The translations under genes and the position numbers were made by a program. A stretch of 42,829 nt of DNA, from NCBI GenBank assembly GCA_027064005.1, contig JAMOQM010000088.1, positions 1 to 42,829 of the forward strand. Reading direction: 5' to 3'. Origin of the DNA: Candidatus Cloacimonadota bacterium (GTDB taxonomy: Bacteria; Cloacimonadota; Cloacimonadia; Cloacimonadales; JAMOQM01). Of this stretch, positions 1 to 42,829 are shown one piece after another (within the stretch, counting starts at the first letter, position 1; every line of letters starts with the position of its first letter). The notes under the pieces are model-generated. The model was not told the DNA's origin and searched no databases. It was given only the letters and a program-made list of their open reading frames with translations.

Positions 1-135
1 CCAAAAGGAAAACATTCTCTTATTTGGAACGGAAAGAACGATAAAAATCAAGATGTCAGCTCCGGTGTTTATTTTTATAAATTGAATGTGGATGGAAAAG
101 ACGTTAATGTCAAAAAATGCCTTTTGAGGAAATAG
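1..135 (+). CDS. C-terminal fragment of a type IX secreted protein (sorting domain)
   Basis: The window opens inside a gene read in frame 1 that stops with TAG at 133-135. The 44 visible residues read [14 protein letters not shown], then [10 protein letters not shown], and end KKCLLRK. This is the end of the por-type C-terminal sorting domain (TIGR04183-like), which directs outer-membrane translocation by the type IX secretion system in FCB bacteria. The same pattern (GNHQVLWKGKN, SSGVYLYRLK, KKAILLK) closes the large peptidase ending at 17873. Everything upstream, including the functional domain, lies outside the window, so the protein's role cannot be stated. No terminator hairpin is obvious after the stop. 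Confidence 0.85.
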
Positions 136-189
136 AAGGCGATGATTCCTATCCTTGCTCTGCTGATTTCTCAGGAACTCCCTTTCGGG

Positions 190-250
190 TGTCAATGGCA
201 ATTAAATCCGGTACATTTTTGGAAGTCAAAACCGGTACACTTTATTGAAT
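190..250. mobile_element. Possible end remnant of an IS21-type element
   Basis: The segment starts TGTCAATGG and carries two direct copies of CCGGTACA (208-215 and 232-239) 24 bp apart, each followed by a T-rich stretch. IS21-family ends typically begin TGTCAA-like and hold several internal direct repeats for transposase binding, so this looks like one terminus left behind. No istA or istB coding remnant is visible nearby. Low confidence: short repeats can arise by chance, and the second end is not seen. Confidence 0.3.
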
Positions 251-329
251 AATTATAATATGATAAAAACCGCCGACAATGGAGCTTGGAAGCTTGCAAA
301 AGTTTTTCAATAAATCTTCCATTTTTCCG

Positions 330-434
330 AAATTTCTACATCCATCCAATAACCTTACACTCTAAACCTTAAACCTACACCCTACTTTATTTACCCTACT
401 CCATTCACCCTTCACTTCAATTATAATTTTCTTA
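330..434. other. G-free, C/A/T-only tract in the gene-free region upstream of flgI
   Basis: No G occurs on the plus strand from 330 to 434, a run of 105 bases with motifs such as CCTACACCCTA and AACCTTAAACC. The region from 136 to 567 holds no supportable gene; this tract, the possible IS end at 190-250 and two dyad motifs at 437-493 are all I can see in it. The biased strand composition looks like low-complexity intergenic filler. Confidence 0.6.
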
Positions 435-436
435 GA

Positions 437-493
437 AAATCCTCGGGAAATGGTAACGGAAAAATATGAGGGAAAGATTTTCCTGAGGAATTT
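437..493 (+). promoter_or_regulatory. Two related dyad motifs, possible activator sites upstream of the sigma-54 promoter
   Basis: AAATCCTCGGGAAAT at 437-451 and ATTTTCCTGAGGAATTT at 477-493 are near reverse complements of each other, and the second contains the perfect dyad TTCC-TGA-GGAA. They lie about 80-130 bp upstream of the -24 element at 570. That is a usual distance for sites bound by the AAA+ activators that sigma-54 promoters require. The similarity and position are seen; activator binding is inference. Confidence 0.3.
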
Positions 494-567
494 ATTTATA
501 TGGCAAACATCTTTTTAAAAGCATCTTAACTTATTGATAGCAGGTTGATTAGGTTTAGTGAAATTAA

Positions 568-584
568 TTGGCACACGGATTGCT
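568..584 (+). promoter_or_regulatory. Sigma-54 (RpoN) -24/-12 promoter of the flagellar operon
   Basis: TTGGCAC-ACGGA-TTGCT matches the RpoN consensus (YTGGCACG-N4-TTGCW) at almost every position. The invariant GG is at 570-571 and the GC at 582-583, with exactly 10 bases between them. The predicted start of transcription is near 595, which leaves a leader of about 110 nt before flgI. Sigma-54 control of hook/basal-body genes with a bacterial enhancer-binding protein is well known in other flagellates and fits the genes downstream. Confidence 0.82.
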
Positions 585-630
585 TTTAATACCGCTGTAG
601 TTTATTACGAGTGATAGTGTGGTTTATTAC

Positions 631-691
631 ATAGGATATGATGCCTATCTGGTTCGGTTATGGGGAATGGATGCCCCTTTTTTTTAAAAAA
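631..691 (+). promoter_or_regulatory. flgI leader hairpins; possible attenuator with a GGA loop
   Basis: The 5' leader holds ATAGG (631-635) pairing with CCTAT (644-648), then GGGG (662-665) pairing with CCCC (674-677) around the loop AATGGATG, followed at once by eight T (678-685). The second hairpin resembles a short intrinsic terminator placed 22 nt before the flgI start. Its loop carries ANGGA, the core of CsrA sites, and csrA is in the same operon. The stem is only 4 bp, so a termination or CsrA role is inference. Confidence 0.35.
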
Positions 692-706
692 CAAAGTGAG
701 GTTAAA

Positions 707-1786
707 ATGAAAAAGATTTTTGCAGTATTATTCTTGATGAGTTTAGGAATACTGAATGCTCAAATTAAGATAAAAAATATCGCCGATTTTTCCGGTGTTG
801 AATCTAAGCAATTAATCGGTTACGGATTGGTTGTAGGGTTAAACGGAACCGGTGATGGTGCAAGTTCGCAGATTACGGTTCAATCAATTAAAAATATGAT
901 GGATAGATTTGGGGTAACAGTTCCTGAAAATAAAATAAAACCTAATAATGTTGCGGCAGTGATAGTTACTGCTTCACTTCCTCCTTTTTCGAAAGTCGGT
1001 TCTAAAATTGACGTTACGGTTTCTTCTGTCGGAAATGCCAGAAGTTTGGAAGGCGGATTATTACTTTTAACTGAACTTCACGCAGCGAAAGGTGAAATAT
1101 TTGCCTCAGCTCAAGGTCCTGTTTCGATAGGTGGATTTAATACTGCTTCCAAAGGGAATAAAATTAGGAAAAACTACACTTTGGTTGGAAGAATTCCTAA
1201 CGGTGCGATTCTTACAAAATCAAATTCAAATAATATTATCCAAAATGGTGATATTGTCCTAAATTTGCGAGAAGGGGATTTTTCTACTGCTGAAAAAATT
1301 GCTAAAAAAATTAACAAATTTTTAAAGATAAATTTGGCTACTGCTCAAGATTCAAAATCTATTTCAATTATTGTGCCGGACAGCGTTTCTTCATCAAATA
1401 AAATTGTTCGATTTGTCTCTAATATTGAGAATTTGGAAATAATCCCCGAGCAAAAAGCAAGAGTTGTTATTAATGAACGAACCGGGACTATTGTTTCCGG
1501 TGGGAATGTTACAATTTCTGAGGTTGCGGTTTCTCAAGGAAATTTGGTTATTCAAATTCATAATAATTCCGAGGAATTAAGTTTGGGTGGATTTACACAT
1601 AAAACTACTGATACAAATATCGAAGCGGTTGCAGATAAAGCCCGGGTTTTAGTTATGAAAGCAGCAACAGTTCAAGATTTAGCTCGAACTTTGAATAGCA
1701 TTAAAGTTACTCCGCGAGATTTAATATCTATTTTCCAATCACTAAAAGTTGCCGGTGCTTTACAAGCCGAGTTGATAATTTTATAG
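707..1786 (+). CDS. flgI: Flagellar P-ring protein FlgI
   Basis: A 359-residue protein starting MKKIFAVLFLMSLGILNAQ, a clear signal peptide ending in an NAQ-type cleavage site. It forms the peptidoglycan-anchored P ring through which the flagellar rod passes. Diagnostic stretches are IKNIADFSGVESKQLIGYGLVVGLNGTGD near the start, ASLPPFSKVGSKIDV, and PRDLISIFQSLKVAGALQAELIIL at the end; the length matches the family (about 365). An in-frame ATG lies at 638, but the start at 707 has a GTGAGG ribosome site and begins the signal peptide directly. It is the first gene of a sigma-54-driven operon; its usual partner flgH is not in the window. flgJ follows after 9 bp. Confidence 0.95.
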   Translation: MKKIFAVLFLMSLGILNAQIKIKNIADFSGVESKQLIGYGLVVGLNGTGDGASSQITVQSIKNMMDRFGVTVPENKIKPNNVAAVIVTASLPPFSKVGSKIDVTVSSVGNARSLEGGLLLLTELHAAKGEIFASAQGPVSIGGFNTASKGNKIRKNYTLVGRIPNGAILTKSNSNNIIQNGDIVLNLREGDFSTAEKIAKKINKFLKINLATAQDSKSISIIVPDSVSSSNKIVRFVSNIENLEIIPEQKARVVINERTGTIVSGGNVTISEVAVSQGNLVIQIHNNSEELSLGGFTHKTTDTNIEAVADKARVLVMKAATVQDLARTLNSIKVTPRDLISIFQSLKVAGALQAELIIL

Positions 1787-1795
1787 GAGTGGAAA

Positions 1796-2608
1796 ATGCT
1801 ACCGATTAAATCATACGATTCTTATCACGATGTTCAGAGAACAAATGAATTCAAAAATCTGAAAAATAAGATTGTAAATGCTTCTGAAAATCATGAAAAA
1901 GCTCTTGAAGCTGCGAAAGGATTTGAGGCAATGATGGTTAAACAAATGCTGAAAAGTATGACTTCCAGTCTTCAAAATAAAGGATTTTTTGGGAAAGCTC
2001 CCGGAAGTGATGTTTATCAAGATATGTTTATGGATTCAATGGCTCGTCAAATTACCGATCAAGGTCATTTGGGTTTAGCTAACATAATTATAAAAAATAT
2101 GGAAGCGGGAAATGAGAGGAAACCTCTTGAAATTAGAGAATTGAATTCTGATGATAAAATTGTAACGAAAAAAGAATTTAGTACTAAAAGACAAACAAAT
2201 AAGAAGAGAACTATTCTTGAGAAAAGATTATCCAAATATGATGAGATAATTACAAAAGCTGCTAAGAAATATAACGTTGATAAGAAAATTATAAAATCAA
2301 TTATTGCTGCTGAAAGTTATGCAAATCCAAACGCTGTTTCCGGAGCCGGAGCTAAAGGTTTGATGCAATTAATGGATAAAACAGCTGATTCTCTCGGAGT
2401 AAAAAACTCATTTGATCCGCAAGAAAATATAATGGGTGGAACAAAATTCATTAAACATTTATTAAAAAAATATGATTCAGTTGATCTCGCTTTGGCAGCT
2501 TATAACGCCGGGCCTGGAAATGTAGATAAATATAACGGTGTTCCTCCTTTCAAGGAAACACAAAACTATATCAAACGAATAAAACAATTTTATTCAGTAT
2601 TAAAATAA
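1796..2608 (+). CDS. flgJ: FlgJ-like rod-binding protein fused to a lytic transglycosylase
   Basis: Residues 35-105 are the FlgJ rod-binding domain (EAAKGFEAMMVKQMLKSM ... MFMDSMARQI), thought to cap and assist rod assembly. Residues 146-270 form an SLT-type lytic transglycosylase: catalytic Glu173 in AAESYANP, GLMQLM at 188-193, and AAYNAGPGN at 234-242. The second domain opens the peptidoglycan for rod passage. The classical enterobacterial FlgJ carries a glucosaminidase (GH73) domain there instead, so the fusion partner differs while the job is the same. A basic linker (residues 110-145) joins the halves. There is no signal peptide, as expected for a protein exported by the flagellar apparatus. 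The ribosome site is AGGAG, and flgN follows after 9 bp. Confidence 0.9.
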   Translation: MLPIKSYDSYHDVQRTNEFKNLKNKIVNASENHEKALEAAKGFEAMMVKQMLKSMTSSLQNKGFFGKAPGSDVYQDMFMDSMARQITDQGHLGLANIIIKNMEAGNERKPLEIRELNSDDKIVTKKEFSTKRQTNKKRTILEKRLSKYDEIITKAAKKYNVDKKIIKSIIAAESYANPNAVSGAGAKGLMQLMDKTADSLGVKNSFDPQENIMGGTKFIKHLLKKYDSVDLALAAYNAGPGNVDKYNGVPPFKETQNYIKRIKQFYSVLK

Positions 2609-2617
2609 GGGGTTATC

Positions 2618-3118
2618 ATGGAAGCTCTAACACAAGACTTTTTCAAATTATGGGAAGACGAAATTGCCGCTTATCAGGAAGTAGCTTTGATTTTAGATGA
2701 ACAGAAAAATACTTTAATGAAGTGGAATATCAAAGAATTTCAAAATGTAACGCAAAAAGCTGCGATGACAATTAGTCACGCACACACAATTACCGATAGA
2801 AGAAATGATTTGATGGAATCAATATGTTTGCTAAAAAACATCGAACCGGGTCAGACTTCTTTAAAAAATCTCGACACTGTTTTTGAAGACGAAGAAATAC
2901 AAGAAAAATCACGCATATTCTTCAAAGTATTTTCTAACACTCTTCGTAAAATCGATAGTCTTTCAAATGAAAATAAAGAACTTATCAGAACCGGCTTAGA
3001 ACTTGTCGGAGATAATTTGGAATTAATTGCCGACATTATTGATCGAGATCGAGTTTATAGTCGCGTTGGAATCGTTAATCAATCCGGAACATCACTTCTC
3101 ATAAACAAAAGAGTTTAA
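2618..3118 (+). CDS. flgN: FlgN-like flagellar export chaperone
   Basis: A 166-residue, largely alpha-helical protein without signal peptide or membrane segment (MEALTQDFFKLWEDEIAAYQ ...). Length, helical heptad pattern and position directly before flgK fit FlgN, the cytoplasmic chaperone that keeps the hook-filament junction proteins FlgK and FlgL export-competent. FlgN proteins diverge strongly, so the call rests on gene order as much as on sequence. The C-terminal part (residues 140-166) is predicted helical and then polar. It starts after AAGGGG and ends one base before the flgK start codon, so translational coupling is likely. Confidence 0.8.
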   Translation: MEALTQDFFKLWEDEIAAYQEVALILDEQKNTLMKWNIKEFQNVTQKAAMTISHAHTITDRRNDLMESICLLKNIEPGQTSLKNLDTVFEDEEIQEKSRIFFKVFSNTLRKIDSLSNENKELIRTGLELVGDNLELIADIIDRDRVYSRVGIVNQSGTSLLINKRV

Positions 3119-3119
3119 C

Positions 3120-4508
3120 ATGTTTGAACTTATCGGCATTGGAAAATCGGCTCTTCAAGTTAATAAAAAGCAACTTGAAATAATCGGTAACAATATTGCC
3201 AATGTTAACACTCCCGGTTATAGTCGCCAGAGAGCTGTTCAAGATCAAGCGACTTCTATTCGAGATGCTTTAGGGTCAATTGGACAAGGTACGGTAATAA
3301 ATCGTATTGAAAGAATGCGAGATGAAAGGCTGGATGATCAATATTGGAAAAAGCAAACAGATGTCGGATATTGGGAAGCTAAATCTCAAAATCTTCAAGA
3401 ATTGGAAGCTCAACTTCAAGAACCTTCAGATAATGGTTTAACAGAATTATTTAATAAATTTTGGAATTCATGGGATAATCTCTCAAATAATCCGGACGGA
3501 CCTTCCGGTGATGTTATGCGAATAAGTCTTATCCAAAATACAAAAAATTTAACGAGCAGATTGAACGAAGTTGCCAATTCCGTAATTGATAAACGAAAAG
3601 AAATAAACAACCGAATTTCTTCAGATGTTGATAAATTGAATTCTCTATTTTCTGATTTGAGTACTTTAAATATCAGAATTGAAGAAAGTAAAGCCAATGG
3701 GCAGGATTGCGGTTCGTTACTTGATCAATACGATAAAAAATTGGATGAACTTACTAAATACGGGAACACGAAATTAATCACAAGAAATGACGGAATCAGA
3801 ATTATTTATTTTGGCTCTGATGAAGTTGTTAAAGGTGCCGAATATAGAAAATTAGAGGCATTAACCGATTCTTATTCGGAAAGTGGTTTTAACCGCAGTA
3901 AAGTTGTTTGGAGTGATAATCTTAAAGAAGTAAATAATTTGAAAAACGGTAAATTGAAAGCTCTGGAAAGTTTACGCGATACTGATATGAAATCTTATAA
4001 AGATTATTTGGATACAATTGCTAATACACTGGTTTCAAAAATAAATGAACTGCATTCTTCAGGATATGATTTACAGGATCCTCCCGGAACCGGACATAAC
4101 TTTTTTGATGAAAAAACAACCGGAGCTCAGGATATAAAAATAGACAGTATTTTAGAAGCAAATCCGGAATTTATTTCCGCTTCAAAAACAGGGGAGACCG
4201 GAGATAATCAAGTTGCCTTGGAAATATCTCAATTACGAAACGGAAGCTCTATCGGAGATGATAGTTTTCAGGAATATTATGCAAAATTTTTAAATCAAAT
4301 CGGAAGTGATTCCGATAATGCTCAAAACCAAGAAAAAATTCAAAATGCAACCTCAAACCAAATAGATACTTTTAGAGAAAATGTAAAAGGTGTATCAATT
4401 GATGAAGAAACTGCAAATTTAATAGCTTACCAACAAGCATATCAAGCGGCGGCAAAAATAATCGCAACAGCCAATCAAATAATGGATGTGATTATGCAAA
4501 TGGTGTAA
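3120..4508 (+). CDS. flgK: Flagellar hook-associated protein 1, FlgK
   Basis: A 462-residue protein with the rod/hook/HAP signature at the start (LQVNKKQLEIIGNNIANVNT followed by PGYSRQR) and the matching C-terminal helix (DEETANLIAYQQAYQAAAKI ... NQIMDVIMQMV). FlgK joins the hook to the filament. The middle (residues 150-330) is coiled and polar, as usual. It is somewhat short for the family (often 470-550), suggesting a reduced surface domain. There is only a weak ribosome site (GAG inside the end of flgN), consistent with coupling to flgN. csrA follows after 35 bp that contain two CsrA-like sites. Confidence 0.95.
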   Translation: MFELIGIGKSALQVNKKQLEIIGNNIANVNTPGYSRQRAVQDQATSIRDALGSIGQGTVINRIERMRDERLDDQYWKKQTDVGYWEAKSQNLQELEAQLQEPSDNGLTELFNKFWNSWDNLSNNPDGPSGDVMRISLIQNTKNLTSRLNEVANSVIDKRKEINNRISSDVDKLNSLFSDLSTLNIRIEESKANGQDCGSLLDQYDKKLDELTKYGNTKLITRNDGIRIIYFGSDEVVKGAEYRKLEALTDSYSESGFNRSKVVWSDNLKEVNNLKNGKLKALESLRDTDMKSYKDYLDTIANTLVSKINELHSSGYDLQDPPGTGHNFFDEKTTGAQDIKIDSILEANPEFISASKTGETGDNQVALEISQLRNGSSIGDDSFQEYYAKFLNQIGSDSDNAQNQEKIQNATSNQIDTFRENVKGVSIDEETANLIAYQQAYQAAAKIIATANQIMDVIMQMV

Positions 4509-4536
4509 CCAGGGATGGAAAAAAATACTAGGATGG
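4507..4536 (+). promoter_or_regulatory. Two CsrA-binding-like GGA motifs in the csrA leader
   Basis: Between flgK and csrA lie AACCAGGGATGG (4507-4518) and ATACTAGGATGG (4525-4536). By eye they match the 12-nt CsrA consensus RUACARGGAUGU at 9 and 10 positions. The second one contains the AGGATGG that must serve as the csrA ribosome binding site, 7 nt before the ATG at 4544. Paired GGA sites over a start region are how CsrA represses translation in several bacteria, so autoregulation is a direct prediction. Confidence 0.55.
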
Positions 4537-4543
4537 TGAAATT

Positions 4544-4807
4544 ATGTTAATACTCACAAGAAAAGTCGGTCAGTCAATCTTAGTCGGAGATGATATTGAA
4601 ATTATTTTAACTGATATTAAAAAAGGCTCGGTTAGAATAGGAATAGTTGCTCCAAACGGATTACAAATTTACCGAAAAGAAGTTTTTGAAAGAATTAAAG
4701 AAGAAAATTTAGAAGCGGCTAAAAACGCTGTAATGTCCAAAGATTGGGATAAAATTTTTAATATTTTAAAAACCCATCTCGGAGGAGAAGATGAGAGTAA
4801 CAACTAA
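4544..4807 (+). CDS. csrA: Carbon storage regulator / translational repressor CsrA
   Basis: An 87-residue RNA-binding protein with the family core MLILTRKVGQSILVGDDIEI and GIVAPNGLQIYRKEV. Leu4 and Arg44, which contact GGA RNA in characterised CsrA proteins, are both present. It is longer at the C-terminus than the 61-residue E. coli protein; such extensions are typical where FliW controls CsrA, because FliW binds there. It sits between flgK and flgL with fliW as the last gene of the operon, the arrangement of the CsrA-FliW-flagellin partner switch known in Bacillus and Campylobacter. Its last 17 bases overlap the start of flgL. Confidence 0.95.
   Translation: MLILTRKVGQSILVGDDIEIILTDIKKGSVRIGIVAPNGLQIYRKEVFERIKEENLEAAKNAVMSKDWDKIFNILKTHLGGEDESNN
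4777..4788 (+). promoter_or_regulatory. GGA-loop hairpin over the flgL ribosome binding site
   Basis: TCTC (4777-4780) can pair with GAGA (4785-4788), leaving GGAG as the loop, right before the flgL ATG at 4791. The loop is the flgL Shine-Dalgarno sequence and has the GGA core that CsrA reads. The structure lies inside the end of csrA. CsrA repression of flgL translation is inference. Confidence 0.35.
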
Positions 4808-5966
4808 CTTGATATTTAATAATCTCTTAAATAGTCTGACAAATAATAGAGATAAATATCAAAATATTCAAAAAATCATAAGTAGTGAACAGAAACTTTT
4901 TGTTCCTTCTGATGATCCTATCGGAATACGGAATTCCGCAATTTACCGTAAAGATTATTCGGCTTATGAACAATATGGAAAAAATTTAGACCAGGCAAAA
5001 GATCTTTTAACTGCTACAGACAGTTCGTTTGATCAAATAAATTTATTATTAACTAAAGCAAGAGGAATTGCGGAAGTTAACGCTTCGGAAAGTTCAACAA
5101 CTCAATCTAGATCGATGGCGGTTGATCAAATTGATGAGATTATCAAACAGTCTGTTCAGGAAATGAATCGAGAGGTTAACGGAAGATATATATTTTCCGG
5201 ATTTAAAACTTCGACTCCACCTTATTCAAATGTCGGGAAAGTTTCTAAACCTTATGCAAATGTCAGCAATCAATGGGACGGGACTTTAGAAGTTAACGGT
5301 GATTATCAAGGAACGGAAAACAAAAATTATTTAGTTAAAGTAGTAACTCCGGGTACTTATGGATTTGCCGAGTATAAAATTTCGGAAGACGGTGGAACTA
5401 CTTGGAGTAATAACCGAACTTTAACAAATACAATTCATCTTTATGATGAGGATAATGGTGAAGATTCCGGATTAACGATGGTTTTTAACGGCTCAGGTTC
5501 ATTTGCTGTCGATGATCAATTTAAAGTATATGTCGGTGCCGGTAAATATAGTGGTGATGATGGTTCAATCAAAATAAATGTCGGGAAAAATACCACGCTT
5601 GCGACAAATATTTCCGGGCAAGAAGCATTTGAGAACAATGATTATTATGGAATTTTAAATCAATTGAAAATAGGTTTGGATAATGATAACACTTCGGAAA
5701 TTTCTGACGCTTTAGGGAAGCTAAACGATCTTCAGGAAAATATTCAAAAATCTATTGGTAAAGAAGGGATTTTGCTTCAACAAACATCAGTAATAAAAAA
5801 TAATTTAGATTCAGTTAACAACGATGTTTTGAAGAGAATTCAGGATATAGAAAAACCTGATCTTGTAAAAGCAATGTCGGAATTTTCATTACAACAAAAC
5901 GCATTAAATTCATCGATAAATATGATGTCAAAAGTATTTCCAACCTCATTATTAAATTATATTTAA
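4791..5966 (+). CDS. flgL: Flagellar hook-associated protein 3, FlgL
   Basis: A 391-residue flagellin-like junction protein. The N-terminal helix (MRVTTNLIFNNLLNSLTNNR, then DDPIGIRNSAIYRKDYSAYEQY) and the C-terminal helix (EFSLQQNALNSSINMMSKVF) are the two parts of the FlgL/flagellin D0-D1 core. NREVNGRYIFSGFKT at about residue 120-135 is characteristic of FlgL. Residues 150-270 are a beta-rich surface insert. FlgL is the adapter between FlgK and the first flagellin; no flagellin gene lies in the window. Translation starts within the end of csrA, behind GGAGGAG. fliW follows after 11 bp. Confidence 0.93.
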   Translation: MRVTTNLIFNNLLNSLTNNRDKYQNIQKIISSEQKLFVPSDDPIGIRNSAIYRKDYSAYEQYGKNLDQAKDLLTATDSSFDQINLLLTKARGIAEVNASESSTTQSRSMAVDQIDEIIKQSVQEMNREVNGRYIFSGFKTSTPPYSNVGKVSKPYANVSNQWDGTLEVNGDYQGTENKNYLVKVVTPGTYGFAEYKISEDGGTTWSNNRTLTNTIHLYDEDNGEDSGLTMVFNGSGSFAVDDQFKVYVGAGKYSGDDGSIKINVGKNTTLATNISGQEAFENNDYYGILNQLKIGLDNDNTSEISDALGKLNDLQENIQKSIGKEGILLQQTSVIKNNLDSVNNDVLKRIQDIEKPDLVKAMSEFSLQQNALNSSINMMSKVFPTSLLNYI

Positions 5967-5977
5967 GGGAGTATAAA

Positions 5978-6433
5978 ATGAAAAAAATAAAAATAAAATC
6001 TCGACTTGGTGAGATAGAAATTGATCCTCAAACAACAATTATTTTTGAACGGGGGATTTTAGGATTTCCTGATTTGAAAAAATATGTTCTAATTGATTTA
6101 GATCCCTCTTCACCGTTAAAACTTCTTCAATCTTTAGAAGATGAAACAATTGGTTTTGTAGTTACTAATCCTATAATTTTTAAACCTGATTATGGAATTA
6201 AGATAAAAAGAAATGATTTGGAAGAAATTGGCATAACTAATCCAAAACAAATTTTGTCTTTGGTTATTGTTCATGTTCCAAAAAATCCGGAAGAAATGAC
6301 AGCAAATCTGAAAGGTCCGATCATTATTAATTCTAAACTTAGAAAAGGAAAACAATTGGTTTTGGATCAAACAGATTACGAATTAAAATACAGGTTGCTT
6401 CCAAAAATGAAAAAAGCAGCAAATGATAAATAG
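5978..6433 (+). CDS. fliW: Flagellar assembly factor FliW
   Basis: A 151-residue protein with the FliW pattern FERGILGFPDLKKYVLIDLD, then FVVTNPIIFKPDYGIKI, and ANLKGPIIINSKLRKGKQLVLDQTDY. FliW binds CsrA and relieves its repression of flagellin translation; when flagellin accumulates in the cytoplasm it takes FliW away again. Being the last gene of the operon with csrA puts both partners under the same sigma-54 promoter. The ribosome site is AAGGGAG. Its stop codon lies in the first arm of the terminator. Confidence 0.95.
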   Translation: MKKIKIKSRLGEIEIDPQTTIIFERGILGFPDLKKYVLIDLDPSSPLKLLQSLEDETIGFVVTNPIIFKPDYGIKIKRNDLEEIGITNPKQILSLVIVHVPKNPEEMTANLKGPIIINSKLRKGKQLVLDQTDYELKYRLLPKMKKAANDK

Positions 6434-6461
6434 GCAAACAAGTTAAGTTTGCCTTTATTTT
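6432..6461. terminator. Intrinsic terminator between fliW and ruvB
   Basis: AGGCAAAC (6432-6439) pairs with GTTTGCCT (6447-6454) around a 7-nt loop and is followed by a T-rich run (TTTATTTTT). It overlaps the fliW stop and ends at the ruvB stop. The opposite side is also T-rich when read on the minus strand, so it probably serves both convergent units. Confidence 0.85.
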
Positions 6462-7489
6462 TCATCAAAGTTTATAATTGTCTGTTGTACCTGAGAAATT
6501 GGTTCGAGATTAAAATGTTTATAAGCTTTTAAAGATGCTTTTCTGCCTTGCATTGTCCTTTCCAAAAAGCCCTGCTGAATAAGATAAGGCTCATATATTT
6601 CCTCAACTGTTCCCGCATCCTCACCAACTGCTACCGCAATTGTTTTCAATCCTACCGGTCCGCCATGATAATTTTCAATAATTATTTTTAGAATTCTAAT
6701 ATCCATATCGTCCAATCCTAAATGATCTACATTGAGCATTTTTAACGCTCGCAAAGCAATATCTTCCGTAACAATTCCATTTCCTTTTATTTGAGCATAA
6801 TCACGAACTCGTCGCAATAATCTATTTGCAACTCTTGGAGTTCCACGACTTCTTAATCCAATTTGATAAGCACCCTCATCTTCAATAGGAAGATTTAATA
6901 AATTAGCCGATCTTTTTATGATTTTGATAATATCATCAAGATTGTAATAATCCAATCTTAAAACAATTCCGAATCTGGCTCTTAAAGGTGATGTTAACAA
7001 TCCGGCACGAGTCGTCGCACCAATTAAGGTGAAAGGTTCCAAATCAATTTTTAACGCTCTGGCACTGGGACCACTATCGAGGATAATTTCCATTTCAAAA
7101 TCCTCAATCGCCGGATACATATATTCTTCGACAACGTGATTTAATCTGTGAATTTCATCTATAAAAAAAACATCGCGAGGTTGTAAATTTGTTAAAATAC
7201 CGGCTAAATCGGAAGGCTTTTCCAATACAGGTCCTGATGAAACTTTAATTTTAGTCTCTAATTCATTAGAAATAATATTTGCTAAAGTTGTTTTTCCTAA
7301 TCCGGGAGGTCCATAAAATAGAATGTGATCTAAAGGCTCTCCTCGTAATTTTGCCGCTTGAATTGAAATTTCTAAAATTTCTTTGATATGATCCTGACCA
7401 ACAAAATCAGAAATCTTTTTTGGACGCAGAGATCGGTCAAATTCATGATCAATTTTTGATTCATTTGGCGATGATATTCGTTCGAGCAT
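6455..7489 (-). CDS. ruvB: Holliday junction branch migration ATPase RuvB
   Basis: A 344-residue AAA+ motor that, with RuvA, drives branch migration of Holliday junctions in recombination and repair. Walker A is GPPGLGKT at residues 60-67, Walker B FFIDEIHRL at 108-116, sensor 1 lies in IGATTRAG, and the arginine-finger region is RARFGIVLRLDYY. The C-terminal winged helix contains GGPVGLKTIAVAVGEDAGT. Length and motifs are those of a complete enzyme. The ATG has a GGAGG ribosome site 7 nt upstream. It is convergent with the flagellar operon; ruvA and ruvC are not in the window. Confidence 0.97.
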   Translation of the reverse strand: MLERISSPNESKIDHEFDRSLRPKKISDFVGQDHIKEILEISIQAAKLRGEPLDHILFYGPPGLGKTTLANIISNELETKIKVSSGPVLEKPSDLAGILTNLQPRDVFFIDEIHRLNHVVEEYMYPAIEDFEMEIILDSGPSARALKIDLEPFTLIGATTRAGLLTSPLRARFGIVLRLDYYNLDDIIKIIKRSANLLNLPIEDEGAYQIGLRSRGTPRVANRLLRRVRDYAQIKGNGIVTEDIALRALKMLNVDHLGLDDMDIRILKIIIENYHGGPVGLKTIAVAVGEDAGTVEEIYEPYLIQQGFLERTMQGRKASLKAYKHFNLEPISQVQQTIINFDEK

Positions 7490-7795
7490 ATTTCCTCCAT
7501 ATTTTTTTAGTCATTATTTTTAAATGTTATATTTTGGAAACAAAAAAATTATTTGATGCATTAGAGAAGCAAATTATGAGTCGATGATTTTTGAGAGAAT
7601 TTATTAAACAGAGGAGTTTTTTTTTAATTTAGTTTTTTAAAAGTATTGTCGATGATGTTTTCAGTCTAATTTTTTGCAAAAATAATGGTCGTCTAAATGT
7701 ACCGATATTATAGGAAGTTGGGACTGTTTGAAAAATTCAATATTTCCCGGCATCCTATTAAATTTCTAAGGTCATATTTCCCGATAGGAGTATTT
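7490..7795. other. Gene-free spacer between ruvB and the FG-GAP gene
   Basis: About 305 bp with stops in all frames and no supportable coding remnant. TATTTCCCG occurs twice near the right end (7741 and 7774), with CCTAT and ATAGG in inverted order beside the two copies. This might fold behind the minus-strand gene ending at 7796, but the arms are only 5 bp and there is no clean T-run, so I do not call a terminator. Promoter elements for ruvB must lie here but are not distinctive. Confidence 0.5.
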
Positions 7796-10045
7796 TTATG
7801 GCAAAGAGATAACTTTATTTTTTTGTTTGATTTTTAGTTTTTTCCATTTATTTGATTCATAATTGATTTTGAATTTGTAAGGAGGTTCTGCAGTTCCTAG
7901 TCCAAAATGTTGTTGCAATGATTGTTGATTGGAAGTTCCTTTTCCACCTTGAATTTCCCGAATAAGTTTTTTATTTTTTCCAATAAATAGAATTTTTGTG
8001 CCAATACCATCAATGTGAGATTTGCCTTTAATATTTAATGTTATCCAATTATTATCATTTTTTGTCACATTACTGAAAAGCTGAATTTCTCCACCAGCTA
8101 ATAAAATATCAATAGTTCCGTTATTATCAAAATCTGCACAAGCAGTTCCCCATCCGTTAAGATGACGAACTCCGGACAAATAGGAAATATCGGTAAAAGT
8201 TCCATCTTGATTATTGTGATACAAGACACTTGGATGATTTTCATAAACACAAGTAATCAAGAGATCTAAATAACCATCATTATCAAAATCCGCCCAACAA
8301 GGTTCTGATTGCGTCTCATTATATTTAATGCCGGAAAATTCTCGTTTATCAACAAACGTTCCATTTTCATTTTTGTATAATTTGGTTTTATTGGAAAAAT
8401 CTATATAACGTGGATGAGCTAAATTGGCAGTAATTAAATCAAAATCACCATCACAATCATAATCTCCCCATTCGCTTCCGATTGTATGTCCCCACCAACC
8501 GTTAGTTTCTTCACCGGCGATACCATATTCATGAGCTTTATTAGAAAAATGTCCTTTTCCATCATTTATAAAAAAGAAATTTTCTTGAAGTCGATAATTG
8601 GAAACAAAAATATCAATATCACCATCTAAATCAAAATCACAAGCATTTACACCTCTTCCGGCTCGGGGGATATTATCTTTTGGTAAAAGACCAAAACTTT
8701 TTGTAACTAGTTGAAATGTGCCATCTCCATTGTTTTTCCAGACTTCATCCTCATTATTTACATAATTTGCACTTTGATAATTTGCATAATATATATCCAA
8801 AAAATCATCTCCATCTAAATCTGCAATTCCCATTCCTTCGGTGCTGATGGCATTATCTATAATTGAATTTGATTGTTTTTTGAATTTGGAATCTTCTTGT
8901 AACCACAAAGTTTCAGGATCTTTAGTAACAATATCTAATAAACCGTCGTTATTCATGTCAGCCCAAATTGCTCCATTTCCACGTAAAGAATCTTTAAAAG
9001 CAGAATTTGTAACTTCGAGGAAATTCTTACCATTTTCATTATGAAATAATCTTGAACCGTTTAGTAAAAGGTCATCAAATCCATCATTATCATAATCGCC
9101 CCAAGCAACTCTTCCGGCGATAACTTTAGATAATCCCATTTCATTTGTAATATCTTTAAAGACCGGTCCGTTATATTTTTTTTTGTTCCTCACAAAATCC
9201 ATAATCTTTGTATCATCTAATTTTTTTGTTTCTAATAATTTGTGCAAAAGTGAATCAGCTTCTAAAACATATCTATTTCTGGAATCTCCTTCTATCAATG
9301 CATTTATGCAGGCATCTATTGCTTTATCATTTTCTCCCAAAGCTTGTAATGCTTTTGCTTTTTGATAATAACAACCGATATAGGTTTCTTCATCGTTTAC
9401 GCCTAATTTTTTGGCAGATAATTCTTCCTCTATTAACTTAATTGCTTCTTTATTTGCATTTCGTTCTAACAACATTTTTGCCAGCATTTCAGTACATTTT
9501 TTTGATGCTGCCCGGTGTTCCAAAAGCCATTGCTCTTTAGGGTAAAATTCCGGTTTCCAATCAGATTTTGCCAATTTCAGAGCAGTTCTTAAATATGATT
9601 CTAAAACTGAATTATCTTCATTGGAATATCTTGCTGAAAGATAATAACTTTGATAATCTTTTGGAAAATCTTTTCGGTAAGAATTTAATATTACCATTAA
9701 AGAATCCTCTGATTTTGTCATGTTCAAATTATAGATTTGGTAAAGATAAATTGTTCTCTTAAATGAAGTTGCAGGATATTTAAGCAGTAGTGAATCAAGT
9801 AGAGGAATTTGTTTTTCTTCATCTCTCCAAATAGGATATAATCGATTGTAAAATTCATTTTGAGCAAGTTCCCAGGTTTTTTCAGAAGATGGGAATTTTT
9901 TTATAATTACACTATTAATTTCTTCAATATGTGAAGAATCTGTTTTACTAATTTCAACTATTTTATTATAAGGTAAATTTTCATATACATTTGCATTCAA
10001 AAAATTTAAAAAAAATAAAAATAATAATAAAAATGCTTGTTTCAT
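7796..10045 (-). CDS. Exported FG-GAP/VCBS repeat protein with ASPIC/UnbV C-terminal domain
   Basis: A 749-residue protein starting MKQAFLLLFLFFLNFLNANV, a signal peptide, behind AAAGGAGG; an ATG 27 bp further upstream lacks a good ribosome site. Residues of about 25-290 are helical and TPR-like (KAKALQALGENDKAIDACINAL). From about 310 to 660 there are seven FG-GAP/VCBS units, each with a calcium-loop pattern DxDxDGxxD (WGDYDNDGFDDLL, IADLDGDDFLDIY, ACDFDLDGDIDIF, WADFDNDGYLDLL and others), forming a beta-propeller. Residues of about 680-735 match the ASPIC/UnbV module (REIQGGKGTSNQQSLQQHFGLGTAEPP). Such proteins are extracellular and often mediate binding; no enzymatic residues were recognised. 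No type IX sorting domain follows, unlike the neighbour ending at 17873. Confidence 0.88.
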   Translation of the reverse strand: MKQAFLLLFLFFLNFLNANVYENLPYNKIVEISKTDSSHIEEINSVIIKKFPSSEKTWELAQNEFYNRLYPIWRDEEKQIPLLDSLLLKYPATSFKRTIYLYQIYNLNMTKSEDSLMVILNSYRKDFPKDYQSYYLSARYSNEDNSVLESYLRTALKLAKSDWKPEFYPKEQWLLEHRAASKKCTEMLAKMLLERNANKEAIKLIEEELSAKKLGVNDEETYIGCYYQKAKALQALGENDKAIDACINALIEGDSRNRYVLEADSLLHKLLETKKLDDTKIMDFVRNKKKYNGPVFKDITNEMGLSKVIAGRVAWGDYDNDGFDDLLLNGSRLFHNENGKNFLEVTNSAFKDSLRGNGAIWADMNNDGLLDIVTKDPETLWLQEDSKFKKQSNSIIDNAISTEGMGIADLDGDDFLDIYYANYQSANYVNNEDEVWKNNGDGTFQLVTKSFGLLPKDNIPRAGRGVNACDFDLDGDIDIFVSNYRLQENFFFINDGKGHFSNKAHEYGIAGEETNGWWGHTIGSEWGDYDCDGDFDLITANLAHPRYIDFSNKTKLYKNENGTFVDKREFSGIKYNETQSEPCWADFDNDGYLDLLITCVYENHPSVLYHNNQDGTFTDISYLSGVRHLNGWGTACADFDNNGTIDILLAGGEIQLFSNVTKNDNNWITLNIKGKSHIDGIGTKILFIGKNKKLIREIQGGKGTSNQQSLQQHFGLGTAEPPYKFKINYESNKWKKLKIKQKNKVISLP

Positions 10046-10151
10046 GTTATTTCCTCCTTTCTTTATTTTCACATAAAAAAATATTGTTTTAATGTCAAGA
10101 CTCGTTTTTAGACACTTATTCGAAATTTTTATTAAAATTGATTGTGATGCA

Positions 10152-12470
10152 ACAAAAAAATATTTAGGAACAATTATTGCAACATTAATTTGTAAAAATC
10201 GGAGGAATGTGATGATTCGGAAATTGTTATTATTAATTGCTTTAGTTATTGTTGCAAGTTGTGCTAAACCTAAAACGCCTGTTTCGCCTTCAGAATCAAA
10301 CCAATTGAAAATAGTCAGTTCTTGTAAATTAATAGGAAATCCAATAGATTTAACTGTTGATGATTCAATAATTTATGTTGCCGAAGATCAAGCAGGTTAC
10401 GCTTTAATAAACACTAAAAATAATATTCTTATTTATGAGAATAACTCTATTTCAAATGTAAAATTGTATAAAACTCAAAAGCTCGCAGTGAATGCTTCTG
10501 AAAATGAAGTATTTATTTATGATAATAAGGGAAGTTCTCATCGCTCAAATATTTATGTTGCCGATATTTCAAATCCTCAGAATCCTCTTTTGATTTCAAC
10601 TATTTCCGACAGTACAATGAATGTTACAAATCTTTATGCTGTTGATAATAATGAATCAAACAGCGGAGAATATCCAACAATTATTTACTGGATAAATTGG
10701 AATATCATTCATGATGTTTTTAATTTGAATAAAGGGTATTTTAGTAAACAAAACAAATATTTTGCAACTTCTTTTGAATTGCCAACATTTACTCCGAAAT
10801 CTTTTACAATGGATAGCAACAATCTTTATATTGCTTCAAATCAATTGGGAATTGATATTGTAAATAAAGATGATGCTCACCGTATATCATTAGTAAATAC
10901 TCCGGGTGAAGCTTTAGCGGTTATACGATATGAAAATCTTTTGTATGTGGCTGATCGTCAAGCCGGATTACAAGTAATTGATGTTACCGATATTCAAAAT
11001 CCAATTTTATTGAACGATTTTGCCTTTGATACAATTGGGTATGCTCAATCTTTAGATATTGATTCTGAGAATAACTTATTGTCTGTGGCTTCAGGTGGTG
11101 GTGGCGTTTATGTTTTTCATTTGAACTATCCTAAAAAACCGGAATTAATCGGGCGTCTTGACAGTTCACAAATCGGTTATACTAATATTACAAAAATACA
11201 TAAAGGAAAAGTTTTAATCGGAAGTCGTGAAAATGGTATTGTAAAGATATCAACTGAGGATTAATATATAGTTACCATTTATCAAAAAAACATATTGAAA
11301 ATTTTAATGATAAACTATCAAAGAGGAGATATCGGACGTTATTGTAAATATATGAAACTTGAATGTTTTACAAAAAAAATATTTAGGAACAATTATTGCA
11401 TACTTCATTGGAAAAAATCGGAGGAACGTAATGCGCCGAATATATTTATTATTAATTGCTTTAGTTACTATTGCAAGTTGTGCTAAACCTAAAACACCTT
11501 TTTCACCATCAGTTCAAACAAATCAATTGGAGATAATCAGCTCTTGTAAATTAACAGGTGATCCTATAGATTTGTCTGTTGATGATTCCTATATTTATGT
11601 TGCTGAAGATGAAGCCGGTTACGCTTTAATAAATTCTAATGATAATAGTTTGATTTCAGAATATAATAGTTTATCTTCATTTAACTTGTACAAAACCAAA
11701 TATATTGTTGGTAATGCAGCAGATAATGAAGTCATATTTTATGATCGTTCAGGAACCCCAACCGTGTATGTTGCCGATATAACGGATCCTACCAATCCTA
11801 CACTTCTTGCCAACATTACGGGGAGTACTTATAATGCAACTAATCTTTACGTTACGCCAAACGATGATCCTGACATGCCTGATTATTCCACGAATATTTA
11901 TTGGATCTGTAAAGAAAATGAGCTGTTTAAAATAAATAAAGGATATTTTGACACAACAAACGGATATGAAGCAGGAGGAGATATTTGGTTACCCTCATAT
12001 CAATTAGAATCTTTTACAATGGATAGCGATAAACTTTATATTGCTTCAAGTCAATTGGGAGTCGATATTGTAAACAAAGATGACGGTCATCGTATATCTT
12101 TAGTAAATACTCCGGGGGAAGCATTATATGTATTACGCTATGAAAATTATTTATATGTGGCTGATCGTCAAGCCGGGCTACAAGTAATTGACATAACCGA
12201 TATTAATAATCCAACCCTTTTGGAAGATTTTGCTTATGATACTTCAGGATACGCTCAATCCTTGGATATTGATTCTGAGAATAACTTATTGTCCGTGGCT
12301 TCAGGTGGTGGCGGAGTTTATGTTTTCCATTTGAACTATCCTCAAAAACCGGAATTAATCGGGCGACTTGATAGTTCACAAGTCGGTTATACTAATATTA
12401 CAAAAATACATAAAGGAAAAATTTTAATCGCAAGTCGTGATGAAGGTATTGTAGAGATATCTATCAAAAA
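10152..12470 (+). repeat. Tandem gene duplication including the upstream leader
   Basis: AAAATATTTAGGAACAATT and the following ATTGCA occur upstream of both lipoprotein genes, at about 10156-10181 and 11377-11400, each followed by a similar ATCGGAGGAA ribosome site. The coding parts then align end to end, with the last 350 bp nearly identical and the middle clearly diverged. The repeat unit is therefore about 1.22 kb and includes the leader, a direct tandem duplication. Confidence 0.85.
10212..11264 (+). CDS. LVIVD-repeat beta-propeller lipoprotein, copy 1
   Basis: A 350-residue lipoprotein. The start at 10212 follows GGAGGAATGTG and gives MIRKLLLLIALVIVASCAKP, with the lipobox VASC and lipidated Cys17; a longer frame from 10092 has no signal sequence. 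The rest is made of LVIVD-type blades (IYVAEDQAGYALINT, LYVADRQAGLQVIDVTDIQNP, LLSVASGGGGVYVFHLNYPK) that should close into a beta-propeller facing the periplasm or the cell surface. Function is unknown; this family lacks catalytic residues and is thought to bind partners. It is followed 166 bp later by a duplicate, then by the C25 cargo protein, and may act with the latter. Confidence 0.85.
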   Translation: MIRKLLLLIALVIVASCAKPKTPVSPSESNQLKIVSSCKLIGNPIDLTVDDSIIYVAEDQAGYALINTKNNILIYENNSISNVKLYKTQKLAVNASENEVFIYDNKGSSHRSNIYVADISNPQNPLLISTISDSTMNVTNLYAVDNNESNSGEYPTIIYWINWNIIHDVFNLNKGYFSKQNKYFATSFELPTFTPKSFTMDSNNLYIASNQLGIDIVNKDDAHRISLVNTPGEALAVIRYENLLYVADRQAGLQVIDVTDIQNPILLNDFAFDTIGYAQSLDIDSENNLLSVASGGGGVYVFHLNYPKKPELIGRLDSSQIGYTNITKIHKGKVLIGSRENGIVKISTED

Positions 12471-12477
12471 TAAATAA
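11431..12477 (+). CDS. LVIVD-repeat beta-propeller lipoprotein, copy 2
   Basis: A 348-residue paralogue of the preceding gene. The start at 11431 follows ATCGGAGGAACGTA and gives MRRIYLLLIALVTIASCAKP, a lipoprotein signal with Cys17. The first 60 and the last 130 residues are very close to copy 1 (SLVNTPGEAL, LYVADRQAGLQVID, SGGGGVYVFHLNYPQKPEL), while residues of about 85-200 differ strongly and contain small length changes. This suggests either faster evolution of one propeller face or gene conversion of the ends. It ends 11 bp before the likely start of the large peptidase, so the two are probably co-transcribed. Confidence 0.85.
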   Translation: MRRIYLLLIALVTIASCAKPKTPFSPSVQTNQLEIISSCKLTGDPIDLSVDDSYIYVAEDEAGYALINSNDNSLISEYNSLSSFNLYKTKYIVGNAADNEVIFYDRSGTPTVYVADITDPTNPTLLANITGSTYNATNLYVTPNDDPDMPDYSTNIYWICKENELFKINKGYFDTTNGYEAGGDIWLPSYQLESFTMDSDKLYIASSQLGVDIVNKDDGHRISLVNTPGEALYVLRYENYLYVADRQAGLQVIDITDINNPTLLEDFAYDTSGYAQSLDIDSENNLLSVASGGGGVYVFHLNYPQKPELIGRLDSSQVGYTNITKIHKGKILIASRDEGIVEISIKNK

Positions 12478-12488
12478 GGAGAATGTTA

Positions 12489-15400
12489 ATGAAGAAAATT
12501 TTATTAATCGGTATTTTGATGGTTTTTGGATTATTGAATGCTGTTGGCAATCAACAATCTAAAGTATTTAATCTTGAGAAATCATCAAGAAGCTCTGTTT
12601 CTGTTAATTTTCATGTTGAAAACTACAATCAGACAAATGAAACAATTAAAGGGAAAACTTATTCTCATTTTGAAAATGAAAATTCAGCACCTACTTTGAC
12701 TACCGGTAAGCCGGAGTTGCCATTTTTTTCAACCTATATTCAATTACCGAATACGGGAATAGTTGACGTAAATTATACGATAAATTCGGTAAATGAATTT
12801 CAACCTCAAAATCAGCCATATCCTTCTCAAGGAGCGGGATTTGAAGATTTAAGAACAGGCTTTGCTTATGATGAAGATTATTATCAAAACGGATCTGAGT
12901 TCCCAAATAAATTAGTGTCTGTTGGTGAACCCCAAATAATAAGAGGCGTGCGAGTTGCTGCTCTTCATGTATATCCTCTTCATTACAATGCTTCCGAAAA
13001 TAAAATGAAAGATTATAAAGATATTACTATTTCTTTATCTTTCCACGAAGCGGAAAAAGGTATTAATGAAATTACCACAAATAGAAATACAAAAATGTCA
13101 AAGCCATTTGAAAATCTTTTTGGTGGAATGGTTGTTAATTATCATAATGATAGAACAGAATTTCAACAACCATCTGCTATAATTATCTATAATTCTACGT
13201 TAGCTATCGAAAATTTAGTAGAGAATCTTGCTGAACAAAAAAGAAGAAAAGGTTTTGAGGTTGCAGTAGCAAATCAAGATGTTTGCGGAACTTCAACAAC
13301 TTCAATTAAAAATTATATTCAAAATGCTTATGATACTTGGGAAAATCCACCGGAATTTATTATCCTTGTTGGTGATGTTGATGGTTCAATTCACGTTCCT
13401 GCGTGGAATGAAACATTTAGCGGATTCAATGGAGAAGGTGATGTTCCTTATGTTCAATTGGAAGGAAATGATACTTTGCCGGACGCTTTTGTCGGGCGTA
13501 TTTCCGTTTCATCAATTACTCAATTACAAACTTATGTGAATAAAGAAATTAGATATGAAACTTCTCCCACTATTTCCGGTTCTAGTTGGATGAACCATTC
13601 AGTATTAGTTGGAGATACTACTCCCTCAGGGAATTCTTGTGTTTTTACAGTAAAATATGCAAAAGAGTTGTTGTTGCAAAATGACCCAACTTCCACTTTT
13701 ACAGAACTTTACGGTGGAGATCCAAGTGCATCAGAAACAAATATGGCTTTGAATAACGGTTCTCTTTTCTATTATTATAGAGGTTGGATTGGAATGAGTG
13801 GTTGGGGAAGTTCCGAGATTTCAAGTCTCACAAACACAAATAAACTTTTCAACGCAGTTATAATAACTTGCGATACCGGAACATACTCCGGAACAAGTAG
13901 AACAGAATTGGTTATCAGAGCAGGAACTCCCGGCAATTTGAAAGGTGGAATTTCAGCTATCGGAATGGTAACTTCTCACACGCACACAACTTTTAACAAT
14001 ATTTTATCAGGTGGTATTTCTTACGGATTAGTTGTTGATAATATGAGAACAATGGGAGAAGCTATTAATATGGGACGTTATGCACTTCACATGGCTTATG
14101 ACGATAGCAATCCTTCTCAGGCAAATACTTTTGCTCACTGGATAAATCTTATGGGAGATCCATCAGTTAGTGCTTATATTACGATACCTAAAACTTTGAA
14201 TGTTCAATATCTATCTTCACTTCCGGCCGGTTCAAACAGTATTCTTGTAAATGTTACCGATGAAGATAATGTTGCTGTTGCTGATGCAAAAGTTACTCTT
14301 TATCAAGCAGAAAGTGGTTTATCAATTTCCGGTAACTCAGATGAAAATGGTCAAGTTCGACTTTATTTCGATCCAAATACAACCGGTGAAGTTTTAGTAA
14401 CAGCAACTAAAGATGACTATATTCAAAACAATGGTTCTGTTATTTTGAATGGACAACCGACAATTTCAATTACCAATATTGATGTTGATGACTCAAACGG
14501 AAATAACAATCAACAGCTTAATCCGGGTGAAACAGCCGGTTTAATGATTTCAGTAAAGAATTTTACTTCTGAAACTATTACAGGGTTAAATTGTGTTCTT
14601 ACAACTAATGATGAATATGTTGAAATTGAAAATCCAACTCAGGATTTGGCAAGTATTGAGCCGGGTACAACTATCGGAATAGTTGGTTTTGAAGTTACAA
14701 TACCTCCAAATTGCCCGAATAATCATCAAATTAACTTCTTACTTTCTTTAACAGACGATAGCGGAAACGATTATCAAAGTTATTATGTATTACAATCTTT
14801 GACCGGTGATGCGGAAATAGTTTCTTATCAAGTTAATGATGGCGGGAATAATATTATAGATCCGGGAGAAAGCGGAAATATTTCCTTTACTCTTAATAAT
14901 ATCGGAACTCAACCTCTGAGCAATGTTTATGCAAAATTAATTTCAATGAGTAACCAATTTATCGTTAATGATTCAATAGCATCTTTTGGTGATATTAATC
15001 CTGATGAAAGTGTTGATTGTTCTGCTGATGAATTTTCTTATGAAACTTTAACTCAATTAATTACAGGTCAAAAAATACCGGTAAAATTAATTATTTTTAA
15101 CGATGACGGTTATCAAGAAATTGAAGATTATTCTTTAACCGTTGGTAACGCAACTTTAACAGATCCTCTCGGACCGGATTCATACGGATATGTTTGTTAT
15201 GATGATGGAGATACAACTTATGAAGATTGCCCTACTTATGATTGGATTGAATGCGATCCGAGTCAAGGCGGTTACGAAGGTACTCAAGTTTCTTTAAATG
15301 ATAACGGTGATAATCAAGACGATGTAACTCAGGTAGATTTACCGTTTACGTTTAAATTTTACGGTATAGATTATGACAATATTTCAATCTGTTCCAATGG

Positions 15401-17873
15401 TTGGATTTCATTTTTACCGACCGCCCAAGCTCAATTCAGAAATTGGAGAATTCCGGGACCACTCGGACCCGGAGCTATGATTGCCGCTTTTTGGGATGAT
15501 CTATATGGTGGAAATGTTTACACATATTATCTTACGAATGAACATAAATTTGTTATTGAGTGGTCAAACGTTAATAATGCCGGTGGTGGAAATGAGACAT
15601 TTGAAATTGTATTGTACGATCCACAAGCTTACCCAACAATTACAGATGACGGTCCAATTAAAATTCAATATAAAAACTGGGTAAGTCAGGACACAGGTTC
15701 TTCCAGTACTCACGGAAATTATTGCACTGTTGGAATTGAAGATCATACTCAAACAAGAGGTTTGGAATATACTTTTAATAATGAATATCCAACAACTGCA
15801 AAACCACTCGGAAATGAAACTGCCATATTCTTTACAGGTCTTCCGATGTCTCCTGATGGCGTTTATCTTTCTCTAGGAAATATCGACTTGCATGATCAAA
15901 ATGACTCCGGTTATTTAGATGCCGGTGAAACCGTTGATTTAGGAGTTTCAATTAGAAATATTGGTATGACTGATGTCTCTAATGTTCAAGCTGTTTTATC
16001 TTGCACGGATCAATATGTTACTTTGAATAATTCTGACAGCGTTTATCCGTTCATCCAAGCCGGTCATGCCGCTTCAAACGATTCTTATTTTAATTTCTCC
16101 GTTTCTTCTGATTGTCCGGCTGATCATAATATTGATTTTCAGCTTGATTTAACTGCTGCTAATTATACAAGATTATTAAATTTTAGTCTTAAAGTAAATA
16201 AAGCATCTATCGATTTTGGAGATTTGTTGGTTTGGGATGGAACAGGAAATAATGACGGAATTGCCGATCCGGGTGAAACAATTAATTTGATTGTACCAAT
16301 CGAAAATAATTCATTTTCAAATACCGGAGAATTAAATGTAAGCCTTTCTTCATCTAATCCAAATATATCTATAACTAATGGATTACATATTCTTAATAAT
16401 GTACCTATTTCGAAGACTTTACAAGTTAGCTTTGAAATATTGATTAATTCTAATTGTCCTGATAATGAAAATGCCGAATTTGAAATAAACGTTTCCGGTG
16501 AAAATATAAGCACTATTAATTCTTCCTACAATCTCGGGATTGGGTTTTCTTCTTTTAGCAGTGATTTTGAAGAAGATAATGGCGGGTTAACTGCCGACAA
16601 CGGTTGGGAATGGGGTGTTGATAATTCTATTGGTGCTCATTCAGGGACAAAAGTTTGGGGTACGGTTTTAAATGGCGATTACGGAGATAATGCAAATTAT
16701 AACTTGGATACTCCGGAAATTATGATTCCTAATCAATCCACTTTGCAATTTTATCACAAATATGCATTTGAAAATAACTGGGATGGTTCTCAACTTCAAA
16801 TTTCTATTGATGGCGGAAATTCATTCGATATCTTAATACCAAATGAAGGATATCCTTCTGACGGAGTTTCAGCTGTACAAGGACCTTGCTATAATGGAAC
16901 AATTAATGATTGGCAATTAGTTACTGCAGATTTATCTCAATATGGTTCAAATAATATTATTATTAGATGGCATATGGCTTCTGATGTTAGTGTAACAAAA
17001 ACCGGTTGGTATATTGATGACTTAACGATAAACACGGTTCCGGTTCCATTATCTGAAGTTACCGGTAATATTGGAGTTGAAGGTGGAAATGCAATGCCTT
17101 CACAAGTAATTGTTTCAGCCGGAGATAACTCAACTTGTCCAAATAATGATGGTGATTACCAACTTTTTGTAATACCCGGTTCTTATGATATTACAACAAC
17201 TCTTGCCGGTTATGAAGATGGTATTTATGAAAATATCAACTGCCAATCAGGTGTTGTTGTTGGTGATAAAGATTTTGTTCTACATTATCTTACTCCTGTT
17301 TCTAATTTAACTTATGAGATGAATCCGATTCAAGATGAAAGTGGCGTTTTATTAAATTGGGATTCATTAACAAACAGAAGTTTCTCAAATTATGAAGTTT
17401 ATAAACAACACGGTAGCGGCTCATTTATCAAAATAAGTTCTCCAACGGAAAATTCATATTATGATTCGGATGTTATAGATTCTCATTATAGATATTACGT
17501 TGTTGCTGCTTATTCAAACGGTAAGAGTGAAAAATCTAACGTTGTTGATTTTGATTATTCTGTTACAGATAATGATGATATTAATAATCCGGTTTTAGTT
17601 AATTCATTAAAAGGAAATTATCCAAATCCGTTTAATCCGGAAACGACAATTAAATTCTCAACTGCAAAATCTTCTCACGTTCAATTGAAAATTTATAATA
17701 TCAAAGGACAATTAGTGAAGACTTTAGTTAATGAAAATATGAATGCCGGAAATCATCAGGTTCTCTGGAAAGGTAAAAATAACAATAATAAATCGGTTTC
17801 ATCCGGAGTTTATCTCTATAGATTGAAATCTGACAAATATGTATCTGTAAAAAAAGCTATCCTGCTTAAATAA
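12489..17873 (+). CDS. Type IX-secreted C25 (gingipain-like) family protein, multidomain
   Basis: A 1,794-residue exported protein. The second ATG (12489) is chosen because AAGGAG lies 7 nt before it; the first ATG is only 1-2 nt away. Residue numbers count from the first ATG. A signal peptide (ILLIGILMVFGLLNA) is followed by a propeptide-like region to about 225, then a C25 peptidase domain at about 228-565: ILVGDVDG, DAFVGRI, an acid-rich patch, Cys463 in VIITCDTG, and the closing HWINLMGDPS. In gingipains a GHG carries the catalytic His; here that segment reads YRGWIGMSGWG (432-442), so activity is uncertain. Then come four CARDB-like units each with a PGE(T/S) turn, a lectin/MAM-like region, a carboxypeptidase-regulatory-like fold, an FnIII-like unit, and the sorting domain (YPNPFNPETTIKF ... 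KKAILLK). Confidence 0.88.
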   Translation: MKKILLIGILMVFGLLNAVGNQQSKVFNLEKSSRSSVSVNFHVENYNQTNETIKGKTYSHFENENSAPTLTTGKPELPFFSTYIQLPNTGIVDVNYTINSVNEFQPQNQPYPSQGAGFEDLRTGFAYDEDYYQNGSEFPNKLVSVGEPQIIRGVRVAALHVYPLHYNASENKMKDYKDITISLSFHEAEKGINEITTNRNTKMSKPFENLFGGMVVNYHNDRTEFQQPSAIIIYNSTLAIENLVENLAEQKRRKGFEVAVANQDVCGTSTTSIKNYIQNAYDTWENPPEFIILVGDVDGSIHVPAWNETFSGFNGEGDVPYVQLEGNDTLPDAFVGRISVSSITQLQTYVNKEIRYETSPTISGSSWMNHSVLVGDTTPSGNSCVFTVKYAKELLLQNDPTSTFTELYGGDPSASETNMALNNGSLFYYYRGWIGMSGWGSSEISSLTNTNKLFNAVIITCDTGTYSGTSRTELVIRAGTPGNLKGGISAIGMVTSHTHTTFNNILSGGISYGLVVDNMRTMGEAINMGRYALHMAYDDSNPSQANTFAHWINLMGDPSVSAYITIPKTLNVQYLSSLPAGSNSILVNVTDEDNVAVADAKVTLYQAESGLSISGNSDENGQVRLYFDPNTTGEVLVTATKDDYIQNNGSVILNGQPTISITNIDVDDSNGNNNQQLNPGETAGLMISVKNFTSETITGLNCVLTTNDEYVEIENPTQDLASIEPGTTIGIVGFEVTIPPNCPNNHQINFLLSLTDDSGNDYQSYYVLQSLTGDAEIVSYQVNDGGNNIIDPGESGNISFTLNNIGTQPLSNVYAKLISMSNQFIVNDSIASFGDINPDESVDCSADEFSYETLTQLITGQKIPVKLIIFNDDGYQEIEDYSLTVGNATLTDPLGPDSYGYVCYDDGDTTYEDCPTYDWIECDPSQGGYEGTQVSLNDNGDNQDDVTQVDLPFTFKFYGIDYDNISICSNGWISFLPTAQAQFRNWRIPGPLGPGAMIAAFWDDLYGGNVYTYYLTNEHKFVIEWSNVNNAGGGNETFEIVLYDPQAYPTITDDGPIKIQYKNWVSQDTGSSSTHGNYCTVGIEDHTQTRGLEYTFNNEYPTTAKPLGNETAIFFTGLPMSPDGVYLSLGNIDLHDQNDSGYLDAGETVDLGVSIRNIGMTDVSNVQAVLSCTDQYVTLNNSDSVYPFIQAGHAASNDSYFNFSVSSDCPADHNIDFQLDLTAANYTRLLNFSLKVNKASIDFGDLLVWDGTGNNDGIADPGETINLIVPIENNSFSNTGELNVSLSSSNPNISITNGLHILNNVPISKTLQVSFEILINSNCPDNENAEFEINVSGENISTINSSYNLGIGFSSFSSDFEEDNGGLTADNGWEWGVDNSIGAHSGTKVWGTVLNGDYGDNANYNLDTPEIMIPNQSTLQFYHKYAFENNWDGSQLQISIDGGNSFDILIPNEGYPSDGVSAVQGPCYNGTINDWQLVTADLSQYGSNNIIIRWHMASDVSVTKTGWYIDDLTINTVPVPLSEVTGNIGVEGGNAMPSQVIVSAGDNSTCPNNDGDYQLFVIPGSYDITTTLAGYEDGIYENINCQSGVVVGDKDFVLHYLTPVSNLTYEMNPIQDESGVLLNWDSLTNRSFSNYEVYKQHGSGSFIKISSPTENSYYDSDVIDSHYRYYVVAAYSNGKSEKSNVVDFDYSVTDNDDINNPVLVNSLKGNYPNPFNPETTIKFSTAKSSHVQLKIYNIKGQLVKTLVNENMNAGNHQVLWKGKNNNNKSVSSGVYLYRLKSDKYVSVKKAILLK

Positions 17874-17894
17874 GATGCATTTCTCTCCCAAACG

Positions 17895-17921
17895 AGCCGA
17901 TCCGAAAGGGTCGGCTTTTTT
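17895..17921 (+). terminator. Strong intrinsic terminator after the C25 gene
   Basis: AGCCGATCC (17895-17903) pairs with GGGTCGGCT (17908-17916), one G-U pair, around a GAAA tetraloop and followed by TTTTTT. A textbook terminator that isolates the exported-protein block from the accessory island. Confidence 0.93.
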
Positions 17922-17928
17922 ATTAAAA

Positions 17929-18027
17929 ATGGTTTTAAGTTATGGGAAAAATGCAAAAGTAATTGAACCGGTTGAGTTGAAACAAATGCTAAAAGCTGAG
18001 CTAATTGAAATGATTGAAAAATATTAG
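17929..18027 (+). pseudogene. C-terminal remnant of a WYL-domain transcriptional regulator
   Basis: A 32-codon open stretch reads MVLSYGKNAKVIEPVELKQM and continues to IEKY before TAG at 18025-18027. The pattern LSYGxxAxVIEPxELxxxxxxELxxMxxxY is how WYL-domain (HTH-WYL, CapW/BrxR-like) regulators end, where the last beta-strand and helix follow the ligand pocket. The helix-turn-helix and most of the WYL core are gone, cut off just after the terminator at 17895-17921. WYL regulators commonly sit beside phage-defence operons, so the fragment may mark the former controller of the genes downstream. Recognition is by pattern only. Confidence 0.6.
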
Positions 18028-18110
18028 AGATGTACGTAACACAGCGACCTACGCAAAAAGAGAGTGGCGTCATTTAAACATTCATAATTTCGGAACTTAT
18101 GCAAAACTCC

Positions 18111-18141
18111 TTGACGAATAGTACATAATTTTATTCATAAA
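18111..18141 (+). promoter_or_regulatory. Possible promoter of the Hsp70/WD40 island
   Basis: TTGACG at 18111-18116 resembles a -35 element. TTCATA or TCATAA, 17-18 bp downstream, is a loose -10. The Hsp70-like start follows at 18158 with AAGGAGAG. Plausible position, weak -10, so low confidence. Confidence 0.3.
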
Positions 18142-18157
18142 TATCAAGGAGAGAAAA

Positions 18158-19711
18158 GTGTATAATATTGCAATAGATTTTGGAACAACCAACACAATTA
18201 TCGGGATTTACAATCTTGATGTTTCGCATTTTGAAGTATTTGATATAAAAAAAATCTCCAAAACGATAGGGAGTTATCGGGCAATCCCAACAAAAATAGG
18301 ATATAAAAATAAGAGTGAGTACTATATTGGTAATCATCCGGAACTGCTGAATTTACCGGATCAACACATTTTTTATAAGATGAAACTCTATTTTTCAAAA
18401 TTTCGTTCAAGACCTGTTAAAATTGGGAATGATAGAATTGACCATCAGCAAGCTGCCAAAAATTTTCTATCATTGATTTTGGATTTGATTCTGGCAAAAT
18501 ATGATAAAGATGAAATAGATACTTTTATTATAACTGCCCCGGTAATTAGTTTTGATAAATACCGAGTTTTTCTTTCGGAAATTTGCGAAACAAAAAATAT
18601 ATATAATTATCAAATTTTAGATGAGCCAACTGCTGTTGCTTTAGGATATGATGCTATTGCTTCTCCCGATTATCCATATATGGTTATTGATTTTGGTGGT
18701 GGCACGTTAGATGTAAATGTTATTCGTCTGAACAATGCAAAAAAAGTAAATGAAGTTAGCATTTTGGGTAAATCAGGTTCAAATATCGGTGGTTCATATA
18801 TTGATAATTGGCTTTTGAAAGATTTTTTACAAAAACAGAATTTAGAACTTTCCGATATTTCTCACTTAAAAAATGAATTATTGGATAAACTTGAAAATCT
18901 TAAAATTGAGATAAACAATACAGGGATTTCTGAATTTTTCATTGAAGATAAAAAAAATGACTTTGAGATGAACTACCGGCTTTCTCTTTCTGAATTTGAA
19001 CAAATTTTGGAAGCTAATTATTTTGATGAAACAATTCAAGAAACTATCGATAATGCTGTTGAATCGGCTATTCAATCCGGAATAAGAAAAAGAGATATTA
19101 AACAGATATTTTTGGTTGGAGGAAGTTCGCTTATAAAACATTTTCAAAAGATAGTTGCCAATAATTTTAGAGATAAAATTACAATTTCCGAACCGTTTTC
19201 AGCTGTGATAAAAGGCGGTTGTAAATTTATTTCCGGCTCAATTGTTGAAGATTTTTTACACCATAATTACTCAATTCAACATTTCAATAAAAATAGAGGA
19301 TTTTATGAATATGAAACGATTGTTCCCCAAAAAACAAAATTCCCGCAAAATAACGTTAAACAACTAATAATTGCTACTCCGTTTTCAGGACAGGAAGAAA
19401 TTGAACTTAAATTCTTTGAAGTAATGACCAATATTTATAATGAAGATAAAATCGAAGATATTACTTTTGATGAAAACGGTAATCTGATTGTGATTAGAGA
19501 TGAATTAGAACAGGATAAATCCCGTAAAGTTGTACCTTTGAATACAAATACTCGCTGTTTTATTACTCTTAATCCTCCCGGTATTAAATCGGAAGATAGA
19601 ATAAAACTTACCTTTCACCTAAATCAAAACAGAATATTATTGGTTGACGCAATCGATCTGAAAACAAATAAAAAATATTATGATAAATTTGAAATTGCAA
19701 GGTTGAAATGA
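18158..19711 (+). CDS. Hsp70-like actin-fold ATPase
   Basis: A 517-residue protein beginning at a GTG 6-7 nt after AAGGAGA. The Hsp70/actin nucleotide fold is complete: phosphate-1 loop DFGTTNT at residues 7-13, DEPTAVALGYD in the connect region, phosphate-2 VIDFGGGTLDVNVIRL near 176-191, GGSYIDNWL, and the adenosine motif FLVGGSSLIKHFQKI near 319-333. After about residue 370 the sequence is beta-rich and unlike the substrate domain of DnaK in detail; the helical lid seems absent. It is therefore not the housekeeping DnaK, and neither dnaJ nor grpE is nearby. First gene of the island; a repeat protein follows after 101 bp. It may recognise or remodel a client, or act as a nucleotide switch (inference). 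Confidence 0.88.
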   Translation: MYNIAIDFGTTNTIIGIYNLDVSHFEVFDIKKISKTIGSYRAIPTKIGYKNKSEYYIGNHPELLNLPDQHIFYKMKLYFSKFRSRPVKIGNDRIDHQQAAKNFLSLILDLILAKYDKDEIDTFIITAPVISFDKYRVFLSEICETKNIYNYQILDEPTAVALGYDAIASPDYPYMVIDFGGGTLDVNVIRLNNAKKVNEVSILGKSGSNIGGSYIDNWLLKDFLQKQNLELSDISHLKNELLDKLENLKIEINNTGISEFFIEDKKNDFEMNYRLSLSEFEQILEANYFDETIQETIDNAVESAIQSGIRKRDIKQIFLVGGSSLIKHFQKIVANNFRDKITISEPFSAVIKGGCKFISGSIVEDFLHHNYSIQHFNKNRGFYEYETIVPQKTKFPQNNVKQLIIATPFSGQEEIELKFFEVMTNIYNEDKIEDITFDENGNLIVIRDELEQDKSRKVVPLNTNTRCFITLNPPGIKSEDRIKLTFHLNQNRILLVDAIDLKTNKKYYDKFEIARLK

Positions 19712-19815
19712 TGGTTTGAGAGTAGGATTGAAGAAAAATGTTTATGACAAAGATAGGTGTTACCATTTAAAAGGTTTATCGGCCATTTTAAAGGTAAGAA
19801 TATGAGGAGATAATG

Positions 19816-22611
19816 ATGTTATTTTTTATAAAAAATAATCCTGAAAAATTATTGGGAAAATTTAAGAAAACAAATGAGACTGAATTGAAAACAAAAATTA
19901 TTATTCAGCTTATTAAACTCGATGCCGAAAAAGAAATATTAGAAATCTTTAAAGAAAATAAAACTGAAATTATAGAATACTATCTGTTTAGGAAATATAA
20001 AGATAATCCTGAAAGATTATTTTGGTTATATCAAAACGGTGTTGATAAACAAAAAACAATTGAACAAATGATTAAACTCGATGCTGAAAAAGAAATATTA
20101 GAAATTTTTAAAGAAAATAAAACTAAAATTATACAAAACTATCTATTACAAAAATATATAAAAAATAATGATATGAAGAGACTTAGACAGATAAGAAAAA
20201 CAGTTGAACCTTCTGTATATTATGCAAATGAAATTGATTTGTCAAAATTGGGATTTAACTCTTTTTTCTCTAAATATTTCGACATCATTAAACTTATTAA
20301 AACGAATGAAAGTTTATTTCAAAAGTTTTTTTCCAGTTTATCAGGGAAATATAAATTATACTTCTTTCTTTCACATTTCAATCTAAAAAGATTTTTGCCG
20401 GCATTGGAATATTCTCAAAAATACAAGAATCTTCTTATCTATTTTGATAAAATCGGTGATTGTGTAAGTTATAAATTGGATAATTTTAGTAAACTGTTTG
20501 AAGAAGTTTATTCTGTTGCTCAAAAAGAAAAATCAATTGAACTATTTAGATTAGCTTACCTTTTAGATAAAAAAAAATATCAGCAAAAACTAAAATATAT
20601 TGAAACAAAATTAATAATTAGCAATGATTTAAGTTTCTCAAGAAGAAACTTAGATAAAAGATATTCTGGTTTAATAAACAACGCAACGCAAAAGCAGGAA
20701 GTTGAAAGATTAATTAATGAGAAGAAACAAGAAATCAAAAGTTTATATTCCAAAGAAATATATGATTTACAAAATAATATTTTATTTTTCCCAAAACCAA
20801 TTAAAAAAAATGATTTTGCAGAACAAGAAAAAAATGTTACTAATAAGATATATAAATTCAACTTAGAACATATATTAAAAGAATATACAATAGTTGAAAA
20901 TGTAGAAAATTCGAAAAGCTTAATTAATTCGAATTTAAAACGCCAATTAGAATATCTTGAAGATGCTAATGAGATTATGAAACTGAAAAACAGAGCTAAT
21001 AAAAATATTGATAGTTTGGTTAGTATTAAAGATTTTTGTCATATTGTTGAATGTCTAAAACCAAATCTAACAGATAAACCTCAAGTTATAAATATTTTAG
21101 GAAAAATCTTGTCCGAAACGAAATTTGAGCAAGTCCGGAAAGCTATTCTTATCTTCTCTGCCAAGAGTACAAACAGACTTTGGTTAAAATATATTCACAA
21201 AATATCTTATTTACAAAAATTACAATCTGATATTTTGAATTCTATAAAAAATAAATTCTCAACTTGGAATTTAAAATTTCTCTCTAAAATATCTAATTTA
21301 ACCAATAACAGCATTAGAAAAATTAGAACCTTAAATGGACATTCAAGGCGTATTAGTAGTGTATCTTTTTCACGCGATGGGCAAACTCTTGCTTCCTATA
21401 GTGATGATAGAACAATCAAACTTTGGGATGTTGCCACCGGCAGAGAAATTAAAGCCATAAGTGGAAATTTTCCCGTGTTTTCACCCGAAGGGCAAATTCT
21501 TGCTTCTTGTGGTGGTGAGGAAATCAAACTTTGGGATGTTGCCACCGGCAGAGAAATTAAAGCCATAAGTGGAAATTTTCCCGTGTTTTCACCCGAAGGG
21601 CAAATTCTTGCTTCTTGTGGTGGTGAGGAAATCAAACTTTGGAATGTTACCACCGGTAGAGAAATAAAAACCTTAAGAGGACATTCAGATTATATTTGTA
21701 GTGTATCTTTTTCACCCGACGGGCAAACTCTTGCTTCTTGTAGTGGTGAGGAAATCAAACTTTGGGACGTTGCCACCGGTAAAGAAATCAAAACCATAAG
21801 TGGACATTCTCCTGTATTCTCACCCGACGGACATACTCTTGCTTCTGTTGATTATTGCACAATCAAACTTTGGAATGTTGCCACCGGTAAAGAAATCAAA
21901 GCCTTAAGTGGACATTCAAATGATATTAAGAGTGTATCTTTTTCACCCGATGGGCAAATTCTTGCTTCCGGTAGTAGGGATAAAACAGTCAAACTTTGGG
22001 ATGTTGGCGCCGGCAGAGAAATCAAAACCTTAGGGCATTCAGATCATATTAATAGTGTATCTTTTTCACCCGATAGCAAAATTCTTGCTTCCGTTAGTAA
22101 TGATGGGACAATCAAACTTTGGAATGTTGCCACCGGTAAAGAAATCAAAACCTTAAGTGGACATTCTCCTGTATTCTCACCCGACGGACAAACTCTTGCT
22201 TCTGTTGATTATTGGACAATCAAACTTTGGAATGTTGCCACCGGTAAAGAAATCAAAACCTTAAGTGGACATTCAAATGATATTAAGAGTGTATCTTTTT
22301 CACCCGATAGCAAAATTCTTGCTTTTGTTAGTGATGATAAAACAATCAAACTTTGGGATTTATCGCTCTACCTTAAGGCACAATTGGTTTTAATAAATCA
22401 CCTTTTATATTTTACTTTAAATCCAAGTGTAGAAGATATAAAAGATTTAATTGAGTTTAAAAACAATATTCACAAATTACCGTCAAATATGCAAAAACCT
22501 ATAGAGAATATTGTAAATAATATAATTGAGAAAGCGGGTAAAGAATCAAAAACAATAGAAATATCAAGCGAGAATAAACCGGAAAGTAAAGATATTGAGA
22601 TTAAGTATTAG
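19816..22611 (+). CDS. Large protein with alpha-helical N-terminus and nine-unit WD40 array
   Basis: About 931 residues. Two adjacent ATGs exist (19813 and 19816); AGGAG at 19805-19809 favours the second. Residues 1-500 are Lys-rich and helical, beginning with two near-identical 53-residue repeats (IKLDAEKEILEIFKENKT). Residues of about 507-850 are nine WD40 units with IKLWDVATG cores; five are about 41-42 residues and four only 36, lacking the strand between GH and FSPDG. A helical tail follows. No catalytic site is seen. WD40 arrays with highly similar repeats are typical scaffold or recognition parts of bacterial NTPase conflict systems. Neighbours are an Hsp70-like gene and an OLD-like ATPase; the exact role is unknown. 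Confidence 0.85.
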   Translation: MLFFIKNNPEKLLGKFKKTNETELKTKIIIQLIKLDAEKEILEIFKENKTEIIEYYLFRKYKDNPERLFWLYQNGVDKQKTIEQMIKLDAEKEILEIFKENKTKIIQNYLLQKYIKNNDMKRLRQIRKTVEPSVYYANEIDLSKLGFNSFFSKYFDIIKLIKTNESLFQKFFSSLSGKYKLYFFLSHFNLKRFLPALEYSQKYKNLLIYFDKIGDCVSYKLDNFSKLFEEVYSVAQKEKSIELFRLAYLLDKKKYQQKLKYIETKLIISNDLSFSRRNLDKRYSGLINNATQKQEVERLINEKKQEIKSLYSKEIYDLQNNILFFPKPIKKNDFAEQEKNVTNKIYKFNLEHILKEYTIVENVENSKSLINSNLKRQLEYLEDANEIMKLKNRANKNIDSLVSIKDFCHIVECLKPNLTDKPQVINILGKILSETKFEQVRKAILIFSAKSTNRLWLKYIHKISYLQKLQSDILNSIKNKFSTWNLKFLSKISNLTNNSIRKIRTLNGHSRRISSVSFSRDGQTLASYSDDRTIKLWDVATGREIKAISGNFPVFSPEGQILASCGGEEIKLWDVATGREIKAISGNFPVFSPEGQILASCGGEEIKLWNVTTGREIKTLRGHSDYICSVSFSPDGQTLASCSGEEIKLWDVATGKEIKTISGHSPVFSPDGHTLASVDYCTIKLWNVATGKEIKALSGHSNDIKSVSFSPDGQILASGSRDKTVKLWDVGAGREIKTLGHSDHINSVSFSPDSKILASVSNDGTIKLWNVATGKEIKTLSGHSPVFSPDGQTLASVDYWTIKLWNVATGKEIKTLSGHSNDIKSVSFSPDSKILAFVSDDKTIKLWDLSLYLKAQLVLINHLLYFTLNPSVEDIKDLIEFKNNIHKLPSNMQKPIENIVNNIIEKAGKESKTIEISSENKPESKDIEIKY
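19912..20160 (+). repeat. Tandem 159-bp internal duplication in the WD40 protein gene
   Basis: ATTAAACTCGATGC followed by GAAAAAGAAATATTAGAAAT occurs at 19912 and again at 20071, in frame, so the unit is 159 bp or 53 codons. The copies differ at only a few positions over the first 60 bp, which indicates a recent duplication. Confidence 0.8.
21332..22365 (+). repeat. WD40-coding repeat array with recent unit duplications
   Basis: Nine in-frame units of 108 or about 126 bp. Units 2 and 3 are 108-bp copies nearly identical in DNA (CTTTGGGATG at 21421 and 21529; both contain GGAAATTTTCCCGTGTTTTC). The pair of units 5-6 is echoed by units 8-9. Such nucleotide-level identity shows recent expansion or recombination within the array rather than old protein repeats. 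Confidence 0.85.
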
Positions 22612-22728
22612 GAAATATGAGGAAAAGGTTTGAGAGTGATTTATAAGTTAAATTTTATTTATTCTTTACAGAAATCACTGCTTATTAGCTTTTAAAGGAA
22701 AATGGATAATTAGATATTAGTCGGAGGA

Positions 22729-23829
22729 ATGGTGAAAATAAAAAATATTGAAGTAAAAAATTTTAAATCAATAAAAGAGATGAATCTCAAATTAGAGAAT
22801 ATAAATATTTTTATTGGAGCAAATGGGGCTGGAAAATCTAACTTTATATCTTTATTTGAAATGTTAGATTCTATTAGCAAAGAAAGATTTCGTAATTGGG
22901 TAAGAGAAAATGTCGGTGCAGAAAATATTCTTCATTTTGGTTTAAAAGAATCCAATTTTCTTTCGGTAGAAATAGAATTTGATCAAAACAAATATTCATT
23001 TATTCTTCAACCTCAAAAAGACGGCTCATTATATTTTAACAAAGAAAAAATAGGTTATTATACAATAAATGAAAAATTTTCAGAAACTATTATTGGACAG
23101 GGTCATTCCGAGACCAAAATATATGACTATCAAAAAATTACTCTAAACGCTAACGGCTATAGTGGCATACCGGATTATATTGTTGATGGTTTACAAAATT
23201 GGAAAGTTTATCATTTTCACGATACATCAGCCACTTCAAAAATGAAACAACCGGCATCTATTAAAAATAATAAAACTTTAGAAAATGATGCAAGTAATTT
23301 AGCCGGGAATCTATATTATCTCAAAAAAATCAATCCCCAATTATTAGAAAAAATAGAAAGTTATATTCGTTTGATTTTGCCATATTTTGATAAATTTGTT
23401 TTGGAACCATACGGTCAAAATCCTCAAAAAATAAATCTTGAATGGCTACACTATAATTCTGATAAAACATTTGGAGCATATCAACTTTCAGACGGTACAT
23501 TGCGATTTATTTGTTTGGTTACGCTTCTTCATCAAAATATTCCTCCAAAAGTTATTATAATTGATGAGCCTGAATTGGGTTTACATCCGTATGCTATTAC
23601 TGTTTTGGCAGATATTATCAAAAAACAATCATCTTCAACACAAATCTTTATTGCTACCCAATCAATTGAATTGATAAATGAAATGTTACCTGAAGATATT
23701 ATTGTGGTCGATAATATTGAAGGAGCTTCAACATTTAAACGTTTGAGACAAGAAGAATTGGAAAAATGGTTAGAAGATTATTCTCTTGGTGAGATTTGGC
23801 AAAAAAATCTGTTGGGGGGAAGACCATAA
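22729..23829 (+). CDS. OLD-like/SMC-type AAA ATPase (AAA_21 family)
   Basis: A 366-residue ABC-type ATPase. Walker A GANGAGKSN is at residues 30-38, and a signature region is SDGTLRFICLVTLL. Walker B KVIIIDEPELGLHP is near 277-290, and the H-loop region is IATQSIELINEM. The domain begins MVKIKNIEVKNFKSIKEMNL, typical of RecF/OLD-like DNA-end or effector ATPases. GGAGG lies one base from the ATG (22729) and four from the GTG at 22732, so the second may be the true start. The stop overlaps the start of the next gene by one base (TAATG), so the ATPase and the DUF4276 protein are coupled and likely work as a pair, as in OLD, PARIS or AbiL-type defence modules. That function is inferred. Confidence 0.88.
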   Translation: MVKIKNIEVKNFKSIKEMNLKLENINIFIGANGAGKSNFISLFEMLDSISKERFRNWVRENVGAENILHFGLKESNFLSVEIEFDQNKYSFILQPQKDGSLYFNKEKIGYYTINEKFSETIIGQGHSETKIYDYQKITLNANGYSGIPDYIVDGLQNWKVYHFHDTSATSKMKQPASIKNNKTLENDASNLAGNLYYLKKINPQLLEKIESYIRLILPYFDKFVLEPYGQNPQKINLEWLHYNSDKTFGAYQLSDGTLRFICLVTLLHQNIPPKVIIIDEPELGLHPYAITVLADIIKKQSSSTQIFIATQSIELINEMLPEDIIVVDNIEGASTFKRLRQEELEKWLEDYSLGEIWQKNLLGGRP

Positions 23830-24491
23830 TGATTAGAATAGCAATTTTGGTTGAAGGTCAAACAGAAGAAAAATTTGTAAAACAGCTTTTGGTTAATGAA
23901 TTTATGGCAAATGGAATATCTATAATTCCAATCATCTTAAAAACAAGTAGAGAGACTTCCGGTAATTCATATAAAGGTGGTTATATAACATTCACAAAAG
24001 TTAAAAAAGAATTACAAAATCTATTATCAAATTTTGATTATATCTCAACAATGTTTGATTATTATGGCTTGAGCCACGATTTTCCCCGTTATCAAGAATC
24101 AAAAGAATGTAATAATGTTTATGAAAAGGCAAAGATGGTTGAGGATGCTTTGGCAGAGGAAATAAGCTCTATAAAATTCATTCCATATATTCAAATGTAT
24201 GAATTCGAAGCTTTATTATTTTCTTCAATTAAAGGCTTTAAGAAACATTATGGTTATAGAAATGCTGAAATTCAAGCAGTAATTAATCAATATCCAAATC
24301 CTGAAATTATAAATGATAGCAAAGAAACCGCTCCCTCAAAGCGTATTGAAAATATTTTCGGAAAGAATAAATTTAGAAAAACTTCTGATGGAATTATCGT
24401 TGCCAAAGAGTTAGGTTTAGAGATTATCAGAACAAAATGTAAGCATTTTAATGAATGGTTAAAAAAAATAGAAGGAGTTTTACAATGTTAA
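23829..24491 (+). CDS. DUF4276 protein, TOPRIM-like putative nuclease
   Basis: A 220-residue protein starting MIRIAILVEGQTEEKFVKQL; this start overlaps the ATPase stop by one base, while a longer frame from 23796 lies inside the ATPase gene. VEGQTEE (residues 8-14) supplies the conserved Glu of a TOPRIM-like fold, and MFDYYGL near residue 73-79 the following acidic strand. The central IPYIQMYEFEALLFS is the hallmark of DUF4276. Members are usually encoded next to an AAA_21 ATPase, as here, and are suspected effectors. Metal-dependent nuclease activity is plausible but not shown by sequence alone. Its 3' end overlaps the start of the next gene by 7 bases. Confidence 0.85.
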   Translation: MIRIAILVEGQTEEKFVKQLLVNEFMANGISIIPIILKTSRETSGNSYKGGYITFTKVKKELQNLLSNFDYISTMFDYYGLSHDFPRYQESKECNNVYEKAKMVEDALAEEISSIKFIPYIQMYEFEALLFSSIKGFKKHYGYRNAEIQAVINQYPNPEIINDSKETAPSKRIENIFGKNKFRKTSDGIIVAKELGLEIIRTKCKHFNEWLKKIEGVLQC

Positions 24492-25981
24492 AAGAATTAG
24501 AACTGAATATCAAAGTTAGAAATACACTAATATTTATAAAAACAATTGAAGAATTTAGATTGATGAAAGATTTAGAAAAATTAAGCGGAAGATTAAATTA
24601 TCAATTTAAAGAGTGGAATTTTGGAGATGACCAAAAGCCTTTAGAATTTCTAAAGAAAATTAATAAAGATCAAAATCCGACTTTATATATTATGCGAGAT
24701 TTGAATCTGTTTTTTAAGGAAGATGGCGTTGGTTTACGACTTATGAGTACTCTTAAAAACCTTAAAAATATTCTAAAAAATCAAAAGAAAATAATTATTG
24801 TAATTTCATCTATAAGAAAAATACACGAAAGTATTAAAAAAGATTTTCTGATTTTAGATGATCCGCTTCCTAATTACGATAATATCAAAAAAGCAATAGA
24901 TGATTTTTTACAAAGAAATAATCTTGAACAAAACCTTTCTGAAAGTCTAAAAGACAGAATTATTCTTTCATCATTGGGTTTGACAATTGATCAGGTAAAT
25001 AAAATATTTGCTAAAACAATTCAAAAAAATAAAAAATTAGATGAAAAATGTTTAAATCAAATTATTGCAGAAAAAAAACTGGTTATTGGTCAAAATAATG
25101 TTCTTGATTTTTATGATGTGAGTGAAACTATCAATAATGTCGGCGGATTAAATCAATTGAAGAATTGGCTTAAAATTCGTTCAAAAGCTTTTTCTCAAAA
25201 TGCCAAAGATTACGGATTACCGCAACCAAAAGGCTTATTGATGCTTGGAGTGCAAGGTACCGGTAAAAGTCTGACAGCAAAAGCTGTTTCTTCGCTTTGG
25301 CGTTTACCACTTCTAAAACTGGATATTGGCAGAGTTTTTGGCAGTTTGGTAGGAGAATCTGAAAGTAGAATTAGAGAAGCTATCAAAATAGCGGAAACAA
25401 TTTCACCCTGCATTTTATGGATAGATGAGATAGATAAAGCATTTGCCGGAATGGGTGGACAACAAGGCGATAGTGGAACAAGTGCACGTGTCTTTGGGAC
25501 TTTGATAACGTGGATGCAGGAAAAGACAAAACCGGTATTTATTGTAGCAACTGCCAATGATATTAGTAAATTGCCGGCTGAAATGCTTCGAAAAGGCAGA
25601 TTTGATGAAATCTTTTTTGTTGATATTCCAAATGAATATGAAAGAGAAGAAATTTTTAAAATACATATCGAAAAGACACAACGTGATATCCAACTTTTTG
25701 ACTTAATAAGTTTAGTGGAAAAATCAAAAGAATTTACGGGTGCAGAAATTGAACAGGCTATTAAAGATGCAATGTATATTGCTTTTGCTGATTCTGAAAG
25801 AGAATTTACAACTGATGACATTTTAGTTTCTTTGCAAAATACAGTTCCTCTTTCTCAAATGAAAAAAGAACAAATTACCGAGCTTAGAAATTGGGCAAAA
25901 GAAAGTGCTAGAATGGCAAGTTATGAAGATATAAAGAAATCTATCAAACCTACAATATTAGACAATGAAATAATTTATTAG
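24485..25981 (+). CDS. Ycf46-like AAA+ ATPase
   Basis: A 498-residue AAA+ protein; the ATG at 24485 has GGAG 7-8 nt upstream and overlaps the previous gene. Residues 1-200 form the Ycf46-type N-terminal region (TLYIMRDLNLFF; RNTLIFIKTIEE). The AAA+ core has Walker A GVQGTGKS at 255-262, Walker B CILWIDEIDKA at 309-319, sensor 1 Asn359 in ATANDISKLP, arginine fingers in MLRKGRFDEIFF (367-378) and sensor 2 TGAEIEQAI at 418-426. There is no protease or membrane segment as in FtsH. Ycf46 is conserved in cyanobacteria and red-algal plastids with no firm mechanism. Here it is coupled upstream to the OLD-like pair and downstream (8 bp) to a Ycf35-like gene, so a substrate-remodelling role in this complex is likely. 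Confidence 0.88.
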   Translation: MLKELELNIKVRNTLIFIKTIEEFRLMKDLEKLSGRLNYQFKEWNFGDDQKPLEFLKKINKDQNPTLYIMRDLNLFFKEDGVGLRLMSTLKNLKNILKNQKKIIIVISSIRKIHESIKKDFLILDDPLPNYDNIKKAIDDFLQRNNLEQNLSESLKDRIILSSLGLTIDQVNKIFAKTIQKNKKLDEKCLNQIIAEKKLVIGQNNVLDFYDVSETINNVGGLNQLKNWLKIRSKAFSQNAKDYGLPQPKGLLMLGVQGTGKSLTAKAVSSLWRLPLLKLDIGRVFGSLVGESESRIREAIKIAETISPCILWIDEIDKAFAGMGGQQGDSGTSARVFGTLITWMQEKTKPVFIVATANDISKLPAEMLRKGRFDEIFFVDIPNEYEREEIFKIHIEKTQRDIQLFDLISLVEKSKEFTGAEIEQAIKDAMYIAFADSEREFTTDDILVSLQNTVPLSQMKKEQITELRNWAKESARMASYEDIKKSIKPTILDNEIIY

Positions 25982-25989
25982 GAGGAAAT

Positions 25990-26400
25990 ATGTCGCATTT
26001 TAGTAAAATTAAAACAAGAATATCTAATAAAAAATATCTTATTCAAGCACTTAAACAGATGAATTATAATATCGAAGAAAATTCTAAATGTGTTGGATAT
26101 AACGGTAATAAAATTGATGCCGATATTGTGATAAAATTGCCTGAAACTAATTATAATCTAGCTTTTATCAAATCGGATAACAGTTATGATTTAGTAGCTG
26201 ATTGGTATGGTCTGAGAGGTTTGGATTCTAAGAACATAGTTAGCAAAATTGAAGAAAATATCACTATTATTGAAAATAAGATAAAGCAACAATATGCTTA
26301 TAATAGTACTGTGGAGAGTTTGAAAGAAAAAGGTTTTAGTATTGATGAAGAGATTAGAGAAAATGGTGAAATAAGAATTAAACTTTCAAGAATTGTATAG
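25990..26400 (+). CDS. DUF1257 (Ycf35-like) protein
   Basis: A 136-residue protein beginning MSHFSKIKTRISNKKYLIQA, with ADIVIKLPETNYNLAFIK, SYDLVADWYGLRG, then the end motif QQYAYNSTVESLKEKGFSID and EIRIKLSRIV. This order (MSHFS start, YDLVAD, RYAY..L...GF) is the DUF1257/Ycf35 pattern. Ycf35 is encoded in cyanobacteria and several plastids and has no assigned function. It starts 8 bp after the Ycf46-like gene behind GGAGGAAAT and ends 8 bp before the DUF2997 gene. It has no signal peptide or membrane helix and is cytosolic. Confidence 0.88.
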   Translation: MSHFSKIKTRISNKKYLIQALKQMNYNIEENSKCVGYNGNKIDADIVIKLPETNYNLAFIKSDNSYDLVADWYGLRGLDSKNIVSKIEENITIIENKIKQQYAYNSTVESLKEKGFSIDEEIRENGEIRIKLSRIV

Positions 26401-26408
26401 AGGTAATT

Positions 26409-26609
26409 ATGGAATATCAAAATATTGAAATTAAAATTGGAAAAAACGGAAAGGTATTTTTAGAGGTAAGCGGTGTTAAAGGGAAAAAATGTTTATTGCT
26501 GACAAAAGAGTTGGAAGAAGCATTAGGAGATATCGAGAATAGAGAATTTAAACCTGAATTTGATGATGAAGATTTTGATGAAGACAATATTTTAACAACT
26601 GAACTATGA
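26409..26609 (+). CDS. DUF2997 protein
   Basis: A 66-residue protein: a short beta-rich N-terminus (IEIKIGKNGKVFLEVSGVKG), a conserved Cys in KKCLLLTKELEEALG, then an acidic tail (EFDDEDFDEDN). The pattern G-V-x-G-x-x-C-x-x-L/T-x-x-LE-x-x-LG is DUF2997. This family commonly travels with DUF1257. Its small size, single conserved Cys and coupling to a radical SAM gene make it a candidate substrate or carrier for that enzyme (inference). Its stop overlaps the next start by four bases (ATGA). Confidence 0.8.
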   Translation: MEYQNIEIKIGKNGKVFLEVSGVKGKKCLLLTKELEEALGDIENREFKPEFDDEDFDEDNILTTEL

Positions 26610-27151
26610 AGTTAAGGATTCACAATTTTATTGAGAAAACTTCTGTTAATGGTCCCGGAATAAGGTTTGGATTATGGGTTCAAGGGTGTAATTTAAAATG
26701 TCCATATTGTTTTAATCCCCAAACTCATTCTTTTGACGGTGGTAAATTATACGAGGTAGAAGATATTTTTAATAAAATATTAGCCGTAAATGGAATTGAG
26801 GGAATATCTATTTCAGGAGGAGAACCTTTTTTGCAACCGAAACCTCTATTAGAATTAGTAAGATTAATTAAGGAAAATACAAATCTTACAATATTAATTT
26901 TCACCGGTTTTTATTTGTCTGAATTAGTTAAAAGAAGTCTTGCAAATAAAATTTTGACTTTTGTTGATGTTCTAATAGCCGGACGATATATTAAAGAAAA
27001 ACAAATAAATGACTATTTACGTTCATCGGATAATCAACAAATTCATTTTTTGAGTGATAGATATACAATGCAAAATCTAAAGCAAAAATCAACTGAAATA
27101 ATAATTGATGAAAAAGGGAATTTAGTTATGTCAGGTATTTTGAAAATTTAA
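26606..27151 (+). CDS. NrdG-like radical SAM activating-type enzyme
   Basis: A 181-residue radical SAM protein. Cys28, Cys32 and Cys35 in GCNLKCPYCF form the CxxxCxxC motif for the SAM-binding 4Fe-4S cluster, GGEPF at 71-75 is the SAM amino-group motif, and the N-terminal NGPGIRFGLWVQGC is typical of NrdG/PflA-type activases. No nrdD, pflB or other glycyl-radical enzyme lies in the window, so a normal activase role is unsupported; the substrate is probably a partner in this operon. It overlaps the DUF2997 stop by four bases (ATGA) and is the last gene before the hairpin at 27189. The length is complete for a minimal activase. Confidence 0.88.
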   Translation: MKLRIHNFIEKTSVNGPGIRFGLWVQGCNLKCPYCFNPQTHSFDGGKLYEVEDIFNKILAVNGIEGISISGGEPFLQPKPLLELVRLIKENTNLTILIFTGFYLSELVKRSLANKILTFVDVLIAGRYIKEKQINDYLRSSDNQQIHFLSDRYTMQNLKQKSTEIIIDEKGNLVMSGILKI

Positions 27152-27188
27152 AGATAAAATGGAAATAAGGAATTAATTTTCCGATTTG

Positions 27189-27231
27189 TATAACTTCTTC
27201 TGTATAAGCAATACAAAAGAAGTTATATTTT
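27189..27231. terminator. Long AT-rich hairpin at the end of the island
   Basis: TATAACTTCTT (27189-27199) pairs with AAGAAGTTATA (27217-27227), and an inner TGTAT/ATACA stem closes the loop; TTTTAG follows. It lies 38 bp after the radical SAM stop and faces a convergent gene, so a bidirectional terminator is likely. The low GC makes it weaker than the one at 17895. Confidence 0.6.
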
Positions 27232-27274
27232 AGATCTTATTTTTAATTCATTATATGATAATAGATTACGCACT

Positions 27275-27394
27275 TTAATTCTTTTCTTCTTTGGTCGGTA
27301 CAAAAAAACGAAAATAATAATGAAAAATATTTGATTCATTTTTTACCGGAATAACATTTTTTCCATCTTCAATATCTTGCAATTGTTGATTACC
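27275..27394 (-). pseudogene. Short coding remnant of unknown origin
   Basis: Read on the minus strand, 27394 down to the TAA at 27275-27277 gives about 39 open codons ending IFHYYFRFFVPTKEEKN, with protein-like composition. It has no start or ribosome site, and the frame is closed just upstream. It may be the tail of a gene lost when the neighbouring island formed. No family was recognised; the remaining part of 27152-27461 shows only the hairpin at 27189-27231. Confidence 0.3.
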
Positions 27395-27461
27395 TCAACT
27401 ATTCCAATACTTTGAAGCAACACACTAAATTCAATTAAAACATAGAATAATCGGCAGATTG

Positions 27462-28736
27462 TTAAGATAATTTTCTTTTTGTTCTTCTAACCCCGACTTC
27501 TACTTTCTTTTTGTTGCGATTAGCAAAAAACTCTTGTTTTCGTTGTTGTTTCTGTTTCTCGAATTCTTTCTTTTCTTTAGCATTCATTGGTTTATCGGTT
27601 TGAGGGAATGGATTATCATTGACCACTTGTATTTTTTGATTAATCAGCTTTTCGATATCTTTAATAAATTTATTTTCTTCAGGCTCACAAATAGAAATTG
27701 AAATCCCTTCATCTCCGGCACGACCGCAACGACCAATTCTGTGGACATAAGTTTCGGATTCATTTGGAATATCATAATTGATTACATACCGTAGTTTATC
27801 AATATCTATTCCTCTGGCAGCAATATCTGTAGCTACTAAAACTCGTATCTCGCCATCTTTAAATGCTTTCAATGCTTTTTGTCGTTGATTCTGACTTTTA
27901 TTGCCATGAATAGCAGCACATTTGATTTTTTCTTTTTTGAGTTTACGTACAATTTTGTCCGCTCCATATTTAGTTTTGCTAAAGAGCAATACTTGTTTAA
28001 TCTCATTGTTCGTAAGTATATGCAAAAGTAATTCGATTTTATTGGACTTATTAGTTTTATACAAAAACTGTTTTATTGTTTCAGCTGTTGAGGAAACAGG
28101 ATCAACCGAAACTTTTTGAGGATTATTTAATATTTTATGAGCAAGACTTAAAATATTTTTGGGAATTGTTGCCGAGAAAAACAGTGATTGTCTCTCTTTT
28201 GGTAACTTGGTAATTATCTTTTTAATATCATGAATAAAACCCATATCTAACATACGATCAGCTTCATCTAAAACAAAATATTTCACATCTTTCAATGAAA
28301 TATATCGTTGATTAATCAAATCAAGCAAACGTCCCGGAGTTGCGATCAAAACATCGACACCATGTTTTAAAGCTGTAGTTTGAGATTTTTGCGGAACACC
28401 ACCAAAAATAACAGTATTTTTAACTTCCGTATATTTTCCATAGGTAGAAAAACTTTCTCCTATTTGGATTGCGAGTTCACGGGTAGGAGTAACAATCAAC
28501 GCTAATATTTTCTTTTTATGACTTATATTCTCTTTTGTCAGATGTTGAATAATTGGAATTGCAAAGGCTGCTGTTTTTCCCGTTCCGGTTTGAGCGCTAC
28601 CTAAAACATCTTTTTTATCTAAAATCAATGGTATTGCTTCAGCCTGAATTGCAGTTGGTTCTTTATAATTTTCTTCCTTTAGTGCTTTTAGAATTGAAGG
28701 GATTAATTCTAAATCTTCAAATTTTATTTTTTTCAT
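27462..28736 (-). CDS. rhlE: DEAD-box RNA helicase (RhlE-like)
   Basis: A 424-residue helicase. The Q-motif region is FEDLELIPSILKALKEENYKEPTAIQ, Walker A AQTGTGKT at 48-55, motif Ib TPGRLLD, motif II DEADRMLDMGF, motif III SATIP, motif V VATDIAARGIDI and motif VI HRIGRCGRAG. MLDMGF after DEAD is typical of the RhlE branch. The C-terminal tail is very basic (KKEFEKQKQQRKQEFFANRN, ending RRTKRKLS), as in helicases that act on rRNA or in RNA decay. Likely roles are ribosome assembly or RNA turnover. It is convergent with the accessory island. A good Shine-Dalgarno sequence is lacking (AAGTTTAAG). Confidence 0.93.
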   Translation of the reverse strand: MKKIKFEDLELIPSILKALKEENYKEPTAIQAEAIPLILDKKDVLGSAQTGTGKTAAFAIPIIQHLTKENISHKKKILALIVTPTRELAIQIGESFSTYGKYTEVKNTVIFGGVPQKSQTTALKHGVDVLIATPGRLLDLINQRYISLKDVKYFVLDEADRMLDMGFIHDIKKIITKLPKERQSLFFSATIPKNILSLAHKILNNPQKVSVDPVSSTAETIKQFLYKTNKSNKIELLLHILTNNEIKQVLLFSKTKYGADKIVRKLKKEKIKCAAIHGNKSQNQRQKALKAFKDGEIRVLVATDIAARGIDIDKLRYVINYDIPNESETYVHRIGRCGRAGDEGISISICEPEENKFIKDIEKLINQKIQVVNDNPFPQTDKPMNAKEKKEFEKQKQQRKQEFFANRNKKKVEVGVRRTKRKLS

Positions 28737-28975
28737 TTATTTTTCTTAAACTTCCTTATTTTTACATTAATATCTTTGGTAATGGTTATATATCCTCCAA
28801 TAATTTCTTCAAAAAATTGATTTCTCTTTTTAGGTCAAGAATTATTATTTCTTAAAACATAATAAGTTTGCAAGTTGGGTCCAAATTTTCAAGTATTAAA
28901 ACATTAAAAAATATGTTGACCAATAAATAAGCTGATTTTAAAAGCTACTTCATAATTAAAATAAAGGAATTAAGT

Positions 28976-30223
28976 ATGAAAATATTGAATTTAATGATAA
29001 TCTCAGCGTTGCTTTTCTTCGGATGTTCAAAGAAAAATATCGATAATAAAGTTAATGAACCAGAAATTAAACCTCCCGATCCTTTTCATTATATAAGCGG
29101 AAAAATTGAAAAAGGGCAGTCTTTAGCTCAATCTCTAAATAAATATGATTTGGATAAATCTAAGGTTTACGAATTAGTTAATGCCTTAAATAAAAGCTAC
29201 AATTTAAAATATTCACATCCTCAAGATTCTTTTAAAGTGGTTTTAGATTCATCTAACGTAATAAACGAATTTCAATATTTCCCTTCTAAAATTTTAAGCT
29301 ATCAGCTTGAACGAGATTCAACTAATAAGTGGATTTGTAAGATTGATACTCTCAAAACAGAAAAGAAAATAGCTGTTAGTGAAGGTGAGATTCAAAGTTC
29401 TTTATATGCCGGTATGAGAAATTCCAACATTCCTCCTTCTGTAATAATGGAATTCACACAAATTTTTCAATGGGATATAGATTTTTTATTAGATACTAGA
29501 GTTGGTGATAAATTTAAAGTTATATATGAAGAATATTATCATGACGGAGAAAGAATAAAATCAGGAGATATTATCTCAGCCACTTACATTTCCGGAGATT
29601 ATCACAATACGGCGTATTTATTTAAAAATTCTAAAGGCTTTAAAAAATATTATGATAAAGACGGTAAATCTTTTCAAAAAGCTTTCTTAAAATCACCTTT
29701 AAACTACACAAGAATTTCATCAAAATTTGGAATGAGATTTCATCCGATTAGAAAGAAAAAATTTTTCCATAATGGGGTAGATTTTGCTGCTCCCAAAGGA
29801 ACACCGGTTGAATGCTCGGCTGACGGAACCGTAATTTATCGAGCTTGGAAAGGACCTCGCAGTACTAAAAAACACAAACACGGATATGGAAATACGGTAA
29901 TAGTCAGACACGCAAATGGTTACAAAACTCTTTACGGACATCTTTCCGCTTATGCTAAACATTTACGGGTTGGACAAAAAATTAAACAACATACTATTAT
30001 CGGATATGTCGGCTCTACCGGATTATCGACCGGTAATCATTTACATTACACAATTTACCATCATGGGAAAGCAATTGATCCTTTAAAATTGAAAAATGTT
30101 GCCGGACCTTCTTTGAAAAAATCTAAAATGGCAGAATTTCGACAATTTGTAAAATATGTGGATGACTTTGAAAATAAACAACTTATTGCAAAAAATGCAG
30201 AAGCAAAACAGAAGATAAATTAA
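28976..30223 (+). CDS. M23 metallopeptidase lipoprotein (peptidoglycan endopeptidase)
   Basis: A 415-residue lipoprotein starting MKILNLMIISALLFFGCSKK, lipidated Cys17. Residues 35-125 resemble the OapA/LysM-like N-terminal region of MepM-type enzymes, and 135-240 the linker domain that covers the active site. Residues 245-375 are the M23 catalytic domain: FGMRFHPI, His265 and Asp269 in FHNGVDF, His322 in LYGHLS, and His357 in HLHY, the complete zinc set. The enzyme should cut peptide cross-links of peptidoglycan in the periplasm. The Lys-rich tail is unremarkable. The ribosome site is AAAGGAAT. It is transcribed alone, with a terminator right after. Confidence 0.92.
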   Translation: MKILNLMIISALLFFGCSKKNIDNKVNEPEIKPPDPFHYISGKIEKGQSLAQSLNKYDLDKSKVYELVNALNKSYNLKYSHPQDSFKVVLDSSNVINEFQYFPSKILSYQLERDSTNKWICKIDTLKTEKKIAVSEGEIQSSLYAGMRNSNIPPSVIMEFTQIFQWDIDFLLDTRVGDKFKVIYEEYYHDGERIKSGDIISATYISGDYHNTAYLFKNSKGFKKYYDKDGKSFQKAFLKSPLNYTRISSKFGMRFHPIRKKKFFHNGVDFAAPKGTPVECSADGTVIYRAWKGPRSTKKHKHGYGNTVIVRHANGYKTLYGHLSAYAKHLRVGQKIKQHTIIGYVGSTGLSTGNHLHYTIYHHGKAIDPLKLKNVAGPSLKKSKMAEFRQFVKYVDDFENKQLIAKNAEAKQKIN

Positions 30224-30252
30224 AAAAGGAAAGTTTATACTTTCCTTTTTTT
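30222..30252. terminator. Intrinsic terminator after the M23 gene
   Basis: GGAAAGT (30228-30234) pairs with ACTTTCC (30239-30245) around TTAT, flanked by A6 and a T7 run that extend the stem. Symmetric, so it probably also ends the minus-strand gene finishing at 30270. Confidence 0.9.
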
Positions 30253-30269
30253 AGTGCTTTCAGTATTTT

Positions 30270-31034
30270 TTAGTGAATAAATCCTGTAATAACAAAATCC
30301 AACCCAATAATAAACAAGAAAATACCAAAGATTTTTTTTATTAATTTGGATGGTAATTTAATCGCAATATGAGCTCCGAAATAAGCACCGATAACTATAC
30401 CTAAAGCAACAAAACCGGCGAGTTTAATATCAAAAAAACCGGCATTGTAATATTTAATAACTCCTGGCAATCCTACCGGTAAAAGTAAAGCTCCAAGAGA
30501 AGTTCCGGCTGCTTTTTTAGGGTTAAATTTCATTATTCCAACTAAAGCCGGGATAATTACTGCTCCTCCGCCAATACCAAAAAGTCCTGATAATATTCCG
30601 GCAAATATTCCAATAAAAAGAGCTATGAATCGCAATTTATGACCAACAAAATCAACTTCATTTTTGCCTTCTTTTTTTGAGACCAGATATTTAATTGCGA
30701 TATATAACAGGAAAATACCATAAATTTGCTTTAATAAAATCGAGGGCATTGAAACGGCAATTTTAGCTCCACCGTAAACACCGATAAAAATTCCAAGAGC
30801 AATCAATGCTGCCACTTTTTTATCTACAAAATTAGATTTCGCATATTTAATAACGGCAAAAATACTAACCGGAAGAAGTAAGGCTGAAAGAGAAATGCCG
30901 TTAGATAATTTTTGAGAATATCCTAAGAAAAAGATTAACGACGGTACGATAATTACCCCTCCGCCAATTCCAAAAAATCCTGAGAGTAATCCTGCAACCA
31001 GACCAACAATTAATAAGGTTATGAAGATAAACAT
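30270..31034 (-). CDS. TSUP-family (TauE/SafE) membrane permease
   Basis: A 254-residue polytopic membrane protein with about eight hydrophobic segments. Two internal repeats each begin with the family motif: GLLSGFFGIGGGVIIVPSLI near the N-terminus and GILSGLFGIGGGAVIIPALV near residue 145. TSUP proteins move organosulfur compounds, sulfite or small organic anions; the substrate here cannot be told. The gene starts 6 bp after the stop of the upstream methyltransferase on the same strand, so they share a transcript, although no functional link is apparent. The ribosome site (AGAAAG) is weak, consistent with coupling. Confidence 0.9.
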   Translation of the reverse strand: MFIFITLLIVGLVAGLLSGFFGIGGGVIIVPSLIFFLGYSQKLSNGISLSALLLPVSIFAVIKYAKSNFVDKKVAALIALGIFIGVYGGAKIAVSMPSILLKQIYGIFLLYIAIKYLVSKKEGKNEVDFVGHKLRFIALFIGIFAGILSGLFGIGGGAVIIPALVGIMKFNPKKAAGTSLGALLLPVGLPGVIKYYNAGFFDIKLAGFVALGIVIGAYFGAHIAIKLPSKLIKKIFGIFLFIIGLDFVITGFIH

Positions 31035-31040
31035 GGCTTT

Positions 31041-32180
31041 CTAATAGATATCAAAAACAGCTAAACGACCATCTAATTGTCCACTTACAAGAGGGATTTT
31101 TTGAGATGGTTTTAAACCGATATATTTTATTAATGAACGATCACCGAAATAGATATATGCTTTGGAATTTACACATTTGTTTTTAAGAAAATCACCAAAG
31201 TTTTTGTATAATACTTTAACTTTTTCCTTATTTTCCAAACGGATACCATAAGGTGGATTTGTAATGATAGTATGGTTTTCCAAATTTGGGAGATCTTCAA
31301 AATGTTTACTGCTCAAGACAACGTTTTTCCCATAAGGAATGGAGTCTAAATTTGTTGCTGTCGCTCTGACTGCCGAACGTAAAATATCATTTCCATAGAT
31401 CAAATCTTTTGGTAATTCCCGAACTAAACTTTTTGATTTAGCACGGATTTTTTCCCAGATATTTTTATCATAATCCGGAAGATATTGGAAAGAATAATTT
31501 TCTCTTTTAAATCCGGTTGGGATTCTTGAATAACTCATTAAAGCTTCTGAAAGCAAAGTCCCTGAACCGCACATTGGATCGATTAATTTCGTTTTTCCAT
31601 TCCATCCCGATATTTTTATGATGGCTGCAGCTAGTGTTTCTTGCATCGGAGCTTCAACAGATTCAATTCTATATCCTCTTTTATGAAGTGAAAATCCGGC
31701 TACATCAACATAAATTGTAGCGAAATTATTATGAATATATAAATGAAAAAGCAAATCAGGATTATGTTTATCAACATCCGGTCTTTTATTTTGAGCTTCA
31801 TAAAAATAATCTGCAATTGCATCTTTCAATTTTAAAGCAGCATATTTTGAATGAGAAATATTGGAATTTGCTACTTTTGCTGAAATTGCGAAAGTTTGAT
31901 TCGTTGTCAAAAGAGAATCCCATTCAATTTCCATCGCTCTTTTATATAAATATTTTGTATCGTGGCAACTAAATTTCATCAATGGTGCCAAAATGTGTGA
32001 TAACAATTTTGATTGATAGACTATCCTATATAATTTTTCTTTGTCAGTCGTAAAAAAAACACCGCGATAAGCAGTTTTTATATTTTTAGCTCCAAATTCT
32101 TTTAATTCTCGTGCTGCAAACTCTTCCATACTTCCGGCTGTTTGAGCAAAATATTCGCCTGTTTCTAAGTATTCAAACAT
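31041..32180 (-). CDS. THUMP-domain RNA (guanine-N2) methyltransferase, RlmL/Trm14-like
   Basis: A 379-residue enzyme. An N-terminal ferredoxin-like plus THUMP domain (residues of about 8-165; MEEFAARELKEFGAKNIKT, VDVAGFSLHKRGYR) binds RNA. The class I methyltransferase domain has DPMCGSGTLLSEA (SAM site) and TNPPYGIR (catalytic NPPY of base-amino methylases). It corresponds to the N-terminal half of the E. coli two-domain RlmKL enzyme, which makes m2G in 23S rRNA; the RlmK half is absent, as in many bacteria. Trm14-like tRNA specificity is an alternative. AGAGGAATT precedes the ATG. Co-directional with the TSUP gene. Confidence 0.88.
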   Translation of the reverse strand: MFEYLETGEYFAQTAGSMEEFAARELKEFGAKNIKTAYRGVFFTTDKEKLYRIVYQSKLLSHILAPLMKFSCHDTKYLYKRAMEIEWDSLLTTNQTFAISAKVANSNISHSKYAALKLKDAIADYFYEAQNKRPDVDKHNPDLLFHLYIHNNFATIYVDVAGFSLHKRGYRIESVEAPMQETLAAAIIKISGWNGKTKLIDPMCGSGTLLSEALMSYSRIPTGFKRENYSFQYLPDYDKNIWEKIRAKSKSLVRELPKDLIYGNDILRSAVRATATNLDSIPYGKNVVLSSKHFEDLPNLENHTIITNPPYGIRLENKEKVKVLYKNFGDFLKNKCVNSKAYIYFGDRSLIKYIGLKPSQKIPLVSGQLDGRLAVFDIY

Positions 32181-32294
32181 AATTCCTCTTTGTTTCTATT
32201 TTATTTAACTTAAACTAATTTATTCCATAATTTAGCAAGGTATTTCTAATTTGGTTTTATTATTTTTTCTGAGATTAAGTTCTTATTCCAGAAA

Positions 32295-33713
32295 TTATTT
32301 TATCGCTTTTTTATCGCGAATAAATTTTATATCCCATTTAAATATTTTTTGATTGATTTTAAAGTCTTTCCCGATTTCAGGATGTTTTGAAATTAAAATC
32401 ATAAATCCAATTACAAGTATTATTCCACATAAAATACTCATCGAACTGATGCTCCACCAAACTCCGTTTAGTCCTAATAATAATTTTGACGAAAGAAATA
32501 TTGCGAGCGGAATTCTTAAAGAAGTTGTGAATATGGAGATTACAGCAGGAAACATTGTTTTGCCTAAACCGTTAAATCCACCGGCTGTCATAATCTCAAC
32601 CATCATAAAAAGTTGTGAAAATCCTAATATTCTCATATAATCTGCTCCCATCGATAATGCTTCCGGATCGGGAATAAATAATGAAAAAAGAAATTTCCCC
32701 CAAAAAATTAATAATGAAGATGTGATTACGCCTAAAGCCGAAGTGATTCCTAAAGAAATATAATAGGTTCTCCAAATTCGCCCCCATTTTTTTGCTCCAA
32801 AATTTTGGCCGACAATAGCACTTAATGCAGAAGAAAGTCCGCTGGCAGTAGTCCAAGAAATGGCTTCAATTTGAGCTCCAACCTTTTGGATAGCAATTGG
32901 CATCGGTCCCCATTTGGCAATAATTCGGGCGAGAATAATCGAAAATATGGTAAATAATCCGCTTTGAACTCCAATCGGAATTCCTATTTTAATAATTTTA
33001 GAAATATATTTAAAATCCGGTTTTTTCAAAATAGAAAATTTTGGGATATTAACTTTTTTGTATTTTATGATTAAAATAAATTGAATAGTTACAAATATTT
33101 GCGATAAAACGGTTGCAATTGCTGCCCCTTTTACCCCGAGTCTGGGAAAATTTCCCAATCCGTAAATTAAAAACGGGTCGAGAATAGCATTAAAAATTAA
33201 TCCGGTCAGACTTACGTAAAATGGCATTCTACTATCGCCGGAACCGTTGTAAATTCCGGACATTACAGGATTGAAAAAAGTAAAAGGTAAACTTAATGTT
33301 GCGACGCGAAGATATAAAATCGCATTAGAATTTACAACTTTATCCTGAATATTGAATATGGAAATAAGAAAATCTGAGAAATAGAAGGTAAATATGGAAT
33401 ACATCAATGACATAAAAATTACCAGCTGGATTGAGTTCTGAGCAAATTTTTCAGCAGATTTAGAATCTTTTCTCCCGATTGATTGAGCAATTCCAACTTC
33501 AGCTCCGATTTTTGCCGTAATGATAAATGCAAAAGCTAACCAGATGAAAAATCCGGCTGAACCAACCGAAGCAACTTCTGAACTGCCGAGCCTTCCAATC
33601 CAAATCATATCGGTTAAATTATACGCCATTTGGATAAATGATGCTCCCATTATCGGTAAGGCTAATTTTATCAAAGCCGGTGCAATTTTACCTTTTGTTA
33701 AATCTATTTCCAA
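32295..33713 (-). CDS. MATE-family multidrug/Na+ efflux transporter
   Basis: A 472-residue protein with twelve predicted membrane helices in two homologous halves. The start LPIMGASFIQMAYNLTDMIWIGRLG and the motif VASVGSAGFF in the first half, and SSALSAIVGQNFGAKKWGR in the second, are MATE/NorM signatures. Translation begins at a TTG (33711-33713) 6 nt after AAGGAG. It should export organic cations or drugs in exchange for Na+ or H+ at the inner membrane. It stands alone, without a visible regulator. A diverged 80-bp element lies about 85 bp upstream. Confidence 0.92.
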   Translation of the reverse strand: MEIDLTKGKIAPALIKLALPIMGASFIQMAYNLTDMIWIGRLGSSEVASVGSAGFFIWLAFAFIITAKIGAEVGIAQSIGRKDSKSAEKFAQNSIQLVIFMSLMYSIFTFYFSDFLISIFNIQDKVVNSNAILYLRVATLSLPFTFFNPVMSGIYNGSGDSRMPFYVSLTGLIFNAILDPFLIYGLGNFPRLGVKGAAIATVLSQIFVTIQFILIIKYKKVNIPKFSILKKPDFKYISKIIKIGIPIGVQSGLFTIFSIILARIIAKWGPMPIAIQKVGAQIEAISWTTASGLSSALSAIVGQNFGAKKWGRIWRTYYISLGITSALGVITSSLLIFWGKFLFSLFIPDPEALSMGADYMRILGFSQLFMMVEIMTAGGFNGLGKTMFPAVISIFTTSLRIPLAIFLSSKLLLGLNGVWWSISSMSILCGIILVIGFMILISKHPEIGKDFKINQKIFKWDIKFIRDKKAIK

Positions 33714-33796
33714 TTCTATCTCCTTTCCGTTCTATAAAAATTTAATTTAGCCAAAATTTTTTTTAGGCAAATCAAGTCAAGTTTATGACCAAACAT

Positions 33797-33875
33797 TTCA
33801 AGAATTTGCAAAATAGTTTCTTTTTTCTATAAATTTTCTTGATTGGGAATTGGATGTTGCTTTAGAAATTAGAAA
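33797..33875. repeat. Diverged ~80-bp intergenic repeat, copy A
   Basis: The stretch from TTCAAGAATTTGC to TTAGAAATTAGAAA is matched at 36294-36374 at roughly three quarters of positions by eye, sharing TTTCTTTTTTCT, AAATTTTCTTGAT and GATGTTGCTTT. Both copies lie between minus-strand genes. No coding capacity is seen; the rest of 33714-34002 shows nothing else distinctive. Confidence 0.55.
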
Positions 33876-34002
33876 TGGAAATAAAAATTTCCGTTGGATG
33901 CGTACTTATACTAAATACTGTCAAAAATAGGTTTAATTTAGTCAGCAATATATGTTTATTAACGAAATATATCCGAGAAAAATTTAAGATAGCATAATTT
34001 TT

Positions 34003-35337
34003 TTACTTTTTAACAAAATCAGGATACCATTTTTTCATACAATCAGGACACATTGTATGTGAAAACTTTATTTCAGGAAGACGTTCTGAAATATAATCAG
34101 CTGGTTTTACCCACGGACTTCCTTCTTTTTCATCATCTCGTATTTTTGAGCAACCTGCACAAATTGGAATAAATTCTTTTAATCCTTTTGTCTGCTCTGC
34201 TCCTCTTTGGAGAATTTTCATCATTTCTTTTTGTTTTGTAATATCACGAATTATTAAAAATTGAGCTTTTTCGCCTCGATAATAATTAGAATGTGATTTT
34301 ATTTCAACAAATATTTTTTGTCCGTTTTTCTTTTGCAAAGAACTTTCAAAGACGATTCTATCTGGTTCTTCATTGCTATTTTTATCAATCATTTTCATCG
34401 TTTCTTTAGTAAATATTGCTTTGATATCCATCATTAATAGTTCCTGTTTAGAATAATTTAGCAATTGTGAAATAGCCTTATTTACATATACAAATTTTTG
34501 ATTCTGAATAATAACTATTGCATCACTTGAATCATCTATCATTATAAGTTTTTCTTCACTTTCAGTTTTTTCTTTTATAAGACGGTTGATTTGCTTGATT
34601 AATATAATTGAAACCATTATTGTGATAAATATTAGGGAAAAACCAAGAAATATAAGAAAATTAAAATTTCTATGATTTGATATTGTTTTCTGCATTTTTA
34701 ACTTTTCAATATTTATTTCGGCTTCAAAGAAAATTTGGTTAGCGTTTTCTATAGCTCGCATATATAAAGAATGTAATTTTTTCTCTTCAAGATTAATTTC
34801 ATCGGAACACTTTTGAATCTCATCTGATTTGGTAAGAGTAATACATTTTTTGTTAAGCTCAATAATTCTGTTAAAAAAATGTTGGATATCTATTATAATG
34901 GGAGTAAGGTTGATAGCTTCAATAACAATTCCCTCATTATCTGGTTTCTTATAAGTCAGCGATTTATCTAAAAAATCAATCTCATTAAAATTATATTCAA
35001 TTTTATAATTATAAGTACCACCATTTTGAAGAATTTTTAACATTTCAAAAATTCTTTTAATTAATAAATCATTTTCCTCTTTATAAATTTCATAATTTTT
35101 TGCATTTGATAAATTCAAAAGATGAGAAATATCCAGGTGACTCTTATTTAAATCATTAGAAATTAAACGTGCAATTTCTAATTTTGCTTCTTGATTTTGA
35201 ATCTTTTTATCTATCGATTTAACTCTTTTCATGATAATGAAGTGCTCTATGTAAACAAATGAAATAAATGATAAAATAGATAAAAGAACAATTAAAACTA
35301 TTTTTTCCAATATAGAATTTGCGAAATTTTTTTTCAT
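34003..35337 (-). CDS. Membrane PAS-domain signalling protein with C-terminal Cys4 motif
   Basis: A 444-residue protein with two membrane helices (about 11-35 and 227-249) enclosing a periplasmic, coiled-coil sensor region of about 190 residues. A cytoplasmic PAS domain follows at about 265-368 (DAIVIIQNQKFVYVNKAISQ ... FLIIRDIT). The tail has Cys393, Cys396, Cys430 and Cys433 in PICAGCSKIRDD and TMCPDC, a motif common after PAS domains in environmental bacteria and likely metal-binding. No histidine kinase, GGDEF or HTH output domain is present, so how it signals is unclear. The gene starts 38 bp after the stop of a ModA-like lipoprotein on the same strand, suggesting that the two form a ligand-sensing pair. 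Confidence 0.82.
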   Translation of the reverse strand: MKKNFANSILEKIVLIVLLSILSFISFVYIEHFIIMKRVKSIDKKIQNQEAKLEIARLISNDLNKSHLDISHLLNLSNAKNYEIYKEENDLLIKRIFEMLKILQNGGTYNYKIEYNFNEIDFLDKSLTYKKPDNEGIVIEAINLTPIIIDIQHFFNRIIELNKKCITLTKSDEIQKCSDEINLEEKKLHSLYMRAIENANQIFFEAEINIEKLKMQKTISNHRNFNFLIFLGFSLIFITIMVSIILIKQINRLIKEKTESEEKLIMIDDSSDAIVIIQNQKFVYVNKAISQLLNYSKQELLMMDIKAIFTKETMKMIDKNSNEEPDRIVFESSLQKKNGQKIFVEIKSHSNYYRGEKAQFLIIRDITKQKEMMKILQRGAEQTKGLKEFIPICAGCSKIRDDEKEGSPWVKPADYISERLPEIKFSHTMCPDCMKKWYPDFVKK

Positions 35338-35375
35338 CTTAGAACCCCAAAATATTATTTCTTAAAAAACACACG

Positions 35376-36146
35376 CTATTTACCGAAACCATATTTACGG
35401 AAAATATCTTTCCCGGCTGGGCTTTGTGCATATTCCATAAACCGTTTTGCAATCTCAGGATATTTAGATGTTTTTAATAAACCAATTACAAGTTTTTTTT
35501 TCCGAACAAATTTATCATCAATTTTTAATACCGTTAAATATTTTTTATGATTTTCTACAAAAGCTGCAGAGTACCAATTCATAACAATATCAGCTTTTTT
35601 ATCTTTTAAGACTTGAAACAATTTTTTTGAATCTGTAGTTAATAGATAAGCATTTTTGATTACTTCTTTATAAATTCCTTTTTTTATAAGTACGCGTTGA
35701 GTCTCTTTCCCAATACTTCCACTTTCCGGATTTCCAATAACTACAGCTAAATCCTTTCTTTTAAAGTTATTCAAGTCAGAAGAAATGTTTTTTGGATTAC
35801 CTTTTTGAACCATAATTGCAATTTTATTATATCCAACAAAAGCTGTATCAGAAATAAGTTTTTCCTTTTCGCATTGTTTGATATAAGAATCTGAGCCTGG
35901 GAAATACAAATCACCAATATTGTTGATTTTTAAAGATTTTAACAGATTGCCTGATCCTCCTTTGGTTACCAAGATTGTACAATCGTTTTCCTTCTCAATA
36001 ATTTTTTTTATTTCCATGATGGGTTTAATCATTGTAGTTCCACAATAAATTAACAGTTCTTTCTTTTTGGGAGATGTTTGTTTTTTACTGCAAGACATAA
36101 ATACAGTTATTGAAACTAATAATAATAAAATATATTTTTTATTCAA
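35376..36146 (-). CDS. ModA-like periplasmic binding lipoprotein
   Basis: A 256-residue lipoprotein (MNKKYILLLLVSITVFMSCS, Cys19) with the oxyanion-binding type 2 periplasmic fold: ELLIYCGTTMIKPIMEI, the GGSGNLLKSL loop, GDLYFPGSDSYI, GNPESGSIGKETQRVL and a C-terminal SPAGKDIFRKYGF. These match ModA/tungstate-phosphate type binding proteins. It starts at a TTG (36144-36146) after AAGGAGAT. No permease or ATPase of an ABC transporter lies nearby; instead a membrane PAS protein follows after 38 bp. A role as ligand sensor rather than importer is inferred. Confidence 0.82.
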   Translation of the reverse strand: MNKKYILLLLVSITVFMSCSKKQTSPKKKELLIYCGTTMIKPIMEIKKIIEKENDCTILVTKGGSGNLLKSLKINNIGDLYFPGSDSYIKQCEKEKLISDTAFVGYNKIAIMVQKGNPKNISSDLNNFKRKDLAVVIGNPESGSIGKETQRVLIKKGIYKEVIKNAYLLTTDSKKLFQVLKDKKADIVMNWYSAAFVENHKKYLTVLKIDDKFVRKKKLVIGLLKTSKYPEIAKRFMEYAQSPAGKDIFRKYGFGK

Positions 36147-36461
36147 TTTTTTATCTCCTTTTCATTTAGCGTTTTCTAAATCAAAAAAATAATTATGCTA
36201 CAACAATCTAATTTATCCTAATTTTCCACTATTCCATTTCATTTTACTTGATTGAATTTTGTGTCAATTGATTTATGCTTCAAAACCGGTATCTTCAGAG
36301 ATTTCCCAAAATAATTTCTTTTTTCTTCAAATTTTCTTGATCGACAATTTGATGTTGCTTTCAAATTGCAGAAACTAAATATTTTCACTTTCGCTATTTT
36401 TTGATAGTAATTTCCAACTTTTCATCGTGCTTGACTATGGGGATGCGTGTTAGGTACAATT
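36147..36461. other. Intergenic region upstream of the ModA-like gene
   Basis: A 315-bp spacer without a supportable gene. It contains a promoter-like pair read on the minus strand (TTGACA at 36267-36262, TAAAAT at 36246-36241, spacing 15 bp, slightly short) placed about 95 bp before the ModA-like start, and copy B of the 80-bp repeat. No terminator hairpin for the ATPase gene ending at 36462 was found. Confidence 0.45.
36294..36374. repeat. Diverged ~80-bp intergenic repeat, copy B
   Basis: The counterpart of 33797-33875, with shared blocks TTTCTTTTTTCTTC/AT, AAATTTTCTTGAT and GATGTTGCTTT. It is located about 150 bp upstream of the ModA-like start on the minus strand. It could be a dispersed non-autonomous element or a regulatory box; two copies are too few to decide. 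Confidence 0.5.
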
Positions 36462-37838
36462 CTAAAATTTATCCACATCAATTAAGAACAAATCTTCATT
36501 TTCCTTTTCGTATTGAATTAGATCGCTACTGAATCCGGATTTAGAAAAAAGAACAAAATATTCCTTTCTTTTTTTTGTTCCCCATTTGACATTCATACTT
36601 TTTGTTTGTAATTCTTTTAAAACACTTACTCCCACGTGCTTAATAGACCATTTGCATTCACCGAAAATTATATTATCACCACCAATTCCAACAATATCAA
36701 TTTCATTATTTTTATCCCACCATCTTCCACATTTTTCAATTACAAATGGAAATTTAAATTTAAACATAATTTGTCTCGATAACGATTCGAAAACATTTGC
36801 AATAAGATATTTTAATTCACTCTCAATTTTTTTCTCAACATAATCCGTATTGTCAATTTCCAGATAACTTTGATATGGAAAAATAAAATGAAACCAGAAC
36901 CTTAAAAAATTATCCTTAATAAAATATAATCCTTTTTTACTTTTAGAAGGGTTAGATTCTGTTATAGGAACTTGTTTATCAATAATGTCTAAATCTTGCA
37001 TTTTTTTTAAGAATGATGTTATACTACTCGCTTGGACTCCCAACCTGCCGGTAATATTATTAAGTTTATGATTACCGGCAGCAATGACAGATAAAATTGA
37101 AAAATATGTCGAAACGTCATTAACCTCTTCTTGTAATAAAAATCTTGGTTCATAATACAGAAATTTATTTTTATTTAGAATTTCAGTTTTAATTGATTTA
37201 TATAGATTTTTGCTTTGATTAAATAATTCTATGTATTTGGGAATTCCACCTGTAACAGTAAAGTGCTCAATCAACTCTATATTACTCAGTCCTTTATAAA
37301 ATTCACGATAATGCGAGAACTCTATCTCTTGAAGTTTAATTTGAGCTGTTCGCCTGCCATAAAGAGGACTGCTATAAGCTAAAGTTTCACTATACATCAT
37401 ACTAATTAGTGAGCCACAAAGAATTATCATAATGTTTTTGGTTTTAAGTTTAGTATCAAAAATTCTTTGAAATATTGATGAAAAATGTTTATTTGATTTT
37501 ACTAATGATTGAAACTCATCTATTGCAAGAACAAGTCTTTCTTCAGTATCCAATTTATCACTCAAATAATCAAAAATCAAATCCCAAGATTCAATAGTTA
37601 CTTCTTTTAATAGTTTATCACCAAATGTATCGGCTAATTGATTTTGAAACCTTTTGATTTGGCCTTTTTCATTTTGAGTATCAGCAAAAAAGTATAATGA
37701 TTTTTTCCCTTTTAGAAACCGATTAATTAAAGTTGTTTTCCCGGTTCTTCGTCTGCCGTAAATTACCACTAAAGATGAGGTATTTCGGTCAAATTCGGAT
37801 TCCAAAAGTTCAAGTTCTTTTTCTCTGTTAATAAACAT
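36462..37838 (-). CDS. Archaeal-type ATPase with DUF234 nuclease-like C-terminus
   Basis: A 458-residue STAND/AAA-like ATPase (PF01637 type). The N-terminus reads MFINREKELELLESEF. Walker A is GRRRTGKTT at residues 28-36, Walker B LVLAIDEFQSLV near 102-113, sensor 1 lies in IILCGSLISMMYSE, and YGRRTAQIKL follows. A winged helix at about 245-300 (GRLGVQASSITSFLKKMQDL) precedes the DUF234 domain, which contains DIVGIGGDNIIFGECKWS, a PD-(D/E)xK-like nuclease core. Such genes are mobile, abundant in archaea and anaerobes, and often lineage-specific. The role is unproven; DNA-related defence or regulation is a guess. The ATG follows AAGGAG. A decayed ORF lies just upstream. Confidence 0.85.
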   Translation of the reverse strand: MFINREKELELLESEFDRNTSSLVVIYGRRRTGKTTLINRFLKGKKSLYFFADTQNEKGQIKRFQNQLADTFGDKLLKEVTIESWDLIFDYLSDKLDTEERLVLAIDEFQSLVKSNKHFSSIFQRIFDTKLKTKNIMIILCGSLISMMYSETLAYSSPLYGRRTAQIKLQEIEFSHYREFYKGLSNIELIEHFTVTGGIPKYIELFNQSKNLYKSIKTEILNKNKFLYYEPRFLLQEEVNDVSTYFSILSVIAAGNHKLNNITGRLGVQASSITSFLKKMQDLDIIDKQVPITESNPSKSKKGLYFIKDNFLRFWFHFIFPYQSYLEIDNTDYVEKKIESELKYLIANVFESLSRQIMFKFKFPFVIEKCGRWWDKNNEIDIVGIGGDNIIFGECKWSIKHVGVSVLKELQTKSMNVKWGTKKRKEYFVLFSKSGFSSDLIQYEKENEDLFLIDVDKF

Positions 37839-37977
37839 TATTTGATACTCCTTTTAATAATACAAATTATTATAATTCAAATTATTAAAAAATATATTAT
37901 TTGTCAAATTGTAAATAATGTTTGGGAATGCCGAGCTTTTCTTTTCAGGTGTGAAACTGTTTGTTGGCGATTGTTTC

Positions 37978-38252
37978 TCATCTTCTTACTTCAAATCCTT
38001 CGGTAAGTTTAGTAAACCCGAGATAAAGCAAATTGATAATTCTGTCTTTTCTGCCGTTATCATCATAAAATAGATTAATTTGATAATGATTTCTAACTTT
38101 GGAAAAAGCTTCAAGGTTTAGAAATTAGGGTGTGGATGCGAGTCTGACAAATATTTCATTATCTTTACCGTAAATTAGATTAATCTCACTTATTGTTCTT
38201 TATTTGAAATACTTTGAAGGTCTTGAATCGCTGTTTTATCTTTGTAAACCAT
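37978..38252 (-). pseudogene. Decayed ORF with frameshift and internal stop
   Basis: On the minus strand an ATG at 38252-38250 opens MVYKDKTAIQDLQSISNKEQ and ends at TAA. In a shifted frame coding sense resumes (EINLIYGKDNEIFVRLASTP), meets one in-frame TAA, and continues NHYQINLFYDDNGRKDRIIN ... TEGFEVRR to TGA at 37978-37980. Both breaks sit in otherwise protein-like sequence, so this is a dead gene of about 90 codons. The family was not recognised. It accounts for most of the gap 37839-38294; the rest is AT-rich upstream DNA with CAAATTATT repeated near 37862. Confidence 0.4.
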
Positions 38253-38294
38253 CCTATCCTTGACATATTTAGACTGTAAAAATTCTTTTATTCT

Positions 38295-40691
38295 ATGAAT
38301 TTAATAAATCCTAAAAATATAAAAAAAATAGAAAAACTGGTTGTTCGAAGCTTGTTTGTTTGGTTAATTTTCGTTTCTCAAAAACTTTTAGCGGAAACTT
38401 TGCCAATCAGTTCTACGGTTGTTGATACAATTTCCGTATCTGATTCTATAAAAGTATCTAAAAAAGATTCTCTTTCTTATTCGGCGGATTCGATATTCTT
38501 TAATGTGAAAAAGCAAAAGATTAAATTACTTGGAAATTCGGTGATAAAATATAAGGGTTCAACAATAAAATCCGATACTTTGATAATAAATAAAAAAGAA
38601 AATCATGCCTATTCCAAAGGAAATATTTCTCTTAGAGATAAATCGCAAAATTTAATTGGAGATGCCATTTATTATGATATTAAATCTCAATCGGGAATAA
38701 TTGAAAATGGCGCCAGCAAATTTGATAAAGGCTTTTATTATGGGAAACAAATCAGGAAAATTGATAAAAACACTTATGATATAAGTAACGGAATTTTCAC
38801 TACTTGTGATGCTCTTCACCCGCATTTTTGGATTCAATCAAAACAGATGAGAGTTTATAAAGGGGATAAAATTGTTGCTCGCCCGTTAACTTTTTATGTA
38901 AATCATTTTCCTCTATTTTATTTTCCTTATGCGACATTTTCTATCAAACGAGGAAGGCATTCCGGAATTCTTTTTCCTGAACCGGGATATAATAATCATG
39001 AAGGTAAATACATTAAAAATATTGCTTTATATCATTATTATAAGGATTATGTTGATTGGACATTAACTTATGATTGGATGGAAAAGACCGGTTGGGAATT
39101 TCATTTTGACAACAATTACATCAAAAAATATTTTTTTAAAGGTAAATTGAATTCGAGATTGATCAAAAAAACAATAACTCCTACGCATTCCGCTTATCAG
39201 TTTTATCTTTCGGAAAGACATCATCAGGATTTTGTGAATAATTCAACTTTTGATTTGAATTTGAATTATGCCAGCAGTAAAGATGTTATGGAAAATGATA
39301 TCGATCTTGATAACAGAACTTCTCAAAAAATGACTTCAACCTTTAGTTATCAAACAAAATTATTTAATAGAAATCTTTCCACAACAGGATCTTATACCGA
39401 TGATTTTACAAAAGAAATAAAGACTATAATTCTTCCAAATATTTCTTATAGTTTACCGTCAAAACCGTTGAGTGAAATTTTTCGAGCCTATAGAAAATCT
39501 CCAATTTTTCAAAATATATCGTTAAGTTATCGGGTGAATGCTCAACAAATAGGAAGAATAGAATCAAAAAATCCCAGCTTTGCCGATATTATTTATCAAA
39601 CGGAAAAGGATTCTTTAAATCAATATATAAATCAGCATAATGCAGGGATTAAACAGCATTCTGATATTCAATTTAATACAAATATTAAATGGTTTAATCT
39701 CAAAAATACGATTAACTATAATGAAGTTTGGTTTGACCGCGATTTGCAAAATCACAAATTGGTGAGAGGTGCTGATTATAGTACTCGTTCTAATCTAAGT
39801 TTTTCAATTTTTGGAATAAAAAAGTTCAAAAATTTTTATGTTTCTGCAATTCGTCATATCATAAAGCCAAATGTTGGTTTTAGTTATTATCCTGATTTCA
39901 AAGAAAATGACAAATTTTATCGATTTGGAAGCATTTCTTTAGCGACAGGTAAAAGATCGCGAAATTTTTCTTTTGGAATTGGAAATACTTGGCAGGTGAA
40001 ATTAGCTAAAAAAGGTGATAAAAAGAAAGAAGTTAAAATAAATAATTTGATAACAACCAGTAGCAGTTTAGGATATTCTTTGGATAAAGATGGGCGAAAA
40101 TTTAGTGATATTAATCATAGAATAAATTTTAATCCAAAATCTTTTAGCAGTGATGTCCTTAATTTTAACTATCACAACTCTTTTACAATTACTGAAGATG
40201 CTTATGATTTTTCCTTGAAAAGTAAGACAATTAGTACGACCGTAAATTTTTCCGGAAAATCAGATACATTTGATTATTTCCCGGTAGAAAAAAATAAATT
40301 TAAGAAAAGTAAGTTTATTGAAGCAGATTCCACGGTTACAGATTCTACATCTAATATTTCGAAGGAGAAAAAATCTTCCGGGAGTTGGAAATTTTCTCTC
40401 ACAAATTATTATAGTAAACGTAAATCTTCATCAAATTATACGAATTCTTTGCGGCTTAATTGTAATTTCAATATCACCAAAAATTGGACTATCTCATATT
40501 CTAATTATTATGATTTATACAAACATAAACTTATATCTAATTCAATTCAAATAAATCGCGAGATGCATTGTTGGAGACTTTCTTTCAAATGGTATAAAAG
40601 TGGTGATTATTGGAATTATAGTTTGAATTTCTTTAATATTAAATTGCCGACAGATTTGAAATTTAAAACAAGTGATAACGGAAGGTCATAA
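38295..40691 (+). CDS. lptD: LPS assembly outer-membrane protein LptD (OstA-like)
   Basis: A 798-residue outer-membrane protein with signal peptide (VVRSLFVWLIFVSQKLLAET). Residues of about 65-165 are the OstA/LptA-like jellyroll (KIKLLGNSVIKYKGSTIKSD, LIGDAIYYD, NGIFTTCD). From about 180 on it is the beta-barrel: YVNHFPLFYFPYATFSIKRGRHSGILFPEPGY is the signature junction of LptD, followed by many amphipathic strands. It inserts lipopolysaccharide into the outer leaflet, implying a lipid A-bearing outer membrane. Two of the family's usual disulfide cysteines are not evident. No clear Shine-Dalgarno precedes the ATG; TTGACA at 38260 may be a -35 element, so the leader is short. The stop abuts the next ATG directly. 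Confidence 0.88.
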   Translation: MNLINPKNIKKIEKLVVRSLFVWLIFVSQKLLAETLPISSTVVDTISVSDSIKVSKKDSLSYSADSIFFNVKKQKIKLLGNSVIKYKGSTIKSDTLIINKKENHAYSKGNISLRDKSQNLIGDAIYYDIKSQSGIIENGASKFDKGFYYGKQIRKIDKNTYDISNGIFTTCDALHPHFWIQSKQMRVYKGDKIVARPLTFYVNHFPLFYFPYATFSIKRGRHSGILFPEPGYNNHEGKYIKNIALYHYYKDYVDWTLTYDWMEKTGWEFHFDNNYIKKYFFKGKLNSRLIKKTITPTHSAYQFYLSERHHQDFVNNSTFDLNLNYASSKDVMENDIDLDNRTSQKMTSTFSYQTKLFNRNLSTTGSYTDDFTKEIKTIILPNISYSLPSKPLSEIFRAYRKSPIFQNISLSYRVNAQQIGRIESKNPSFADIIYQTEKDSLNQYINQHNAGIKQHSDIQFNTNIKWFNLKNTINYNEVWFDRDLQNHKLVRGADYSTRSNLSFSIFGIKKFKNFYVSAIRHIIKPNVGFSYYPDFKENDKFYRFGSISLATGKRSRNFSFGIGNTWQVKLAKKGDKKKEVKINNLITTSSSLGYSLDKDGRKFSDINHRINFNPKSFSSDVLNFNYHNSFTITEDAYDFSLKSKTISTTVNFSGKSDTFDYFPVEKNKFKKSKFIEADSTVTDSTSNISKEKKSSGSWKFSLTNYYSKRKSSSNYTNSLRLNCNFNITKNWTISYSNYYDLYKHKLISNSIQINREMHCWRLSFKWYKSGDYWNYSLNFFNIKLPTDLKFKTSDNGRS

Positions 40692-41267
40692 ATGTCTAAA
40701 TATATTTTTCTTGATAGAGATGGAACAATTAATTATGATGATGAAGGTTATATCGCGAAACCTGAGGATTTTAGACTTTTTCCTTGGACGATTAAAGCTT
40801 TAAAAATCCTTATTGAAATTGGCTATGAAATTGTGATTATTTCCAACCAATCCGGAATTGCGAGAGGATTTTATACTTTTGCAGATGTAGAAAAAATTCA
40901 TAAAAAAATGCTGGATATTTTTCATCAAAATGAGATTAAAATAAAAGAGATTTTTGTTTCACCTTATCTTAAAGAAGGGATTATTGAACCATTTAATATT
41001 GAGCATGAAGATAGGAAACCCGGTATTGGCTTTTATAAAAAATTTGTGAAATATAATACCGTGGATAAACACAAATCTTATGTTATCGGTGATTCTTCTA
41101 AAGATTTTAATTTTGCAAAAAATGCCGGTTTGAAATCAATTTTAGTGCTTTCCGGTCATGGGAAAAATCATTTTGAAAAAGCTATTGAAACAAAAAATTA
41201 TCCTGATTTTGCAGTTGAAAATTTATTGAGTGCCGCAAGATTAATCCAAAAATTGGAGAGAAAATGA
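40692..41267 (+). CDS. HAD-family phosphatase, GmhB-like (heptose bisphosphate or histidinol phosphatase)
   Basis: A 191-residue HAD phosphatase: FLDRDGTIN with the nucleophile Asp8 and Asp10, VIISNQSGIARG (motif II) near 48-59, RKP at 108-110 and GDSSKDFNFAKNAG (motif III, 133-146). These fit the GmhB/HisB-N subfamily that removes the 7-phosphate in ADP-heptose synthesis. The zinc-binding cysteines usually found before RKP (CxH...CxC) are absent: the segment reads FNIEHEDRKPG. Being coupled to lptD supports an LPS sugar role. The start codon directly follows the lptD stop; the 3' end overlaps the M20 gene by four bases. Confidence 0.8.
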   Translation: MSKYIFLDRDGTINYDDEGYIAKPEDFRLFPWTIKALKILIEIGYEIVIISNQSGIARGFYTFADVEKIHKKMLDIFHQNEIKIKEIFVSPYLKEGIIEPFNIEHEDRKPGIGFYKKFVKYNTVDKHKSYVIGDSSKDFNFAKNAGLKSILVLSGHGKNHFEKAIETKNYPDFAVENLLSAARLIQKLERK

Positions 41268-42355
41268 ATCTTATAAAAATTAGAAAAGATCTTCACAAAA
41301 TTCCTGAATTGGGATTTAAAGAATTTAAAACTCAAGCTTATATTATGAATATTTTGAAGCAATTTCCTTTAATTTTACACACTTTCGATTTCACGGGAAT
41401 CGTTGCTGAATATAAAAAAAATGACGGAGATTATTTGATTTTTAGAGCTGATATGGACGCTTTACCAATTACTGAAGAAACAGGATGCGGATTTGAATCT
41501 ATCCATAAAGGTAGAATGCACGCTTGCGGACACGATATTCATATGACAATTTTACTCGGATTAATCGAAAAAGTTCTAAAAATAAAACCTGATCAAAATA
41601 TATTATTTGTCTTTCAACCTGCCGAAGAAGGAGAAGGCGGAGCAGCAAAGATTATCGAGACCGGTATCTTTAATAATTATAAAATATCGGCAGCCTTTGC
41701 TTTACATGTTTATGGGAAATTACCGATTGGAACAATTTCCACAAAATCCGGAATATTTTTTGCCAATGCTTCAGAATTCAATATCCGGTTTGAAGGGAAA
41801 ACCGCCCACGTAGCATTTCCTGAAAACGGGAAAAATTCTTTTGCCGCTTCTATTGATTTTTATCACGAAATGAAGAAAAAACTGTCTCAAAGATTCGGTA
41901 ATAAATATATTTGCGAAATTGGAAAAATTTCAGCCGGTCAAGTTAGAAATGCAATTCCCGATAAAACTGTTTTTGAAGGGACAATGAGATCTTTTTCAAA
42001 TGAAAATCAAAACGAAATGAAAAATATTTTGCGTGAAATTGCTCAAGAAATTCAAGCCAAAACAGATGTCAAAATTATACCGGAATTCTTATCAGATTAC
42101 GTCTCAGTAGATAATAATGATGATTTATACCAAAAATTTGTTGCAAAAATAAAAGATTCAAAATATCAATTTTTAGAAGCAAACGCAGTTATGACCGGAG
42201 AAGATTTTGGCTTTTTTACAAAGAAATTTCCGGGATTACTTTTTTGGCTCGGTGCAGATAATGGTGATCATTATGATTTGCATTATTCAAAATTCCTGCC
42301 TGATGAGAAAGCAATTGAAGTTGGAATTGATGTTTTGTGGAAAATGATTGAATAA
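41264..42355 (+). CDS. M20-family amidohydrolase (N-acyl amino acid deacylase type)
   Basis: A 363-residue enzyme of the M20D/aminoacylase-like group. It begins MNLIKIRKDLHKIPELGFKE; the metal site includes Asp65 region RADMDALP, Cys88 and His90 in MHACGHD, Glu121-Glu122 in QPAEEGEGG, and His in the late AVMTGEDFGFF region. The dimerisation domain lies at about 175-285 (GKTAHVAFPENGKNSF). It should hydrolyse an N-acyl or amide bond on an amino acid, possibly N-acetyl-diaminopimelate or an indole-type conjugate; the exact substrate is not readable. No signal peptide, cytoplasmic. The start overlaps the upstream stop (ATGA), so it is the last gene of the lptD transcript. No hairpin terminator follows. 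Confidence 0.9.
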   Translation: MNLIKIRKDLHKIPELGFKEFKTQAYIMNILKQFPLILHTFDFTGIVAEYKKNDGDYLIFRADMDALPITEETGCGFESIHKGRMHACGHDIHMTILLGLIEKVLKIKPDQNILFVFQPAEEGEGGAAKIIETGIFNNYKISAAFALHVYGKLPIGTISTKSGIFFANASEFNIRFEGKTAHVAFPENGKNSFAASIDFYHEMKKKLSQRFGNKYICEIGKISAGQVRNAIPDKTVFEGTMRSFSNENQNEMKNILREIAQEIQAKTDVKIIPEFLSDYVSVDNNDDLYQKFVAKIKDSKYQFLEANAVMTGEDFGFFTKKFPGLLFWLGADNGDHYDLHYSKFLPDEKAIEVGIDVLWKMIE

Positions 42356-42362
42356 GAAAAGA

Positions 42363-42829
42363 CTTTTACCACAAATTACCACGAATTTTTTCGAATTACC
42401 ACGAATTTAAGAGAAGAGAAGAAAAGTAAAAAGTAAAAAGAAAAAAGTAAAATAAAGAAGTGCAACGACTTTGTAAGTCGTTAAAAACAAAATTAAAGAA
42501 CATCGGAATGTACGACCAGCGGGAGTTCTTCCGATTGTTCGACTTTGAAGGACAACCACAAATTACCACAAATTACCACGAATTTTTTCGAATTAACACG
42601 AATTTAAGAAAGAAGAAAAGAAAAGTAAAAAGTAAAAACTAAAAAGTAAAACAAATAAAGAAGTACAACGACTTTGTAAGTCGTTAAAAACAAAATTTAA
42701 GAACATCGGAATGTACGACCAGCGGGAGTTCTTCCGATTGTTCGACTTCAAAATTAAAATGAATAATGAACAATGAATAATTAGGTAGGAAAGAAGATAA
42801 TAAATGTAAAATGAAAAATAACCACAAAT
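42363..42829. repeat. Tandem ~200-bp non-coding repeat units with hairpins
   Basis: Two copies of about 190 bp (42366-42545 and 42563-42748, offset 197-203 bp), and the start of a third at 42820 (ACCACAAAT). Each has: ACCACGAATT-type boxes; a purine-rich run of GTAAAAA units; the stem ACGACTT-TGT-AAGTCGT; and ATCGGAATG...TTCTTCCGAT, which can pair as a larger stem around GACCAGCGGGAG. Copy differences are mostly in the A-rich run. A frame across it gives about 60 codons but is driven by the repeat and has no ribosome site. The region 42356-42829 holds no gene. Confidence 0.85.

Follow-up and report, generated by a model that had tools for sequence, protein, structure and literature searches.

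A tight six-gene core recurs in bacteria and archaea

A set of six genes, encoding a lidless Hsp70, a HEAT/WD40 protein, the AAA+ ATPase Ycf46, DUF1257, DUF2997 and an NrdG-like radical SAM enzyme, recurs in bacteria and archaea. In the window (the whole 42,829-nucleotide stretch of a Candidatus Cloacimonadota contig that was analysed) a candidate defence pair is embedded in it. We consider the chances even that this set is a mobile protein-remodelling system, used in genome conflict, with a defence cassette inside. What appears to be new is the gene set; the chemistry of its parts is not. Six genes kept together in both domains despite reordering, with no named function in the open-access literature, are rare. 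The set is undescribed in that literature (subscription papers and bioRxiv lay outside the search). The earlier note on this DNA had said that the combination of all eight genes had, to its author's knowledge, no named function.

In the window, eight open reading frames run in the same direction on the + strand at the coordinates claimed by the earlier note, and Pfam matches bear out the families it had assigned (Hsp70, WD40, AAA_21, DUF4276, AAA/Ycf46, DUF1257, DUF2997 and Fer4_12/radical SAM). As it had also said, neighbours among genes 3-8 either overlap or have 8 nt between them, and the two hairpins that bound the block are real. From reading of the sequence, internal ATGs are better starts for gene 4 (23829) and gene 5 (24485), giving overlaps of 1 and 7 nt. 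The features are:

17894..17917, + strand: intrinsic terminator 5′ of the block (T tract present; fold z -4.0)
18158..19711, + strand: lidless Hsp70-like protein, 517 aa, core gene (PF00012, E 1e-22)
19813..22611, + strand: WD40 beta-propeller protein, 932 aa, with a long N-terminal region (PF00400, E 1e-76)
21367..22359, + strand: tandem DNA repeats encoding WD blades, periods 108-123 bp (Tandem Repeats Finder)
22729..23829, + strand: HEC-01A, OLD-like ABC ATPase, embedded, non-core (PADLOC HEC-01A, E 6e-139)
23829..24491, + strand: HEC-01B, DUF4276 TOPRIM-like, embedded; ATG 23829 preferred over TTG 23796 (PADLOC HEC-01B, E 4e-78)
24485..25981, + strand: Ycf46-type AAA+ ATPase; open reading frame listed from 24455 (PF00004, E 4e-30)
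25990..26400, + strand: DUF1257 (Ycf35-like), core gene (PF06868, E 5e-17)
26409..26609, + strand: DUF2997, small, with an acidic tail and a conserved Cys, core gene (PF11211, E 7e-17; alignment)
26606..27151, + strand: NrdG/PflA-like radical SAM enzyme, core gene (PF13353, E 2e-34)
27188..27228 (about), + strand: strong hairpin 3′ of the block (fold z -5.3; T tract weak)

Of 125 genomes from the host phylum, the source genome alone had DUF1257, and the block therefore looks imported and foreign to this lineage. The upstream neighbour, at window positions 12483-17873, is a gingipain-like C25 peptidase (PF01364) of 1796 aa whose C-terminal tail is of the sorting type.

Loci were gathered by tblastn of plasmids, by a genome-wide scan seeded with Ycf46, and by DUF1257 searches phylum by phylum. 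Locus maps showed the core as a tight block, with nearly all gaps short, in at least eight gene orders. Its hosts were Planctomycetes, Chloroflexi, Actinobacteria, cyanobacteria, cyanobacterial plasmids and methanogens; the Pseudanabaena plasmid found by tblastn reads GrpE–Hsp70–DUF1257–(pair)–DUF2997–Ycf46–WD40. The 23 loci with the system Hsp70 all had HEAT/WD40 and DUF2997, with DUF1257 in 22/23 and radical SAM in 19/23. Across 81 loci, Hsp70 was associated with HEAT/WD40 (Fisher p 1e-12, relatedness ignored); independent phylogenetic contrasts were too few for significance, and none opposes the Hsp70–propeller link. Among about 244-245 methanogen-group archaeal genomes, Hsp70 and DUF1257 occurred in exactly the same nine. 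In methanogens the site of the block is constant, next to genes for tRNA-splicing endonuclease and Trp/Phe-tRNA synthetase, which gives the block the appearance of a stable physiological role. Presence was sporadic, at 1-4% of genomes in most sampled phyla.

The core has also moved between phyla. In trees, Hsp70 and Ycf46 of the Pseudanabaena plasmid each group with Planctomycete/Chloroflexi copies, and this concordant placement indicates that the gene set was transferred together. A single origin of the system Ycf46 proteins was rejected, as they do not form one clade (AU p 1e-58). The neighbourhood search that the earlier note had proposed as a check on its eight-gene unit joined Hsp70-WD40 and Ycf46-DUF1257-DUF2997-radical SAM in one recurrent system, and the ATPase/DUF4276 pair proved not to belong to the core. 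The eight-gene unit itself stands in part: the six-gene core recurs, but genes 3 and 4 are HEC-01 and are missing from the closest relative and from nearly all operons.

Defence pairs are embedded in the core operon

By their sequence matches, genes 3 and 4 are HEC-01, a candidate defence pair that lies within the operon and is not core. Both match strongly and in the same order, HEC-01B being directly downstream of HEC-01A with the genes overlapping. HEC-01B also matches PF14103 (E 9e-50), and HEC-01A has the Walker motifs of an ABC ATPase (GANGAGKS, VIIIDEPE). HEC-01 comes from a preprint (Payne et al. 2024, as cited by PMC12988326) and, according to PMC12988326, is a candidate defence pair defined elsewhere and embedded in Hma. 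In the window, by contrast, the pair sits in a chaperone operon, and the remaining six genes fall outside HEC-01.

The closest relative, L048 (Ycf46 68% and Hsp70 57% identical), has the core without HEC-01; 20 nt separate its Ycf46 from the preceding gene, at the junction where the window has the pair. Some 20 operons besides L048 have the core without such a pair, and most operons are cassette-free. Where other operons carry pairs, these differ in insertion position from HEC-01 in the window. They include HEC-02 in the Pseudanabaena plasmid operon (PADLOC E 3e-148), an AbiL pair in a Geminocystis plasmid operon (PADLOC E 1e-78) and an AT-rich EcoRI REase/MTase pair in Anaerolineaceae L049 (PADLOC E 3e-124), so that, with HEC-01, 4/4 PADLOC-tested embedded pairs were defence genes. 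Defence genes made up 8/12 embedded versus 3/115 flanking proteins (PADLOC, p 6e-8; the counts are small and the loci were picked after inspection). L038 and L049, which enter these counts, are partial systems without the system Hsp70. With 3/115 flanking proteins being defence genes, the loci do not lie in defence islands.

Pairs of an ABC ATPase and a small protein recur as well (L037, L038, L250/L251). In L250/L251 the pair lies between DUF2997 and GrpE; it is absent in L252/L256, and L254 retains a remnant. Ycf46 is 96-98% identical among cyanobacterial operons that differ by an ABC-ATPase pair.

The motor is conserved and the presumed recognition parts diverge

Six methanogens share the site of the block; among them, mean identity was 72% for Ycf46, 35% for Hsp70 and 31% for HEAT/WD40, with intermediate values for DUF1257 (48%), DUF2997 (45%) and radical SAM (49%). 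In comparison, flanking genes of the same six showed 63–75% and canonical DnaK 84% identity. Ten bacterial loci gave 69% for Ycf46, 52% for Hsp70 and 28% for HEAT/WD40. Judged by these identities, the motor Ycf46 is conserved, whereas the presumed recognition parts, namely the WD40 protein and, in methanogens, Hsp70, diverge fast.

The WD40 protein is the most variable core gene (between-locus identity 28-31%). Motif counting gave nine WD blades in the window, and a 108-bp repeat with 90% matches makes up part of the WD array, which makes a recent expansion of the array plausible. Relatives at other loci have HEAT repeats N-terminal of the propeller. At L252:1-4180, a HEAT/WD40-type gene stands in tandem copies ahead of Ycf46, and near-identical sister operons differ.

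Hsp70 lacks the lid, as the earlier note had said. Its top PDB match, 2v7y (a DnaK chain of 509 residues), aligned to the nucleotide-binding domain and SBD-beta, after which the protein ends. It shares with the DnaK-GrpE system the Hsp70 ATPase domain, SBD-beta and, at many loci, an adjoining GrpE gene. It differs in the absent C-terminal helical lid, in scoring 83.7 bits where the DnaK equivalog model requires 822.6, and in forming a separate clade, divided from the four DnaK sequences by a branch with 100/100 support; in the annotated operon of the plasmid no DnaJ gene was seen. The Hsp70 of L049, considered as a system member, is a true DnaK by the tree, and it was dropped from the seeds and the counts redone. 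An apparent Hsp70 fusion in L117 was a reading-frame artefact of GC-rich DNA. At L069:8297-9814 and L080:2809-4326, the system Hsp70 has degraded phosphate (ATP-binding) loops (FFNNVN, FGYTT), and these are likely ATP-dead versions. Cyanobacteria have a broader Hsp70 family, with lidless paralogues solitary in many genomes; in one cyanobacterium (L248:8826-10385) a stop breaks the system Hsp70 gene, and several WD40 genes adjoin.

The Ycf46 model resembles p97, and its gene is linked to one for a radical SAM enzyme

The AF2 model of Ycf46 (pLDDT 84) has the tandem AAA fold of p97/Cdc48, with a Foldseek match to p97 D1-D2 (E 2e-25, TM about 0.7 over the tandem). Unlike p97, its first AAA domain lacks a Walker A motif, and a single Walker A was found in 24/24 relatives. 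Eukaryotic p97/Cdc48 works with Hsp70 and WD40/ARM cofactors, and the core's propeller and helical-repeat partner is reminiscent of PLAA/Ufd3. The gene set has no ubiquitin-like gene, and the resemblance would concern only the way of working, not membership. An apparent Ycf46-DUF1257 fusion in L059 was, again, a reading-frame artefact of GC-rich DNA.

The AF2 model of DUF1257 (pLDDT 84) had no fold match in the PDB at E<=0.001. DUF1257 was considered as a glycyl-radical protein because of its NrdD-like GYxG motif; the idea was rejected, as the alignment lacks the motif at some radical-SAM loci. The conserved Cys of DUF2997, a candidate target of the radical SAM enzyme, is equally conserved in loci without the enzyme. 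The enzyme itself has intact CxxxCxxC and GGEP motifs in the window, and these are whole in nearly all loci, one Cys being lost in L057. It is like NrdG in its radical SAM core and motifs, but it falls under the NrdG NCBIfam equivalog cut-off (115.9 versus 126.1 bits) and no NrdD was observed in the operons examined. It may have a protein-modification role.

Ycf46, DUF1257 and DUF2997 are by themselves commonplace in cyanobacteria and plastids, and the three families are linked in the window as in the cyanobacterial/plastid Ycf46-Ycf35-DUF2997 module. An Fe-S protein accompanies both. In cyanobacterial cluster g this is the ferredoxin Fed7, linked to DUF2997-Ycf35 (PMC4284462); by Pfam the window has no Fed7 at the module and has radical SAM in its place, with the lidless Hsp70 and HEAT/WD40 added. 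Ycf46/Ycf35, conserved yet unexplained in cyanobacteria and plastids, are thereby connected with chaperone genes and with a radical SAM enzyme, a clue to their role. The NTP-dependent conflict systems of Kaur et al. 2020 (PMC7159879) include GAP1-N2 GTPase systems that contain Hsp70/GrpE, and MoxR-vWA ternary systems that contain beta-propellers and radical SAM. Like the operon in the window, they bring together ATPases of the chaperone type, repeats that form superstructures and effectors that can be exchanged. In contrast, the eight window proteins gave no Pfam match to MoxR, vWA or the GAP1-N2 GTPase, and that paper is silent on DUF1257.

A proposed remodelling system for genome conflict, and its alternatives

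In the mechanism that we propose, the HEAT/WD40 protein would recognise the client and the lidless Hsp70, joined by GrpE in many relatives, would hold it; the rapidly evolving propeller and Hsp70 may bind one particular protein, probably of foreign origin. The p97/Cdc48-like Ycf46 ring, which is conserved, with DUF1257 and DUF2997 as partners, would then unfold or remodel the bound protein, and the NrdG-like radical SAM step may modify a protein, marking or activating a component. Optional nuclease-type pairs, here the ABC ATPase and TOPRIM-like DUF4276 of HEC-01, would supply killing or DNA cleavage. Arguing the other way are the cassette-free majority of operons, the ordinary occurrence of Ycf46, DUF1257 and DUF2997 by themselves in cyanobacteria and plastids, the solitary lidless Hsp70 paralogues of cyanobacteria and the failure of the system Ycf46 proteins to form one clade. 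With a candidate defence pair embedded in the core, a new chaperone-driven defence system is a serious possibility. More tentatively, the core may represent a new class of prokaryotic immunity, in which a p97-like unfoldase, a lidless Hsp70 and a radical SAM enzyme serve a fast-changing HEAT/WD40 receptor that senses foreign proteins, with swappable ABC-ATPase/nuclease effectors; we regard this wider claim as possible but less likely than not. Protection of cells by the core would make it an immune system built on a chaperone and an unfoldase; without such protection, it would add another prokaryotic Hsp70-unfoldase pairing alongside ClpB-DnaK.

The core could instead be a machine dedicated to the quality control or maturation of a cellular client, such as an Fe-S or radical enzyme, with defence pairs merely inserting into a well-expressed operon. 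The fixed chromosomal site in methanogens, the ferredoxin that adjoins cyanobacterial DUF2997-Ycf35 in place of radical SAM (PMC4284462), the canonical chaperone and unfoldase folds, and flanks that are not defence islands all fit such a machine. They are set against an Hsp70 and propeller that diverge far faster than DnaK and flanking genes, presence in 1-4% of genomes in most sampled phyla, inserted pairs that were all defence genes when tested, and flanks among which no client gene recurs; on balance we find this account possible but less likely than not. The embedding, the rapid divergence and the sporadic spread lead us to favour defence over cellular maturation, a preference weakened by flanks of ordinary content and by the constant site in methanogens.

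It is unlikely that all eight genes form one obligate system with HEC-01 as its dedicated effector, as the earlier note had proposed. The genes do overlap in the window, and the ABC-ATPase and small-protein pairs of L037, L038 and L250/L251 resemble an effector slot, but the pair-free core in L048 and some 20 operons weakens this reading, pair presence varies between near-identical operons, and HEC-01 is, according to PMC12988326, defined elsewhere and embedded in Hma. Still less credible, to the point of being very improbable, is that Hsp70-WD40 and the Ycf46 block are functionally unlinked neighbours brought together by chance in a gene island. Every family is also found away from the others; against this stand contiguous operons that recur in both bacteria and archaea with their genes in varying order, an identical Hsp70/DUF1257 presence pattern in 244 archaeal genomes, and the concordant transfer of Hsp70 and Ycf46. 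As a general account, chance is refuted by the recurrent operons and the archaeal co-presence.

Parts of the module in other contexts

Members of the Ycf46 module were also seen elsewhere. On a Treponema succinifaciens plasmid, DUF1257 (L039:8001-8408) lies amid genes for the tail sheath and baseplate of a contractile particle, and radical SAM and Ycf46 (L042:5369-7524) lie amid contractile-particle genes, a further context for the sub-module. A 205-kb Bacillus licheniformis plasmid with phage-like replication genes carries Ycf46, DUF1257, DUF2997 and radical SAM without Hsp70 or WD40 (L040:1637-8946). In L064:4374-8706 and cyanobacterial loci like it, YidC-like membrane insertase and R3H genes adjoin a copy of Ycf46. 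A Ycf46-like AAA protein is found on >500 enterobacterial conjugative plasmids, the match covering the C-terminal two thirds in most rows sampled.
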